A program made the position numbers and the translations under genes. DNA of 64,000 bases from Candidatus Limosilactobacillus faecipullorum (lineage in GTDB: Bacteria; Bacillota; Bacilli; Lactobacillales; Lactobacillaceae), in the NCBI GenBank assembly GCA_019118465.1, contig DWYX01000059.1, forward strand, positions 1 through 64,000, read 5' to 3'. This document shows, in pieces, positions 1 to 64,000 of the stretch. Every line of letters starts with the position of its first letter. Position 1 is the stretch's first letter. Below the pieces are notes generated by a model that was not told where the DNA came from, ran no database searches, and saw only the letters and a list, made by a program, of their open reading frames with translations.

Positions 1-136
1 AACTACAGGAGGAAATAACCTATACCAGTTGACCAAAGCCAATGATAATTAGAGGCTATCATGCGGTGACCAGAAAGCAAGTTGTAATGTCACAAAAAAC
101 AAAAGGATTATTTTTAATATACGAGGAGGAAGTTAG

Positions 137-811
137 ATGCCAGTAATCGAATTAAACCAAATCAGTAAGTTCTATGGTGAGGGCGTTGGCCGGGTTCAAG
201 CCCTAAAGAAGATTAACTTCCAAGCATCAGCAGGAGAATTAAACTTGGTAATCGGCCCTTCTGGTTCAGGAAAGAGTACCTTTCTAACCATCACTGGGGG
301 GTTGCAATCCCCTAGTGAAGGACGGGTTTTGATCAATGGAAAGGATACAACCAAGTTGTCAAATAAGGAACGCGACCGGATGCGGCTTGAAGAGATTGGA
401 TTTGTTTTACAATCATATAACTTGCTTCCCTACTTAACGGTTCAACAACAATTTGAACTTGTTGACCGGGTAAAGAAGCAGGGAAATCTGTCCCAAGCAG
501 AACTTCAACACTTATTAGAAGAACTTGGGATTAGTCAACTCGTCCATAAGTATCCAGATCAACTCTCAGGCGGTCAGAATCAACGGGTGGCAATTGCTCG
601 GGCCTTATACGCTAACCCACCAATTATCTTAGCTGACGAACCAACGGCGGCTTTAGATAGTGAACGAGTAAAAATTGTTGGCCAGTTATTTAAAAATTTA
701 GCGACCGAACGGCAAAAAGCCGTGGTAGTGGTAACTCATGATCAACGGTTAATGCCTTTTGCTGACCGGGTTACTAAAATTGAAGATGGCCAATTAATTC
801 AGGTTAAATGA
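137..811 (+). CDS. ABC transporter ATP-binding protein (LolD/MacB-like)
   Basis: Walker A GPSGSGKST, signature LSGGQNQR, Walker B ILADEPT; RBS gaggagg upstream of ATG. Confidence 0.93.
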   Translation: MPVIELNQISKFYGEGVGRVQALKKINFQASAGELNLVIGPSGSGKSTFLTITGGLQSPSEGRVLINGKDTTKLSNKERDRMRLEEIGFVLQSYNLLPYLTVQQQFELVDRVKKQGNLSQAELQHLLEELGISQLVHKYPDQLSGGQNQRVAIARALYANPPIILADEPTAALDSERVKIVGQLFKNLATERQKAVVVVTHDQRLMPFADRVTKIEDGQLIQVK

Positions 812-856
812 TGTGGGCTTTTCGACTTGAGTTTCTGAGTAACATGCGGAGATAAA

Positions 857-894
857 AAAGGGTGGGAAGAAATCTGAGTTTCTTCTCGCCCTTT
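857..894 (+). terminator. Rho-independent terminator
   Basis: AAAGGGTGGGAAGAAA-tctgag-TTTCTTCTCGCCCTTT hairpin after the ABC gene. Confidence 0.8.
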
Positions 895-991
895 CTTGAC
901 AATTAATGTTTAAAAATCCGCTAGCTGGTCCTTAAGTCGGAGATTGAGTATAATTTAGGCAACTAATCAACATTAAAACGGAGGCGACGAG

Positions 992-2965
992 ATGGCGTTA
1001 TTGGAGTTAACGGATATTCATAAGTCTTATTATCTGGGGAAAGAAGAATTCCCGGTTTTAAAAGGAATTGACTTGCAATTTGAACGCGGAGAATTTGTGT
1101 CCATTCTCGGTGAGTCCGGGGGTGGGAAAACGACCCTCATGAATATTATTGGGGGACTTGACCGTGAGTTTAAGGGAACAGTTAAGGTCGAAGGTCGGGT
1201 TCTCGATCACCAAAAAGAGAAGCAATTAGATGAATACCGGCGAGCAATGGTTGGTTACATTTACCAATCATATAATTTAATTCCTCACTTAACAGTATTG
1301 GACAACGTGATGGTTTCGCTGGAAATGACCACTTTAAGTCCAGCTGAGAAGAAACAACGGGCGATACAATTACTAACCGAAGTCGGCCTTAGTGATCATA
1401 TTAAAAAACATCCCCGCCAGTTATCAGGGGGCCAAAAACAACGGGTAGCGATTGCTCGGGCACTAGCTGCCGACCCGCAAATTATCATTGCTGACGAACC
1501 GACGGGAGCCCTTGATGCGCAAAATACCCAAGAAGTTTTGGAAATCTTGGATCGGATCGCCCAAGATGGGAAGTTGGTGATTGCGGTTACCCACTCAAAC
1601 GAGGTTGCTAATCACGGAACCCGGATTGTTCGTTTGGCAGATGGAAAGATCGAAGCCGACGAACAACTACGGCCAACTTACCCTGTTCAAGAGGTGGAAA
1701 GATTAACCCCCCGGCCATTACCTGCAATTTCAAGTTATCGGACGGCCTTTAAGCACTTGATGTACAACTTCTGGCGCAATTCGTTGATCATGTTGGGGGT
1801 TGGGATCGGGCTTTTTGCAGTGATCCTTTTTAGCGGAATTGGGAATGGGGTCAATGGCTATCTCCAAAACCAAATCAATAGGGTTGCTAATCCAGAAGTA
1901 ATCTCCGTCCTTAAGAATCAAACCGGAAAGAAGATGACCAACGAGCAGTTGCAATCATCAATTCAAAATATTGCCGCTAATTTGCAAGGTTCAACGATCA
2001 AGGCTAGTGAAGTTCACCGGATTGAACGATTAAAGGGGGTTAAAAAGGTTGAAGCTGGGTATATTATTCCAGCTTACCGGTTAACCAACCAAGCCAAAGA
2101 ACAAAGTGGTACGATGATGCAAACCTGGTCCTTAGCTGAGAAAAAAGATCTCCTAAAGGTTGGTCATACGCCAAAAAAAGGGGAGCTAGTCCTAAAAAAA
2201 CAAGATGCAATTGAACTTTTTGGTAACCACCCAATGAAATCATTTGTTGGTAAGACCGTAAAAATGGAATTTCAATGGGTTAATACCCAAAAACAACCAG
2301 TGGTAATTAACCTTGATCTAAAGGTTGCTGGGATTACTGATGGAACGAGTGGGGCAACGGTAATTAATGCTCCAACTGTTCGCCAAGCTTTAAAGCAAGC
2401 AAAGGCAACGTCCTCACCAAACTCACTAGCAGTTAAGGTTAAGTCGCTTGACCAAGTAAACCATGTTGCTAGCCAGATTAATAACTTAAAGACGAATGGT
2501 AAACGGGTCGTCGGGGCAATTACTATCGGTTCGGTTCTTAAGCGGGTCAATACCTACGTTAAACTAGCGGCCAACGTTTTAGCAGCGATTGCCGGAATCT
2601 CGCTATTGGTTTCTGCCTTGATGATTATCGTAACGATGTACATGTCAGTATCGGAACGAACGAAGGAAATCGGGATCTTGCGGGCCTTAGGCGAGCGGAA
2701 GAAAGATATTCGCCGCCTCTTTACTGCTGAATCGTTATTAATCGGCCTTTTTGGAGCAGTTTTTGCCTTGGTTATTTCCTTATTGGTAGCTTGGGGCCTA
2801 AACGCTTCTTTGGCACACTTGATAAAATATCAAATCGTCCAGATTACTGTTGGGAACGCAATTTTTGCCTTTTTGGCAGCGATCATTATTTCTTTCCTTG
2901 CCGCAGTCCTACCAGCCCGTCGCGCAGCAAAATTAAACCCAATTGATGCTCTTGCGGAGGACTAG
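992..2965 (+). CDS. ABC transporter, fused ATP-binding and permease protein (MacB/FtsX-like)
   Basis: N-terminal ATPase (GESGGGKTT, LSGGQKQR, IIADEPTGALD) and C-terminal FtsX-like permease (SERTKEIGILRALGERKKDI). Confidence 0.93.
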   Translation: MALLELTDIHKSYYLGKEEFPVLKGIDLQFERGEFVSILGESGGGKTTLMNIIGGLDREFKGTVKVEGRVLDHQKEKQLDEYRRAMVGYIYQSYNLIPHLTVLDNVMVSLEMTTLSPAEKKQRAIQLLTEVGLSDHIKKHPRQLSGGQKQRVAIARALAADPQIIIADEPTGALDAQNTQEVLEILDRIAQDGKLVIAVTHSNEVANHGTRIVRLADGKIEADEQLRPTYPVQEVERLTPRPLPAISSYRTAFKHLMYNFWRNSLIMLGVGIGLFAVILFSGIGNGVNGYLQNQINRVANPEVISVLKNQTGKKMTNEQLQSSIQNIAANLQGSTIKASEVHRIERLKGVKKVEAGYIIPAYRLTNQAKEQSGTMMQTWSLAEKKDLLKVGHTPKKGELVLKKQDAIELFGNHPMKSFVGKTVKMEFQWVNTQKQPVVINLDLKVAGITDGTSGATVINAPTVRQALKQAKATSSPNSLAVKVKSLDQVNHVASQINNLKTNGKRVVGAITIGSVLKRVNTYVKLAANVLAAIAGISLLVSALMIIVTMYMSVSERTKEIGILRALGERKKDIRRLFTAESLLIGLFGAVFALVISLLVAWGLNASLAHLIKYQIVQITVGNAIFAFLAAIIISFLAAVLPARRAAKLNPIDALAED

Positions 2966-3057
2966 TCATTTTTAAGAAAACGGTTTAGGATAGGATAAAC
3001 GGTTAGTTAAATTAAAAAATGTGCTAAGATAGAAGCGTTAAAAAAGGGGTGTTATAT

Positions 3058-3519
3058 ATGGGAAATAGAGATCGACGAAAATTGATTAAGCAATTAATTG
3101 CAGATTTTAAAATTAGTACGCAAGAAGAATTGTTACAACGTCTAAAAGATGCCGGGGAAGAAGCAACCCAAGCAACGATTTCGCGGGATTTGCATTCACT
3201 CAACGTCGCAAAAGTAAATGATGAAAATGGGCATTCATACTATATCCAAGTTGAAAATGCCGCATCTAAAATTAATCAGCGGATGTATGAGATGATTCGA
3301 AATACGGTTGAATCAATTACCACGGTTCAATTTATAAATGTTATTAAGACAACCCCGAACTCAAATTACGCCACAATTTTAGCAGGACTATTTGATGATA
3401 GTCAGATGCCTGAAGTTACGGGAACGCTAGCGGGAAATGATACCTTTATTACGATTAGTCGGACTCCAGAAGAAGCAAAAAAGATTAACCAATTAGTGCA
3501 AAAGTACATGGAACACTAG
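3058..3519 (+). CDS. argR: Arginine repressor, ArgR family
   Basis: NRDRRKLIKQLI...ATQATISRDLHSL; start placed at the ATG after aaggggtg rather than at 3049. Confidence 0.88.
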   Translation: MGNRDRRKLIKQLIADFKISTQEELLQRLKDAGEEATQATISRDLHSLNVAKVNDENGHSYYIQVENAASKINQRMYEMIRNTVESITTVQFINVIKTTPNSNYATILAGLFDDSQMPEVTGTLAGNDTFITISRTPEEAKKINQLVQKYMEH

Positions 3520-3530
3520 CAGATACGATA

Positions 3531-3580
3531 AAAGCGGGAGGCTGAGAAGAAACTTATGTTTCTTCCCAGCCTCCCGCTTT
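3531..3580. terminator. Bidirectional intrinsic terminator between convergent genes
   Basis: AAAGCGGGAGGCTGAGAAGAAAC / GTTTCTTCCCAGCCTCCCGCTTT. Confidence 0.85.
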
Positions 3581-3582
3581 TG

Positions 3583-3885
3583 TTACCGGCCCAAACCGGA
3601 ATTTTCGACAGCATCCGCAATGAGGGACATAATTTGAGGGCTAGTTAATTGATAAACCATATTTTTACCATGACGACTAGCTGAAACTAGTTTTTTTTGC
3701 TTTAGTAGCTTTAATTGATGAGAAACGGCGGATTGTTCCCATTCTAGCGAAGCACTAATTTCTGAAACGGTCATCCGATTTTGCATTAGCAGATAAAGTA
3801 ATTGTAGTCGTTTGGGATGGCCAAGAACTTTAAACAGGGAACTAACTCGTTGGAGCTCTTCTTGGCGAAGTGATTGATAATTCAC
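3583..3885 (-). CDS. ArsR/SmtB-type winged-helix regulator
   Basis: LFKVLGHPKRLQLLYLL...ISASLEWEQSAVSHQLKLLKQKKLV. Confidence 0.88.
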   Translation of the reverse strand: MNYQSLRQEELQRVSSLFKVLGHPKRLQLLYLLMQNRMTVSEISASLEWEQSAVSHQLKLLKQKKLVSASRHGKNMVYQLTSPQIMSLIADAVENSGLGR

Positions 3886-3965
3886 CCGGGACTACCTCCC
3901 TTTAAAGAAATTTGTTAAAAAATGAAGTGGCTACACAAGGGAAGCTACTTCATTTTTAGTTTACT

Positions 3966-5921
3966 TTAGAATGATAGTTTTTGACCAACGTAAATGGTAT
4001 AAGGTTGGCTAATATTGTTTTGCAAAGCTAATTGTTGCCAGTTGACGCCCAACTTTGTCGCAATGCCATAAAGCGTGTCACCACTAGTAACGGTGTAGGC
4101 ACCGGAAGCAGTGGTGCTAGTCTTGGTAGTAACATTTGAAGTAGTTGTACCACTAAGCTTTAAAGTTTGACCAACATAAATCATATTTGGATTTGAAATT
4201 CCATTTACCTTTGCTAAGGCTTCATAGGAAGTACCGTGAGCACTAGCAATGCCAGAGAGGGTATCGCCACTTTTGACAGTGTAGGTACCTTGAGTAGTAG
4301 TAGTTGCTTTTGTAGTAGTGCTAGTTTTGGCGGTTGAAGAAGAACTATTAGCGAGCTTTAAAGTCTGACCAACGTAGATTAAGTTTGGGTTGGTTAAGTT
4401 GTTCAAAGTTGCTAGTTTTTCATAAGTCGTGTTGTGACTTGTAGCAATGCTTGATAAGGTGTCACCGGACTTAACCGTGTAAGTGGAAACGCTAGTTGAA
4501 GTTGTATTTGAACTTGTCTTAGCTGTAGTTGAATTAGTAGTTGCCTTAACCTTGAGAACTTGGCCAACATAAATTAAGTTTGGATTAGTAAGTTGGTTTA
4601 GTTTAGTTAGGGTTGAGGTAGTTGTGCTAAATTGGTTTGCGATACCAGAAAGGGTATCCCCCGACTTAACCGTATAAGTAGTTGCATTGGTTGAACTAGT
4701 ACTTTGACTAGTTTGACCAGAGGAAACATTAGTAGAAGCACTAGCTTGACGAACTAATAACCGTTGACCAACGTAAATTAGGTTTGGATTAGCCAGGTGG
4801 TTCAATTGGGTTAAGGTTTGAACGGTGGTACTGTGATTACTTGCAATCCCAGAAAGGGTATCCCCCGACTTAACCGTGTAGTAGTTAGTCCCCCCGGTTG
4901 AAGTTGAGGTTCCGTTGCCTCGATCACTAGTGTTATATGAGGTTCCATTACTAGTGCTGTTGTTCTTAGTGTTAACGGCGGTTGTACCAGAAAGGGCAAT
5001 CGTATCTAAGCGATCAAGACCGTAAGTTTGAACCAACTTGATTAAAGAACTTGCATAGCTAGGATCAGTAGCATAGCCATCGGCACTAAGTTTATGAGCA
5101 ACGCTTGTATAGTTAGTATCTCCAAGTAAGTTGCTGTAACGACTATTTTCGTTTAAGAATGCACCGTGATCTTCAACGGATTCGTTGTTGCTAGCATAGG
5201 AACGGAAGTTGTCGTATACATAAACGCTTCGACCATTGTAAACTTCGCGTGTTTGCAAACGAATTGAATTACCGTTGTAACTCCCCTTGATCCCAAATAA
5301 GTTGTGAGCAGCAGTTGAAAGATAAGAATTTCCCCAACCACTTTCGAGAATAGCTTGGGCAACTGTAATGGAAGGTAATACCTTGTACGTTTGCCAACCA
5401 TTGATTGCCCCTTGAGCGACACTTTCAATGAAGGCTTGGCTATGTGCGTTGGTAGAGAAAGTGATTGAATTTAGATCAACACTAGCTGAGGAATTGGCCG
5501 CTGACGAAGAAGTAGCGACTTTTGATTCAGCCACGTTAGCACTAGTAGCAACTTTTGAATCTGTAACTGCGGCTAAGTTTAGTGTTGTGGTTTCGCTAGT
5601 AGCGGCACTATTTTCACTTACCTGTGAGCTAGCGCTAGTTGCTGACGAAGTAGCTGATGAGGCACTGGAAGTAACTGCACTAGCGGTAGAAGTGCTTTGG
5701 CTAGCGCTTGAAGCCGCACTAGTAGTGGCGCTACTGTCACTGCCATTGGCGCTCGTTGTTTGGACTGCACTATTTGGATTAGCTGTTTGGTCATCGGCGT
5801 GAGCAACAGCTCCGGTTGCTGTTAACAAAGTTAAAGCACAAACGCTAGTAAATACCCACTTGCGACCGCTTTTATACATCTTATAGTGCAGATTAGTAGT
5901 TTCGTATTGAGTGTTTTTCAT
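3966..5921 (-). CDS. Secreted glucosaminidase with five C-terminal LysM domains and KxYKxGKxW-type signal
   Basis: N-term [21 protein letters not shown]; Ser/Ala/Thr-rich linker; [37 protein letters not shown]; five YTVxSGDTLxxIA...IYVGQ repeats. Confidence 0.92.
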
Positions 5922-6370
5922 ATTATAGGGTCCCCTCTGAACAAGTCCTTACTCAATTAATGATCATTCGAAAAAATAATATGTCTTTTAAAAGTTTAAG
6001 AAAATTATAAGGATTCAGCACCTTCAAACTAGCATGATTTTTTAAGAAAATCAACGAATTTTGCTAGTCTTTTTTTACGAAAACGACAAGATACTATGAA
6101 TTGTAAATTAAAAGAAGGAAAATGATTAATAACAATAAAAATGTTGGGCAAAATCAAGCTAGTGCAAGGAGCTAATTAACTTTTAAGAAAATTAGCTCCT
6201 TGGGGCATATTAAAAATGGACCGTTAACTCTGTAACTTATTTGGTTTTTAACGATTGCTCTAGCAATGAAGTTTTGAGATTGGTATACTGATGGTTAGTT
6301 GAAAATGACAACGCAAACATTGGGTTGTTAGCAGGTTTTCTTAATAATTTTTGTAAGTGGAGTAATAAAG

Positions 6371-7309
6371 ATGGTAGCGAAGTTAAAAGACGTAGCTGAA
6401 TTGGCTGGGGTATCAGTTACAACAGTTTCCCGGGTGATTAATAATTATGGTTCCTTAAGTAAAAAGACTATCTATAAGGTTCACCAAGCGATGCGAGAAT
6501 TAAATTATCAGCCAAACGCATTAGCTCGGGCGATGCAGGGGAAGCCATCAAACTTTATTGGTTTGATTTTTCCAAACTTAACGAATCCTTTTTATGCAGA
6601 ATTAGTTAATGACCTTGAATCACGGCTGTTTGCAAAGGGGTATAAGACAATCATTGCTTCTGCTGCCGAAAATGAACAAATTGAACATGAGTACTTAGGA
6701 ATGCTGATGGCTAACCAAGTTGACGGGATTATTTCGGGATCGCATAACCTAGGAATCGCAGAATATAAGCAGGTTGGGGCACCGATTGTTTCCTTTGACC
6801 GTTATTTAGCTGACGGAATCCCAATTGTTACTTCGGATAGTTATACTGGTGGCCGACTAGCAGCTGACTACCTTGTTAATTGGGGATGTCAAAACTTAGC
6901 AGTATTAATTGATGAGGATACCTCTTCTTCACCAACGATTAATCGGGTACAAGGGGTGGTCGATTACATGAACGAACACGACTTTGAATACACCCCGTTG
7001 GATGTCAACGAAATTCAAATTGAAGATGTCTTCCCTGGCGATTTTGATGGGGTTTTAGCACCGGATGATGAATTTGCCTTACAAATTAAGAGTCTTGCTG
7101 AGCAAGCTGGCAAGACCTTTGGTAAAGATTTTATTGTGACTGGTTACAACGGCTCTCGCCTTGTCCAAAAGATTGCGCCGGAATTGCCAACGGTGGTTCG
7201 GCCAGTCGATGATTTAGCCGAAGAGCTGATTGATACCTTATTAAAGCGGATTGCAGATCCATCGAAGCCGCTTCCATCAAAGGAATTACCGGTGATTTTT
7301 AAAAAATAG
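6371..7309 (+). CDS. scrR: LacI-family regulator, ScrR (sucrose repressor)-like
   Basis: KLKDVAELAGVSVTTVSRVINNYGSLSKKTIYKVHQAMRELNYQPN; resembles ScrR by recall. Confidence 0.7.
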   Translation: MVAKLKDVAELAGVSVTTVSRVINNYGSLSKKTIYKVHQAMRELNYQPNALARAMQGKPSNFIGLIFPNLTNPFYAELVNDLESRLFAKGYKTIIASAAENEQIEHEYLGMLMANQVDGIISGSHNLGIAEYKQVGAPIVSFDRYLADGIPIVTSDSYTGGRLAADYLVNWGCQNLAVLIDEDTSSSPTINRVQGVVDYMNEHDFEYTPLDVNEIQIEDVFPGDFDGVLAPDDEFALQIKSLAEQAGKTFGKDFIVTGYNGSRLVQKIAPELPTVVRPVDDLAEELIDTLLKRIADPSKPLPSKELPVIFKK

Positions 7310-7320
7310 TTATATACATT

Positions 7321-7358
7321 AAAGCCGAGGAGAAACAGGCTTGTTTCTTCCCGGCTTT
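7321..7358. terminator. Intrinsic terminator between convergent genes
   Basis: AAAGCCGAGGAGAAAC / GTTTCTTCCCGGCTTT. Confidence 0.8.
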
Positions 7359-7372
7359 AATGAACTTTAGGC

Positions 7373-7561
7373 TTATTTTTGTGAAGCCATAAACTTCCGT
7401 AATAAACCAGCTTCTTCTTCAGTTGCTTCACTAGCTTGTGACTTGATGTCATGAACCCGTTCAACTGAGATTTGACTCCCAAATGCCACTTGATTGTCGA
7501 TCATGTCATGGTCCTTTTCAAAGTTAATGATTTCCATTGAAAGGTTATTTGATTCGTCCAT
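7373..7561 (-). CDS. Small acidic hypothetical protein (62 aa)
   Basis: ORF with upstream ctggaggatttac RBS; placed between terminators. Confidence 0.6.
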   Translation of the reverse strand: MDESNNLSMEIINFEKDHDMIDNQVAFGSQISVERVHDIKSQASEATEEEAGLLRKFMASQK

Positions 7562-7708
7562 TGTAAATCCTCCAGTATGGTGTAAATTAGTAACTCGTTA
7601 TATTTTACCCCATTGCAGAAGGCATTTTCAAAAAAATTAACCAAATGTGGTACAATTTAGTGATGATAACGAAAAAAGATTGATAATGCTAAAAGGATGG
7701 TTAGAAGA

Positions 7709-8329
7709 ATGACATGGAATTGGTTAGGCTGGCTTCTTTGGTTAGGGGCATTAGTCTACTTGTGCTGGGTAATCCACTATATTCGGGTTCACCAACTAAT
7801 GTTAATCGCAAAAACTGGAAATCGCGTTAATAAAACCTTGATGGCTAAATATATTGGCTTCTTAATCATTGCCTTGATTTGGGTTGGTGGGATGTATTAT
7901 ATGACCTTTAATCGCAAGGTTGACTATACAGATCAAACGGTAGTAAAAGTTAAGACTAATTATGCCCCATTACAGTTGATGGCTTCAGGAAATGACTACT
8001 ATTACGTCTTAGGAAATCGGAGTGAGGGTAGTCGGCATCACCTTGCATCATACACTTATTCAACGGCAACCCGCCGGAATACAGTTAGTTCACGCTATGC
8101 AACAGTTGTGACTGGAGATAGCTTAATTCCAAACGATGCCCGTCAATATCCATGGAATCAGAAACAATTAACAACGGAAGATAATAATTCTAGTCATGCC
8201 TTTGTTGCTGAAATGGATGTGACCTACCGGAATACGATGATTAACGGGATTGGTCTTCGTGCAAATCGGCCGGCTAGCCAATATAATTTAATCCGAATTC
8301 CAGCAACAAACCTTTTAAAGGAACAATAA
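7709..8329 (+). CDS. Hypothetical membrane-anchored protein (LVIS_2131-like)
   Basis: Two N-terminal TM helices (WLGWLLWLGALVYLCWV; YIGFLIIALIWVGGMYYM) then an extracytoplasmic domain; family name from recall. Confidence 0.6.
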   Translation: MTWNWLGWLLWLGALVYLCWVIHYIRVHQLMLIAKTGNRVNKTLMAKYIGFLIIALIWVGGMYYMTFNRKVDYTDQTVVKVKTNYAPLQLMASGNDYYYVLGNRSEGSRHHLASYTYSTATRRNTVSSRYATVVTGDSLIPNDARQYPWNQKQLTTEDNNSSHAFVAEMDVTYRNTMINGIGLRANRPASQYNLIRIPATNLLKEQ

Positions 8330-8430
8330 TAACTAGCCATGCGAAAATTGCATGATATAATTGTAAAGAATGCCACGGTTGTGTGATAACAACCACGGAA
8401 GAAATTACTTTTAATGAAGGAGATAAAACG

Positions 8431-8988
8431 ATGATTCAAACGATTGACTTGAAAAAAGGTATGGTTTTTGAACGTGATGGTAAGTTGCTTCGGGTTTTGC
8501 AAATTAACCACCACAAGCCAGGTAAGGGGAACACTTTGATGCAAATGGACATCCAAGATCTCCGTTCTGGTTCAATTGTTCACACGACGATGCGGCCATC
8601 TGAAAAGGTTGAACAAGTTAATGTTGACAAGCGGAATGCTCAATACCTTTACGACGAAGGTAACACGTCCGTCTTCATGGACCTTGAAACCTACGAACAA
8701 TACGAAATTGACCAAGCCCAAATTACTAACGAAAAGAAGTACTTGGTTGAAAACATGGAAGTTTTGATGGAATTCGTTGGCAGTGAATTAGTTGGGATTG
8801 AATTACCAGCTACGGTTACCCTTGAAGTTGTGGACACCCAACCTGAAATCAAGGGGGCTACCATTGATGGTGGTGGGAAGCCAGCTACCTTGAACACGGG
8901 CTTGGTTGTTAACGTGCCATCCTTCATTAAGAACGGGGACAAGATCATTGTTAACACCGCTGATGGTGCTTACAAGTCGCGGGCTTAA
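8431..8988 (+). CDS. efp: Translation elongation factor P
   Basis: MIQTIDLKKGMVFERDGKLLRVLQINHHKPGKGNTLMQMDIQDLRSGS; start at ATG after gaaggagat, not 8383. Confidence 0.95.
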   Translation: MIQTIDLKKGMVFERDGKLLRVLQINHHKPGKGNTLMQMDIQDLRSGSIVHTTMRPSEKVEQVNVDKRNAQYLYDEGNTSVFMDLETYEQYEIDQAQITNEKKYLVENMEVLMEFVGSELVGIELPATVTLEVVDTQPEIKGATIDGGGKPATLNTGLVVNVPSFIKNGDKIIVNTADGAYKSRA

Positions 8989-9025
8989 TATTAGGTTGAG
9001 AAAAAATCTTTCTCATTTTTAGATA

Positions 9026-9080
9026 AAAAACGCAAACTTTAAATTTGGCAGTTAAGGCTCAAATTAAGTTTGCGTTTTTT
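9026..9080. terminator. Bidirectional terminator between efp and nnrE
   Basis: AAAAACGCAAACTT...AAGTTTGCGTTTTT. Confidence 0.8.
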
Positions 9081-9099
9081 ATAATTTCAAATTATAAGC

Positions 9100-9741
9100 T
9101 TAAATATCGTAAATCCCAACTTTATCAGCAATAACAATCCGGCCAGCAAAACCTTCTCCACTAGGAGTTGTGAGGCCAAGCTTTGTGTATGCTAAAGTAA
9201 CGGTTGAAGCGGCTTTAACAGCGACGCCCATCGCTTCTCCAGTATCAGTATTTAAACCGGAAGGGATATCAACTGCAACGACTGGAGCAGGGGCTTGGTT
9301 AACGGCTTCGATAACTTCGCGGTAGTGCCCCGTAACTTCGCGGTCAATTCCAATCCCAAAGATTGCATCGACAATTAAAGTTGCATCTTTGAGAGCTGCT
9401 AAATCAGTAGTTGCCGGAATTTGATAGTAAGCACAGGTGTGTTGTTGAACCCGGTTTTCTTCAGATGCTTGGGCCGGTGGCATTACAAATAGGAGTTTGA
9501 CTGGGGTGCCGGCTAAGTGAAGGAGCCGAGCAACGGCTAAGCCATCGCCACCGTTATTTCCGTTACCGACAACAACGACGACTTGATGGCGTTTTTCCTT
9601 TGGTAAGGCTAAAATATGATCAGCGATTGCTAATGCTGCCCGTTCCATTAATACTAGCGCCGGAATTCCAACTTCATTAATGGTATGGTGATCAAGGGCG
9701 CGCATTTCTTTTGCGGTTACAACTTTTGTCATCAGTTTCAT
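9100..9741 (-). CDS. nnrE: NAD(P)H-hydrate epimerase
   Basis: VVVVGNGNNGGDGLAVARLL; VDIPSGLNTDTG. Confidence 0.9.
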   Translation of the reverse strand: MKLMTKVVTAKEMRALDHHTINEVGIPALVLMERAALAIADHILALPKEKRHQVVVVVGNGNNGGDGLAVARLLHLAGTPVKLLFVMPPAQASEENRVQQHTCAYYQIPATTDLAALKDATLIVDAIFGIGIDREVTGHYREVIEAVNQAPAPVVAVDIPSGLNTDTGEAMGVAVKAASTVTLAYTKLGLTTPSGEGFAGRIVIADKVGIYDI

Positions 9742-9818
9742 CCCTTCCTTGATGTTGGTACCCTTATCTTACCACGAAATAAAGCGGTTGCAGTTATAGA
9801 AATTGAGGTTAATTTAAA

Positions 9819-10139
9819 TTGAGTAAGAAAAATCAGTATGACGTTTTAAAATTTTACGGTTTACCAGTTGAAATGGATAATTCTGGCAAATATCGAATCA
9901 AACTTGACCATGATGGATTCGCTAAAATTCATACTTGGCGAATTGGAAAGCATACGAAGGGCAAATTTACTCATCCGGGTCAATTAATGCTTACTGAGAA
10001 TAACTTAACGGTTTTAATTCTCAAGGCTGAACCAATGGCTTTTAAAGATCGCCACAGTGAAACCCCAATGCAAAGGTTCTTAACCGTTGAGGTTACCCCT
10101 GATACTTTAAAGCAAGGACAGTCTTTAATGGAGGAATAA
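9819..10139 (+). CDS. Hypothetical protein (TTG start)
   Basis: 106-aa ORF closely followed by the next gene; no recognised domain. Confidence 0.55.
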   Translation: MSKKNQYDVLKFYGLPVEMDNSGKYRIKLDHDGFAKIHTWRIGKHTKGKFTHPGQLMLTENNLTVLILKAEPMAFKDRHSETPMQRFLTVEVTPDTLKQGQSLMEE

Positions 10140-10140
10140 T

Positions 10141-10824
10141 TTGAAAACATTAGTCGTGATCGGCCATCCTAAATTAGCCGATTCAGAAACCCAACCCTTT
10201 TTAAAACAAGTTGGTAAAAACTGGGCAACTTTTCATGAACTTGAAGCACCATTTGATGTTACTACTGAACGGCAATTAATTTGGCAAGCCGAGCGGGTAA
10301 TATTGCAGTTTCCGTTTTATTGGTACAGTGTTCCAGCAATTATGAAGCAATGGCTAGATGAAGTTTTTGACGATGAATTGCTAGGTCCCCACCATGACCG
10401 GTTAACTAATAAAGAACTTGGGGTTGTAGTTAGCTTAGGAAGGCCAATTAGCGAGTTTCAAAGCGGCCAGAAACAGGCTTTTACAATTGATGAGTACCTC
10501 CGGCCATTACAAGGGCTGGCTTTAGCAACGAAGATGAAATGGCTCTCGCCGCTGGTAGTTAGTCAATTTGTTTACCAGAGCGATTTGGCTCAGCAACAAC
10601 TAGCGATTTCTTATCAACAATACTTAGACCTACCTCAGCCAATTCATTTCAAAGACCGGGTAGCTTGGTTAGCTGAGCGATTAGAAGCAATGCAAGCTAA
10701 CACCCAAGATGAAGTGGCTCGACAAGAATTGCAACAACTAGCGTCACTGCTGCTGATGAAACAGGACCAATTAGAGGACTTAAATGATAACTTACGATTG
10801 GTTCGGGAAACGGAAGGTTTTTGA
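10141..10824 (+). CDS. NAD(P)H dehydrogenase (quinone)/flavodoxin-fold oxidoreductase with C-terminal helical extension
   Basis: KTLVVIGHPKLADSETQPFLKQV...ILQFPFYWYSVPAIMKQWLDEVF. Confidence 0.82.
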   Translation: MKTLVVIGHPKLADSETQPFLKQVGKNWATFHELEAPFDVTTERQLIWQAERVILQFPFYWYSVPAIMKQWLDEVFDDELLGPHHDRLTNKELGVVVSLGRPISEFQSGQKQAFTIDEYLRPLQGLALATKMKWLSPLVVSQFVYQSDLAQQQLAISYQQYLDLPQPIHFKDRVAWLAERLEAMQANTQDEVARQELQQLASLLLMKQDQLEDLNDNLRLVRETEGF

Positions 10825-10826
10825 GA

Positions 10827-10997
10827 ATGGACGAGTGGACAGATAAAACTCTAAAAGACTTAGAGCAACGTTTGCCAAATTACCTTAATCAAGCAACTCT
10901 AGGTGAATTAAGGCGGCTGTTGGTGGAACAAACTAAAAGAATCGATCGGGCAGAAGGTGAGCTCGACGGTCGGGCGTGGAGTAAACAAAATTGGTAA
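10827..10997 (+). CDS. Small hypothetical protein (56 aa), not in the ORF track
   Basis: MDEWTDKTLKDLEQRLPNYLNQATLGELRRLLVEQTKRIDRAEGELDGRAWSKQNW*; ATG 2 nt after the upstream stop. Confidence 0.6.
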   Translation: MDEWTDKTLKDLEQRLPNYLNQATLGELRRLLVEQTKRIDRAEGELDGRAWSKQNW

Positions 10998-11158
10998 AAA
11001 GCGAACGATTGTTGTGCTCTGAAAGATAAAAGTCCCTTTATAATTGGTAATTAACGAAAAAATTTAAATAAAGTTCCAATTTTTCTTTACAAAGTTAAGC
11101 GAATATTATAAGATAGCTTCTGTAATTTTGTTCGTGAAAACGGAAAGGGAGAAAGATT

Positions 11159-12469
11159 GTGACTTGGCTTAATCGCTATTTTGAATTAGACAAACTTAGT
11201 ACAACCGTTAGGAGAGAAATTTTAGCGGGGATAACGACTTTCATTTCAATGTCGTATATTCTTTTTGTAAATCCGAACGTTCTTGGGGCAGCTAAGATGA
11301 ATGCTGGGGCGGTCTTTACAGCAACAGCTCTGGCAAGTGCTTTAGGGTGTTTTTTGATGGGCTTTTTGGCCCGTTATCCAATCGCAACGGCGCCAGCGCT
11401 CGGGATTAATGCCTTTTTCTCTTACTCAGTTGTCATTGGAATGGGAGTTAACTGGCAAACGGCCTTAGCGGGGGTATTTGTTGCCTCCTTGATCTTCCTT
11501 TTGATCACGGTTTTTAAGTTGCGGGAAATGATTATTAATGCCATTCCAAGTGATTTAAAGTATGCTATTTCGAGTGGGATTGGTTTGTTTATTGCTTTTC
11601 TGGGGCTTCACCAAGGGGGCTTGGTTGTTGCTAATAAGTCTACGGTGGTTGGCTTAGGTTCCTTTACGACGCCAACGACTTGGTTAACTATTTTTGGGTT
11701 GATTATTACGGCAATTTTAATGATCCGGAAGGTTCCGGGAGCGATCTTCATTGGGATGTTTTTAACCTCAATTTTGGGACTGGTGACTGGGCTAATTAAA
11801 ATGCCAGCGCACTTAGTTTCCGGAGCGCCAAGTCTGGCCCCAACATTTGGGGTTGCTGTTAAGCACGTCGGGGCAATTAGTACCCCTCAAATGTGGGTTG
11901 TGGTCTTAACCTTCCTATTAGTAACCTTCTTTGATACGGCGGGGACCTTGGTTGGACTTGCCCAACAAGCTGGTTTTATGAAGAACAACCAAATGCCACG
12001 GGTCGGCAAGGCTTTAATGTCAGATTCTACGGCGATGTTAGCTGGTTCATTACTCGGAACTTCACCAGTGGGAGCTTATGTTGAATCATCTGCTGGGATC
12101 GCAGTTGGTGGTCGTTCGGGATTAACCGCTATTGTGACCGGAGTTTGTTTCTTAATTGGAATGTTATTCTCGCCATTGTTAACGGTGGTAACGGACCAAG
12201 TAACAGCACCAGCTTTGATCATCGTTGGGGTTTTGATGGCTCAATCGCTTAAGTATGTTGATTGGGGACATTTGGAAGTTGCCATTCCTTCATTCTTAAT
12301 TGTTTTAGGAATGCCTTTAACCTACAGTATTTCAGATGGGATGGCGCTTGGGTTAATTACCTACCCAATTTGCATGATTGCAGCAAAGCGGGGGCGGGAA
12401 GTTCACCCGATTATGTATGGTCTCTTCTTTATCTTCATTATCTTTATGTGGGTATTGACGGTCGGCTAA
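11159..12469 (+). CDS. NCS2-family nucleobase permease (xanthine/guanine/hypoxanthine type)
   Basis: REILAGITTFISMSYILFVNP; DTAGTLVGLAQQAG; GTSPVGAYVESSAGIAVGGRSGLTA. Confidence 0.93.
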   Translation: MTWLNRYFELDKLSTTVRREILAGITTFISMSYILFVNPNVLGAAKMNAGAVFTATALASALGCFLMGFLARYPIATAPALGINAFFSYSVVIGMGVNWQTALAGVFVASLIFLLITVFKLREMIINAIPSDLKYAISSGIGLFIAFLGLHQGGLVVANKSTVVGLGSFTTPTTWLTIFGLIITAILMIRKVPGAIFIGMFLTSILGLVTGLIKMPAHLVSGAPSLAPTFGVAVKHVGAISTPQMWVVVLTFLLVTFFDTAGTLVGLAQQAGFMKNNQMPRVGKALMSDSTAMLAGSLLGTSPVGAYVESSAGIAVGGRSGLTAIVTGVCFLIGMLFSPLLTVVTDQVTAPALIIVGVLMAQSLKYVDWGHLEVAIPSFLIVLGMPLTYSISDGMALGLITYPICMIAAKRGREVHPIMYGLFFIFIIFMWVLTVG

Positions 12470-12485
12470 TTATTAATAAAGTTAG

Positions 12486-12526
12486 AAAGAGTGCAGTGAG
12501 CCGGAGGTTTGCGAGCACTCTTTTTT
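12486..12526 (+). terminator. Intrinsic terminator
   Basis: AAAGAGTGC...GCACTCTTTTTT. Confidence 0.75.
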
Positions 12527-12585
12527 AATTTTAGTGCTTCTTCGTTATAATAGAACTTAGACAAAAAATTAACGGAGGGATTGAA

Positions 12586-14481
12586 ATGGCAGTTAATTTA
12601 GAAGCTGTACGTCAAGATCTGTATGAAGCAGTAAATGGTGATTGGGTGGCCCAAGCCAAAATCCCAGCGGATAAACCGGCAACTGGGGGTTTTAATGATT
12701 TAGTTGATGAAATCGAAGAAACCTTAATGGCCGATTTAGACCAAATGGAAAAAGAAGCGCCTACGGATCCTAAGTTGGCGGAGGCCGTTAAACTCTATAC
12801 TTTGACAAAGGACTTTGACCGACGGGAAAAGGAAGGAACGGTTCCTTTGAAAGCTCGCTTAGCGGAACTTGAAAAACTACAAAGTTATCAAGATGTACAG
12901 GAACACCTTGTTAATTGGGCGCTTGAAGGTGATGCCTCACCAGTTAGTTTTGATGTTGATGCTGATATGAAAAACGCAACGGTTAATGCCTTATTTGCAG
13001 GAGCGCCAGGACTAATTTTGCCAGATAAGACTTACTATGCTAAGGATAATCCGCAAGGCCCACAACTCTTGGCTTTATGGAAACAAATGGTTTTAAAGTT
13101 GTTGGTAAAGCTTGATTACCAAGAGGCAAGTGCTAAAGACTTAATTGAAAAAGCGGTCGCCTTTGATGCTTTAATTGTTCCCCATGTTAAGAGTAGTGAA
13201 GAAGCAGCGGACTACAGTAAGATGTACAATCCCCAAAGCTTTGATGAATTTGTAGCCCATACGGATCAGCTCGATTTTAGCCAAGTAATTACAAGTTTAG
13301 TGGCAACTAAACCAAGTCAAATCATTGTGACTGAACCAGCCTATTACGAAGCCTTAAATGACATTTTAAAGGGTCACTTTACTGAATTTAAGGCTTGGCT
13401 TTTAGTTAACCGAGTAACGGGGGAAGCTGGACTCTTAAGTGATGACTTCCGGATCCTTGCCGGTGAATACGGTCGGGCGCTTTCTGGAAAGAAGGAAGCG
13501 CCAAACCAACAAAAGTATGCTTACCGCCTTATTAACGGAATGTTTAACCAAGTCGTCGGTGCCTACTATGCTCGCAAATATTTCGGTGCCGATGCTAAGG
13601 CTGACGTTGAACACATGGTTCGCCAAATGATTAGCGTTTACGAAGAACGGTTAAAGAAGAACGATTGGCTAAGCCCGGAGACTCGTGAAAAAGCCATTAC
13701 GAAGCTTGAACATTTAGGGGTTCAAGTGGGTTATCCAGATAAGATCCCAGCGGTTTACGATCATCTTAAGGTTGATCCAACTAAGTCTTTATTGGAAAAC
13801 CTCGTGATTATGAGTAGGATTGTCGCTCGCAATCAATTTGCTCACTTTGGTAAGCCGGTTGATCGGATGCGGTGGGAAATGAGTCCTGCAACGGTTAACG
13901 CTTATTTCCATCCTTTTAAGAACGTTATTGTTTTCCCGGCAGCTGTTCTTCAAGCGCCATTTTATAGTTTGAAACAAAGCAGTAGTCAAAATTATGGCGG
14001 AATTGGGGCGGTAATTGCTCATGAAATTTCGCATGCTTTTGACAACAATGGTTCCTTATTTGATGAATATGGGAATTTAAATAACTGGTGGACGAAAGAG
14101 GATGCGGCTCACTTTAAGGAATTGGCTCAAGCGATGATTGATGAGTTTGATGGGTTGCCGTTTGCCGGTCAGAAAGTAAATGGGAAGCTAACCGTTTCGG
14201 AAAACATTGCTGATGCTGGCGGCTTGAGTTGTGCTCTGAGTGCGGCTAAAAAAGAAGGTGATTTTGATGCACAAGCCTTCTTTATTAATTGGGCTCGGAT
14301 TTGGCGGACTAAGGCTCGGAAAGAGTACCAACAATTACTGCTCTCAATTGATGTTCATGCGCCTCAAAAATTACGGGCAAACGTCCAAGTTAAGAATTTA
14401 GCAGATTTCTATGAAGCTTTTAATATTCAATCAGATGATCCGATGTACTTGGCTCCAGAAAAACGGGTTACCATTTGGTGA
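12586..14481 (+). CDS. pepO: M13-family metallopeptidase PepO
   Basis: IGAVIAHEISHAFD zinc motif; ENIADAGGL. Confidence 0.93.
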   Translation: MAVNLEAVRQDLYEAVNGDWVAQAKIPADKPATGGFNDLVDEIEETLMADLDQMEKEAPTDPKLAEAVKLYTLTKDFDRREKEGTVPLKARLAELEKLQSYQDVQEHLVNWALEGDASPVSFDVDADMKNATVNALFAGAPGLILPDKTYYAKDNPQGPQLLALWKQMVLKLLVKLDYQEASAKDLIEKAVAFDALIVPHVKSSEEAADYSKMYNPQSFDEFVAHTDQLDFSQVITSLVATKPSQIIVTEPAYYEALNDILKGHFTEFKAWLLVNRVTGEAGLLSDDFRILAGEYGRALSGKKEAPNQQKYAYRLINGMFNQVVGAYYARKYFGADAKADVEHMVRQMISVYEERLKKNDWLSPETREKAITKLEHLGVQVGYPDKIPAVYDHLKVDPTKSLLENLVIMSRIVARNQFAHFGKPVDRMRWEMSPATVNAYFHPFKNVIVFPAAVLQAPFYSLKQSSSQNYGGIGAVIAHEISHAFDNNGSLFDEYGNLNNWWTKEDAAHFKELAQAMIDEFDGLPFAGQKVNGKLTVSENIADAGGLSCALSAAKKEGDFDAQAFFINWARIWRTKARKEYQQLLLSIDVHAPQKLRANVQVKNLADFYEAFNIQSDDPMYLAPEKRVTIW

Positions 14482-14993
14482 TCAAGATGGTTAAATTAAA
14501 AGTTAAACTTGGCGATATCACTAAGGAAAAAGTTGACGCTATCGTTAATGCGGCCAACACAACCTTGCTCGGTGGTGGTGGAGTTGATGGGGCAATTCAC
14601 CGGGCGGCTGGTCCAGCATTGAATGTTGCTTGCGCTCGTTTTCACGGTTGTTCAACTGGGGAGGCGCGAATTACTCCCGGTTTTGAATTGCCAGCTCGCT
14701 ATATTATTCATACGCCAGGGCCAATTTGGCAGGGTGGCAATCATGGGGAAGCAACCTTACTGGCTAATTCGTATCGGAATAGTTTGAAGTTAGCAATTGA
14801 AAATGATTGCCAAACGGTCGCTTTCCCTTCGATTAGCACGGGGGTCTATGCTTATCCCTTGGCTCAAGCAGCCCAAATTGCAGTGAAAACGATCCAAACT
14901 GTTTTAAAGCAACAGCCACAACTTGAAGTGACAATGGTTTGCTTTGATTCAAAAACCTATCAAGCTTACTTAGATGCGTTGAATGAAAAATAA
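14475..14993 (+). CDS. Macrodomain O-acetyl-ADP-ribose deacetylase (YmdB-like)
   Basis: VDAIVNAANTTLLGGGGVDGAIHRAAGPAL; FPSISTGVYAYP; probable start at internal ATG (MVKLKVKLGDIT). Confidence 0.9.
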   Translation: MVIKMVKLKVKLGDITKEKVDAIVNAANTTLLGGGGVDGAIHRAAGPALNVACARFHGCSTGEARITPGFELPARYIIHTPGPIWQGGNHGEATLLANSYRNSLKLAIENDCQTVAFPSISTGVYAYPLAQAAQIAVKTIQTVLKQQPQLEVTMVCFDSKTYQAYLDALNEK

Positions 14994-15042
14994 AAAAGCA
15001 GAGGATTCCAAGTTATGGAACTCCTCTGCCTTTGTTTCACAT
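14994..15042 (+). terminator. Intrinsic terminator
   Basis: AGCAGAGGATTCC...GGAACTCCTCTGCC. Confidence 0.7.
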
Positions 15043-15051
15043 GAAACATAA

Positions 15052-15801
15052 CTATTCTAAGCCAATTGATTTGGCATAGGCGCTTTCTTGGGTAGCTACC
15101 CGTTGCCGTTCTTTTTCGTTATACCATGGTGAAATGGTAAAGGCTAAAATATCATTAATTAGGTAAATGGAACTGTTAATTGCCATTGCAAGGGTTGCAG
15201 AACCTTGGCGGAATGAAACGAACCAAAGAACTAACTGGGCAAGGCCAGAAGCTAGCCACCAGAAGTATTGGTTGTTAAAGCGCAAGAAGCAGATCACACC
15301 AGCAGTTAAACTAATTGAGAAGCTAATCGCATCAATCCATGGTCGAGGGTCATCGGTAAAACGACCGATAAGACTTCCTGATACTAGATAAACCACAATG
15401 GTTGCGAGAATTGCAATTGTCCAACTTTTAGCAGTAAAATGGCGAATCTTAGCAGCCATGTTAACGTTCCAGTTAGCAGAAAGAAGAACCGGAATGTCTA
15501 AGGTAATAACATAGGCAAGTTGTTCAAGAATACTAAGGTAATTTTTAGCGTTTAAGCCCGCAATAATAAAGCAAATTGCTGATAGGATTCCAAGCCAGCC
15601 ATTAACGGACTTAGCAGCGTTAATGGCTAATACGCATAGAACCCCAAGGGTCGTACCAATAAAAGTGATTACGGTCACCCAAGTGATTGGGGCATTCACT
15701 AAGTTCATTAGTTGACAACCAAGGCTAAAGTAAAATAGATAATAGTTTTGCTTGGGCCAACCTTTTAATTGGTGGGTTAGGAAATTAATATAATTTGTCA
15801 C
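15052..15801 (-). CDS. pnuC: Nicotinamide mononucleotide/riboside transporter PnuC
   Basis: NFLTHQLKGWPKQNYYLFYFSL...NAAKSVNGWLGILSAICF; hydrophobic PnuC pattern. Confidence 0.85.
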   Translation of the reverse strand: MTNYINFLTHQLKGWPKQNYYLFYFSLGCQLMNLVNAPITWVTVITFIGTTLGVLCVLAINAAKSVNGWLGILSAICFIIAGLNAKNYLSILEQLAYVITLDIPVLLSANWNVNMAAKIRHFTAKSWTIAILATIVVYLVSGSLIGRFTDDPRPWIDAISFSISLTAGVICFLRFNNQYFWWLASGLAQLVLWFVSFRQGSATLAMAINSSIYLINDILAFTISPWYNEKERQRVATQESAYAKSIGLE

Positions 15802-15830
15802 TCGTCATCATCCTCTTTTCTCTTCTATAT

Positions 15831-15867
15831 CTTGTGTTTTGATTTGATAATACACAAGATTTTGTGT
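15831..15867 (-). promoter_or_regulatory. Putative NiaR-like operator upstream of pnuC
   Basis: Minus strand TAGACACAAAATCTTGTGTA plus a second CTTGTGT...ACACAAG half-site pair. Confidence 0.45.
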
Positions 15868-16013
15868 CTAAAAGACGACGAAAACTAGTATAACAGTTTG
15901 AATTTAGAAAACAAGAAGATTTGCATTGATTAATCTAGTGATATGTTATAATCACTGCTTACTTAGATTTAATGAAAACATTTTCTTTTAAAATCAAAAA
16001 GTTTTTCAGCCAA

Positions 16014-16499
16014 TTAATTTTCTTGGTTAGCTAATCGAATGTTAAGGATTTTAACTTGATAATTACCATCAGGAGCTGAAACGGTAACCGTTGCGCCTAC
16101 TTGCTGATGACTAAGGGCATTGCCGAGTGGTGAATCAAAAGCAAGTTTGTTAGTTTGAAGATCAGCTTCTTGGCGTCCAACTAATTGGTATTCGATTTGA
16201 CTATGATCGTCCAAAAATTCAATGGTTACGAAGCTACCGAGATCAACTTTACCGTCTTCTCTAGGAATGATAATTTGAGCGTATTTAAGCTGTTTATCAA
16301 GATAACGAAGCCGACTTTCCAAGTGACGTAAGTCCCGTTTAGCACTACTGTATTCTGTGTTTTCGGAAAGATCGCCTAAAGCGCGCGCGGCTTTCAAGCG
16401 AGCGATTAGGGTTGGTCGTTTTTGCTTTAGTTCTTCAATTTGGGTTTCAATCTCGTGATACCCAGTTGGAGTCATTTTTTGAAAATAAATTTCTGCCAT
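16014..16499 (-). CDS. greA: GreA-type transcription elongation factor
   Basis: MAEIYFQKMTPTGYHEIETQIEELKQKRP...ARALGDLSENTEYSSAKRD; start at 16499 is preferred over the longer ORF. Confidence 0.88.
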   Translation of the reverse strand: MAEIYFQKMTPTGYHEIETQIEELKQKRPTLIARLKAARALGDLSENTEYSSAKRDLRHLESRLRYLDKQLKYAQIIIPREDGKVDLGSFVTIEFLDDHSQIEYQLVGRQEADLQTNKLAFDSPLGNALSHQQVGATVTVSAPDGNYQVKILNIRLANQEN

Positions 16500-16575
16500 T
16501 CTTTTCCACCTCAATTTGTTTTCACCACAATTATGGTAAGATGGAAGGCGGAAAACAAGTGGAAGGGAGAAAATT

Positions 16576-16899
16576 ATGAGTGTCACAGTACCGGAGAATA
16601 TGGAAGAAGTTGCAATGAAGATTGCGCAACATCAAGTCCGTGGTGAACAGCTAACGGTTCAGAAAGTAATTGAAGATGCAGTAAAAGAAATTCTACAAGC
16701 CTTTATGGATGAAGCTTTGGAAGGCCATTATGATGACGTTAAACTTGAGGGCCAGACATTAGTGGTTTATGACTTCATGGGTAAGGAGGAAGGCCAGGTT
16801 ACGCCAGAAAAGGATTGGGTAACGGACTTTCAAGTAGATGCGGATGCAGTGATTGATCGCCTAGAGGAAGCTGTTGGAAAAATTGTGCGGGGACGATAA
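16576..16899 (+). CDS. Hypothetical protein (107 aa)
   Basis: ORF with ggaaggg RBS; no recognised domain. Confidence 0.6.
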   Translation: MSVTVPENMEEVAMKIAQHQVRGEQLTVQKVIEDAVKEILQAFMDEALEGHYDDVKLEGQTLVVYDFMGKEEGQVTPEKDWVTDFQVDADAVIDRLEEAVGKIVRGR

Positions 16900-16918
16900 A
16901 ATCAGTTCCTTTTGCTTG

Positions 16919-16947
16919 ACCTTTCTTAAGGCTTTCGTTAAAATTAA
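16919..16947 (+). promoter_or_regulatory. Sigma-A type promoter for the amino-acid ABC operon
   Basis: TTGACC - 17 nt - TAAAAT. Confidence 0.6.
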
Positions 16948-16992
16948 CTTATTATTTGTAAGTTTTTTAAATTTGAAGGAGGATTTTTCCCG

Positions 16993-17790
16993 ATGAAGAA
17001 ATGGATGAAACGCTTGGGAATTGCAGTTGCCGGGGTATTGATGGTAGTAGGCTTGGCAGCGTGTGGCAAACAAGCTAATTCCAGTCAACCACAATTGGTT
17101 AAAAAGGGAACCATCACTGTTGGGATGGAAGGAACGTATGCTCCTTACTCCTACCGGGAAAACGGAAAATTAACTGGGTTTGAAGTTGAATTAGCGCAAA
17201 AACTTGGTAAGAAGATGGGTTACAAGGTAAAGATTGTGCCAACCAAATGGGATTCATTAATTGCTGGGGTTGGTTCCAAGAAACTCGACATGGCAATTAA
17301 CGATATTGCAATGACTCCTGACCGGAAGAAAGCTTATCTTTTCTCTGATCCTTACATTTACTCAAAGTCTGCTTTGATTATGAAGAAGGATAATACTTCC
17401 ATTAAGTCGATTAGTGATATTAAAGACAAGAAAATTGCAGCTGGGACCGGAACGGCTAACGCTGACAATGTTAAGAAATTCAAAGGTCAAACGGTAGCAT
17501 CAAGTGACTTTTCAACTTCGATGAGCCTAATTCGGCAAGGCCGAGTTGAAGCGGCGTTGAACTCTAAAGAAGCCTTTCTTTACTACCAAAAGTCGACTGG
17601 TGCAAATGACTTGAAGTATGCTGAAGTACCAACCAACAAGATTCCTGAACAATCGATTGGGATTTTGATGGGTAAGAACAACAAGGGGCTTCAAAAGAAG
17701 GTTAACAAGGCTTTGGCTGAGTTGCGGAAAGATGGAACTTTGAAGCAATTATCTGAAAAGTACTTTGATGGCGACGTTACTGAAAAGTAG
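16993..17790 (+). CDS. Amino-acid ABC transporter substrate-binding lipoprotein
   Basis: Lipobox VGLAACG; GTITVGMEGTYAPYSYRENGKLTGFEVELAQKL. Confidence 0.93.
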   Translation: MKKWMKRLGIAVAGVLMVVGLAACGKQANSSQPQLVKKGTITVGMEGTYAPYSYRENGKLTGFEVELAQKLGKKMGYKVKIVPTKWDSLIAGVGSKKLDMAINDIAMTPDRKKAYLFSDPYIYSKSALIMKKDNTSIKSISDIKDKKIAAGTGTANADNVKKFKGQTVASSDFSTSMSLIRQGRVEAALNSKEAFLYYQKSTGANDLKYAEVPTNKIPEQSIGILMGKNNKGLQKKVNKALAELRKDGTLKQLSEKYFDGDVTEK

Positions 17791-17810
17791 TTTCGATAAG
17801 CGCTGAAATT

Positions 17811-17848
17811 GGGTCGTGGCAAAGGGTGACTTTTGTTGCGGCCCTTTT
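17811..17848 (+). terminator. Intra-operon hairpin/attenuator between binding protein and permease
   Basis: GGGTCGTGGCAAA / TTTGTTGCGGCCC (G.U tolerant) then TTTT. Confidence 0.55.
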
Positions 17849-17869
17849 GCAAATTAGAAAGGAATACCT

Positions 17870-18565
17870 ATGTGGGAAATTATTCGAAGTACCACCCCAG
17901 AAATTGTGTGGGCGGGAATTAAATATACCATTCCAATTGCGGTGATCTCATTTGCGATTGGGTTAGTGATTGCAGCGATTACAGCTTTAATTCGGATCTC
18001 AAAGCCACGAGGGAATGGTTTGGTAAAGGGCGTTTGGTACCTTGTTAAAGTAATTTTTTCTTTTTACGTTTGGCTTTTCCGGTCAACCCCGTTGTTAGTT
18101 CAATTATTCATTGTTTTCTTTGGGCTTCCAAATATTGGGATCCAATTTAATGCCTGGACGGCAGGAATTATTACCTTTTCCTTGAATACTGGGGCCTATG
18201 CTTCGGAAACGATTCGGGGGGCAATTAGTTCCCTGCCAAGTTCACAGTGGGAAGCGGCTTATTCATTAGGGATGACATATACTCAGGTGCTTTTTCTAAT
18301 CATCTTTCCGCAAGCGCTACGGGTAGCTTTACCGCCGCTTTCTAACTCATTTATTGGCCTGGTTAAGGATACTTCCTTGGCTAGTTCAATTACGATCTTG
18401 GAAATGTTCATGGTTAGTCAACAGATCGCGTCACATAACTACCAACCATTATTAATGTATTCAATTGTGGCGGCAGTTTATGCGGTTTTCTGTACAATCT
18501 TAACAATCCTACAACATCTACTAGAAAAACGAGCTAACCGTTACGAGGTTGCCGAGGGGGAATAA
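17870..18565 (+). CDS. Amino-acid ABC transporter permease
   Basis: FRSTPLLVQLFIVFFGLP; SSQWEAAYSLGMTYTQVLFLIIFPQALRVALPPLSN. Confidence 0.93.
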   Translation: MWEIIRSTTPEIVWAGIKYTIPIAVISFAIGLVIAAITALIRISKPRGNGLVKGVWYLVKVIFSFYVWLFRSTPLLVQLFIVFFGLPNIGIQFNAWTAGIITFSLNTGAYASETIRGAISSLPSSQWEAAYSLGMTYTQVLFLIIFPQALRVALPPLSNSFIGLVKDTSLASSITILEMFMVSQQIASHNYQPLLMYSIVAAVYAVFCTILTILQHLLEKRANRYEVAEGE

Positions 18566-18568
18566 GGA

Positions 18569-19303
18569 ATGATTAAGTTAACGAACGTTGATAAGCAATA
18601 CAAAGAACACCATGCTTTGGATAGTGTTACGGTTGAATTTCCTGAACACGAAACGACAGTTATTTTAGGACCGTCCGGAGCCGGGAAATCAACGTTATTA
18701 CGGGCAATTAATCTTTTGGAACGACCTCAAACGGGAACCATGACGATTGGGGATTTAACTGTTGATTTCAGTAAGAATCTAAGTAACCACGAAGTCTTGG
18801 CTTTGCGCCGGAAGACGGCAATGGTCTTTCAAAGCTGGAATCTTTTTCCACACTTAACGATTTTACGGAACATCACTGAAGGTCCGATTCACGTTTTAAA
18901 ACAAGACAAGGCGACTGCTGAAAAGCACGCCATGGAATTGCTTGAGCAAGTTGGTTTAGCCGATACGGCAAATCGGTATCCAAATCAACTTTCTGGAGGG
19001 CAACAACAACGGATTTCAATTTGTCGGGCATTAGCAATGAATCCTTACTATATCCTGTTTGATGAACCAACAAGTGCCTTAGACCCTGAGCTTGAAGCCC
19101 AAGTTCTCCGTGTGTTGCAAGACTTGGCAAAGAGCCAACACTCAATGATTGTTGTGACTCACAATATGGAATTTGCCCGGCGGGTGGCAGATAAGATCGT
19201 TTTTGTTGAAGAAGGACGAGTCGAATTTGCGGGGACGAGTGAAGCTTTCTTTAACCGGCCAACCGAACGGATTGCTACTTTCTTGGATGCAATGAAGTTT
19301 TGA
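18569..19303 (+). CDS. Amino-acid ABC transporter ATP-binding protein
   Basis: GPSGAGKSTLLRAINLLE; LSGGQQQRISICRALAMNPYYILFDEPTSALDPE. Confidence 0.95.
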   Translation: MIKLTNVDKQYKEHHALDSVTVEFPEHETTVILGPSGAGKSTLLRAINLLERPQTGTMTIGDLTVDFSKNLSNHEVLALRRKTAMVFQSWNLFPHLTILRNITEGPIHVLKQDKATAEKHAMELLEQVGLADTANRYPNQLSGGQQQRISICRALAMNPYYILFDEPTSALDPELEAQVLRVLQDLAKSQHSMIVVTHNMEFARRVADKIVFVEEGRVEFAGTSEAFFNRPTERIATFLDAMKF

Positions 19304-19311
19304 TTTTATAA

Positions 19312-19353
19312 AAAACTGAGTTATGAAGCTGCAAAGCAACATAACTCAGTTTT
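19312..19353. terminator. Intrinsic terminator
   Basis: AAAACTGAGTTATG...CATAACTCAGTTTT. Confidence 0.8.
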
Positions 19354-19358
19354 TTGTT

Positions 19359-19583
19359 TTAAAGTTTTCTTTGAACATCATAAGGCTTTGAGGCTTTATG
19401 GTCAGCGGGGAGAGCATCTTTAGTGTAAAAGATGGCGTACTCTTCGTCATTGGGTCCCTTGGCAATTACGAGGTCGTCAACATGTTTCTCTTTTTTGTAA
19501 ATTTGTCCTTTCCGGACCGCTTCATCATAGTCGTGAATATTGGCAATTGAATCGCCCGGATTAAAGAAAATACGGTTATCCAT
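19359..19583 (-). CDS. Hypothetical protein (74 aa)
   Basis: MDNRIFFNPGDSIANIHDYDEAVRKGQIYKKEKHVDDLV; start chosen at ATG after ggagtgatt. Confidence 0.6.
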   Translation of the reverse strand: MDNRIFFNPGDSIANIHDYDEAVRKGQIYKKEKHVDDLVIAKGPNDEEYAIFYTKDALPADHKASKPYDVQRKL

Positions 19584-19599
19584 CAAATCACTCCTTTCA

Positions 19600-20112
19600 T
19601 TAAGCTTGGCAAGGAAGTTCAAGCTTTGCCTTTGCTAGAACATGGCCTTGAATTGCGTGACGGAATTCGTTGAGCCAGTAACCGTTTTGGAGTGGCAGGT
19701 TAGTGTCAAGAGCATATACGGTTAAGGTGTAATCGTGAGCTTTGTCCGGTGGTTGAGGGCCATTGTACCCAACTTGGACATCAGCTTCCCGCGGCGAGAA
19801 TTTATTGGCACTGCTGTTCTTCCCCTGAATGAACTGTTGCCGTAATTTAGGATCAAAACTGGCATTTTCCGGAATGGTTTGCCATTCAACTGGCAAGTTA
19901 GCGGCTAACCAGTGGATCCAAGTAAAGCCGCAAACGGGTGTTGAATCAAAATCCACAAAAGTTAGGGCAAGCGACTTAGCGCCAGTTGGAACATCCTTAA
20001 TGTGAATTGGAAAGGACCGGTTAGGAACCCCATGGTAAATATCTGTAGCTGGGGCATGTTTTGTGAAACGGTCAGGCAGATACTGGTTTTCTAATGTAAC
20101 TGAAATTTCCAT
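19600..20112 (-). CDS. YbhB/YbcL family (PEBP/Raf kinase inhibitor-like) protein
   Basis: GAKSLALTFVDFDSTPVCGFTWIHWLAANLP; NGPQPPDKAHDYTLTVYALD. Confidence 0.88.
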   Translation of the reverse strand: MEISVTLENQYLPDRFTKHAPATDIYHGVPNRSFPIHIKDVPTGAKSLALTFVDFDSTPVCGFTWIHWLAANLPVEWQTIPENASFDPKLRQQFIQGKNSSANKFSPREADVQVGYNGPQPPDKAHDYTLTVYALDTNLPLQNGYWLNEFRHAIQGHVLAKAKLELPCQA

Positions 20113-20150
20113 TTTCTCACCTCTTTCTGTTATCTTACTATCATTATAAC

Positions 20151-20936
20151 CTATTGCGTAAACTTGACACGAAAATCATGCAGATCCGTCTTACTAAGGC
20201 CGAGAGTGGTGGTTAAGAATTCTTCTAAGCCCCCAAATTGATTATCAATCGTATTGAAAGCTTCGTTAAGATAATCAATGTTAACCCCGGCAACGTCCCG
20301 GAAATTCTGTAAGAAAAAGTCAGTGCGGCCCTCAGCTTTAATTCGTTGAACCGTTTTGTCAATGATAGCTTTTGTAGTTTGATTTGAAAGCAAGTAGTCG
20401 GTTTGAATAGTTTTCTTTGGAACGCCAAGGGTAGCTAGTAAAAGGGCAGCCGATACCCCAGTACGGTCCTTACCCGCAGTACAGTGGAAGATCAAACTTT
20501 GGTCATCGTTAAGACTAAGCGCAACTTCAAACAACTTCTTAAAAGCAGCTTGACCACTCGGGAAAGTGATCATTTCATGATAGACGTTTTTCATGTGCTG
20601 GTAGCCAACGTTGGGGTCGTAGTCGGCCTTGGGGCCATAACCAGCGAGTCCTTTTGAGGAACGGGTTTTGTCAGTATCGAAAACGGGATTAAACCAGTAT
20701 TTGGTTTGATCAGGATAACGGTCGGGCTCATTTTTAACTTCGGCTGGGGAACGTAAGTCAATATCGGCTTTCAAGTTTAAGCTATGCAGAAGTTTTAAAT
20801 CGTTTTGGTCTAAATCGGCTAATTTTCCGCTCCGTAATAACCGGTGCCAGCTAACGATTTTTCCATTGGTAGTTTGATAACCACCAAGATCGCGAAAATT
20901 GTAACCATTTGTAATTGGTAAAAGACGATTCGGCAT
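20151..20936 (-). CDS. Tyrosine-protein phosphatase (lipoprotein-phosphatase-like)
   Basis: NFRDLGGYQTTNGK; P-loop FHCTAGKDRTGVSAALLL. Confidence 0.9.
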   Translation of the reverse strand: MPNRLLPITNGYNFRDLGGYQTTNGKIVSWHRLLRSGKLADLDQNDLKLLHSLNLKADIDLRSPAEVKNEPDRYPDQTKYWFNPVFDTDKTRSSKGLAGYGPKADYDPNVGYQHMKNVYHEMITFPSGQAAFKKLFEVALSLNDDQSLIFHCTAGKDRTGVSAALLLATLGVPKKTIQTDYLLSNQTTKAIIDKTVQRIKAEGRTDFFLQNFRDVAGVNIDYLNEAFNTIDNQFGGLEEFLTTTLGLSKTDLHDFRVKFTQ

Positions 20937-21892
20937 TAATTTTCTCCTTTCAGCAGGGATTGAACTGCATTTGCAAAGTGTTTTCCAAGGGCAATTGAAC
21001 CAACTTGGTCTGGATGAAGGCCATCGGTTGTTGAAGTTAACCAGCCATCTGTTTCGATAACTGGAAAGTTAAAGTCATGTCCCAATTGACGTAATTCTGG
21101 AACGAAGGCTTGGGCAAAGGGGATCAAGATGGCAATGTGGCCACTAAAATAATTCTTTAGTTGGGTGAAGTAGGCTCGGGCGGCTATTAAAAATTCATGT
21201 GAACTAAATTGTCGGTCGTTCACTCCTAGAGCAACGATGATCCACTCGCTAGTGGGTAAGGAGCAAGTGGTTTGAGTATCAATGTGGGTAAGCCAGTGAA
21301 TCGCTGGGGGTACTTGACCGGTTCCGGGACGGAGGAAACCAGCTGCTGAATAAGCGATCCGGCCAATGGGCATTTGTAGTTGTTCGCTGGTAATTCCAAT
21401 GTAGTTACTTTCCGGATGGTAGTCAACGCTTGCGTGTTTACCTCCAACCCAACAACCAGCGGTAATTGAGTCGCCGATTACCGTAACTCGAGGAACGGTA
21501 ACAAGTGGTTGCCATTGCCCTTCGTCAGCGATTTCAATCCCGGTTAAAGTAAAACCTTGATGATTTTTCCAAACTTGATCCAGATCACAATTTCCTCCAG
21601 TCATAATCGTAACACTGGCAGTTTCTGGAAGCGAAATGGTATAAGGTTGTCCAGCATAAAAACTAGCCCACTTTCCATCGTTGACCTTAATTATAAATTT
21701 AGCGGCTGGGCTATACTGGTTAGCGCGATTTTGACTATTGATCGTAATTGAAGGACTTTTTTTGATGTTAATGGTAAAAGAATTACCGAGTAATGGGGTA
21801 TATAAGCTTGGTTGGTGCTCAAAGGTCTTAACTTGCCACCGACTTCCCGGGTAAGTTGCGGTAATTAGTTGCTCCGGACTTAAAGTTTTCAT
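20936..21892 (-). CDS. SGNH/GDSL hydrolase family protein
   Basis: VIGDSITAGCWVGG; IIVALGVNDRQFSS; DGLHPDQVG. Confidence 0.85.
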   Translation of the reverse strand: MKTLSPEQLITATYPGSRWQVKTFEHQPSLYTPLLGNSFTINIKKSPSITINSQNRANQYSPAAKFIIKVNDGKWASFYAGQPYTISLPETASVTIMTGGNCDLDQVWKNHQGFTLTGIEIADEGQWQPLVTVPRVTVIGDSITAGCWVGGKHASVDYHPESNYIGITSEQLQMPIGRIAYSAAGFLRPGTGQVPPAIHWLTHIDTQTTCSLPTSEWIIVALGVNDRQFSSHEFLIAARAYFTQLKNYFSGHIAILIPFAQAFVPELRQLGHDFNFPVIETDGWLTSTTDGLHPDQVGSIALGKHFANAVQSLLKGEN

Positions 21893-21965
21893 AATTTTAC
21901 CTCCACTTTTTAATTATACCGTAAGACCAGTTATCATCACGAATTTAAAGGATTTTTCTAAAAAA

Positions 21966-22007
21966 TGTAAGCGGTATCTTGACCAGGATGGAAAAGGAGA
22001 GTAACAT
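21966..22007 (+). promoter_or_regulatory. Promoter of galKT with upstream cre/GalR-like site
   Basis: TGTAAGCGGTATCT (21966-21979), TTGACC (21979-21984), 17 nt, TAACAT (22002-22007). Confidence 0.6.
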
Positions 22008-22061
22008 TATTTTAGTAAAGTTTTATTAAATTTAACCAGGAGATTTTTGGAGGTTAATAAA

Positions 22062-23228
22062 ATGAAGAAGGAAGAACTGCTCAAGAGCTATGAAGAAACT
22101 TTCCACACGGCAGGTCAAGATGTCTTTTTCTCACCAGGTCGGATTAATGTGATTGGGGAACATACTGACTACAATGGTGGTCGGGTTTTTCCATGTGCAA
22201 TTAGCTTAGGGACTTATGCTGCTTATGGTCCTCGGGATGATGACGAAGTTCAATTGGCTTCCTTGAACATGGACGGTAAGATCGTTAGTTTCAAGATTGA
22301 CGATGACAAGCCAGAAACCGAAGATGATCGGAAGTGGACCAACTACTTTAAGGGAATGTTAGTCTACCTGCGGCAAAAGGGCTACAAGATTGACCACGGA
22401 TTCAATCTCTTAGTTCATGGGAACTTGCCATATGGGGCTGGGCTTTCCTCTTCGGCTTCCATTGAAATGTTAATGGGGGAAGTTTTAAAGGAAGAATTTA
22501 ACCTTGATATCGAACAATTAGACCTTGTTAAGCTTGGTCAAAAGACGGAAAATGATTTCGTCGGTTTGAACTCTGGGATCATGGACCAATTCGCTGTTGG
22601 AATGGGGAAGAAGGATAACGCGATCTTCCTTGACTGCAATACCTTGGAATACAAGTACATGCCCCTTGAACTTGGCGACTACGAAATTGTTATCATGAGT
22701 ACGAACAAGAAGCACTCTTTAGCTGGTTCAGCTTACAATGAACGGGTTGCTCAATGTCAAGAAGCTGTTAAGCGTTTGCGAGCTAAGTTAGATATTCAAA
22801 CGCTTGGGGAATTAAGTTCCGAAACCTTTGATGAATACTCCTACTTGATTAACGATGATGTATTACTCCGCCGGGCTCGCCACGCGGTTTTTGAAAATGA
22901 ACGGACGGTTAAGGCGACTGAAGCGATGAAAGCTGGAGATCTTGAAAAGCTTGGTCGTTTAATCAACGCTTCTCACGTTTCCCTTCACTTTGACTACGAA
23001 GTTTCTGGGATGGAATTAGATACTTTAGCTGAAGCCGCATGGCAACAACCAGGTGTTCTTGGTGCCCGGATGATTGGTGGGGGCTTCGCCGGAAGTGCCA
23101 TCGCAATCGTTAAGAAGGACCAAGCTGAAAGCTTGAAAGAAAAGGTTGGTAAGATCTACGAAGAAAAAGTTGGCTATGCGGCTAGCTTCTACGACGCTGA
23201 AATCGTAGATGGCCCACACAAGCTCTAA
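22062..23228 (+). CDS. galK: Galactokinase
   Basis: SPGRINVIGEHTDYNGGRVFPCAI; GAGLSSSASIE. Confidence 0.97.
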   Translation: MKKEELLKSYEETFHTAGQDVFFSPGRINVIGEHTDYNGGRVFPCAISLGTYAAYGPRDDDEVQLASLNMDGKIVSFKIDDDKPETEDDRKWTNYFKGMLVYLRQKGYKIDHGFNLLVHGNLPYGAGLSSSASIEMLMGEVLKEEFNLDIEQLDLVKLGQKTENDFVGLNSGIMDQFAVGMGKKDNAIFLDCNTLEYKYMPLELGDYEIVIMSTNKKHSLAGSAYNERVAQCQEAVKRLRAKLDIQTLGELSSETFDEYSYLINDDVLLRRARHAVFENERTVKATEAMKAGDLEKLGRLINASHVSLHFDYEVSGMELDTLAEAAWQQPGVLGARMIGGGFAGSAIAIVKKDQAESLKEKVGKIYEEKVGYAASFYDAEIVDGPHKL

Positions 23229-23341
23229 TCTTGGTAACTGACCTCAAATGACACAAATAACGTCTTCGTGCCACTAGTAGGTAGTGGAAGGCGTTATTTT
23301 TGTTAAAGCTGACAAAAAAGATAATAAGGGGAATTTTAAAC

Positions 23342-24793
23342 ATGGGTGTAATTGCTGAATTCGCACAAAAGACAATTGATGCAGGGGCTTTTGAAGCACT
23401 AGACAAAGTGTATGTTGAAAATAAGATTCGGGCATTAGTTGGGGATGAAGATGTCCCAGCTAAGGCGGGAAAGTTAGTTCCACAATTGGTTGAACTAGCG
23501 GTTAGTCGTGGAAAAATTGAAGATGGCCAAACTGCCCGGGAAATCTTGAATGATCAGCTCTATGACTTGATGACCCCACGGCCAAGTGTGGTCAACCACG
23601 AATTCTGGCAAAAACATACGGTTTCACCAGAAACGGCAACAGACTGGTTCTATGACCTTTGTACCAGTAATGACTATGTTAAGGTTGATGCCATCAAGAA
23701 GAACGTGGTCTTTAACGAAAAAGTTAAGGATGGCAATGAACTTGAAATTACGATCAATCTGTCAAAGCCGGAAAAGGATCCGAAGGCCATTGCGGCGGCA
23801 GCTCATGCAACGGCTAAGAAGTACCCACAATGTGCCCTTTGCCTTGAAAATGAAGGTTACTTGGGACGCTTAGGCCAAGCAGCCCGGAGTAATCACCGGG
23901 TGATCCGGTTAAATGTCGGCGGGCAAAAGTGGGGGATGCAATACTCACCATATGCTTACTTTAATGAACACTGCATTTTCTTGGACACCAAGCATGAACC
24001 AATGAAGATTGATCAACAAACGTTAATTAACTTGGTTGAAATTGAACGGCAATTCCCACACTACTTTGTCGGGAGTAATGCCGACTTGCCAATTGTTGGA
24101 GGTTCAATGTTAGCTCACGAGCACTACCAAGGGGGACGGCATACCTTCCCGATGATGAAGGCTAAGCTTAAAAAGTCGCTTCACTTCTCTGATTTTCCAG
24201 CGGTAGAAGCCGGGATCGTTGACTGGCCAATGAGCGATATTCGCTTAACGAGTGAAGATACGATTCAATTAATCCAATTAGGGACCTACATCATGGATAA
24301 GTGGAACCACTACGATGACGAAAGACTTCAAATTAAGGCTTTTGGGGCTGATGGTGAACGCCACCACACAGTTACCCCGATTATGCATCGGGAAGGGGCT
24401 ACTTACGTCTTGGACCTTGTTTTACGGGATAATAACACCAACGGTGATTATCCACTGGGCATCTTCCACCCCCACGCTGAAAAGTGGCACATTAAGAAGG
24501 AAAATATTGGGTTAATTGAAGTAATGGGCCGGGCAATCTTGCCAGCGCGGTTAAAGAGTGAGTTAAACGAAGTTAAGAAGTTCTGGCTCGGGGAAGTAAA
24601 CGAAATTACGGATGCTCATCTTCCGTGGGCTAAGGAAGTTCAATCCCGGCGAGAAATCACCAAGGATAATGTTGACCAGGTGCTTCGTGAAGAAGTGGCC
24701 CAAGTCTTTGGGGATGTTTTAGCTGATGCTGGGGTCTTTAAGAATGATGAAGCTGGTCAAGCCGGCTGGGAACGGTTCTTGCAAATTCTTTAG
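23342..24793 (+). CDS. galT: UDP-glucose--hexose-1-phosphate uridylyltransferase
   Basis: Class II GalT sequence: SNADLPIVGGSMLAHEHYQGGRHTFPM; order galK-galT. Confidence 0.96.
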   Translation: MGVIAEFAQKTIDAGAFEALDKVYVENKIRALVGDEDVPAKAGKLVPQLVELAVSRGKIEDGQTAREILNDQLYDLMTPRPSVVNHEFWQKHTVSPETATDWFYDLCTSNDYVKVDAIKKNVVFNEKVKDGNELEITINLSKPEKDPKAIAAAAHATAKKYPQCALCLENEGYLGRLGQAARSNHRVIRLNVGGQKWGMQYSPYAYFNEHCIFLDTKHEPMKIDQQTLINLVEIERQFPHYFVGSNADLPIVGGSMLAHEHYQGGRHTFPMMKAKLKKSLHFSDFPAVEAGIVDWPMSDIRLTSEDTIQLIQLGTYIMDKWNHYDDERLQIKAFGADGERHHTVTPIMHREGATYVLDLVLRDNNTNGDYPLGIFHPHAEKWHIKKENIGLIEVMGRAILPARLKSELNEVKKFWLGEVNEITDAHLPWAKEVQSRREITKDNVDQVLREEVAQVFGDVLADAGVFKNDEAGQAGWERFLQIL

Positions 24794-24820
24794 ACTTGTA
24801 AGACAATTAGTAGATATTGA

Positions 24821-25834
<1,014 letters not shown>

Positions 25835-25853
25835 ATCAGATTAATAATTTTAG

Positions 25854-25899
25854 AAAAAGCCAGGATGAAGTTCATTACGAAACTTCGTCCTGGCTTTTT
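25854..25899. terminator. Terminator after galR
   Basis: AAAAAGCCAGGATGAAGTT...AACTTCGTCCTGGCTTTTT. Confidence 0.85.
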
Positions 25900-25918
25900 G
25901 TGTCGGAAGTAGTTGAAA

Positions 25919-26205
25919 AGGGGAGGATGGGAAAGGCCACTAATTTAAAGGTTGGAACGTAGCCAAGTGGGTTCGCGGCCGACCGGCAACCTGTCTAGCT
26001 CACCGTAACTTAACCTTTATTGGTGGCCGTTTGTTTGTAACCTAAGTCACTAATCAGCTATGCCAGATATTGTTACTATCTTCTTCGGCTTGCATGGGCT
26101 CACAGACGCCAAGCAAGGCCCTGGCTAATGGCTGAGACTTTTCCTATCCTCTTCGCATCTTCGAATCTTACTCAGAAACTAAGGCCGGCGAGAAGGTTTC
26201 ATCCC
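25919..26205 (-). repeat. Long structured intergenic element, copy B
   Basis: Outer arms GGGGAGGATGGGAAAG / CTTTTCCTATCCTCTTC; inner arms GGCCACTAATTTAAAGGTT / AACCTTTATTGGTGGCC; shares blocks with 46076-46250 and 50775-50970. Confidence 0.6.
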
Positions 26206-26210
26206 GCTCC

Positions 26211-28430
26211 TTATTTAACAGCTTTAACCACAAAGAGGTGAGCGTAGAAGTCAGCTGGATCCTTTTCGGGTTGGGTCCGGTCCATTACCCGTGGCACGAA
26301 GTAACCAGCGTTCATCAATTCCGCCCCCGAGTAAGTTTCAGGGTCATCGTTAACGTGGTAGTTCATTTCAGGGTTCAAACCAGTGAAGTAGTAACGAATG
26401 TAGGCCGGGTTAGCACCGTTCAGAATTTGGAACCGCGCGCCGATAGCTTCAGTTTGGTCGTCGTTGACAACTTCCCAACCGTAAACATTATCATTCGTAT
26501 CTGGTGTTTCTAAGCGGTAGAAGTTTCCAAATTGGAAGAGGGAACGGTATTGTTTGTAGAAGGCTACTTGTTCCTTAATCGTCGCTTGTTCCTCAGCACT
26601 TAACTTAGTAATGTCAAGTTCGTAACCAAAGTCACCAAAATAAGCAACCTTAGCCCGGGTATCAATCGAAGTAACCCGCGCAACTTGGTCATTTGGTACA
26701 GCTGAAACGTGGGCGCCCCACATGTTTGGCCGGTAACCGTAAGAAGTTCCATCTTGAACCAGAATCCGTTCAATGGCATCGGTATCGTCACTAGCCCATG
26801 CTTGAGGAGCGTAGTACATCATCCCAAGATCGAAACGACCACCACCAGATGCGCAGGATTCAAAGAGAACGTTTGGATAAGCCTTGATTAGGCGATCATA
26901 GAGCTTATAAACCCCGAGGATGTACCGGTGAGCAAATTCGAGTTGTTGGTCAGCTGGCAGAGCTGCACCGTACATTTCAGTGATGCTCCGGTTCATGTCC
27001 CATTTGATGTAATCAAGCTTTGTTGTTTCGATAACTGCAGAAATCTTTTCAACTAGGTAATCAACGACTTCTGGCCGGGTCATATCCAAAACAAATTGGT
27101 GCCGAGCAGGGGTCGCGGTCCGGCCTGGGGTAGTGATCATCCATTCAGGGTGGGCATTGTGTAATTGGCTATCAATGGAAATCATTTCGGGTTCAAACCA
27201 AAGGCCAAATTTCAAACCGAGATCATGTACCTTTTGGGCAAAGCCGCCAATGCCGTTGGTGAACTTCTTTTCATCAGTGAACCAATCCCCAAGGCTAGAA
27301 CGGTCGTCATCCCGATGACCAAACCAACCGTCATCAAGGACAAACATTTCAATTCCGAGTTCCTTTGCCCGCTTAACAATTGGCATCAGCTTATCTTCAG
27401 TAAAGTCCATGAAGGTTGCTTCCCAGTTGTTAATCAGAATTGGCCGTTCTTGCTTAACAAAGTGTTGGTTAAGCAAGTGGTGATCATAGAAGCGACCTAA
27501 TTGTTGACTCAAAGCGTTTAGCCCATCAGTGGTGTAAGTAAGAACAGCTTCTGGGGTTTGGAAGCTTGTATTAGCTTTCAAGTTCCAGCCAAATTCGGTT
27601 GGGTTAATTCCAACCATTACCCGCGCGGTATCGAATTGGTCAACTTCGATTTCATCCTTAAAGTTCCCGGAATAAATAAAATTAAATCCGTAAGCTGCCC
27701 CTTGGTTATTATCTGTGTGAGGACGAGCTAAGATAAAGAATGGGTTTTCTTGGTGACTTGAATGGGCCCGAACAGATTCGATGCTTTGGCTTCCTGGCCG
27801 TAGGTGATTTCGGTAAAGATGCCGTTCCCGCGCCCATGAACCAGCAAATTGAAGGAAGTCGTAATCAGCATCTGGTAAGTCAAGTTGAGCACTAGCTACC
27901 CGGTTGATAAAGACATCGTCACCATTGTTGGTGAAAGTAGCGCTTCGAACGATAACATCTTCATCTTCAAAGACGGTGTAGTGTAAAGCTAAGTTAATTT
28001 GTAAGAGCTTATCAACTAAAGTAATCGTCAGAGTTTGGCTATCGTGGTGATCATCATCAAAGCTTGATGGTTGATCGGCAAGCCGCTGTTTTCCATCAAC
28101 TAATTGGTAACCTTGGTATTTAAATTCGCTAATCCGGGAGCCGTTAGTAGCTGTGATTTGGTAAGCCGGTACCCGGTAGTCCCCCTTCCCAAGGCTAGCG
28201 TATTCTTGCTTGATTAATTCGAGTTGGAAGTCGGTTTGTTGTTCATCGAGGGTGTTGGTACAATCGTGTTCTTCCATTCGGGTTAAGTTATCATAGCTAG
28301 CCTTAACGGGGACTTTGGCTCCATAATAAACTTGGCCGAGTTCGCCATTTGCTAACACCCGGAAGATGTAGCTAGTCTTTTTAGTTTGGAGATGGAAAAC
28401 TTTTGAACTTTCATTAACATGAATTGACAT
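26211..28430 (-). CDS. melA: Alpha-galactosidase, GH36 family
   Basis: MFVLDDGWFGHRDDDRSSLGDWF; KLDYIKWDMNRSITE; VLFESCASGGGRFDLGM. Confidence 0.95.
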   Translation of the reverse strand: MSIHVNESSKVFHLQTKKTSYIFRVLANGELGQVYYGAKVPVKASYDNLTRMEEHDCTNTLDEQQTDFQLELIKQEYASLGKGDYRVPAYQITATNGSRISEFKYQGYQLVDGKQRLADQPSSFDDDHHDSQTLTITLVDKLLQINLALHYTVFEDEDVIVRSATFTNNGDDVFINRVASAQLDLPDADYDFLQFAGSWARERHLYRNHLRPGSQSIESVRAHSSHQENPFFILARPHTDNNQGAAYGFNFIYSGNFKDEIEVDQFDTARVMVGINPTEFGWNLKANTSFQTPEAVLTYTTDGLNALSQQLGRFYDHHLLNQHFVKQERPILINNWEATFMDFTEDKLMPIVKRAKELGIEMFVLDDGWFGHRDDDRSSLGDWFTDEKKFTNGIGGFAQKVHDLGLKFGLWFEPEMISIDSQLHNAHPEWMITTPGRTATPARHQFVLDMTRPEVVDYLVEKISAVIETTKLDYIKWDMNRSITEMYGAALPADQQLEFAHRYILGVYKLYDRLIKAYPNVLFESCASGGGRFDLGMMYYAPQAWASDDTDAIERILVQDGTSYGYRPNMWGAHVSAVPNDQVARVTSIDTRAKVAYFGDFGYELDITKLSAEEQATIKEQVAFYKQYRSLFQFGNFYRLETPDTNDNVYGWEVVNDDQTEAIGARFQILNGANPAYIRYYFTGLNPEMNYHVNDDPETYSGAELMNAGYFVPRVMDRTQPEKDPADFYAHLFVVKAVK

Positions 28431-28450
28431 AACGACGTTCCTTTCCTGGT

Positions 28451-28492
28451 AAAAAACGGACCCGGACAAGGTTTAACTTGAGCGGATCCGTT
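28451..28492 (-). terminator. Intrinsic terminator/attenuator between lacS-type symporter and melA
   Basis: Minus strand AACGGATCCG...CGGGTCCGTTTTTT directly before the melA RBS. Confidence 0.65.
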
Positions 28493-28525
28493 CAGCGCTA
28501 ACTAGTTTCTAAAGATACTAATTAA

Positions 28526-30460
28526 TTATTTATTATCGATTTCAAGAACCTTTTCACCGTGCTTAACAGTGCCAGATTCCTTAGTGAACTTAAGCTCGTA
28601 GTCTGGTGTATTATCTGCCTTTGTGAAGGCAACCATCACAGTGTCATCGTGACCAGCTTTGGTGATTGCTGGAGCCCAGAATTCAAGCAACTTGTCACCG
28701 GCCTTAACGTGTTGTCCCTTTTCAACGTAGGAAACAAAACCAGTACCGTGCATTTGAATCGTATCAACCCCAACGTGGATCAATACGGGAACCCCGTTTT
28801 CGCTCCGCAAACCAATTGCGTGACGGGTTGTAGGGAAGTCTGCAACAACTTCACCATCAAATGGTGCGAAGACTTGACCATCGCTAGGCTTGATGGCGAA
28901 TCCTTCACCCATAGAACCGTTAGCAAAGGCAGGTGCGGCAACGGATGATAATGGTTCGATTTCACCATCAACTGGAGCTTGGAATTGGATCGTTTCAGCC
29001 TTAACTTCAGCGATTGCTTCGGCTTCGCTTTCACCTTCAAGGTGTTGGTGCCAAGTCTTTTCCAATTCTTCCACGATTTCGGCGTGCATCTTTTCGTCCA
29101 ACTTAACCTTGCGGATGAAGACCGTAGTCCCAATCAAGATCAAAGCAGCTGGAACTAAGAACATCATGGACTTGAAGATGATTGCTCCGTGAGTGGTAAT
29201 GTCAGCGTAAGTGTGCCCAGAAATCATGCCGGCAGCAGCGGCCGTGGAACCAACGATCCCACCGGAGATAGCGCCACCGAACTTATCGAGCAATGGCCGA
29301 ACAGAAAGGATAACCCCTTCGTCACGGTGCCCAATCTTTAATTGTCCGTATTCCACGGAGTCGGTGATAATCATCAAAACAACCAAGAAGATCAATGGTT
29401 GTGGCAACATGAAGATAACCCCACCGGTGATAACCATAGCAAGGGACTTGCCTGCGAAGCCGAAGATTACCAAACCGACCAACATAACTAAGATGGAGTA
29501 TAAGAAGACCTTCCGCCGACTAAACTTCTTGGCTAAACCAGGGAAGAGAGAAACCGTAACAATCCCGATTAAACCGTTGATTAAAGCGTAAACCGTGTAA
29601 GTTGCGGCGTGTCCTAAGATGTAGGTGAAGTAGTAAAGTTGGAAGGAGTTCATCAAGGTTGCCCCGGTCGTGTAGAACACGTACGTTAAGGCGATGGCCA
29701 TTAATTGGTCGTTCTTGATCAAAATCCCAATAACCTTCCGGAAAGTAGTCTTTTCAGTGTTCTTCCGGAGTTCGTTATCCTTTTCGTGGGTGAAGAGCCC
29801 AACACCAATGGCAGTTACCGCAGCGATAGTGGCAACGATAGCGGCGAAGGCAAACCAACCGCGACTGTCTCCTGAGCCTCCGTTAGATTGGAGGGAGAAG
29901 AAGAGGACGATTGGCATAACGATAACCCCAACTAATTGGCCCCCTAAGGTAGAACCAACCCGGGCGAATGTAGCCGTCTTTTCCCGTTCAGCTGAATCGA
30001 ACGAAATGGCTGGAATCATACCCCAGAACGCAATATCGTTGAAGGAGTAGAAGATATCCATGGTAATGTAAAGAATTGCAAAAATGACTAAGTAAAGCCA
30101 TGGATTCTTGTAAGTTAAACCACCCATGTCCGTGAAAAGAATTGCGATCGCAACAGCGGAGACAACCCCACCACCGACAACCCACGGCTTGAAGTGGCCC
30201 CACTTAGTATCGGTGTTGTCAATAACGTTCCCGATAAATGGGTCAATAACCAATTCGACAATCCGCAGGATCATAATAATCATGGAGATGTAGTAGACCA
30301 TTCGGGTCGCTTCTCCACCAGCGTTGCTACTGAATAAGTGTCCAGTAACAAACATCATGAAGTAAGTCGAGAGCATCCCGTAGAACATATCGTGCCCGAA
30401 AGCACCGAATGAGTACGCAATCCGGGAACCCATCGTCTTACCTGAGCTACCTTCACTCAT
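28526..30460 (-). CDS. lacS: GPH-family galactoside symporter with C-terminal PTS EIIA domain (LacS/RafP type)
   Basis: GPH transporter N-terminus; EIIA-like tail KPSDGQVFAPFDGEVVADFPTTRHAIGLRSENGVPVLIHVGVDTIQ; start at 30460 after aggaggtac. Confidence 0.92.
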   Translation of the reverse strand: MSEGSSGKTMGSRIAYSFGAFGHDMFYGMLSTYFMMFVTGHLFSSNAGGEATRMVYYISMIIMILRIVELVIDPFIGNVIDNTDTKWGHFKPWVVGGGVVSAVAIAILFTDMGGLTYKNPWLYLVIFAILYITMDIFYSFNDIAFWGMIPAISFDSAEREKTATFARVGSTLGGQLVGVIVMPIVLFFSLQSNGGSGDSRGWFAFAAIVATIAAVTAIGVGLFTHEKDNELRKNTEKTTFRKVIGILIKNDQLMAIALTYVFYTTGATLMNSFQLYYFTYILGHAATYTVYALINGLIGIVTVSLFPGLAKKFSRRKVFLYSILVMLVGLVIFGFAGKSLAMVITGGVIFMLPQPLIFLVVLMIITDSVEYGQLKIGHRDEGVILSVRPLLDKFGGAISGGIVGSTAAAAGMISGHTYADITTHGAIIFKSMMFLVPAALILIGTTVFIRKVKLDEKMHAEIVEELEKTWHQHLEGESEAEAIAEVKAETIQFQAPVDGEIEPLSSVAAPAFANGSMGEGFAIKPSDGQVFAPFDGEVVADFPTTRHAIGLRSENGVPVLIHVGVDTIQMHGTGFVSYVEKGQHVKAGDKLLEFWAPAITKAGHDDTVMVAFTKADNTPDYELKFTKESGTVKHGEKVLEIDNK

Positions 30461-30492
30461 TAATTTGTACCTCCTCAAAATAAAAAATATGA

Positions 30493-30541
30493 AAATACCG
30501 TTTACATTAAGCATTTTAAGCGCTTACACAGAATAGGTCAA
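30493..30541 (-). promoter_or_regulatory. lacS promoter with two operator-like sites
   Basis: Minus strand TTGACC-17-TAAAAT; TGTAAGCGCTTAAA in spacer/-10; TGTAAACGGTATTT downstream. Confidence 0.6.
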
Positions 30542-30708
30542 TGCTTTTTACTAAAAATTTTACTCACTTTTTCTTAGTTTTGAGAATTGACAATTATCTG
30601 ATAAAAATAATTCCCATTACCTATACCAATTTAGTAAGGAAATGGGAATAAAAAAGATAATATTTATTTTTTAAATTAATCTATAGAAAACGCAGACTCT
30701 CCCGATCT

Positions 30709-31398
30709 TTAATTTTTGACATCAATATGGTGATGCAAAATTGGGAGAAAGTGTTTATCTGCCCAACCAATGATGGCACCTTGGGTTAGGATGTTATATA
30801 AGGTCCCCCAACCAAAGGAATAGAGTTGGTGGGTGATGATAAAGACGATTAAAACAATCACGAGGGGTGGAACGTTACTCAACCACTGGGAAGTAACCGG
30901 TGATCCGTGAAGGAAGCGAAAACGAAGAATATATGGCATGTCATCATTTGGATGCATGATTAAATTCGCTCGTTGGTAAAGAGAAACTGCGCAAGCCACC
31001 CCGAAAAGGCCTACCACATCAAAAAGGATTCGCCAGCCAAGCCCGAGGTTTGGGACCCCGATAATTACAAAGATGTGTTCAAAAAAAGCTAATAAATAGG
31101 AGAAGGGAGTAATGAATAGTAGATTACGGATCAAACGGAAATAATCAAACCGCCCGAGTAAGAGTAAATTAACAAAGGCAACGATTACCCCTTCGAGAAA
31201 AAGGATGTTACCGAGGGAGCAATGCAACCAACTACTTAAACTGACGGCCGAGGCGGTCCAAATCGCACTCCCTAGATGGGTTGAAACTGTTAAAGCATTG
31301 AAAAAACTATTGATTAAAATTGAGAGGACTAAAAAAGCTAGGCGCCCATTAAAACTATTTGCCCGAGTTACCCGGGAGGATTGGGGTGAGATTTGCAT
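30709..31398 (-). CDS. Integral membrane protein, possibly YczE/YitT-like
   Basis: Multiple TM segments (LVLSILINSFFNALTVSTHLGSAIW; GWRILFDVVGLFGVACAVSL); family assignment tentative. Confidence 0.6.
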   Translation of the reverse strand: MQISPQSSRVTRANSFNGRLAFLVLSILINSFFNALTVSTHLGSAIWTASAVSLSSWLHCSLGNILFLEGVIVAFVNLLLLGRFDYFRLIRNLLFITPFSYLLAFFEHIFVIIGVPNLGLGWRILFDVVGLFGVACAVSLYQRANLIMHPNDDMPYILRFRFLHGSPVTSQWLSNVPPLVIVLIVFIITHQLYSFGWGTLYNILTQGAIIGWADKHFLPILHHHIDVKN

Positions 31399-31602
31399 TA
31401 AAGAAACTCCCTTCAAAAAATAAAATCACTTTTACTCTACCACAGATTCAATTGTGGTTGTTAATGTTCGGGAATTTCTTTAATTGTGATCCTAATTAGG
31501 CTAATTTTTAGGACTTTTTAAGTAAAAGGATTAAAGTTTGGTTAAAAATACAAAAGCATGTGGTAAAGTAGAATTATTAAACATTTAGATGGAGGGAAAA
31601 GA

Positions 31603-32886
31603 ATGAAGCATTACCGGTTAAACCGCCTTTCTTTGGGGTGGCAAATTGTAATTGGGCTTGTTGTTGGGATTATTGTTGGGGCAATGTTTTATAAAAATCA
31701 AACTGCCATTACAATTCTCCAAAGTTTAGGAACGATCTTTTTGCGGATGATCCAAATGATCGTCATGCCAATTGTGATTTCTTGTTTAACAGTTGGGATC
31801 GCTAATATTGGTGACATTAAGAAACTCGGACGGATCGGGGGAAAAACGTTAATCTACTTTGAAGTTTTGACCACGATTGCAATTGTTTTAGGGTTAATTG
31901 TTGGGAACCTTGCCCACCCAGGAAGTTTTATTGATATTCATAAGCTCCAAGCAACGAGTATTTCTTCATACATGGCCAGTGCTAAGACAGCTTCTCATAC
32001 CGGCTTTTGGGATACTTTGTTAGCTATTATTCCAACTAATATTTTTAAGTCGATTTCTGACGGTGATATGATGCCGGTAATCTTCTTCTGCGTCTTCTTT
32101 GGTCTTGGTTTAGCCGCAATTGGTGAACAAGCTAAGCCAGTTATTAACTTTTTAAATACGGTTGCCGAAGTAATGTTTAAGGTTACTAATTGGGTAATGA
32201 AGTATGCACCGATTGGGGTTTTTGGCTTGATTGGGATGACGATTGCTCAAATGGGACTAAGGGCACTGTTACCACTTGGCTACTTTATTTTGATTGCTTA
32301 TTTGACGATGTTCTTCTTCTGCGTGGTCGTCCTTGGAATTGTGGCCAAGATCTTCCATTTACATTACTGGAAGACGATGAAGGTGGTTGCAAGCGAAATT
32401 ATTTTAGCTTTCTCAACGGCCAGTTCAGAAGTTACGCTTCCTCGGTTAATTGATAAGACCCAAAAGATGGGAGTTGAACAGGGGATTACGTCCTTTGTTA
32501 TCCCAACGGGGTACACTTTTAACCTCGATGGTTCCGCAATTTATCAATCCCTAGCGGCCCTTTTCTTGGCCCAAGCCTATGGGTTACATTTGACCTGGGC
32601 ACACCAATTTACTTTACTGGTGGTCTTAATGATTACCTCCAAAGGGATGGCTGGGGTACCAGGGGCCTCCTTTGTGGTCTTGTTAGCGAGTGTTTCGACA
32701 ATTGGAGTACCAGTCGCTGGTTTAACCTTCATTGCTGGAATTGACCGGTTTGTTGACATGGGGCGGACAGCAGTTAACGTGGTTGGGAACTCAATTGCGA
32801 CCTTGGTTATTGGGGAGTCAGAGAAGGCCCTCGACCGCGATAAATATGAACACTATCTAGATAATTACACGAAAGTGCAGGGATAA
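31603..32886 (+). CDS. Dicarboxylate/amino acid:cation symporter
   Basis: FLRMIQMIVMPIVISCLTVGI; AFSTASSEVTLPRLID; PTGYTFNLDGSAIYQSLAALFLAQA. Confidence 0.95.
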   Translation: MKHYRLNRLSLGWQIVIGLVVGIIVGAMFYKNQTAITILQSLGTIFLRMIQMIVMPIVISCLTVGIANIGDIKKLGRIGGKTLIYFEVLTTIAIVLGLIVGNLAHPGSFIDIHKLQATSISSYMASAKTASHTGFWDTLLAIIPTNIFKSISDGDMMPVIFFCVFFGLGLAAIGEQAKPVINFLNTVAEVMFKVTNWVMKYAPIGVFGLIGMTIAQMGLRALLPLGYFILIAYLTMFFFCVVVLGIVAKIFHLHYWKTMKVVASEIILAFSTASSEVTLPRLIDKTQKMGVEQGITSFVIPTGYTFNLDGSAIYQSLAALFLAQAYGLHLTWAHQFTLLVVLMITSKGMAGVPGASFVVLLASVSTIGVPVAGLTFIAGIDRFVDMGRTAVNVVGNSIATLVIGESEKALDRDKYEHYLDNYTKVQG

Positions 32887-32887
32887 G

Positions 32888-34690
32888 ATGACGACACAAT
32901 TACCATTACGAAGTGAGGTTCCGGCAGAATTAACCTGGGACCTTACCCTCTTATATGAAAACGACGAAGCAATGCAAACAGCCTTAAAGGCGACGGCAAA
33001 GAAGGCAGAACAACTAGCTGCTTTTAAAGGGCAGCTTAATTCGGCTAAACAATTAGCAACAGTTTTGACTTTGGCTAAGGAAATTGATGAAGAACTAGAG
33101 AAAGAATACGTTTATGCCTTTTTGCGCCGGGATAGCGATACAACAGACGCTACAGCGACGGCTCTATTTGGGCAAGCTGCACAAACAGCAACCAAAATTG
33201 AAACCCAGCTAGCCTTTATTGATCCAGAAATTTTAGCGTTGAGCGATAAACAAGTGGCTGACTGGCAAGCGAAGGAACCTGCTTTGGCCGAATTTGAATT
33301 TCAATTAGCAAGTTTACAAAAACAAAAAGCTCACGTCTTAGCTAGTGATCAAGAACGTCTTTTATCACGGCTGAACCATGCTTTAGATGGGGCTAGTGAA
33401 ATTTATAATACCTTGAATGATGCGGATTTGGACTTTGGTAAGGTTCACGATGAAGCCGGCAACTTGGTTCAATTAACTCATGGGAACCGGAGCCAATACA
33501 CCGAATCGACGAATCGCAAAGTTCGTGAGGAAGCGGCTTTAGCTTATCAAAAGCCATACTATCAACTACGCCATACTTTTGCGGCCACCCTCAATAGTTT
33601 TATTGATAGTGAAAATGCCTTAGCGGAATTACGTAACTACCCTTCGGCCCGGGCAGCTGCGCTAGGGCGTAATCAAATTGATGAAGCAGTATATGACAAC
33701 CTAGTTAAGACGGTCAACGCCCATCTTGATTTAGCCCATCGTTGGTACGCCTTAAAGAAGAAGTACCTCAAATTAGATCATTTCTACCAATATGATATTC
33801 CGACGCCACTGGCCGGAACGGATATTTTAAAGACTAGCTACGAAGATGGTAAAAAGATGGTCCTCAATGCAATGGAAGTGTTGGGGGATGAATACGTTGC
33901 TGGTTTGAAAAAAGAATTTGCGAACCGTTGGGTCGATGTTGCTGAAAATAAAGGAAAGCGATCTGGCGGTTACCAAATTAGTGTTTACCAAGCTAATCCC
34001 TTTATTCTTTTGAACTGGACAGATAAGCTATATTCAACCTTTGTTTTAGCTCATGAATCAGGACATGCTATGCACTCCTGGTTTAGTCAGCATCATCAAC
34101 CATCTGAGTATGCTGATGCGCCAATTTTTTTGGCGGAAGTGGCCTCAACGTTTAACGAAAATATCTTAACGGATTGGTTACTAAAGAATTATGATGATCC
34201 AAAGGTTCAACTTTATGTCTTGGAACAATCAATTGATGGTTTTATTGGGACCATTTACCGGCAAACCCAATTTGCGGAATTTGAGCATCAAGCATACACG
34301 ACCCAACAAACGGGGCAGACCTTAACCGCTGATTACTTGGATCAAGTAAATGAGAAGTTACTAAAGAAGTACTATGGTCCTGCGGTTGAACTAGCAGGAA
34401 CTTTAACCCAAAGTTGGGCCTATGTACCGCACTTCTACATGAACTATTACGTTTATCAATATGCTACTTCCTGGGCGATTTCCACAAGTTTAGCTGCAGC
34501 AGTTCTTGCTGGAGAATCTGGGGCCAAAGAACGTTACCTAGATTTCTTGTCAGCCGGTGGTTCAGCAACCCCCGCCGAAATTCTTAAACGAGCTGGAATT
34601 GACGTGACGAATACAGAATACCTTGAACGAGCCTTAAAGGTCTTTGAACACCGACTCGATCAAGTTGAGGCTTTGTTAGCCAAGATGTAG
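32888..34690 (+). CDS. pepF: Oligoendopeptidase F
   Basis: FVLAHESGHAMHSWF zinc motif; overall M3B pattern. Confidence 0.95.
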   Translation: MTTQLPLRSEVPAELTWDLTLLYENDEAMQTALKATAKKAEQLAAFKGQLNSAKQLATVLTLAKEIDEELEKEYVYAFLRRDSDTTDATATALFGQAAQTATKIETQLAFIDPEILALSDKQVADWQAKEPALAEFEFQLASLQKQKAHVLASDQERLLSRLNHALDGASEIYNTLNDADLDFGKVHDEAGNLVQLTHGNRSQYTESTNRKVREEAALAYQKPYYQLRHTFAATLNSFIDSENALAELRNYPSARAAALGRNQIDEAVYDNLVKTVNAHLDLAHRWYALKKKYLKLDHFYQYDIPTPLAGTDILKTSYEDGKKMVLNAMEVLGDEYVAGLKKEFANRWVDVAENKGKRSGGYQISVYQANPFILLNWTDKLYSTFVLAHESGHAMHSWFSQHHQPSEYADAPIFLAEVASTFNENILTDWLLKNYDDPKVQLYVLEQSIDGFIGTIYRQTQFAEFEHQAYTTQQTGQTLTADYLDQVNEKLLKKYYGPAVELAGTLTQSWAYVPHFYMNYYVYQYATSWAISTSLAAAVLAGESGAKERYLDFLSAGGSATPAEILKRAGIDVTNTEYLERALKVFEHRLDQVEALLAKM

Positions 34691-34777
34691 GTTGACAGGG
34701 TGAACCAATTTAAACTAGAACTAAAAAGTAAGTTTAATAAGTCGTTTTAAGCACCTTTGGGTGGTTAAAGTTAATTC

Positions 34778-34841
34778 AGCACCAACTATCTTTCTTAAGG
34801 GCGTATCAATTAGGTATGGGAAAGATAGCGGGTGCTTTTTT
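34778..34841 (+). terminator. Intrinsic terminator before the GNAT gene
   Basis: AGCACCAACTATCTTTC...GAAAGATAGCGGGTGCTTTTTT. Confidence 0.75.
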
Positions 34842-34858
34842 GGGAAAAGGAGGGTTTC

Positions 34859-35323
34859 GTGGTGAACGTAAAAGTTAATCAGTTAAGTGAGTTAAGTAGT
34901 CAAGAATTTTTTGAAATTGCTAGGGAACGGGTAAAAGTATTTGTCGTTGAGCAGACTTGCTACTACCAGGAAATTGATGATGGAGATGCCACTGCTTACC
35001 ATTTGCGCTTATTCGATGATCAAGGCTACTTAGTTGGCTATACCCGAATGATGGATGAAGGGACATATGCTACTTTTGGCCGGGTACTGGTACCTAAGGC
35101 TGAGCGCGGTCATGGTTATGGCCGACGACTTGTCCAGGTCACGATTGAGCAGACGAAGCAATTATTTCCTGGGAAATTAATCGCCATTGAAGCCCAAAAT
35201 TATCTTCGGGATTTCTATGCATCATTTGGGTTTAAGGCGGTTTCAGATGTCTTTTTGTTAGATGGCATTCCGCACGTTAAAATGCAATTGGACGGAGAAG
35301 GAAAAAATGGAAACGGCAATTAA
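34859..35323 (+). CDS. GNAT-family acetyltransferase (ElaA-like)
   Basis: RVKVFVVEQTCYYQEIDDGDATAYHLRLF; GRVLVPKAERGHGYGRRLV; GTG start. Confidence 0.88.
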   Translation: MVNVKVNQLSELSSQEFFEIARERVKVFVVEQTCYYQEIDDGDATAYHLRLFDDQGYLVGYTRMMDEGTYATFGRVLVPKAERGHGYGRRLVQVTIEQTKQLFPGKLIAIEAQNYLRDFYASFGFKAVSDVFLLDGIPHVKMQLDGEGKNGNGN

Positions 35324-36626
35324 AAAAGAAATTAATCATTATGTTTTGCGGAATATTTTAGCAAACGTTGGGCTATCAACTTATGTAATCATTGATACCC
35401 TTTTCATTGCGATTGCAGCCGGTTCAATGGGGCTAACGGTTTTAAACTTGGCCTTGCCACTTTTTAATATTTTTAACGCGACCGGCTTATTACTTGGGGT
35501 TGGTGGGGCAACCTATTTCTCATTAAACAAGATTAAGCACCCTCAACGGGTACGAACCCTCTATAGTCAGCTAATTACTTTTGCTTTTATCTTAGGGATA
35601 ATTGAAATCATCTTAATCATTACCTTTTTGGATCCAGTTTTACATCTACTTGGAGCAAATAGCCAAACCTTAGCTCTAGGGCGGACCTACGTCGGCTTCA
35701 TGTGTTTTAGTGCTCCTTTGTATATGTGTAACTACATCACAATTAACTTTGTGCGAAATGATGGTAACCCTAGCTTAACGATGATGGCGACCTTAACTGA
35801 AACGGTTTTTGTGATTATCATTGATTGGTTCTTTATTTTTAAGTTAGGACTACACATGGAAGGGGCTGCCTTAGCAGTAATTTTTTCACCGTTATGTAGC
35901 TTGTTAGTTTTAAGCCAACACTTACGTTTCAAAAAGCGCCAGCTTGAATGGCACTGGTGTTTACCGAAATGGCATACGCTAACGACCGCAGCTCGACTGG
36001 GGATTGCCCCGTTTTTGAACGAGATGAGTAGCGGGGTCAGTGTCTATGTGTTTAACTGGATGTTGCTTTATTTAGCTGGTAACTACGCGGTTGCTGCCTA
36101 TGGGGTGGTCGCTAATATTGCAATTATTACCTTAGCAGCGGCGAACGGAGTGGCTCTAGGAGTCCAACCAATTGCTAGTCGGGAGTTTGGTAAGCATGCA
36201 ATGAAAAACGCCGTCACAGCTTTTAAACATGGTCTGAGGATAACGATTGGCTTAGCGTTAGTCCTAATGATTGGCTTAATTATCTTTAAACGGCCAGTGA
36301 TAGATCTATTTAACACGGAACGTCAGCCCCAATTGTTGTCTTATGCACTGGTTGGAATGCCGATTTACTTTACCAGTACCATCTTTACGGCGATTAATAT
36401 CTTAATTATTATTTTCTTAACCGCTATTAATCAAGGAAGTACTTCTTTTCAGCTTTCCTTGTTACGGGGGTACGTAATTTTGATTCCGTTAATTGTGATC
36501 CTTGCCCTTACTATCGGAGTAAACGGAGTCTTCGCAGCGATGCCGATTAATGAGATCATCGTGATGATTTTAGGTGGGATTATCATGCGCAGTAAGCTTC
36601 GGGAAATGCAGGGAAGATCTTTATAA
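35307..36626 (+). CDS. MATE-family efflux transporter
   Basis: Multi-TM; LLLGVGGATYFSLNK; NGVALGVQPIASREFG; start at ATG 35307. Confidence 0.9.
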   Translation: METAIKKEINHYVLRNILANVGLSTYVIIDTLFIAIAAGSMGLTVLNLALPLFNIFNATGLLLGVGGATYFSLNKIKHPQRVRTLYSQLITFAFILGIIEIILIITFLDPVLHLLGANSQTLALGRTYVGFMCFSAPLYMCNYITINFVRNDGNPSLTMMATLTETVFVIIIDWFFIFKLGLHMEGAALAVIFSPLCSLLVLSQHLRFKKRQLEWHWCLPKWHTLTTAARLGIAPFLNEMSSGVSVYVFNWMLLYLAGNYAVAAYGVVANIAIITLAAANGVALGVQPIASREFGKHAMKNAVTAFKHGLRITIGLALVLMIGLIIFKRPVIDLFNTERQPQLLSYALVGMPIYFTSTIFTAINILIIIFLTAINQGSTSFQLSLLRGYVILIPLIVILALTIGVNGVFAAMPINEIIVMILGGIIMRSKLREMQGRSL

Positions 36627-36640
36627 GTGAGCGATTAAAA

Positions 36641-36672
36641 AAGCGGCTAGGGAATTTCTTCCTTAGTCGCTT
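36641..36672. terminator. Intrinsic terminator
   Basis: AAGCGGCTAGGGAA / TTCCTTAGTCGCTT. Confidence 0.7.
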
Positions 36673-36681
36673 AGTTATTTT

Positions 36682-37149
36682 CTAATGCTCTGCTGGTTCA
36701 TCGATTTCGGGATTGTTAAAGGTAATTCCACGATGATCAACACTGGTTGAGAAGACAATTTGTGTACTTGTTTTACCGAACCGCCGTTGTAAATCGTTGA
36801 TGAATTCGTCAAGATCGGCAGTGGATTTAAAGACTACTTCAAGAAGTTCAGAGTAATCGCCAGTTACACAATTGCATTCAATAATGTTTGGAACTTTCTC
36901 GACAAAGGGATAAAATTCACTTTTTTGCCGGGGTTCAAGTTGGATTTGGATAAAAGCCTTTACGTGGTAATTAAGCTTTTCAAAATTAACGCTAGCATGA
37001 TAACCAGTAATGATACCGCTTTTTTCTAATTTTGCAATGCGGGCGGCAATCGCTGGAGAAGAGATGAAGCAAGCTGCTGATAATTCTTTAAGTGAGGCCC
37101 GGGCATTTTTTTCGAGCATATTTATGATCTTGCGGTCGATTTGGTCCAT
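36682..37149 (-). CDS. Lrp/AsnC-family regulator
   Basis: MDQIDRKIINMLEKNARASLKELSAACFISSPAIAARIAKLEKSGII. Confidence 0.92.
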   Translation of the reverse strand: MDQIDRKIINMLEKNARASLKELSAACFISSPAIAARIAKLEKSGIITGYHASVNFEKLNYHVKAFIQIQLEPRQKSEFYPFVEKVPNIIECNCVTGDYSELLEVVFKSTADLDEFINDLQRRFGKTSTQIVFSTSVDHRGITFNNPEIDEPAEH

Positions 37150-37332
37150 GTAAAGATACTCCTTTTCCGAATCGTTAGCCGATAAGTTAAACTACGTCGA
37201 TTGTAGAACAATTTATAGGTTGAAGTCAACGACAACCGAAGAACGGAAACATTTTCATCAATTTTCGTTCAGTTAAAGAGTAAGCAATATGGTACAATAG
37301 CAGTAAGAGTTGAGCGAATGGAGTGAAAAAGT

Positions 37333-37800
37333 ATGGATCAAGAATACGAAAACATTCTTGTGCCGGTTGATGGATCAGCACAAGCGGAAATGGCTTTGCG
37401 GAAGGCCTTAGCGGTTGCTAGCCGGAATGGGGCGCATGTGGATCTTTTGAACGTCATTGATACCCGGGCAATGTCATATAACTTTGCTGGGATGTCTGAT
37501 GGAAGTATTGCCTACCAATTAGTAGACAAGGCCCGTGAATACTTGCTTAGCCTACTTGAAAAGGCCAAGCAAGACGGTTTTGATAACCTCGATATCCACA
37601 TTCGGTTGGGAAATCCTAAGACGGTGATTTCTTTTGACTTCCCGCGGGACCACAACAATGATTTAATCATGATGGGGGCCAGTGGGATGTCTCGGCTTCA
37701 ACGGGCGATGGTTGGTTCTGTCACCTCATTTGTTAAGCGGAATGCAGCGATCGATGTCTTAGTTGTTCGAACAGACTTACAAGCTAAGCCGGAAGAATAA
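37333..37800 (+). CDS. Universal stress protein UspA family
   Basis: ENILVPVDGSAQAEMALRKAL; DLIMMGASGMSRLQRAMVGSVTSFV. Confidence 0.93.
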   Translation: MDQEYENILVPVDGSAQAEMALRKALAVASRNGAHVDLLNVIDTRAMSYNFAGMSDGSIAYQLVDKAREYLLSLLEKAKQDGFDNLDIHIRLGNPKTVISFDFPRDHNNDLIMMGASGMSRLQRAMVGSVTSFVKRNAAIDVLVVRTDLQAKPEE

Positions 37801-37813
37801 ATTCATTATCAAA

Positions 37814-37871
37814 TTAGTAAAATCGAGCTAGGGAAGAACCTTGAGTTTCTTTCCTAGCTCGATTTTACTAA
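37814..37871. terminator. Long bidirectional terminator overlapping the end of the glycerate kinase remnant
   Basis: TTAGTAAAATCGAGCTAGG...CCTAGCTCGATTTTACTAA. Confidence 0.85.
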
Positions 37872-39011
37872 TGGGTTGCTTTAATTAAACGGGCTACATT
37901 TTCTGCCGTTTGAGCAATATCATTAGTTGCATCTTTTAAGGCCTGATTAAGGTTCTTGGCGCCAGCGGGAGTGGCGAAAATTGCATCAATGCCATCTGGT
38001 GAATACAGGCTATCGATTCCTTTGCCAACATTACCGGCTAAAACAATCACGGGAGCATAAGGGGCGACTGCTTTGGTAGCCTTAGCCACCCCCCAAAGGA
38101 GTTTTGCCAAATTTGGTTTGGAAATCAATGCCACCTTCACCAGTAATTACGAAATCAGCTCCGCGGGCTTTTTCTTGAAGATGAGTTGCTTGGATGACAA
38201 GTTCGATTCCGCGGGCCATTTTAGCTTGAGTAAAGGCAAGTAAACCACCTCCCAGGCCTCCAGCGGCTCCGGCGCCAGGAACTTGTTCGATGTCAACGCC
38301 ACTGAATTGCTTAATTACAGTAGTGTAATGGTGTAAATTGGTATCGAGGGTTGCGATCATCATTGGGGTTGCCCCTTTTTGTGGGCCAAAAACTGCGGCA
38401 GCGCCGTTTTTGCCAGTCAGGGGATTTGTGACATCAGACGCAATTTGAATAGTTGTAGTTTTAAGCCGGGGATCGAGGTGATCAAGCTTAATGGTTACTA
38501 GTTGATTTAGTGCACCACCCCCAAGGCTAATTTCGTGACCATCCTTATCAAGAAGTTGCGCTCCCAAGGCTTGGGCCATCCCAGCACCTCCATCGGTAGT
38601 TGCACTTCCCCCAAGGCCAATAATAATTTTTTGAACTTGGTGATTAAGGGCATCTAAAATCAGTTCCCCCGTTCCATATGTTGTAGTTACTAGGGGATTA
38701 GCGGTCTGGCGATTAACAAACTGGAGGCCACTAGCTTGAGCCATTTCGATAACAGCGGTTTGCTGGTCACCAAGGATCCCATATTGAGCATCAACTAATT
38801 GGTTTAGCGGATTATGAACTTTAGTGGTAATTAACTGGCCGGCGGTTGCATCGACTAGTGATTGGACGGTCCCTTCACCTCCGTCAGCCATCGGAATAAG
38901 AGTATACTCAGCTTTAGGGAAAACCCGTTGAAATCCTGCTTTGATAACTTCAGCGGCTTCCTTTGCGGTTAGACCGCCTTTGAACGAATCAGGAGCAATT
39001 ACAAATTTCAT
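37868..39011 (-). pseudogene. Glycerate kinase, frameshifted
   Basis: N-terminal ORF (...ADFVITGEGGIDFQTKFGKTPLGGG*) and downstream ORF (...GVAKATKAVAPYAPVIVLAGNVGKG) join if one G is removed from the G6 run at 38089-38094. Confidence 0.88.
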
Positions 39012-39156
39012 GTTGTTATCCTTTCTATTTAATTATCCAGGTTTATTATAACGAACAACAGCAAAAGTTAATGAAATTCGTGATTGATATTTTGGAATGT
39101 AAAAAAAGCGACGAGAAAATTCATTCTCGTCGCTTTTAGTTTTCAACTCACGTTGA

Positions 39157-40593
39157 TTATTGTTCTTCGTACCAAGTGTAGTGGTAGTTACCTTCACGGT
39201 CAGTCCGTTCGTAAGTGTGAGCACCGAAGTAGTCACGTTGTGCTTGAAGCAAGTTTGCAGGAAGAACTTCTGCCCGGTAGGAGTCGTAGTAGCTAATTGC
39301 GGCTGCAAAGGCAGGAACCGGAATCCCGGCCTTAACAGAAAGCGCAACGACTTCGCGGATAGCCTTTTGGTACTTAGCAGTGATGTCCTTGAAGTAGTCA
39401 TCCAAGAGCAAGTTCTTCAATTCAGGATCCTTTTCAAAGGCGTCCGTGATCTTTTGTAAGAATTGAGCCCGGATGATGCAACCTTCACGCCAGATTTGTG
39501 CTAATTGGCCATATTGAAGGTTCCAGTCGTAACGTTCGGAGTCGATCCGCATTTGTTCGAATCCTTGAGCGTAGGACATAACCTTACCGAAGTAGAGGGC
39601 TTCACGAATCTTTTCGATGTATTCCTTCTTTTCATCGTCAGAAAGGTTAACCTTTTCAACATCTTCAGGAAGAACCTTGCTTGCGGCAACCCGTTCGTTC
39701 TTCAACATGGAGATGTAACGAGCGTAAACCGCTTCCGTAATAACTGATTGTGGGGCACCACCGTCAAGGGCAGTTTCAGAAGACCACTTACCAGTACCCT
39801 TGTTAGCACCACGGTCAAGAATCATGTCAACGATTGGCGTGTTCTTGTCGCCTAAGTCATCCTTACGAGTAAGGATGTCAGCCGTAATTTCAACAAGGTA
39901 AGAGTCCAATTCACCCTTGTTCCAGTCAGCGAAGATGTCAGCCATTTCGTCAACTGAAAGGCCAAGGACGTTACGCATAACGTTGTATGCTTCGTCGATT
40001 AATTCTTCGTCCCCGTATTCAATCCCGTTGTGGACCATCTTTACGTAGTGGCCGGCACCGTTAGGGCCGATGTAGGTAACACATGGCTTACCGTCTTCAG
40101 CCTTAGCAGCGATCTGAGTAAGGATAGGAGCAACCAAGTCGTAAGCTTCCTTTTGGCCACCTGGCATCAAGGAAGGACCTTGGAGGGCACCGAGTTCACC
40201 ACCGGAAACCCCCATACCGATGAAGTTGATTCCGGACTTGTCCAACTTAGCGTTCCGAGCCATGGTGTCGTGGAAGTTAGTGTTCCCACCATCGATCAAA
40301 ACGTCACCTTCGTCAAGTAATGGAATTAATTCGTTGATAACGGCATCAGTACCCTTACCGGCCTTAACCATCATGAGAATCCGGCGAGGCTTTTCCAAAG
40401 AATTAACGAAGTCTTCGATCGTGTAACTTGGAACAAGCTTCTTTTCACTGTGGTCACGCATCATTTCGTCAGTCCGTTCACGGTGACGGTTGTATACACC
40501 GACCGTGAAACCGCGACTTTCGATGTTGAGGGCAAGGTTCTTACCCATAACGGCAAGACCGATAACACCAATTTGTGCCTTTTGATCTGACAT
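39157..40593 (-). CDS. gnd: 6-phosphogluconate dehydrogenase (decarboxylating)
   Basis: [42 protein letters not shown]. Confidence 0.97.
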
Positions 40594-40702
40594 TGTGTTG
40601 TCACACTCCTTAATCTAAATAAACATATTACGGCCCCTATTATAGCAGATCAAAAATAAAACGGAAATGTTTTTGATAATCGTTGAGCAAACTTGTTTTT
40701 GG

Positions 40703-40716
40703 TGCAAGCGCTAACA
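40703..40716. promoter_or_regulatory. Possible cre site upstream of gnd
   Basis: TGCAAGCGCTAACA, one mismatch to TGWAANCGNTNWCA. Confidence 0.35.
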
Positions 40717-40781
40717 TCAAAGATATAGCGGGGTTTGATCTCGAAAAAGACATTTAAAAATTTTTTCGCAAGGGATTAAAA

Positions 40782-40815
40782 AAACAGGGAAGAAAGGTAA
40801 ATTTCTTCCCTGTTT
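40782..40815 (-). terminator. Intrinsic terminator downstream of zwf
   Basis: AAACAGGGAAGAAA / TTTCTTCCCTGTTT with T-run on the minus strand. Confidence 0.8.
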
Positions 40816-40869
40816 CTAATGTTGTACAGGAATTCAAGTAGTCAAGAAGGCGTTATCCTGACCGCTTTC

Positions 40870-42351
40870 CTATTTGTTCAACTTGTAGATCCAAGCCCGA
40901 CCATCACGAGCAAGCAATTCGTCAGAAGCGGCTGGTCCCATTGAACCTGGGGCGTAGTTAGGGAATTGAGGTTCTTCAATGTCCCAAAGCTTCCGAACAA
41001 CATCAACAAACTTCCAAGCGTAGGCAATTTCAGCCCATGAAGCGAAGTTAGTGTGGTTGCCTTCCAAAGCATCGTGGAAAAGCCGTTCGTATGGTTCTGG
41101 TGCTTCCTTCTTTTCGTCAGCTGATTGCAAGAACTTAAGGTCAACTGGTTCCGTCTTGAAGCCTTGACCGGCACTCTTAGCGTTAACCCGCAATGCAAAC
41201 CCAGATTCTGGTTCAACATAAATCGTCAGAACATTACTCTTAAGAGATTGTTCTGATACCATCCGTGGGTTAGCAAAAATGTCGATTAATGGCTTCCGGA
41301 AGACAACATCGATCCGGGTAAACTTGTCAGCCAACTTCTTCCCAGTCCGAACGTAGAATGGCACACCAGACCAACGGTAGTTGTCAAACATAAGCTTAGC
41401 AGCTACGAAAGTTTCCGTTGATGAGTCTGATGGTACCCCGTCTGCGTCACGGTAAGCTGGAGTGTTGTCGCCAGCATCGTATTGACCACGAACAAAGTTA
41501 GCGGCTGCTTCGGATGGGGTGTAAACCCGTAAGGAACGAAGGGCCTTGATCTTTTCAACCCGAACATCACTGTCAGTGAAGGAAACCGGTTGTTCCATTG
41601 CCAATTGGGCAACCACTTGCATAATGTGGTTTTGAACCATGTCCCGAAGGGCACCAGAATTGTCGTAGTAACCAGCCCGTTCTTCGACCCCAAGCTTTTC
41701 ACTTAAGGTAACTTGGATGTTGTCGATGTAACGGTTGTTCCAAAGAGATTCAACGATCGTGTTACCAAACCGAAGAGCTTGGATGTTTTGAACCATTTCC
41801 TTTCCGAGATAGTGGTCAATCCGGAAGATTTGGTTTTCATCGAAAGTTTGTGACAATTCATCGTTCAAAGTCTTAGCAGAAGCAAAGTCACGCCCAAATG
41901 GCTTTTCCATGATCAAACGGTTGTAGCCTTCATCAGTCAAGAGATTTTGCTTCTTAATGTTCATGGCAATCGTTCCAAAGAATTGTGGAGCAACTGACAT
42001 GTAGAAGAGGCGGTTACCTTGCGTTCCGAATTGTTTATCTAACTTAGCCAAACGTTCCTTAAGCACATCATAGTGTTCAGGCTTAGTAACGTCGTGGGCT
42101 TGGTAGAAGAAGTGCTTCGTGAAAGCAGTAGCTTCGCCATTCTTCGTTTCAGGAATATCCTTAATCGAATCAGCAACTAAAGCTTGGAATTCTTCGTCTG
42201 ACTTTTCCCGACGAGAAGTACCAAGTAAAGCAAAGTGGTCTGCAAGGTATCCCTTCTGGTATAGCTTAAAAAGGGATGGGTAGAGCTTACGGTGGGCAAG
42301 GTCACCGGCAGCCCCAAATAAAGTAATCAAAGCAATGTTTTCCGTAGCCAA
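40870..42351 (-). CDS. zwf: Glucose-6-phosphate dehydrogenase (TTG start assumed)
   Basis: ITLFGAAGDLAHRKLYPSLF; RIDHYLGKEMVQNIQALRFGN. Confidence 0.96.
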   Translation of the reverse strand: MATENIALITLFGAAGDLAHRKLYPSLFKLYQKGYLADHFALLGTSRREKSDEEFQALVADSIKDIPETKNGEATAFTKHFFYQAHDVTKPEHYDVLKERLAKLDKQFGTQGNRLFYMSVAPQFFGTIAMNIKKQNLLTDEGYNRLIMEKPFGRDFASAKTLNDELSQTFDENQIFRIDHYLGKEMVQNIQALRFGNTIVESLWNNRYIDNIQVTLSEKLGVEERAGYYDNSGALRDMVQNHIMQVVAQLAMEQPVSFTDSDVRVEKIKALRSLRVYTPSEAAANFVRGQYDAGDNTPAYRDADGVPSDSSTETFVAAKLMFDNYRWSGVPFYVRTGKKLADKFTRIDVVFRKPLIDIFANPRMVSEQSLKSNVLTIYVEPESGFALRVNAKSAGQGFKTEPVDLKFLQSADEKKEAPEPYERLFHDALEGNHTNFASWAEIAYAWKFVDVVRKLWDIEEPQFPNYAPGSMGPAASDELLARDGRAWIYKLNK

Positions 42352-42542
42352 TGTGTTCACTCCTCTAGAATTTAAATAAATTCGCTCTAACGGTAACAAT
42401 TATATACTCTCTTGCCCAGCTCTGCACGAAAAACAGGGTTTAGAAACTCTAAAAACAAAAACTTTGAAAAATGGAATGGCTGGAGTGAAACGGTAGTTGG
42501 CGGTAATTGTTAAATGTCGATCAAAATTGGTCTAGCTTAAAA

Positions 42543-43727
42543 TTATTTTTCGATAATCTGATCATGCCGTTCGCTAAATAAGCCAAAAATCGTGAAGATA
42601 ATCGAAATCAAAATCGTAACGATAATGGCCACTTGCCAATTTCCAGCAGTTGCCTTCAAGTTTCCAGTTAACCAAGGGCCAATTGCGGCTAATAAGTAAC
42701 CAAGGGATTGCACCATTCCGGAAAGGGAACGAGTATCAGCAGGATTACTAGTTTTAAGGCCAAAGAGAGTCATGATTAAGCCAAATGTTGAAGCAGTTCC
42801 TAAACCTAAAAGTAGGGCAATTAGGACGTAGTAGGTAAAACTGCTAGTTGGGAGAAGCAGGCCAACGTAGCCTAAAGTTGTAAGTAATCCGGCGACAAAG
42901 ACGATGCTCCCACGTTTTTTAACTTTAGTTGCTAACATCGGGACGATAAAGGCAGTTGGCATCGAGAAGAGTTGGAAGAGTCCAGCAACTAGACTCGCAT
43001 TATTACTTGAAAGGCCATGGTCCATGGCGATACTTGGGAGCCAAGCAACAGTAGTGTAGAAGACGAATGAAGACAGGCCAAAGTAAAGGAGTAAGTACCA
43101 AGCCCGGGGGTTAGTGTACATATTGTTGCCCTTTGCAAGCTTGGCAGTCTGGATAATTGGCCGACTTCTCCTTGCCGTGGGGAGCCATAGGATCAAGGTG
43201 ACCGTAACCAAGAGGGTTAGGATAGTGATTCCAAATTGCCAGCTATTGGCGTGAGCGATTGGAGTGATCAGATAGGCTCCTAAGGCGCTAAACATGGTAA
43301 GAGAAACATTGTAGAGACTAGTCATTGGCCCGATTCGGTCGGGCATTTTTTCGGTGATGATCGCTGGTAATAGGACGTTAATGAAAGTGGTGGCGATCCC
43401 AATTAAGACAGTCCCAATCATTAAGGCTGAAAGTGAGAAGATCCGTAAAATTGAACCTAAGATTAGAATTGCTAAGGCGAGGGCGATGGTAATTTCGTTA
43501 CCAAACCGCCGACTCAGTCCCGGAACTAGTGAAGAAAGTACTCCAAAGCAAATCAAGGGGATGGTGGTTAAGATTCCTAACTCGGTTACCGGAATGTGGA
43601 AACTAGTAGCGATTTCATTTACAACAGATGGTAGTGAGGTAAACGGTGACCGCATACAAGCTCCAAGAAGAAAGAGCCCAAGGACTAAGAAAAAGCTTTG
43701 ACGTTTGGTTTGGGTCAAAGTGGTCAT
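42543..43727 (-). CDS. MFS transporter (CynX/NimT-like)
   Basis: 12-TM-like hydrophobic pattern; FLLGACMRSPFTSLPSVVNEIA. Confidence 0.85.
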   Translation of the reverse strand: MTTLTQTKRQSFFLVLGLFLLGACMRSPFTSLPSVVNEIATSFHIPVTELGILTTIPLICFGVLSSLVPGLSRRFGNEITIALALAILILGSILRIFSLSALMIGTVLIGIATTFINVLLPAIITEKMPDRIGPMTSLYNVSLTMFSALGAYLITPIAHANSWQFGITILTLLVTVTLILWLPTARRSRPIIQTAKLAKGNNMYTNPRAWYLLLYFGLSSFVFYTTVAWLPSIAMDHGLSSNNASLVAGLFQLFSMPTAFIVPMLATKVKKRGSIVFVAGLLTTLGYVGLLLPTSSFTYYVLIALLLGLGTASTFGLIMTLFGLKTSNPADTRSLSGMVQSLGYLLAAIGPWLTGNLKATAGNWQVAIIVTILISIIFTIFGLFSERHDQIIEK

Positions 43728-43890
43728 TCCTTTCGTATTAAAGTCACTATATTTTAGCACATATAACGTTTTACTAAAACCATAACTATTGAGTCAACAA
43801 GGAAGGACTAATTTTAAATCTTGAATTTTGGAGAAATTGACGAAACCGTTACAAAATAATACAATAGTTGAGATCTTAAATCGGAGGAAA

Positions 43891-44313
43891 ATGATGACGG
43901 CAAAATTATATCCGTTTTTAACTTTTGAAAACGCAAAGGAAGCAATGGCCTACTATGCGGAAGTTTTCGGGGCCCAAATTATTACTCACAACCCGCTTAG
44001 CGAAGCGCAAGTGACGAACTTGGGGTTGGAAGTTTCAGATCTTGAAGAGACAACCGCATTAGGTGAGTTTACGGTTGCAGGGCAAAAAATTATTTGTGCG
44101 GATGCAACAATGAATAATCCACAACCTTCATCCTTAGTGGCGATTCTATTAAATTTTGATGGTGATGAAGGAGCTGCCCGGGAATTTTTTGATCGGTTAG
44201 CTAGTTCAGAAGAATTACGGGTGACAATGCCATTCGGACCTCATCAATATTATGGCCAATTAGGTCAAATTGTGGACCGTTACGGGATCACGTGGTATGT
44301 AGTTTCTGAATAA
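43891..44313 (+). CDS. VOC-family protein (PhnB/glyoxalase-like)
   Basis: MMTAKLYPFLTFENAKEAMAYYAEVFGAQI; start after cggagg. Confidence 0.88.
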   Translation: MMTAKLYPFLTFENAKEAMAYYAEVFGAQIITHNPLSEAQVTNLGLEVSDLEETTALGEFTVAGQKIICADATMNNPQPSSLVAILLNFDGDEGAAREFFDRLASSEELRVTMPFGPHQYYGQLGQIVDRYGITWYVVSE

Positions 44314-44329
44314 TATTCAGAGATGAAAT

Positions 44330-44366
44330 AAAGACCAGGAAGAACTCGCTTCTTCCCGGTCTTTTT
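44330..44366. terminator. Bidirectional terminator
   Basis: AAAGACCAGGAAGAA / TTCTTCCCGGTCTTT. Confidence 0.8.
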
Positions 44367-44838
44367 ACTTTTCATCTGCAAATTCACTTGCCCGTTGCTT
44401 AAGAACACCATAAATTCGTTCGATATCTCGATCCGTTCCCCGGAGTTCATAGTCAGCAAGAAAAGGTAAATTAAACTTGGCAGAATATTTGCGAGCCGTC
44501 AAGCAATACTGCTCGTTGAAATTTTTATTTCCAGAACCAACAATTCCCATGCAACGTTTGATATTGTCGTTTTGTTCTACATATTCTCCCAAAGGATTAG
44601 TCAGCATTTCGGTAAAGCCAGAATCAAAGCCGTTACCACCGTCGAGGTAAGTCGGAACGAAGATAAAGAAGGGCTGGGTTTCCTTAGCTGGTAAGGTTTG
44701 TTCGGTAATTTCTTTTAGAGTAACTGCCGGATTAGCCTTATTGATGATATGTTGTTGTTCAGCGTATGAAGCCAAGCGTTTTAAAAAGGAGCGGGTATTT
44801 CCTTCAATTGAAATGAAAAGAATGCTAAGATCGTTCAT
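44365..44838 (-). CDS. nrdI: Flavodoxin-like NrdI
   Basis: LSILFISIEGNTRSFLKRLA; GIVGSGNKNFNEQYCLTARKYSAKFNLPFLADYELRGTDRDIERI. Confidence 0.9.
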   Translation of the reverse strand: MNDLSILFISIEGNTRSFLKRLASYAEQQHIINKANPAVTLKEITEQTLPAKETQPFFIFVPTYLDGGNGFDSGFTEMLTNPLGEYVEQNDNIKRCMGIVGSGNKNFNEQYCLTARKYSAKFNLPFLADYELRGTDRDIERIYGVLKQRASEFADEK

Positions 44839-44936
44839 GTTAATTACCTCATTCAGTTAGTCTTCGATAATCTATTGTACGCGCTTTATTGAGAAATTAA
44901 AATAAAAGAAGCTTTATTTTTGCGAGGAAATTTATC

Positions 44937-45455
44937 ATGGTTGAAATTAAATTAATTGATGAATCGGTTGCTGGTCTAGGGAAACAGATTAGTTCATTGG
45001 TTGGCTGTGAGCTAATAAAAAATTGGCAAATTAATTTTTCGCCTGACTTAGTTTTGGGGTGGATTCCAAATTTCAATACGCCAAATTTGGGGGTTGAGAA
45101 GTTAGTGCAATGGGTTGATCAGGCACCCGCTAAAGTAAAAAAAATTGTGATGCTTGCGCCGGCGGGAACTGCGGATGATGCTACTGTTGATCAGTTGACA
45201 GTTTGGTATGGTCAAAAAGCTCAGCAGTTAATGCTTGATGGCCTTTATGCAGTCAAAATGGTTGATGAATTGGAATTCCCTTACACTGTTATACGAGTTT
45301 TACCGCTAACTAAACAAAAGGTTGCGGGAAAAATTTATCGGGAAGGACAGTCGTTACTAGGTCAAGTTACTCCCCAAGATACCTTGGTAAAAGTTTTTGT
45401 AGAAGCGTTGACGACCGATAAGTACCTGAATCAATCAATTGGGATTGCTGATTAG
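44937..45455 (+). CDS. Degenerate Rossmann/atypical SDR-like protein
   Basis: VMLAPAGTADDATVDQL...DGLYAVKMVDELEFPYTVIRVLPL resembles an atypical-SDR core; N-terminal glycine motif absent. Confidence 0.5.
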   Translation: MVEIKLIDESVAGLGKQISSLVGCELIKNWQINFSPDLVLGWIPNFNTPNLGVEKLVQWVDQAPAKVKKIVMLAPAGTADDATVDQLTVWYGQKAQQLMLDGLYAVKMVDELEFPYTVIRVLPLTKQKVAGKIYREGQSLLGQVTPQDTLVKVFVEALTTDKYLNQSIGIAD

Positions 45456-45543
45456 TAAAATAGCTAGTTTGAAAAACCAGCTAATGGATAACCGAAACTA
45501 GTTAAGGTATAATTAGGTGGATAAAAGTGAAGGGGGCTTTAGC

Positions 45544-46065
45544 GTGGAACTCAAAAAATACGAAGCTTGGCGGAAGCGGTTAGCTTCAAGTCAGTTGCGG
45601 CGTTGGGAAGAATTACCTGAATTGAATCTTTACATTGATCAATTAATTGCAGTGATTAATGATCGTTGTGCTAGTTTGGGTGTAAGTCCCATTACCAAGT
45701 CGATGATTAACAATTATGTTAAAAAGGGTGTTATTATGGCGCCAGTAAAAAAGAAGTATTCACGGTATCAAGTCGCTGCGGTCATGGTAATTGCTTTGTT
45801 AAAGAACATTTATCCATTAACAGCGATTAAGGAAGCGCTAGACCAATTAACAATTAACGATTACCCACAAGCAACTTACAATCGCTTTGTGGAGCACTTT
45901 AATGCTTTACTATTAGACGAAACGGCTCCCCAGGGGAATGTTAATCCTGCTAATGATGAACTTTTGCGGTTAGCCGCGCAAACAGCTTACCAACGGATGC
46001 TATCAACTAAGCTTCTAGAAGAAATGAAGCGGCAACAGCAACCCGTCGAAGTGAAAAAGGGTTAA
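45544..46065 (+). CDS. DUF1836-like protein (GTG start)
   Basis: LNLYIDQLIAVINDRC...ITKSMINNYVKKGVIMAPVKKKYSRYQVAAVMVIALLKNIYPL. Confidence 0.82.
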   Translation: MELKKYEAWRKRLASSQLRRWEELPELNLYIDQLIAVINDRCASLGVSPITKSMINNYVKKGVIMAPVKKKYSRYQVAAVMVIALLKNIYPLTAIKEALDQLTINDYPQATYNRFVEHFNALLLDETAPQGNVNPANDELLRLAAQTAYQRMLSTKLLEEMKRQQQPVEVKKG

Positions 46066-46075
46066 GAAAAAGGCT

Positions 46076-46250
46076 CTACCGGGAAAGCGGTGGGGAGCAA
46101 GTCTCCTTAACGGCCTGGTGGGGATAAGGAGCGGCAAGGCTGATTCTAAAAGAATCGTTCTGTTTGGCGTTTGTGAACCTACGCAATTGTACGATCAGCG
46201 GAAAATTATTCTTTAAGGTAGTGGCTTTCGCCCCGAGTTTCTGTGTAATA
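46076..46250 (+). repeat. Long structured intergenic element, copy C
   Basis: GGATAAGGAGCGGCAAGGCTGATT...TGGCGTTTGTGAACCTACGCAA...GATCAGC...CTTTAAGGTAGTGGCTTTCGCC. Confidence 0.6.
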
Positions 46251-46252
46251 TC

Positions 46253-46295
46253 AAAAAGGTTGGGAAGAAGTTTTTGGCTTTTTCCCAACCTTTTT
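46253..46295. terminator. Bidirectional terminator
   Basis: AAAAAGGTTGGGAAGAAG...CTTTTTCCCAACCTTTTT. Confidence 0.85.
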
Positions 46296-46297
46296 CC

Positions 46298-47536
46298 TTA
46301 ATTTACATTTAACTCAGTAACTGCCGGAGTCGTCTTAGCAATCACCTTACCGTGACGAATGTTATAGAGGACTTCAACGTGTTCGTTGAGGGCATTGTAG
46401 AAGTCGCTTTGGTTTAAGAGAATGCAGTCACCGGGTTTACCGACTTCAATGCCGTATTGGTCTTCGATGTGAAGAGTCCGAGCGGCATTGGTCGTTACGA
46501 ACTTGTAGGAATCCTGGATTTGGCCGTAACCCATTAAATGGGAAATGTAGACCCCCATGGTAACGGCGTCGAGCATATTGCCATTACCAAGTGGATTCCA
46601 TGGATCCTTAACGTCGTCTTCCCCAAAGGAAACATTAATCCCGGCAGCGTTAAGTTCCTTAACCCGGGTAACTCCCCGTCGTTTAGGATAGGTGTCAAAT
46701 CGGCCGCCAAGGTGAACGTTAACTAAAGGATTAGCCACAAAGTTAATCCCACTCATTTTAAGGAGCCGGGAGAGTTTGTAGGTGTAAGCATCATTGTAAC
46801 TTCCCATGGCCGTGGTGTGACTAGCTGTTACTCGCGAACCCATTTGCCGTTCGTAAGCTTCAGTAGCTAAAACTTCTAAGTTCCGGGAAGCAGGGTCGTC
46901 AATTTCATCACAGTGGACATCGACCAATTTATCGTACTTATCGGCCAGGGCCATTAAGAAGTGAACGGATTGCCAACCATATTCGGTTGTGAATTCAAAG
47001 TGTGGAATCCCCCCGACAACGTCAACCCCTTCTTTAACGGCTTGTTCCATTAGTTCCTTGCCATGAGGGAAGCTTAAAATTCCTTCTTGAGGGAAAGCAA
47101 CTAGTTGGAGGTCAATACTGTCCTTCATTTCTTCCCGGAGTTCGAGAAGTGCTTCGGTAGCGATAAGATGGGGATCAGTGACATCAACGTGACTCCGGAC
47201 GTGTTGGATTCCATGACCAATCATGTTTAACAAGGTTGCCTTGGCCCGCTTCTTTACATCGGCCTTGGTCAGATCCTTTTTCCGTTCACTCCAGATCCGG
47301 ATACCATCAAATAGGGTCCCAGTTTCATTCCATTCTGGTTCGCCGGCGGTTAAAGTTGAGTCTAAATGAACGTGAGAATCAATGAATGGAGGGAGTAATA
47401 ACTTACCTTCCCCATCAATTACGGTTTCGCCGGGTTTAGCGGTGAGGTTAGTCTCAATTTGGGAAAACTTACCATCCTCAATTTGAACGTCGGTAACTTC
47501 CTTTGCGTTATTTACGTGGACATTTTTAATTAACAT
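46298..47536 (-). CDS. codA: Cytosine deaminase family amidohydrolase
   Basis: LLLPPFIDSHVHLDSTLTAGEPEWNETGTLFDGI; VDVHCDEIDD; follows codB. Confidence 0.93.
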   Translation of the reverse strand: MLIKNVHVNNAKEVTDVQIEDGKFSQIETNLTAKPGETVIDGEGKLLLPPFIDSHVHLDSTLTAGEPEWNETGTLFDGIRIWSERKKDLTKADVKKRAKATLLNMIGHGIQHVRSHVDVTDPHLIATEALLELREEMKDSIDLQLVAFPQEGILSFPHGKELMEQAVKEGVDVVGGIPHFEFTTEYGWQSVHFLMALADKYDKLVDVHCDEIDDPASRNLEVLATEAYERQMGSRVTASHTTAMGSYNDAYTYKLSRLLKMSGINFVANPLVNVHLGGRFDTYPKRRGVTRVKELNAAGINVSFGEDDVKDPWNPLGNGNMLDAVTMGVYISHLMGYGQIQDSYKFVTTNAARTLHIEDQYGIEVGKPGDCILLNQSDFYNALNEHVEVLYNIRHGKVIAKTTPAVTELNVN

Positions 47537-47539
47537 AAG

Positions 47540-48901
47540 CTACTTCCTTTCTAAAAAACGCATCAGGACTGCATAGAGCAGGGCTGAGAATAACATGTCG
47601 ATGAAGGTCATCCCCACAGTGTTCACAAAAATTGGTAATTGGTGACCCGCTAAAAAGAGAGCGACCCCCGCAACAAAAGTGATAATAGCACTGAGGTTGA
47701 AACCACCCCGGTACCAGTATTCGCCATTAATTTTACCAAATTCGGTGACGTGATAATTACCATGGTTAATAAAGTAAAAGTCGGTACAGATAATAGCAAT
47801 TGTTGGACCAAGGACCATGGCAACGTAGTCAAGGAAGCTTTCAAAGGTGGTTAAGAAACTCCCAACAAACATTGGAATGAAGGTAACGAGAGTTGCCAAG
47901 GCTACGACGGTCCAAAGGGAGTACTTGAGCCGTAGCTTGGGAAAAATATTAGAAAGAGCAGATCCGGCCCCCAGTAAGTTAACCGCATTGGCCGTCATGG
48001 AAGTTAGGATAATAACGAGCAGGGCGATCACTCCAAGGCCCAGCTTGCTGGCGATGGTTGAAGGATCAGAGTTGTTGGCGTCGTAAATTCCGCTGGTAAT
48101 GGCAATTCCGATCGTTGAGATTAAACCGATAAAGGCAAACCAAACCACCCCAACCATCGCGCCTAACCAAGGCGAAAGGACGGAATTATGCTTGTCAGCA
48201 GTAAAACGAGTGAAGTCAGCCCCGGCCGTTACCCAAGCTAGGTTAAAGGCGGCAACGTAGTCAATGGCGGCCCCAGTTGCCATCTTTTGTTTGAGCGGAA
48301 CGGACCAATGAGCGATTTGGCTTAGAGAAACCGTCTTGAAGACCGCCACGGATTCCCAAATTACAAAGATTAAAACGACGATGATTCCGATCCGTTCAAT
48401 CATTTGGATCGAACGGGAACCGCTAGCAACACTAATAATGTGGAGGATACTCATGATTAAGATCCCAACCACGAGGCCCCATTCACCGTTCGGTTGGCCC
48501 CAAACCGGCCATTTAAAGAGGTCATGGAAAAGGAGACTAACTGACTGGGCGGCGATGAAGGTGTTAACGGCGGTCCAACCAATAAATTGGGTGATGTTGA
48601 CTAGCGATGGAAGGTAACTTCCCCGTTCACCAAAGGAAGCACGGGCGATGGTCATGGTTGAAACTCCGGTTTTATAACCGATGTAACCAACTAAACTTAA
48701 GAACAAGTATGAGAGGGCCGATGAAAGGACTAAGACCTGCATTGCGACCGCAAACCCGCAAGCAGCGATTACCCCTCCAACGAACCAGGTTCCGTTATTG
48801 GCGTTTGCGCCGACCCAGGTCGCAAACATATCCCAGCGGGTGGTGTGCCGGGCGTTTAGGGGAATCGGCGTAATTTCACTCGAACTTTGTTTTTCAGCCA
48901 T
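47540..48901 (-). CDS. codB: Cytosine permease, NCS1 family
   Basis: TWVGANANNGTWFVGG; MTIARASFGERGSYLPSLVNITQFIGW. Confidence 0.93.
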   Translation of the reverse strand: MAEKQSSSEITPIPLNARHTTRWDMFATWVGANANNGTWFVGGVIAACGFAVAMQVLVLSSALSYLFLSLVGYIGYKTGVSTMTIARASFGERGSYLPSLVNITQFIGWTAVNTFIAAQSVSLLFHDLFKWPVWGQPNGEWGLVVGILIMSILHIISVASGSRSIQMIERIGIIVVLIFVIWESVAVFKTVSLSQIAHWSVPLKQKMATGAAIDYVAAFNLAWVTAGADFTRFTADKHNSVLSPWLGAMVGVVWFAFIGLISTIGIAITSGIYDANNSDPSTIASKLGLGVIALLVIILTSMTANAVNLLGAGSALSNIFPKLRLKYSLWTVVALATLVTFIPMFVGSFLTTFESFLDYVAMVLGPTIAIICTDFYFINHGNYHVTEFGKINGEYWYRGGFNLSAIITFVAGVALFLAGHQLPIFVNTVGMTFIDMLFSALLYAVLMRFLERK

Positions 48902-48917
48902 GATAACCTCCAGAGAT

Positions 48918-49094
48918 AAAAAAAGTCCTTCCCCGATTGGGCAAGGACGGTAATTTTTCGCTCTGGTAGTCTTAGCCTAGCTATAGGTTACCTTGAAAAG
49001 CTTTACTGGTCATTTGCGCCTCACGGGACTGCATTAAATGCCAAACTGAATTTTAAGTTGTAACGAGTATAGCGGTTTTAATTGGGGATGTCAA
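48918..49094 (-). promoter_or_regulatory. PyrR-type attenuator leader of codBA with promoter
   Basis: Promoter TTGACA-17-TATACT; PyrR-loop-like AGTCCCGTGAGGC (49030-49018) within CATTT/AAATG stem; antiterminator GGTAA/TTACC; terminator GTCCTTGCCC-aatc-GGGGAAGGACTTTTTTT. Confidence 0.8.
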
Positions 49095-49097
49095 TTG

Positions 49098-49442
49098 TCA
49101 CCGCTTTACTTCGTGGCGGAGCCGGTCTAATTCGAGATGGTTAAAGCCACTATATTCAAAGGTGAAGTGGTATTGCTGACGAACCACGTTTAAGACAGCG
49201 ATTAGTTCATCAAAGTCCAGGTCATTTAAAATGGCGATTGGCCAGGAGCGTTGCCAGTGGTGGGGTCGGCGGGAATTAAAGAAAAGGTTATAACAATCGT
49301 CCGGAGAATAATAAGCCACCGCAATCCAGTAGCGAGTTTGGCGGGTCTGTTTGAAATGACGGGCGATTTGTTCACAGATCTTTTTACCGATTGGTTGGGG
49401 ATTAAAACTATTCAAAGCTCTGACCTCCACCGTGACCCCCAA
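49098..49442 (-). CDS. Hypothetical protein overlapping the 3-prime end of the Y-polymerase gene
   Basis: ORF begins 35 nt inside the upstream gene; no recognised domain. Confidence 0.55.
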   Translation of the reverse strand: MGVTVEVRALNSFNPQPIGKKICEQIARHFKQTRQTRYWIAVAYYSPDDCYNLFFNSRRPHHWQRSWPIAILNDLDFDELIAVLNVVRQQYHFTFEYSGFNHLELDRLRHEVKR

Positions 49443-50721
49443 CTAGCTTTGACCGGGAAATAAAAGTACCACCTTTTTCGAGACTACTTGCCTTCATAAT
49501 GGCAGTTTTACCGAATTTTTGGCGAATTTCATCCATCGTGTTTTCAACATCAATCGCCACGGTTGCAGCTCGACTTTGAAAGAGGTTTAATTGTTCGCCA
49601 AATCGTTCGCTAAGCCGGCTTGCGCTAACACTAATATGACGGACGGGTTGGCCTTGCCAATGTTGCTCAAAGAGGTCCAAGATTGGAAGAATTAATTTTC
49701 GCTCATCAGCAGTCGAAACGTCGAGCTTCTTAGAGTGAGCAAAGCCGGTCCGGCCGTCTTCATCGATGACGCCTTTGGCATAACCGATCCCGAGGTAAAC
49801 CCCGTTCGCCTGTTTGTGCCGGGCCCGGAGGCGGGAAGCGACTTGGGCCGTAATTTCTTTAATTACCAATTCAATTTCGCCCTTTTTTACGTAATCCCGG
49901 GGAAGGACCTGGGAATTACCAATTGATCGGTCACGCTTGAGCGGTTGGTGACTAAGCACAGTCCGGTCAATTCCCCAGGCGGTGGCGTACAAACGGACTC
50001 CAATTTGCCCCAGTTCACGCTTGAGTAAATGGGGATCAGTATGGGCTAGTTCATACATATTAGTAATTCCAATGTTATTTAAGCGATTAGCCATCCGGTG
50101 ATTAATGCCCCAAACATCCGTTAGGTTATCAATCTCCCAAATTTTTTGAGTGGCGATATTGTTGGTAATGACCCCAATTCCTTCTTTGTTATGCTTAGAG
50201 TAAACGTCTAAGGCGATCTTAGCTTGGAGAGGATTATTACCAACCCCAATGGTAGTAACGAGGTGTAGGCGATCATGGACCGTAGCTTGAATGGCTGTAA
50301 TAACATCATAAATATTACTTGAAGTTAGTTGCCAAGAATGGGTGAGATTGAGCAGGGATTCGTCAATTGAGTAAGGAAGAATGTCTTCTGGGGGGATGAA
50401 TTGTTGGTAGATGGCATTGACTTCCAGGTTCTTTTTAATATAGAGATTCATCCGGGGTGGGACCACCAACAGCCGGTCATCAGCTGGTAAATCTCGGGCC
50501 CGGTTAACATTATGCAAGTCAAAAAGCTTCTTAGCTGCAGGAGAAGAAGCTAAAATGAGACCACTCCCCGTGTTATCCGCCTCAGACATTACAACCAAGG
50601 GGGTGGTTAGGGGGTCGAGGTTACGAGTAGTACACTCCACCGTGGCGTAGAAAGATTTATTGTCGATCATTAGGTAAACGCCACTCGGCTCTTTTGAATA
50701 GTCCACGTCTTCACACCTCAC
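49408..50721 (-). CDS. Y-family DNA polymerase (UmuC/UvrX-like)
   Basis: VYLMIDNKSFYATVECTTRNLDPLTTPLVVMS; YSIDESLLNLTHSW; TTIGVGNNPLQAKIALD. Confidence 0.92.
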   Translation of the reverse strand: MRCEDVDYSKEPSGVYLMIDNKSFYATVECTTRNLDPLTTPLVVMSEADNTGSGLILASSPAAKKLFDLHNVNRARDLPADDRLLVVPPRMNLYIKKNLEVNAIYQQFIPPEDILPYSIDESLLNLTHSWQLTSSNIYDVITAIQATVHDRLHLVTTIGVGNNPLQAKIALDVYSKHNKEGIGVITNNIATQKIWEIDNLTDVWGINHRMANRLNNIGITNMYELAHTDPHLLKRELGQIGVRLYATAWGIDRTVLSHQPLKRDRSIGNSQVLPRDYVKKGEIELVIKEITAQVASRLRARHKQANGVYLGIGYAKGVIDEDGRTGFAHSKKLDVSTADERKLILPILDLFEQHWQGQPVRHISVSASRLSERFGEQLNLFQSRAATVAIDVENTMDEIRQKFGKTAIMKASSLEKGGTFISRSKLVGGHGGGQSFE

Positions 50722-50726
50722 TCAAA

Positions 50727-50738
50727 AAACAAACGTTC
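50727..50738 (-). promoter_or_regulatory. Possible LexA (SOS) box
   Basis: Minus strand GAACGTTTGTTT, one mismatch to GAACNNNNGTTC, just upstream of the Y-polymerase gene. Confidence 0.5.
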
Positions 50739-50774
50739 TTGATTCTATTTTATAAAAGAACAAAAGAGAAAACA

Positions 50775-50970
50775 AGAGGTCGGGAGGAAACCTTTTCGAT
50801 AGCCTGAAAAGGATAAGTAGGACAAAGGTTGATTTACAGCAATCAAGGTAACTTTGAGCGTATTTCTATTACTCTGATATCGTGGTAAGAAGGTACGATC
50901 CTTATAGATAAGTCAGCCGGAGAAAATTTGTTTTGAAAATTTAATTTCGGTCTTTCCTTATCTCACAGGA
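50775..50970 (+). repeat. Long structured intergenic element, copy A
   Basis: CCTG..GATAAG ... GGTTGA ... TCAGCC ... CTTATC..CAGG nested stems; shared blocks with copies B and C. Confidence 0.55.
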
Positions 50971-50994
50971 CCGTTTGAAAGTTTTCTTACCAAC

Positions 50995-52374
50995 TCAATT
51001 CAAAGTTAATTTAACCACTGCTTCACACCGTGGAGTTTGTGGCAACATGTCAACGGGTTGGATGTAGTCGACCCGGTAGGTTGAGGTTAAGCGCGCTAGG
51101 TTCCGGGCTAAGGTTGCCATATTACAAGAAACATAGGCAAATTTCCGGGGTTTTTCAGCTAAGATGGTGTCAATTAATTTTTGATCGAGTCCGGTCCGGG
51201 GTGGGTCAACGACTAAGGCATCGAAGTGTTGCCCAGCTTGGCGCCACTTTGGTAATAGTTCTTCGGCCGCCCCACATTCATAATGGGCATTACTAATACC
51301 ATTCAACTTGGCGTTTTCATTAGCGTCATCAACGGCGGCTTGAATGGTTTCCATCCCCAAAACTCGTTTAACTTGACTGGCAAAGGAAAGCCCAATCGTC
51401 CCAATTCCGGCGTAGGCATCGATTAAAGTATCTTCCTTAGTTAAGTCCAAGGCTTTAGCGGTTTCTTCATAGAGGGTTTCAGTTTGAACCGGGTTGAGCT
51501 GTAAGAAGGACCGCGCTGAAAGTTGGAAATCCAGGCCCATTAAACTTTCCGTGACATAGTCTTTACCAGCTAAGTTAAGGGTTTGATCGCCCCAAACTAA
51601 GGGGGTGTCCCCAGGGTTAACGTTTTGCATGACTGAGGTCACCATTGGTAATTCGGCTTTAATGCGGGTTAAAAGTTGATGTTTTTTGATTAATTTCGGG
51701 GTATTAGTGATGAAAGTGACCTGGACTTCGCCCGTGGTAGTTTCTCGAATCGCAATCGTTTTAAGAATCCCACTGTGATTGCGCTCTTCATAGGTGGGGA
51801 TTTGTAATTCTTCGATAAACGTTACTAACGCCCGCATGACCGTCATGGTTTGGGGCATTTGGATGGCACATTCCTTTAAGTCAACTACTTCATGACTATT
51901 AGCCCGGTAAAGGCCGGCCACCACATGTCCGTCAACGGTCCGAACTTGGAATTGAGCCTTGTTACGATAACCGTATCCCTGGGGGCTTGGAAGAGTTGGT
52001 TTAACCTGGTAGTACTTGTAACCTTGGGGTTTAAACTTTGCCAGACTATCAAGGACGACTTGGCGCTTAAATTTGAGTTGGGCAGGATAAGCAAGGTGCT
52101 CTAATTCAAAGCCCCCCGCGATACCAGCAACGGCGTCCTTCGGCGTAACTCGATCCTTACTTGGCCGCTTAAGCCGATGAATCTTAGCGGTTAAGTAGCG
52201 TTCTTGGACAGCAGTAACTTCAGCCACGATAACTTCACCTGGTAAGGCCCCAGGAACGAAGCAAACCTTATGCTTAAAATAGCCGATACCTTGACCTTCA
52301 ATTCCTAATTTTTTGATTGTTAAAGGGAACCGTTCACCAACGGTAACGTGGACGGGGGTCGTTTGATGTTTCAT
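50995..52374 (-). CDS. rlmD: 23S rRNA (uracil-C5)-methyltransferase RlmD family
   Basis: TRAM-like N-term; LIDAYAGIGTIGLSFA; VDPPRTGLDQKLID; YVSCNMATLARNL. Confidence 0.92.
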   Translation of the reverse strand: MKHQTTPVHVTVGERFPLTIKKLGIEGQGIGYFKHKVCFVPGALPGEVIVAEVTAVQERYLTAKIHRLKRPSKDRVTPKDAVAGIAGGFELEHLAYPAQLKFKRQVVLDSLAKFKPQGYKYYQVKPTLPSPQGYGYRNKAQFQVRTVDGHVVAGLYRANSHEVVDLKECAIQMPQTMTVMRALVTFIEELQIPTYEERNHSGILKTIAIRETTTGEVQVTFITNTPKLIKKHQLLTRIKAELPMVTSVMQNVNPGDTPLVWGDQTLNLAGKDYVTESLMGLDFQLSARSFLQLNPVQTETLYEETAKALDLTKEDTLIDAYAGIGTIGLSFASQVKRVLGMETIQAAVDDANENAKLNGISNAHYECGAAEELLPKWRQAGQHFDALVVDPPRTGLDQKLIDTILAEKPRKFAYVSCNMATLARNLARLTSTYRVDYIQPVDMLPQTPRCEAVVKLTLN

Positions 52375-52540
52375 GGGAAAACTCCTTCGATCTATAATGC
52401 TGGTTACCATTCTAGCATTATTGGGGGATGATTGCCCGGGAAATAAAAGGATAGAAGATGATCAGAGAAAATATTTGAATTGGAGGAACTACTTACATTA
52501 TTGCTAATTAACTCAAAATTCCAATCACTTATCTTTTTGA

Positions 52541-52581
52541 TTGACGATAATTAATTATCGTTTTACAATAACAATGTAAAA
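52541..52581 (+). promoter_or_regulatory. Promoter with two palindromes upstream of the DUF2975-like/XRE operon
   Basis: TTGACG-17-TACAAT; ACGATAATTAATTATCGT perfect 18-bp palindrome; TTTTACAATAACAATGTAAAA. Confidence 0.65.
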
Positions 52582-52607
52582 TAATAGAAAAGAAAAGAGG
52601 TAAGATC

Positions 52608-53144
52608 ATGTTAAACTGGTTTGAAAAGCTCAATTGTAAAGTTATTATTCCTCTGATCCATCTTTCGCTAGGAATAACAATGATCATAACTGTATTAGGT
52701 GGGCTCGCCTACCTAATTGTTGGTTTAATTGCTATCATTAGTCCTTCAATTATGGCTGATATCATTGAGACATCACCACAATGGGCGAGCGATAATCGGC
52801 TTTTACTTATCCTGGCCTACTTGATTGGGCTGGCATTTATCCCAGTTATTCTCGGGATAACCTACTACCTCAATGAACTAATTGGTGTAATTACTTCAGA
52901 TTCACCATTTAGTGAAACTAGTTTAGTTGCAATTCAACGATTGTTCTATAGCACGCTGGCCTACGTTATTTTGCAAGTTATTGTCGGTCTAGTACAAGTT
53001 TTCACAAGGGCGTTTACTACCAAACTTGGGATTGATATGAAGCTTGATTTAAGTAGTGTTAGTATTTTAGTGATCTTAGATATTATTTACATGATCTTCA
53101 AGCGAGGGGTGGCACTCCAGAAAGATAATGACCAGATGATTTAG
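52608..53144 (+). CDS. DUF2975-like four-TM membrane protein
   Basis: Four hydrophobic segments; paired with the downstream XRE gene. Confidence 0.7.
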   Translation: MLNWFEKLNCKVIIPLIHLSLGITMIITVLGGLAYLIVGLIAIISPSIMADIIETSPQWASDNRLLLILAYLIGLAFIPVILGITYYLNELIGVITSDSPFSETSLVAIQRLFYSTLAYVILQVIVGLVQVFTRAFTTKLGIDMKLDLSSVSILVILDIIYMIFKRGVALQKDNDQMI

Positions 53145-53155
53145 GAGGAACTGCG

Positions 53156-53359
53156 ATGATCGAAGTGGAATTGGATGTGATGTTAGCGAAGCGCAAGATG
53201 ACCTCGAAAGCCCTTGCTAAACAGATTGGAATAACGCCAGCAAACCTTTCAATTCTTAAAAATAATCGGGCTAAAGGGATTCGGTTTCAGACGCTTGAAA
53301 AAATTTGTGAAGTACTAGAGTGTCAACCAGGCGATATTTTAATCTATAAAGAAGACTAA
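53156..53359 (+). CDS. XRE-family regulator (YozG-like)
   Basis: MIEVELDVMLAKRKMTSKALAKQIGITPANLSILKNNRAKGIRFQTLEKICEVLECQPGDIL. Confidence 0.9.
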   Translation: MIEVELDVMLAKRKMTSKALAKQIGITPANLSILKNNRAKGIRFQTLEKICEVLECQPGDILIYKED

Positions 53360-53375
53360 CCAAGAGGATAATCAA

Positions 53376-53558
53376 ATGAAATTTAATCAACGATTTTACA
53401 AAAATGGGTATTTTTGGAGTGGAATCATCATCCTCATCTTGTCGACTGAAATATTTAGCGAACGAATTTTTTCGGTTTGGTGGTTTATTGACATTATCTT
53501 TATTACTTTGGGCATAATTGATATTACTTATTCGCTTTTAAATAGCCAGAGAGATTAG
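53376..53558 (+). CDS. Small membrane protein (60 aa)
   Basis: Two predicted TM segments; close behind the XRE gene. Confidence 0.6.
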   Translation: MKFNQRFYKNGYFWSGIIILILSTEIFSERIFSVWWFIDIIFITLGIIDITYSLLNSQRD

Positions 53559-53575
53559 GAAGGAACGAATTAGAA

Positions 53576-53602
53576 CACCAATCTAAAGGTTGGAACGTAG
53601 CC
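53576..53602 (+). repeat. Fragment of the copy B element
   Basis: CACCAATCTAAAGGTTGGAACGTAGCC matches 25938-25964 at 25 of 27 positions. Confidence 0.7.
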
Positions 53603-53610
53603 GACGCAAC

Positions 53611-53653
53611 TATAAAAAAAGCAACTTGATCATTGCGACCAAGTTGCTTTTTC
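53611..53653 (-). terminator. Terminator of the dlt operon
   Basis: AAAAAGCAACTTG...CAAGTTGCTTTTT. Confidence 0.8.
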
Positions 53654-54946
53654 CTATTTATTCAAATGTTGTGCCTTAAACTGTTGGAGATTAGTTTCCG
53701 TTGGCTTAAGGTTTTGCCAGTCTTTGGAAAGGAAGGCGCTGTTCATGTGGTAGTGTGGGGATGGTTGGGGATTATCCAAGAATGGTGAAATCCGATGGTC
53801 AAAGTCGACCCAACCAGCCCAACCAATATGGATGGTATCGTTCATGAAGCCCTTCTTATTTCCGGCATGAGAGTAATCGATAATGTGGTTGAAACCTTGC
53901 GATTGCAACTGGAACTTAATCTTATCGGTAGTTTGGTAGTACATATGCATGTTCAAACCAGTCCGCTTTTCCCACTTAGTATTAACTGGGGTAATCATGA
54001 AGACGACGTTAGTATTGGTCTTCTTTAATTGATTCAAAACTACTTGTAAGTCCGCATATTCTGGACTTTGTAAGTAGGAGAAATGTTTTTGCGTGCCGTT
54101 AATGTGCTTTGCGTGCCGTACCCGGCGGTTGTAGAAATCATTTACAATGCCCATGTTATTGTTGCTTGAAGCCTTAGCATGGGCATTAATGGCGTGTTGG
54201 TAAAGGTCCTGGTAGTTATATGGTTTTGGCAATAGCTTTTCCTTTGGAAGGATGCGTTTCCCATAGTTGTCCTTTAAAAAGTAGCCTGAAAAAAGGTTAT
54301 CTTCGTGACTCAAAAGGGCAATCCGGACCTTTAAGTTTGCCTTTTCAAAACTGTTTAGGGCTTCCCCCCGTTCAATCTTGTAGGCATAACTAGCGACCGT
54401 GCCACTATTTCCAAGAAGTTGGCCAAGCCGCTTAGCCGTATACCGATCATAAGGTGACTTCGGGTTGGCTTGGTTTAACCAAACTAAGTTGGCGTAAGTC
54501 CCGTTGTAGTACTGGAAAGCTGCTAGCATAACCCCTTTTTTAACAAACCATTGGGGCGAAATAACGAAAACGGCTTTGCCATTTTTCATTTGGGGTGCCA
54601 TCATGGTCATGTTAAAGAGTTGGGGCAGGGATTGGGTCCCCCGCGAACCAAACATAAATGGCCGGTAATGGTGGTAACGGGCCGCCATCGTGGCCGGATA
54701 GTACCGGTCCATTCGGTTAAATTCGCTTGAACCAAAGAAAGGTATATAGTGGTCCTTTTTATCACTTAAAGCTTGAACCTTTAGCGCCCGGTTTTTAAAG
54801 ACATTCGGACTTAACGAAACGGCTGCTTTTTGTAAGGTCGCCTGTGAACTTTTGCTCTTCCATGGCAAGGCAAAAACTAAGAGGGCTAGGACCCCGGCAA
54901 CAATGACTGGGCCAAAGATTGACCACAGTTGGTGTTTCTTAGTCAT
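53654..54946 (-). CDS. dltD: D-alanyl-lipoteichoic acid biosynthesis protein DltD
   Basis: VPFFGSSEFNRMDRYYPATMAARYHHYRPFMFGSRGTQSL-type sequence; operon position. Confidence 0.93.
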   Translation of the reverse strand: MTKKHQLWSIFGPVIVAGVLALLVFALPWKSKSSQATLQKAAVSLSPNVFKNRALKVQALSDKKDHYIPFFGSSEFNRMDRYYPATMAARYHHYRPFMFGSRGTQSLPQLFNMTMMAPQMKNGKAVFVISPQWFVKKGVMLAAFQYYNGTYANLVWLNQANPKSPYDRYTAKRLGQLLGNSGTVASYAYKIERGEALNSFEKANLKVRIALLSHEDNLFSGYFLKDNYGKRILPKEKLLPKPYNYQDLYQHAINAHAKASSNNNMGIVNDFYNRRVRHAKHINGTQKHFSYLQSPEYADLQVVLNQLKKTNTNVVFMITPVNTKWEKRTGLNMHMYYQTTDKIKFQLQSQGFNHIIDYSHAGNKKGFMNDTIHIGWAGWVDFDHRISPFLDNPQPSPHYHMNSAFLSKDWQNLKPTETNLQQFKAQHLNK

Positions 54947-55178
54947 TTTGGAGTTCCTTCACCCGATCTGTAATCTTATCAACGGTGTTCCAAGCGTCCC
55001 GGTCAAATTCAGAAACAGGAACTTGGATGTCAAATTCATCTTGTAGGGAGAGTAAGAATTGGACCGTCGCCATGGAATCAAGCATTCCGTCAGCGTAAAG
55101 GTCTGCTGAGTAGTCAGCGAAGTCAGCGGCGTCACGGCCAGTAGCTTGGGCTAAAAGTTCTTGAATTTGTTCTTGCAT
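54939..55178 (-). CDS. dltC: D-alanyl carrier protein
   Basis: YADGMLDSMATVQFLLSLQDEF phosphopantetheine site; start at 55178. Confidence 0.95.
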   Translation of the reverse strand: MQEQIQELLAQATGRDAADFADYSADLYADGMLDSMATVQFLLSLQDEFDIQVPVSEFDRDAWNTVDKITDRVKELQND

Positions 55179-55209
55179 GATAAATTCCTCCAAATTTAAT
55201 AGTTAATGT

Positions 55210-56439
55210 TTAGTGCTGTCCGGGGAAGCCAAACCATAGCTTATCTAAGAAGCCACAGAAGACTAAGAAGGTTAAGACAACAAAGTTAAAAGTAATAAAA
55301 CCAGCGATGAACTTGGTCAACTTCGTGGATTTAATCTTAAGGTGCTTCCGTTTGTACCGGAGCCACCAGTCGTCAACCACGAGGGCCAGGCCATGCATGA
55401 AACCATAGAGAATGTAGTACCAGGTTACTCCGTGCCAGAACCCCATTGTTAACATGTTAAGCATGTAAGCAACTGAGGAAAGAACATTTCGGTTCTTGAA
55501 CCACTTTTTCTTGGTTGCCATAAAGACAAACCGCATGAAAATGTAGTCCCGGAACCAGAAGGAAAGGGTCATGTGCCACCGGTTCCAGAACTCTTTGATG
55601 TTCTTGGAAAGGAATGGCTTATTAAAGTTCATCGGCGTTTCAACCCCCATTAAGTAGGAGATCGCCACGGCGAAGAAGGAGTAACCCGCAAAGTTAAAGT
55701 ATAAGTGACCAGCATACGTATAAGCGACGCCGACCACCCACCAGCTTAAGTGGGGAGCGTACATTAATGCCCGTTGTTCCATAAAGGGATACCAAACTTG
55801 GCCAAAGAAATAGTCGATCACAAATTCATAAACGAACCCGATAAAGAGGTAAGGGATCGCTTTTTCGACGAGGCCAAGATACTTTTCTCGGTTCGGGACC
55901 TTTTGATAGTCCTTTGAGAACCGCCGATAACGGTCGATTGGCCCGGAAGTGATGGTTGGCATGAAAGCCATAAAACGGATAAATTTCCACCAATTTAGGT
56001 CCTTGACGACCCCATCCCGGGTTTCGATAATCGTTCCGGCTGCCCGGAAAGTTAAGTATGAGATCCCCAAGAAACCAAGTAAGGAGTTATGGCCGACCAT
56101 CGCTGGTGAAAATTTAACGATAATAATTGGTAGTAGTGATAAGAAAGTAATTAGGTAAAAGACCCAACTTGCGTTTTGCTTTTGCCGGTAATGGAAATAA
56201 CCAATTACAATCACGGTTTGGTAAACAATATAACCGATTAAGGAGAAGGCCTGTAAATAACTTTGCCCATCAAACATCAAAAAGATGAAGACAAAGCTAA
56301 TCAAGGCTTCATACCACTCAAACCGCTTGCCAAAGTACAAACCAATTCCTAAAGGTAGGATGGCAATTAGCAAGTAGATGAAATAGGTTGGTGTTCCATA
56401 TGCCGTAAAGTTAGGCATATCTTGAATCCATTGCAACAT
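55210..56439 (-). CDS. dltB: D-alanyl-LTA transport protein DltB (MBOAT)
   Basis: FWNRWHMTLSFWFRDYIFMRFV; GFWHGVTWYYILYGFMHGL. Confidence 0.95.
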   Translation of the reverse strand: MLQWIQDMPNFTAYGTPTYFIYLLIAILPLGIGLYFGKRFEWYEALISFVFIFLMFDGQSYLQAFSLIGYIVYQTVIVIGYFHYRQKQNASWVFYLITFLSLLPIIIVKFSPAMVGHNSLLGFLGISYLTFRAAGTIIETRDGVVKDLNWWKFIRFMAFMPTITSGPIDRYRRFSKDYQKVPNREKYLGLVEKAIPYLFIGFVYEFVIDYFFGQVWYPFMEQRALMYAPHLSWWVVGVAYTYAGHLYFNFAGYSFFAVAISYLMGVETPMNFNKPFLSKNIKEFWNRWHMTLSFWFRDYIFMRFVFMATKKKWFKNRNVLSSVAYMLNMLTMGFWHGVTWYYILYGFMHGLALVVDDWWLRYKRKHLKIKSTKLTKFIAGFITFNFVVLTFLVFCGFLDKLWFGFPGQH

Positions 56440-57971
56440 TACTTGTTAGCCTCCGCGATAATTTGCTTAACGGCGATCTTACCGTTAGCGGACTTCGGGA
56501 AGCTATCAACGTAGATAAATTGCGTTGGCATCATGTAGTCCATGATTTTATCCTTTAAGCTTTGGCGGATCGCCTTGGTTAAATCAGCATTTTTTTCAAA
56601 GTCGTTTGGTTCCGCAATAATGTAGGCAATCAAGTGGGAAGCCTTCCCGTTCTTATCATACTTTGGTACCGCCACGGCTTGTTTAACCAAGGGACTTAGT
56701 TCGAGGCTTGACCGTACTTCATCAAGTTCCACCCGGAAACCGTGGAGCTTAATTTGAAAGTCCATCCGCCCGATAATGTGGCGAACCCCATCTTCGTCGA
56801 TAAAGCCGGCATCCCCAGTCCGGTAAGATTGGACCCCGTTGACCTTAAAGAAGTTTTTGGCGGTCTTTTCTGGATTGTTGAGGTAACCCTTGGCAACACT
56901 GTCCCCAGTAATGATGATTTCCCCGTGTTCACCAGGAGTCGTAATTTGCGTATCGCCATCCCAGATTGAGGTTGTAACTCCCGGCTTGTCATAGCCGATT
57001 GGGAGCCGTTTCATCGTTTCAGCCATTTCCTTGGTAATTTCACAACTAGTGATGGCAACGGCCGCTTCAGTTGGCCCATAGGTATTGAAGATCTTAACGT
57101 CTGGGAACTTGGCAAAGAGCCGCTTTACCGTTGAAGGCGTTAATTCTTCGCCACAAAAAACCATGTGGGTGAGTTGGGGCATGTGTTCGGCATTGAAGGC
57201 CGGGCTTAGCAACAACATATCAGCAAAGGATGGTGTCCCAACGAAAACGTTGAAGTCAAGTTCCGGGAGGACCTTAAAGAGTTGTCCGAAGTTTTGGACC
57301 ACGTGGAGTGGCAAAGCTTTGACCGTTGAGCCCGCAAGTAAAGCGTCTAACCAATAGAAGTTAGAAATGTCAAAGGAGAAAGGTGCTTGCCCTAAGTAGT
57401 TAGTTTGGGCTGGGAGGTTAAAACTTTCCCCGAGTACCCAATTGACAAAGGATTGAATGTTATCATGGGTTACTTCAACCCCCTTTGGTGAACCGGTCGT
57501 TCCAGAAGTGAAAAGAATGTAGAAGGTGTCGTCGCCGGTTAGTTCATGACTTAGTTGGTAGTCTGCCGGCGTGGTAATGATCTTCGTGAATTCATCCTTA
57601 CTTAAAACTTGACCGTCATAATCGACGTCATCGTTTGGAAAATCATCAATTGCAACCACTAAGCGGGGATTAGCCGTATTAATGATTGATTGAAGCCGGG
57701 GCAGAGCCGTTCCAACTTCAACTGGAATGTAAGGATGTCCAGCCTTGGCACCCCCAAGAAAGCCAACCGGCATTTCAAATTGGTGATCCCCATAATAAAG
57801 AATAGGACTCTTGGCTGGTAAATCAGCCTTGCGGTCGAGCCAACTAGCAAATGCATTGGTGTAGTTTAACAGCTCTTGGTAAGTATGGGTTGTGCCTAAT
57901 TCATCATAAGCAATCCGATCGAGGTTAGCTTGAGCTACTTGATCGATGGTTTTAGTAATGTTGTTAACCAT
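56439..57971 (-). CDS. dltA: D-alanine--poly(phosphoribitol) ligase
   Basis: FYILFTSGTTGSPKGVEVTHDNI; NTYGPTEAAVA; YRTGDAGFIDEDG. Confidence 0.96.
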   Translation of the reverse strand: MVNNITKTIDQVAQANLDRIAYDELGTTHTYQELLNYTNAFASWLDRKADLPAKSPILYYGDHQFEMPVGFLGGAKAGHPYIPVEVGTALPRLQSIINTANPRLVVAIDDFPNDDVDYDGQVLSKDEFTKIITTPADYQLSHELTGDDTFYILFTSGTTGSPKGVEVTHDNIQSFVNWVLGESFNLPAQTNYLGQAPFSFDISNFYWLDALLAGSTVKALPLHVVQNFGQLFKVLPELDFNVFVGTPSFADMLLLSPAFNAEHMPQLTHMVFCGEELTPSTVKRLFAKFPDVKIFNTYGPTEAAVAITSCEITKEMAETMKRLPIGYDKPGVTTSIWDGDTQITTPGEHGEIIITGDSVAKGYLNNPEKTAKNFFKVNGVQSYRTGDAGFIDEDGVRHIIGRMDFQIKLHGFRVELDEVRSSLELSPLVKQAVAVPKYDKNGKASHLIAYIIAEPNDFEKNADLTKAIRQSLKDKIMDYMMPTQFIYVDSFPKSANGKIAVKQIIAEANK

Positions 57972-57992
57972 AGTTAAAGTTTATTCCTCCGC

Positions 57993-58130
57993 TTAGAATT
58001 CGTTGTAGATAAATGGCGCTTGACCAATTCCAAAGTAACCATACATATAAATCAGTAGCATTAAGACAATGAAGTATAGCACGGTTTTGATTACAAACGA
58101 AGCTATCGGATGGTCTTTTAGGGCCTTCAT
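57993..58130 (-). CDS. dltX: DltX small membrane protein (45 aa), not in the ORF track
   Basis: MKALKDHPIASFVIKTVLYFIVLMLLIYMYGYFGIGQAPFIYNEF*, immediately upstream of dltA. Confidence 0.93.
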   Translation of the reverse strand: MKALKDHPIASFVIKTVLYFIVLMLLIYMYGYFGIGQAPFIYNEF

Positions 58131-58421
58131 TCCATTAAGTGTCCTTTCAAAATAGAAAATTAAATATCGCTCTTAAGTTTAACGCGATTCAAAATTTTGA
58201 CGCAAAAAAATTCTTGAAATTTAACAAATGTTAAAGTGTTTTTGAACGTCCTTGATTTTACAATAAATAACTAGCTGATGCAATGAGAAGCTCAGTACAC
58301 TGGGTCTTTGTAAGTAAATCCTTAATTTGGTATTTCTAGCTATGGTGTTACCATCCTCATTATCAGAACGTATATGTGGTAAAATTTGAAATAGCAAAAA
58401 TAAGTTTTGGAGGACGAAAAG

Positions 58422-59543
58422 ATGCGGTTTTTACATACCGCCGATTGGCATATTGGCAAGCGGCTAAACGGGTTTGATTTGTTAGCTGATCAAATGGCGA
58501 TGTTTAAGCAGATTGAAGAAGTTGCAAAGGCGGAAAAGGTCGATGCGATTGTAATTGCGGGGGATCTTTTTGACCGTTCCGTTCCAAGTGAAGCGGCGGT
58601 TCAAAAATTGCGGCAGATGTTAAGTCAGTTAAATTTGGCAGATCAATTTCCCCTATTAGCGATTAGTGGGAATCATGATTCAGCCCCCCGTTTGGGGATG
58701 GCCAGTGACTGGTACGTGGCCAATGGCTTTCATTTGGTGACGGAATTTAAGGATGCTTTTCAACCAGTAATGATCGGGGATACCCAATTTTTCTTATTAC
58801 CATTCTTTGGTCTCCAAACCGCTCGGAATTATTTTCAAGATGAGCATTTAAATGATATTAATCAGATCATGGCAAAAGTTGTCGCCGCAATGCAAGCGCA
58901 ATTCGCTTCTGATAAACACCATGTGCTGATAGCTCACTTTTTTGCGGCGGGGAGTCACCGGACGGCCGACTCGGAAACGCTAGCGGAAGTCGGGGGCTTA
59001 AGTGCGGTTGATACTAGTTTGCTAGCGCCATTTGACTACGTCGCCTTGGGGCACTTACATAACTATCGCGCTCTCCTTGAAGATCGGATTAAGTATAGTG
59101 GCTCGCCCCTCAAACTATCAGCTTCGGAGGCGGAAACTGAAAAAGGGGTTTGGATTGTTGATACCGAGCCTTTCAAAGTTCGATGGCATCCCCTTCACCA
59201 GTCGCCAGAGATGATCAAAAAGACTGGTTCTTTTGCGGAATTAACGGCTCCTCAAGTTACTGAACAAATTGATCCCGCTGATTACTATTTACTAACCTTA
59301 ACTGATCAGGGGGATATTCCGGATGTCATGGCGAAATTACGGGAATATTATCCGAAAATTTTGAGCCTTAGTTGGACCCGAGAAACCCACCGCCCAGTTG
59401 CCCAAGAACTAAAGAAGTTAAACCAACTGGACCCGCTGACCTTACTCGGGGATTTTTATCAGCAAACCACTGGTCATGAATTGACTGCTCAGCAACAAGC
59501 TTGGGCTCAGGCAGCCTTAAATCAAGTCGAGGAGGAAAACTAA
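58422..59543 (+). CDS. sbcD: Exonuclease subunit SbcD
   Basis: MRFLHTADWHIGKRLNGF; AIVIAGDLFDRSVPS; AISGNHDS. Confidence 0.95.
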   Translation: MRFLHTADWHIGKRLNGFDLLADQMAMFKQIEEVAKAEKVDAIVIAGDLFDRSVPSEAAVQKLRQMLSQLNLADQFPLLAISGNHDSAPRLGMASDWYVANGFHLVTEFKDAFQPVMIGDTQFFLLPFFGLQTARNYFQDEHLNDINQIMAKVVAAMQAQFASDKHHVLIAHFFAAGSHRTADSETLAEVGGLSAVDTSLLAPFDYVALGHLHNYRALLEDRIKYSGSPLKLSASEAETEKGVWIVDTEPFKVRWHPLHQSPEMIKKTGSFAELTAPQVTEQIDPADYYLLTLTDQGDIPDVMAKLREYYPKILSLSWTRETHRPVAQELKKLNQLDPLTLLGDFYQQTTGHELTAQQQAWAQAALNQVEEEN

Positions 59544-62500
59544 TGCGGCCCTTAACACTTGAGCTAAAAAACTTTGGTCCCTATGCCCACACGGTAGTAG
59601 ACTTTCAAGAGTTTACTAACGCCCCGTTATTCTTAGTCACTGGAAACACGGGGAGTGGGAAAACAACGCTATTTGATGCCATGGTTTTCGCGCTCTTTAA
59701 TGAAACTACAAATAATCAGGAACGAAATGCGGCAGCCTTACGGGCGGATTTCGCCCCGGTTACGGAAGAAACCTGGGTTGAATTTACTTTTGAACATGCC
59801 GGGATAAACTACACGATTAAGCGCCGTCCTAAGCAAACAATTCAAAATAAGCGGGGGAAATTAATTGATCGGGGCTCCAAAGCGGAACTAACTTTTGAAA
59901 AGGACGGGGAAATAACTGAGCTAACGCAAATCAAAGAGGTCGATGGTTTTATTACCGACTTACTTCAGTTAGATAAAGACCAGTTTAAGCAATTAGTAAT
60001 GTTGCCCCAAGGTCAGTTTCGCCAAGTTTTGGCTTCCTCAAGCAGTGAGAAGGAAACCCTCTTGGAACAACTTTTTCAAACGAGTTTATATCGCCAGTGG
60101 ACGGCAAGCTTAAAGCAACAATTAAGCGATCAAAATCAAGCCATGCAAGCTCAAAGACAACAGCTTCAAACCCTTAAACAGAGTGAATCAACGGTTGATG
60201 ATCAATTACCAACGCCGGCTTGGCTAACGAAGGTACAGGAGCTTCAAGCTCAGTCCCAAATGGAATTAGAAAAAATTTCCCGGGAAATTAATCAACATCA
60301 AGCAAAGGTAACAAAGGCCCAAAACCAACTTAGTATTGCGAAAAATAAAGTCCAAGCTGAAAATGAAATGCTCCAGTTGAAACGGACCGCTTCGACTTTG
60401 ATGGCGCAAGAACCAGAGATAAAAACTAAAAGGAAGACCATTTCCCAATTGACCTGGTATCAAGGAATTCAAGCTGACTTTTTAAACTGGCAAACGGTCC
60501 AAGCAACTTACGAGCAGGTCCAAACGGCGCAACCAAAAATTGAAAAACAATTAGCTCAAACCCAGCAAGAAGTTGAACGAACCGTCCAGGTTGCAACTCA
60601 ATTAGCTCAGCAGGTGTCGTTGATTGACCAGCACCGGCAAGCTAAATTAGCTTTAGAACAAAAGGTGCCAGATTTTGAACAACGGGAAACCCTCAGTCAA
60701 CAGGTAAAGAAGCAGCATAAATTAGTAACCATTACTCAAGCACGGTTAACCACACTAAAACAGGAGCAAGCAGAGAAAGAAAGCCATCAAGTCGAACTTC
60801 AAAAACAATTGCCAGACCGAGAGCAACTGGCCGAAAAAGAAATCCAGCTTAACCGGGCCTTAACCCAACTGAAAAACTGGCAAACTGAACAAGAGCAACT
60901 AAAAGAGGCACAAAAGAGAATTGAAGCGGCTAAGCAAACTTGTGAGCAAACACAATTGATAAAGCAAAAACTGGAACAAAGTCTTAAGGAGGCTAAGGCG
61001 AACTTAGCTCAGTTAAAAGACTTGTTTGCCCGGAATGCAATTGCGCGCTTAGCAAAGGATTTATTGCCAGGCGAGGCCTGTCCAGTTTGCGGTAGCTTGG
61101 ATCATCCGCACGTTGCTACGATCAAGCCGAGCGAAAAAGTGGTCACTGAAGAAGCAGTCCAAACAGCTCAAGTTAGTGTTGATCAAGCCCTCAAAAAGTT
61201 TAGCCAGGCCCAAGCGGACGAAAAGCATGCTCAAAAAAGTCTTGCAACCGCAGAGCAAACAATGGTGGAGCAACTAACAAAGCTAGCAACGGAACTAGGG
61301 GTGGAAACAAAAGTTACGGAGGTTGAACAAGCAATTACAGCCCACGGAATGGACCTTGCTACCCAACAAGAAGCTATCCAGGCAGAAAAACAGCAATACC
61401 AAGCAACTCAAACTGAATTAACGACTTTAGCGACGCAATTGACAGCTTTGAGGGCTCACGTTGATCAGCAAAATCAACAATTACAGCTAGCCAAAGAAAA
61501 GTTGGTTGGTGTGGAAGGGCAACTAGCCAGTCTTGACCAGCGGTTAGGTAAGCAGACTTTAGCGGAAGTCCAAACTCAAATTGCAGAACTAGCAAAGCAA
61601 ATAACAGCATTTGATCAACAACTCCAGGCTAATCAGCGGCAGCAACAGGCCGCTAAAGAAGCACTTGCGGTTGCTAAAACAAAATTGGCTCAGCTCCAAG
61701 ACCAGGCGCAAGCCGCTGATCAACGCCGGCAAACCTTACAGCAGGTATTAACCACGGCATTAGCGGAATTTGATCCCGGCTTGGATTGGGAATTTTTAAC
61801 CAGGGCGCAAAAGCAAATTGACCAACTCCCAGATCTTCAAGCGGTAGTTAACCAATATCAGCAGGCAGTCGCTGCTAACCAGGCCCAACAAGCCCAGGTG
61901 CAAGCTCGACTCACGGAACTTACTTCTGCCTTGTCAGTTGAAACGGCGCAAACAGCTTTAGCAGACGCCCAAAAAGAATTAAATACGTTACTAGCAGGTC
62001 AAGGGCAGCAACAAGAACAAATTAAGCGGCGGCAAAACTTACTTAAAAAGGTAAAGGAAATCGTCGCAAAACAGGCGGACCAATTGGCGCAACAAACCGA
62101 GCTGAATACCTTGGTAAAGGTCGTGACTGGTAACAGTGAAACAAAACTAAGCCTAGAACGTTACGTTTTAAAGAGTTACTTTAGTCAGGTTTTACAGGTT
62201 GCCAATGAATATCTCATCCGCTTATCCCAACAACGGTACGAATTTAAACTTGATGATCAAGTTGGCCACGGTAATGGGCAAAAATGGGCTGGTCTTGAAA
62301 TTAACGTCCATGATAATCACGTCGGGCGAGATCGGAGTGCCCGGACCCTTTCGGGAGGGGAAAGCTTTATTGCGTCCCTTTCCTTAGCGCTTGGCCTTAG
62401 CGAAGTCATCCAACGGCAAGCGGGGGGAGTAAAAATCGAGGCCCTCTTTATTGATGAAGGTTTTGGTTCCCTCGATCAAACCGCTTTGCAGACGGCCTTG

Positions 62501-62647
62501 AATGCCCTACTTGAGATTCAAGGTTCACGGATGATTGGGGTTATTAGCCACGTTACGGAATTAAAAGAGCAGATTGGCGATCAGTTAGTGGTAACTAGTC
62601 AGAACGGACGGAGCCAGGTTTCATATCAGCACGGCAATGAAATTTAG
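59543..62647 (+). CDS. sbcC: Exonuclease subunit SbcC
   Basis: GNTGSGKTTLFDAMVFALF; CPVCGSLDHP zinc hook; LSGGESFIASLSLALGLSE; FIDEGFGSLD; overlaps the sbcD stop. Confidence 0.96.
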   Translation: MRPLTLELKNFGPYAHTVVDFQEFTNAPLFLVTGNTGSGKTTLFDAMVFALFNETTNNQERNAAALRADFAPVTEETWVEFTFEHAGINYTIKRRPKQTIQNKRGKLIDRGSKAELTFEKDGEITELTQIKEVDGFITDLLQLDKDQFKQLVMLPQGQFRQVLASSSSEKETLLEQLFQTSLYRQWTASLKQQLSDQNQAMQAQRQQLQTLKQSESTVDDQLPTPAWLTKVQELQAQSQMELEKISREINQHQAKVTKAQNQLSIAKNKVQAENEMLQLKRTASTLMAQEPEIKTKRKTISQLTWYQGIQADFLNWQTVQATYEQVQTAQPKIEKQLAQTQQEVERTVQVATQLAQQVSLIDQHRQAKLALEQKVPDFEQRETLSQQVKKQHKLVTITQARLTTLKQEQAEKESHQVELQKQLPDREQLAEKEIQLNRALTQLKNWQTEQEQLKEAQKRIEAAKQTCEQTQLIKQKLEQSLKEAKANLAQLKDLFARNAIARLAKDLLPGEACPVCGSLDHPHVATIKPSEKVVTEEAVQTAQVSVDQALKKFSQAQADEKHAQKSLATAEQTMVEQLTKLATELGVETKVTEVEQAITAHGMDLATQQEAIQAEKQQYQATQTELTTLATQLTALRAHVDQQNQQLQLAKEKLVGVEGQLASLDQRLGKQTLAEVQTQIAELAKQITAFDQQLQANQRQQQAAKEALAVAKTKLAQLQDQAQAADQRRQTLQQVLTTALAEFDPGLDWEFLTRAQKQIDQLPDLQAVVNQYQQAVAANQAQQAQVQARLTELTSALSVETAQTALADAQKELNTLLAGQGQQQEQIKRRQNLLKKVKEIVAKQADQLAQQTELNTLVKVVTGNSETKLSLERYVLKSYFSQVLQVANEYLIRLSQQRYEFKLDDQVGHGNGQKWAGLEINVHDNHVGRDRSARTLSGGESFIASLSLALGLSEVIQRQAGGVKIEALFIDEGFGSLDQTALQTALNALLEIQGSRMIGVISHVTELKEQIGDQLVVTSQNGRSQVSYQHGNEI

Positions 62648-62655
62648 GCTTTTAG

Positions 62656-62915
62656 TTGAACTTAGGTTAGAAAACAGCTAAAATAACTGTCAGAATATTA
62701 AACACGGAACGTACTTTAAGTAGGTTTGGCAGAGAACTTCTGGTTGGTGGAAAGAAGAAACCGAAATTCCGGTACGGTAAATGTGGGCGGGTAATGCCGC
62801 ACGGTCAATGGCCGTTATCCATCTTTTGAGGGTGCTTTTTAAGCAAACTTGGGTGGTACCGCGGAACAGGAGTCATTTCGTCCCAATGATTTGGATGAAT
62901 GGCTCCTTTTTTGAT
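62656..62915 (+). promoter_or_regulatory. T-box leader of serS with promoter and terminator
   Basis: TTGAAC-17-TAAAAT promoter; T-box AACTTGGGTGGTACCGCGG (62846-62864); terminator AGGAGTCATTTCGTCC...GGATGAATGGCTCCTTTTTT; tentative UCC specifier at 62768-62770. Confidence 0.9.
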
Positions 62916-62943
62916 ACCTAAGATATGATTTGGAGGAATTGCA

Positions 62944-64000
62944 ATGTTAGATTTAAAGAAGATCCGGCGGCAACCAGATTGGTACAAGGAAAAGTTAGCA
63001 ACCCGGGGCGTTAAGGCCGAAGAAATTGATGAAGTTTTGGCGCTCGATACTAAGCGACGGGAATTATTACAAAAGACTGAAACCTTGAAGGCGCAACGGA
63101 ACGAAGCTTCCAAACGGATTGGGGAAGCTAAGCGGAATGGTGAATCAGCTGACGAAGCCATTGCGGCCATGCAAAAAATTGGGGGCGACATTAAGGAACT
63201 TGATGAACAAGTTGCGCAAAATGATGAAGTCTTATTTGATAAGATGTCGCGCTTACCAAACGTTCCACATGAAGGAGTCCCAGTTAGCCTAACTGAAGAT
63301 GGGGCTAAGGAACTTCGTAAAGTTGGCGAAATTCGTCACTTTGACTTTGAACCAAAGCACCACTGGGACATTGGGGAACAACTTGGGATCCTCGACTTTG
63401 ACCGGGCCGCTAAGGTTTCTGGGGCACGGTTCGTTTACTACGTTGGTTTAGGGGCTCAATTGGAACGGGCCGTTTACAACTTCATGTTGGATGAACACAT
63501 GAAGGAAGGCTACACTGAAGTCTTACCACCATACATCGTTAATGCTCACTCAATGTACGGGACGGGGCAATTCCCGAAGTTCAAGCAAGATGTTTACCAA
63601 GTTAACGGGGAAGACATGACCTTAATTCCAACTGCCGAAGTACCGTTGACAAACTACTTTGGCAACGAAGTCATTCCAGCTGAAAAGCTACCAATCTATG
63701 TAACGGCCTTAACGCCAAGTTTCCGGTCTGAAGCAGGTTCTGCTGGTCGGGACACCCGGGGCTTGATCCGGATGCACCAATTTAACAAGGTTGAAATGGT
63801 TAAGTATACGAAGGCTGATCAATCATGGGATGAACTCGAAAAGATGACGGCGAATGCTGAAAACATTTTGAAGAAGCTTGGCTTGCCATACCACGTAATT
63901 ACCTTGACGACGAGTGACATGAGCTTTACGGCTTCTGAAACCCATGACCTTGAACTTTGGATGCCAGCCCAAAACAAGTACCGGGAAGTATCTTCTTGCT
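62944..64000 (+). CDS. serS: Seryl-tRNA synthetase, truncated by the window end
   Basis: [22 protein letters not shown]...; [30 protein letters not shown]; absent from ORF track because it has no stop in the window. Confidence 0.96.

Follow-up and report, generated by a model that had tools for sequence, protein, structure and literature searches.

A probable non-autonomous, modular repeat family at terminator-type hairpins in two Limosilactobacillus species

The question raised by this locus is what kind of DNA occupies the interval between galR and melA. Within the window (the whole 64,000-nucleotide stretch that was analysed), galR (LacI-family regulator, 24839-25834, + strand) and melA (GH36 melibiase, 26211-28469, - strand) are convergent, and the intergenic region between them, 25835-26210, contains a repeat copy, designated copy B, at 25920-26210. 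An earlier note had described a non-coding interval between convergent genes; both gene orientations are as it stated, and the longest stop-to-stop stretch in the copy B interval is 56 codons, leaving it without a long open reading frame. The note also suggested that the interval belongs to a dispersed family, whose members would be structured RNAs or small non-autonomous elements.

Anatomy and fold of copy B

Copy B, read on the + strand, has the order A5, partial K, A3, B5, partial K, B3, S. Outside the element, a terminator hairpin (AGCCAGGATGAAG..CTTCGTCCTGGCTTTTT, 25859-25897) adjoins galR, with the same hairpin beside galR in Limosilactobacillus alvi (L217). The outer stem P1 is of terminator type, and its 5' arm (GAGGATGGGAAAG, 25923-25935) and 3' arm (CTTTTCCTATCCTC, 26138-26151) were recognized both from the fold and as an inverted repeat (25923-25934 versus 26140-26151, 92% complementary). 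In arm 1, the 5' side of the stem is module A5 (AAAGGCCACTAATTTAAAGGTT, 25932-25953), assigned by family alignment and covariation, and the 3' side is module A3 (TTAACCTTTATTGGTGGCC.., 26010-26031), assigned by inverted repeat and covariation; positions 25932-25944 and 25946-25953 pair with 26012-26019 and 26019-26031. The nested long inverted repeats named in the earlier note were thus both found at the arms given. Nested within arm 1 is a partial K-type module (25968-26001), identified using L001 1559-1592. Arm 2 is formed by module B5 (TAATCAGCTATGCCAGA, 26051-26067), seen in the fold and in other copies, and module B3 (CCCTGGCTAATGGCTGAGA, 26119-26137), seen in other copies. A second partial K module (26074-26117) is nested in arm 2; it holds CTTGCATGGGCTCACAGACGCCAAGC, a block already named in the note, and the K stem covaries in other copies. 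The 3' end consists of module S and a trailing end (GCATCTTCGAATCTTACTCAGAAACTAAGGCC + GGCGAGAAGGTTTCATCCCGCTC, 26155-26209), which by comparison with L. alvi is a compact form without the K-D insert of that species.

Folding of the + strand from 25910 to 26215 gave -101.9 kcal/mol, versus -88.3 ± 4.8 kcal/mol for shuffled sequences (z -2.85, 0 of 100 shuffles as good). The fold of the - strand is less striking (z -1.83, 5 of 100 shuffles as good). The + strand value is a point in favour of a functional structured RNA, either a cis-acting 3'-UTR element or a small RNA, with a conserved fold and transcription from one strand. However, copy B matched 0 Rfam families at the gathering score, and searching with a relaxed cut-off also gave nothing convincing.

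Family members, species range and module order

When copy B was used as a BLAST query against its own genome, partial matches were obtained at 43 places, and a second copy used as query gave 39 places. L. alvi An810, a sister species of the window's genome (∼88% DNA identity, or ∼12% difference over the aligned window), has about 39 places with the K pattern, most of which carry an identical 28-mer. There, 29 full-length copies of a 236-nt unit could be aligned, with a mean identity of 87% and a maximum of 99%. The dispersed family suggested earlier therefore has many further intergenic members, both in the window's genome and in this relative. All copy counts should be considered lower bounds, because the genome that contains the window reaches 88% completeness and, in both drafts, many contigs stop close to repeats. 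For the window's genome, sequence was read in stretches around the matches, amounting to about 30 loci. In short-read drafts from the L. alvi clade, contigs are often broken at copies of the repeat.

Of 54 Limosilactobacillus genomes, only the window's genome and that of L. alvi contain the A5 (arm 1) and K patterns; reversed-pattern controls gave 0. No copies were found in the other 52 Limosilactobacillus genomes or in about 285 further Lactobacillaceae genomes searched. The S pattern was present in 1 of 301 Lactobacillaceae genomes, the window's own, in a sample that excluded L. alvi. No match to the repeat was found in the plasmid and phage records searched, and viral contigs gave no exact match for the K core. 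Restriction to two species among the genomes searched argues against the structured RNA.

Five further regions of the window contain family modules, all given here in + strand coordinates. S modules with a terminator hairpin lie immediately 3' of the stop codon of ORF 137-811 (817-890) and between convergent ORFs (44300-44372), and an A5 fragment precedes a terminator hairpin at 53573-53617. The copy at 46076-46236 has D and K modules in the orientation opposite to copy B, and the copy at 50775-51005 has a D end (50776-50834) and M3 (50901-51005). The last two are the regions for which blocks shared with copy B had been claimed. Of these blocks, TTGGCGTYTGTGARCC is present in the 46076 copy (46162-46186), and CTTTAAGGTAGTGGCTTTC could be recognized there by eye in degenerate form (CTTTAA..TAGTGGC). 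Neither is present at 50775, which has other modules of the same repeat family instead, and the GGATAGGAAAAG block is not common to all three regions. The stronger evidence for family membership of copy B comes from outside the window.

At the approximately 30 loci read in the window's genome, modules follow one order: a terminator-type arm, A5, optional N1, optional N2, optional K/M3 and A3, then a linker, B5, optional K or Q, B3 and a terminator-type arm. The modules are themselves palindromic. A5 directly faces A3 in the compact copies L012 and L023, L024 is a near-perfect hairpin, and in larger copies the loop between the arms is filled by modules. M4 lies within N2, splitting it, in L002, L003, L010, L028 and L029, a visible case of one insertion entering an earlier one. 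In L. alvi the usual form is terminator hairpin, S, K, D and TTTTTTCCCAACCTC. The hairpin preceding S has a locus-specific stem sequence, and S, K and D are nearly constant. High conservation of S next to a variable terminator would suit a structured RNA, whereas the optional and nested character of the modules would not.

Compensatory changes and position at gene ends

Three different stems were analyzed for compensatory change. For arm 1 (23 copies), 93.3% of cells are paired, as against 18-56% in slid controls; percentages of this kind lean towards structure because the segments were chosen as partners beforehand, and two-sided changes are the stronger sign that stems have been kept. Arm 1 has 16 cells with two-sided changes versus 4.4 after shuffling (0 of 500 shuffles). 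The terminator hairpin beside S (38 sequences) has two-sided changes at 13 of 18 pairs and in 47 cells versus 17.5 shuffled (0 of 500), and the K stem (30 sequences) has 36 cells versus 13.6 (0 of 2000). Note that the shuffled controls carry no correction for kinship of the copies, and that the slid controls, made for arm 1 and the terminator hairpin, retain this kinship and collapse. The covariation among copies that the earlier note had proposed to look for is thus far above shuffled controls in all three stems, and the stem-loop structure has been kept by compensatory change.

The behaviour of the K stem also bears on whether K is a remnant of protein-coding DNA. In one frame the K block of several copies reads ..GTILLGLAWVRRRQ.., and this frame is open in a number of copies in the window's genome. 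Against a coding remnant, inspection shows that changes are not confined to third codon positions but also affect first and second ones, stops interrupt several copies, and the surrounding K stem covaries. We regard this origin as scarcely credible. The recurrent open frame ..VGTILLGLAWAHKRQ.. in copies of the window's genome was likewise rejected as a sign of coding origin on the basis of codon-position pattern and stops.

Strong two-sided covariation is also a point in favour of a structured RNA. Constraint on an RNA made from one strand is expected to favour GU pairs consistently on the transcribed strand. The ratios of GU to AC among non-Watson-Crick pairs are 12:8 for arm 1, 13:18 for the terminator hairpin and 6:11 for the K stem. 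Since wobble pairs have no strand bias, a DNA-level or two-strand constraint fits better than a one-strand RNA, although with these small numbers the symmetry is suggestive only. Copies are found in both orientations relative to genes, which also argues against such an RNA, and with the evidence on both sides considered we judge a functional structured RNA to be quite unlikely.

Among the 36 copies for which both neighbours are readable, 22 are flanked by convergent gene pairs (11 of 19 in L. alvi and 11 of 17 in the window's genome; about 26% expected; binomial p 0.003 and 0.0008) and none by divergent pairs (p 0.0002). These statistics are approximate because the gene calls were plain ORFs and the window's own gene pairs served as background. 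Many copies lie on an intrinsic-terminator hairpin at a gene 3' end, or within its loop. The hairpin beside S is G+C-rich with a T-tract at the gene 3' end, features that by sequence would identify it as an intrinsic terminator. From the hairpin and the A/T tracts at convergent ends, copies may perhaps be predicted to be bidirectional terminators.

Orthologous sites and modes of spread

At sites orthologous to window positions ∼3.5, 7.3, 15.0, 19.3 and 39.1 kb, L. alvi has element DNA and the window has only a terminator. Between galR and melA, L. ingluviei has terminators only, without the element. The same interval in L. alvi has a terminator-type hairpin with an ISL3-family transposase gene (PF01610) in its loop, followed by S and a K insert; the ISL3 insertion (L217 3-938 and L218 1-86) has an apparent 8-bp duplication, GAAAATTC, and this reading rests on synteny because the two contig ends there are unjoined in the assembly. 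In the window the interval has the compact S form, with arms 1 and 2 in the hairpin loop. One place has therefore been enlarged differently in each species. At several orthologous sites, L. alvi has element DNA that is lacking in the window's genome or in L. ingluviei.

Two other differences between the species were seen. Compared with window 39066-39141, L. alvi (L215) is ∼1.3 kb longer and carries a gene that by eye resembles cysteine synthase, together with a repeat copy; the window segment has neither. In L. alvi (G010:C45:96037-97481), a gene resembling TRAM/tRNA uracil-5-methyltransferase (window 50995-52410) lies in inverted orientation with respect to its neighbours. Inversion mediated by the repeat was considered and not adopted: a repeat copy adjoins one end of the gene in the window, but family modules were not seen at both ends in L. 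alvi.

Outer inverted repeats, a length of roughly 230-450 nt, absence of an ORF and dispersed recent copies are all features of a classical MITE, that is, an internally deleted insertion sequence with terminal inverted repeats that is moved in trans by the transposase of an IS and makes target-site duplications. However, the outer repeats look like the arms of intrinsic terminators and vary between loci with compensation. The species also differ in their terminators, and as a result no target-site duplication of the repeat was readable at the orthologous sites. No transposase with ends matching the repeat was found; the ends compared were those of the ISL3 type, the one IS whose ends were seen beside a copy, and its terminal inverted repeat (..GGTACTGATAG) differs from the ends of the repeat. 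A classical MITE is an unlikely explanation.

Repeats of the REP/BIME/REPIN type, moved by a RAYT (Y1) transposase, are likewise palindromic, intergenic and mosaic, and Y1 genes are present in both genomes. The window's genome has four Y1 (IS200-type) matches, partly truncated. However, the modules are much longer than REPs, and L. alvi, in which spread has been recent, has a single Y1 gene (G010:C10:21104-21460) with an in-frame TAA. We consider the REP-type reading very unlikely. As a driver of recent spread, RAYT/IS200 was set aside as weak, given the in-frame stop in the sole L. alvi gene.

The evidence on the two alternatives offered earlier favours the element over the RNA, because orthologous sites differ in presence or absence, L. 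alvi has recent copies that are nearly identical, the family is confined to two species among the genomes searched, wobble pairs are symmetrical and the modules form nested mosaics. Copy B probably belongs to a repeat family that is young, non-autonomous and modular, has spread as DNA and is built on bidirectional terminator-type hairpins; such a family is most likely a small parasitic DNA element living on transcription terminators. Each copy would be founded on a bidirectional hairpin of intrinsic-terminator type at a gene 3' end, with palindromic modules placed in the hairpin loop, or directly beside its T-tract, in fixed order. One such order is A5, optional N1, optional N2 (which may be split by M4), optional K/M3, A3, B5, optional K or Q, and B3; the other, separate order is terminator, S, K, D and distal arm. 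Spread as DNA may have depended on a trans-acting transposase, or else on conserved terminator arms that recombine or serve for template switching. Copies may be retained because convergent genes tolerate them at their 3' ends, and presumably also because they still fold to hairpins with A/T tracts able to stop transcription from both sides.

A further reading, which we put forward only tentatively, is that the hairpins are self-elaborating: palindromes would repeatedly enter the loops and flanks of terminators and of one another without a dedicated transposase, and arms would stay complementary during sequence turnover. If this is true, the route would be template switching or recombination through conserved terminator arms, and the terminators would themselves constitute an evolving population that is mobile and recombines.

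Comparison with known repeats

In the open-access literature that was covered in part, no description of this repeat was found. The closest general likeness of the favoured parasitic element is to BOX, RUP and SPRITE of pneumococcus, which are folded repeats, either modular or resembling terminators, that occur in few species and preferentially between convergent genes, are inserted into one another, and were judged most likely to be non-autonomous parasites (PMC3049150). BOX (Streptococcus pneumoniae and S. suis) is a modular composite with optional internal modules in fixed order, and is tightly folded, intergenic, over-represented between convergent genes, lineage-restricted and non-coding, as is the repeat described here (PMC3049150). 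BOX B modules, however, are in tandem between A and C, whereas here optional modules lie inside the arms of an outer hairpin and inside one another, and the outer stem resembles a terminator and shows covariation from locus to locus. SPRITE is likewise an intrinsic-terminator-like repeat strongly enriched at convergent 3' ends, but it has just one duplex, of 18 bp, with a U-rich tract, whereas the hairpin loop or flank here hosts several further palindromes. The likeness to BOX and SPRITE is one of description; no sequence relation to pneumococcal modules is claimed. MITEs such as RUP are similarly small, non-coding, palindromic and dispersed; for the present repeat no target-site duplication was readable, and the ISL3-type ends compared did not match. 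GC clusters of yeast mitochondria are also small palindromes that merge and shuffle into larger composites under structural constraint, but they belong to mitochondrial DNA, measure tens of nucleotides, have short duplications on either side and are not tied to terminators (PMC4478555).

Lactobacillaceae would thereby gain a counterpart of the pneumococcal BOX/RUP/SPRITE repeats. Because spread, nesting and turnover of terminators can all be followed at orthologous sites of two sequenced sister species, the movement of such repeats and any effect on termination are testable. By analogy, the best reading is that the repeat belongs to the general kind that includes BOX/RUP/SPRITE, BIME and MITE-like repeats, without assignment to any named family. 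What is distinct here is the nesting of hairpins within loops, together with the locus-by-locus compensatory turnover of the terminator stem.
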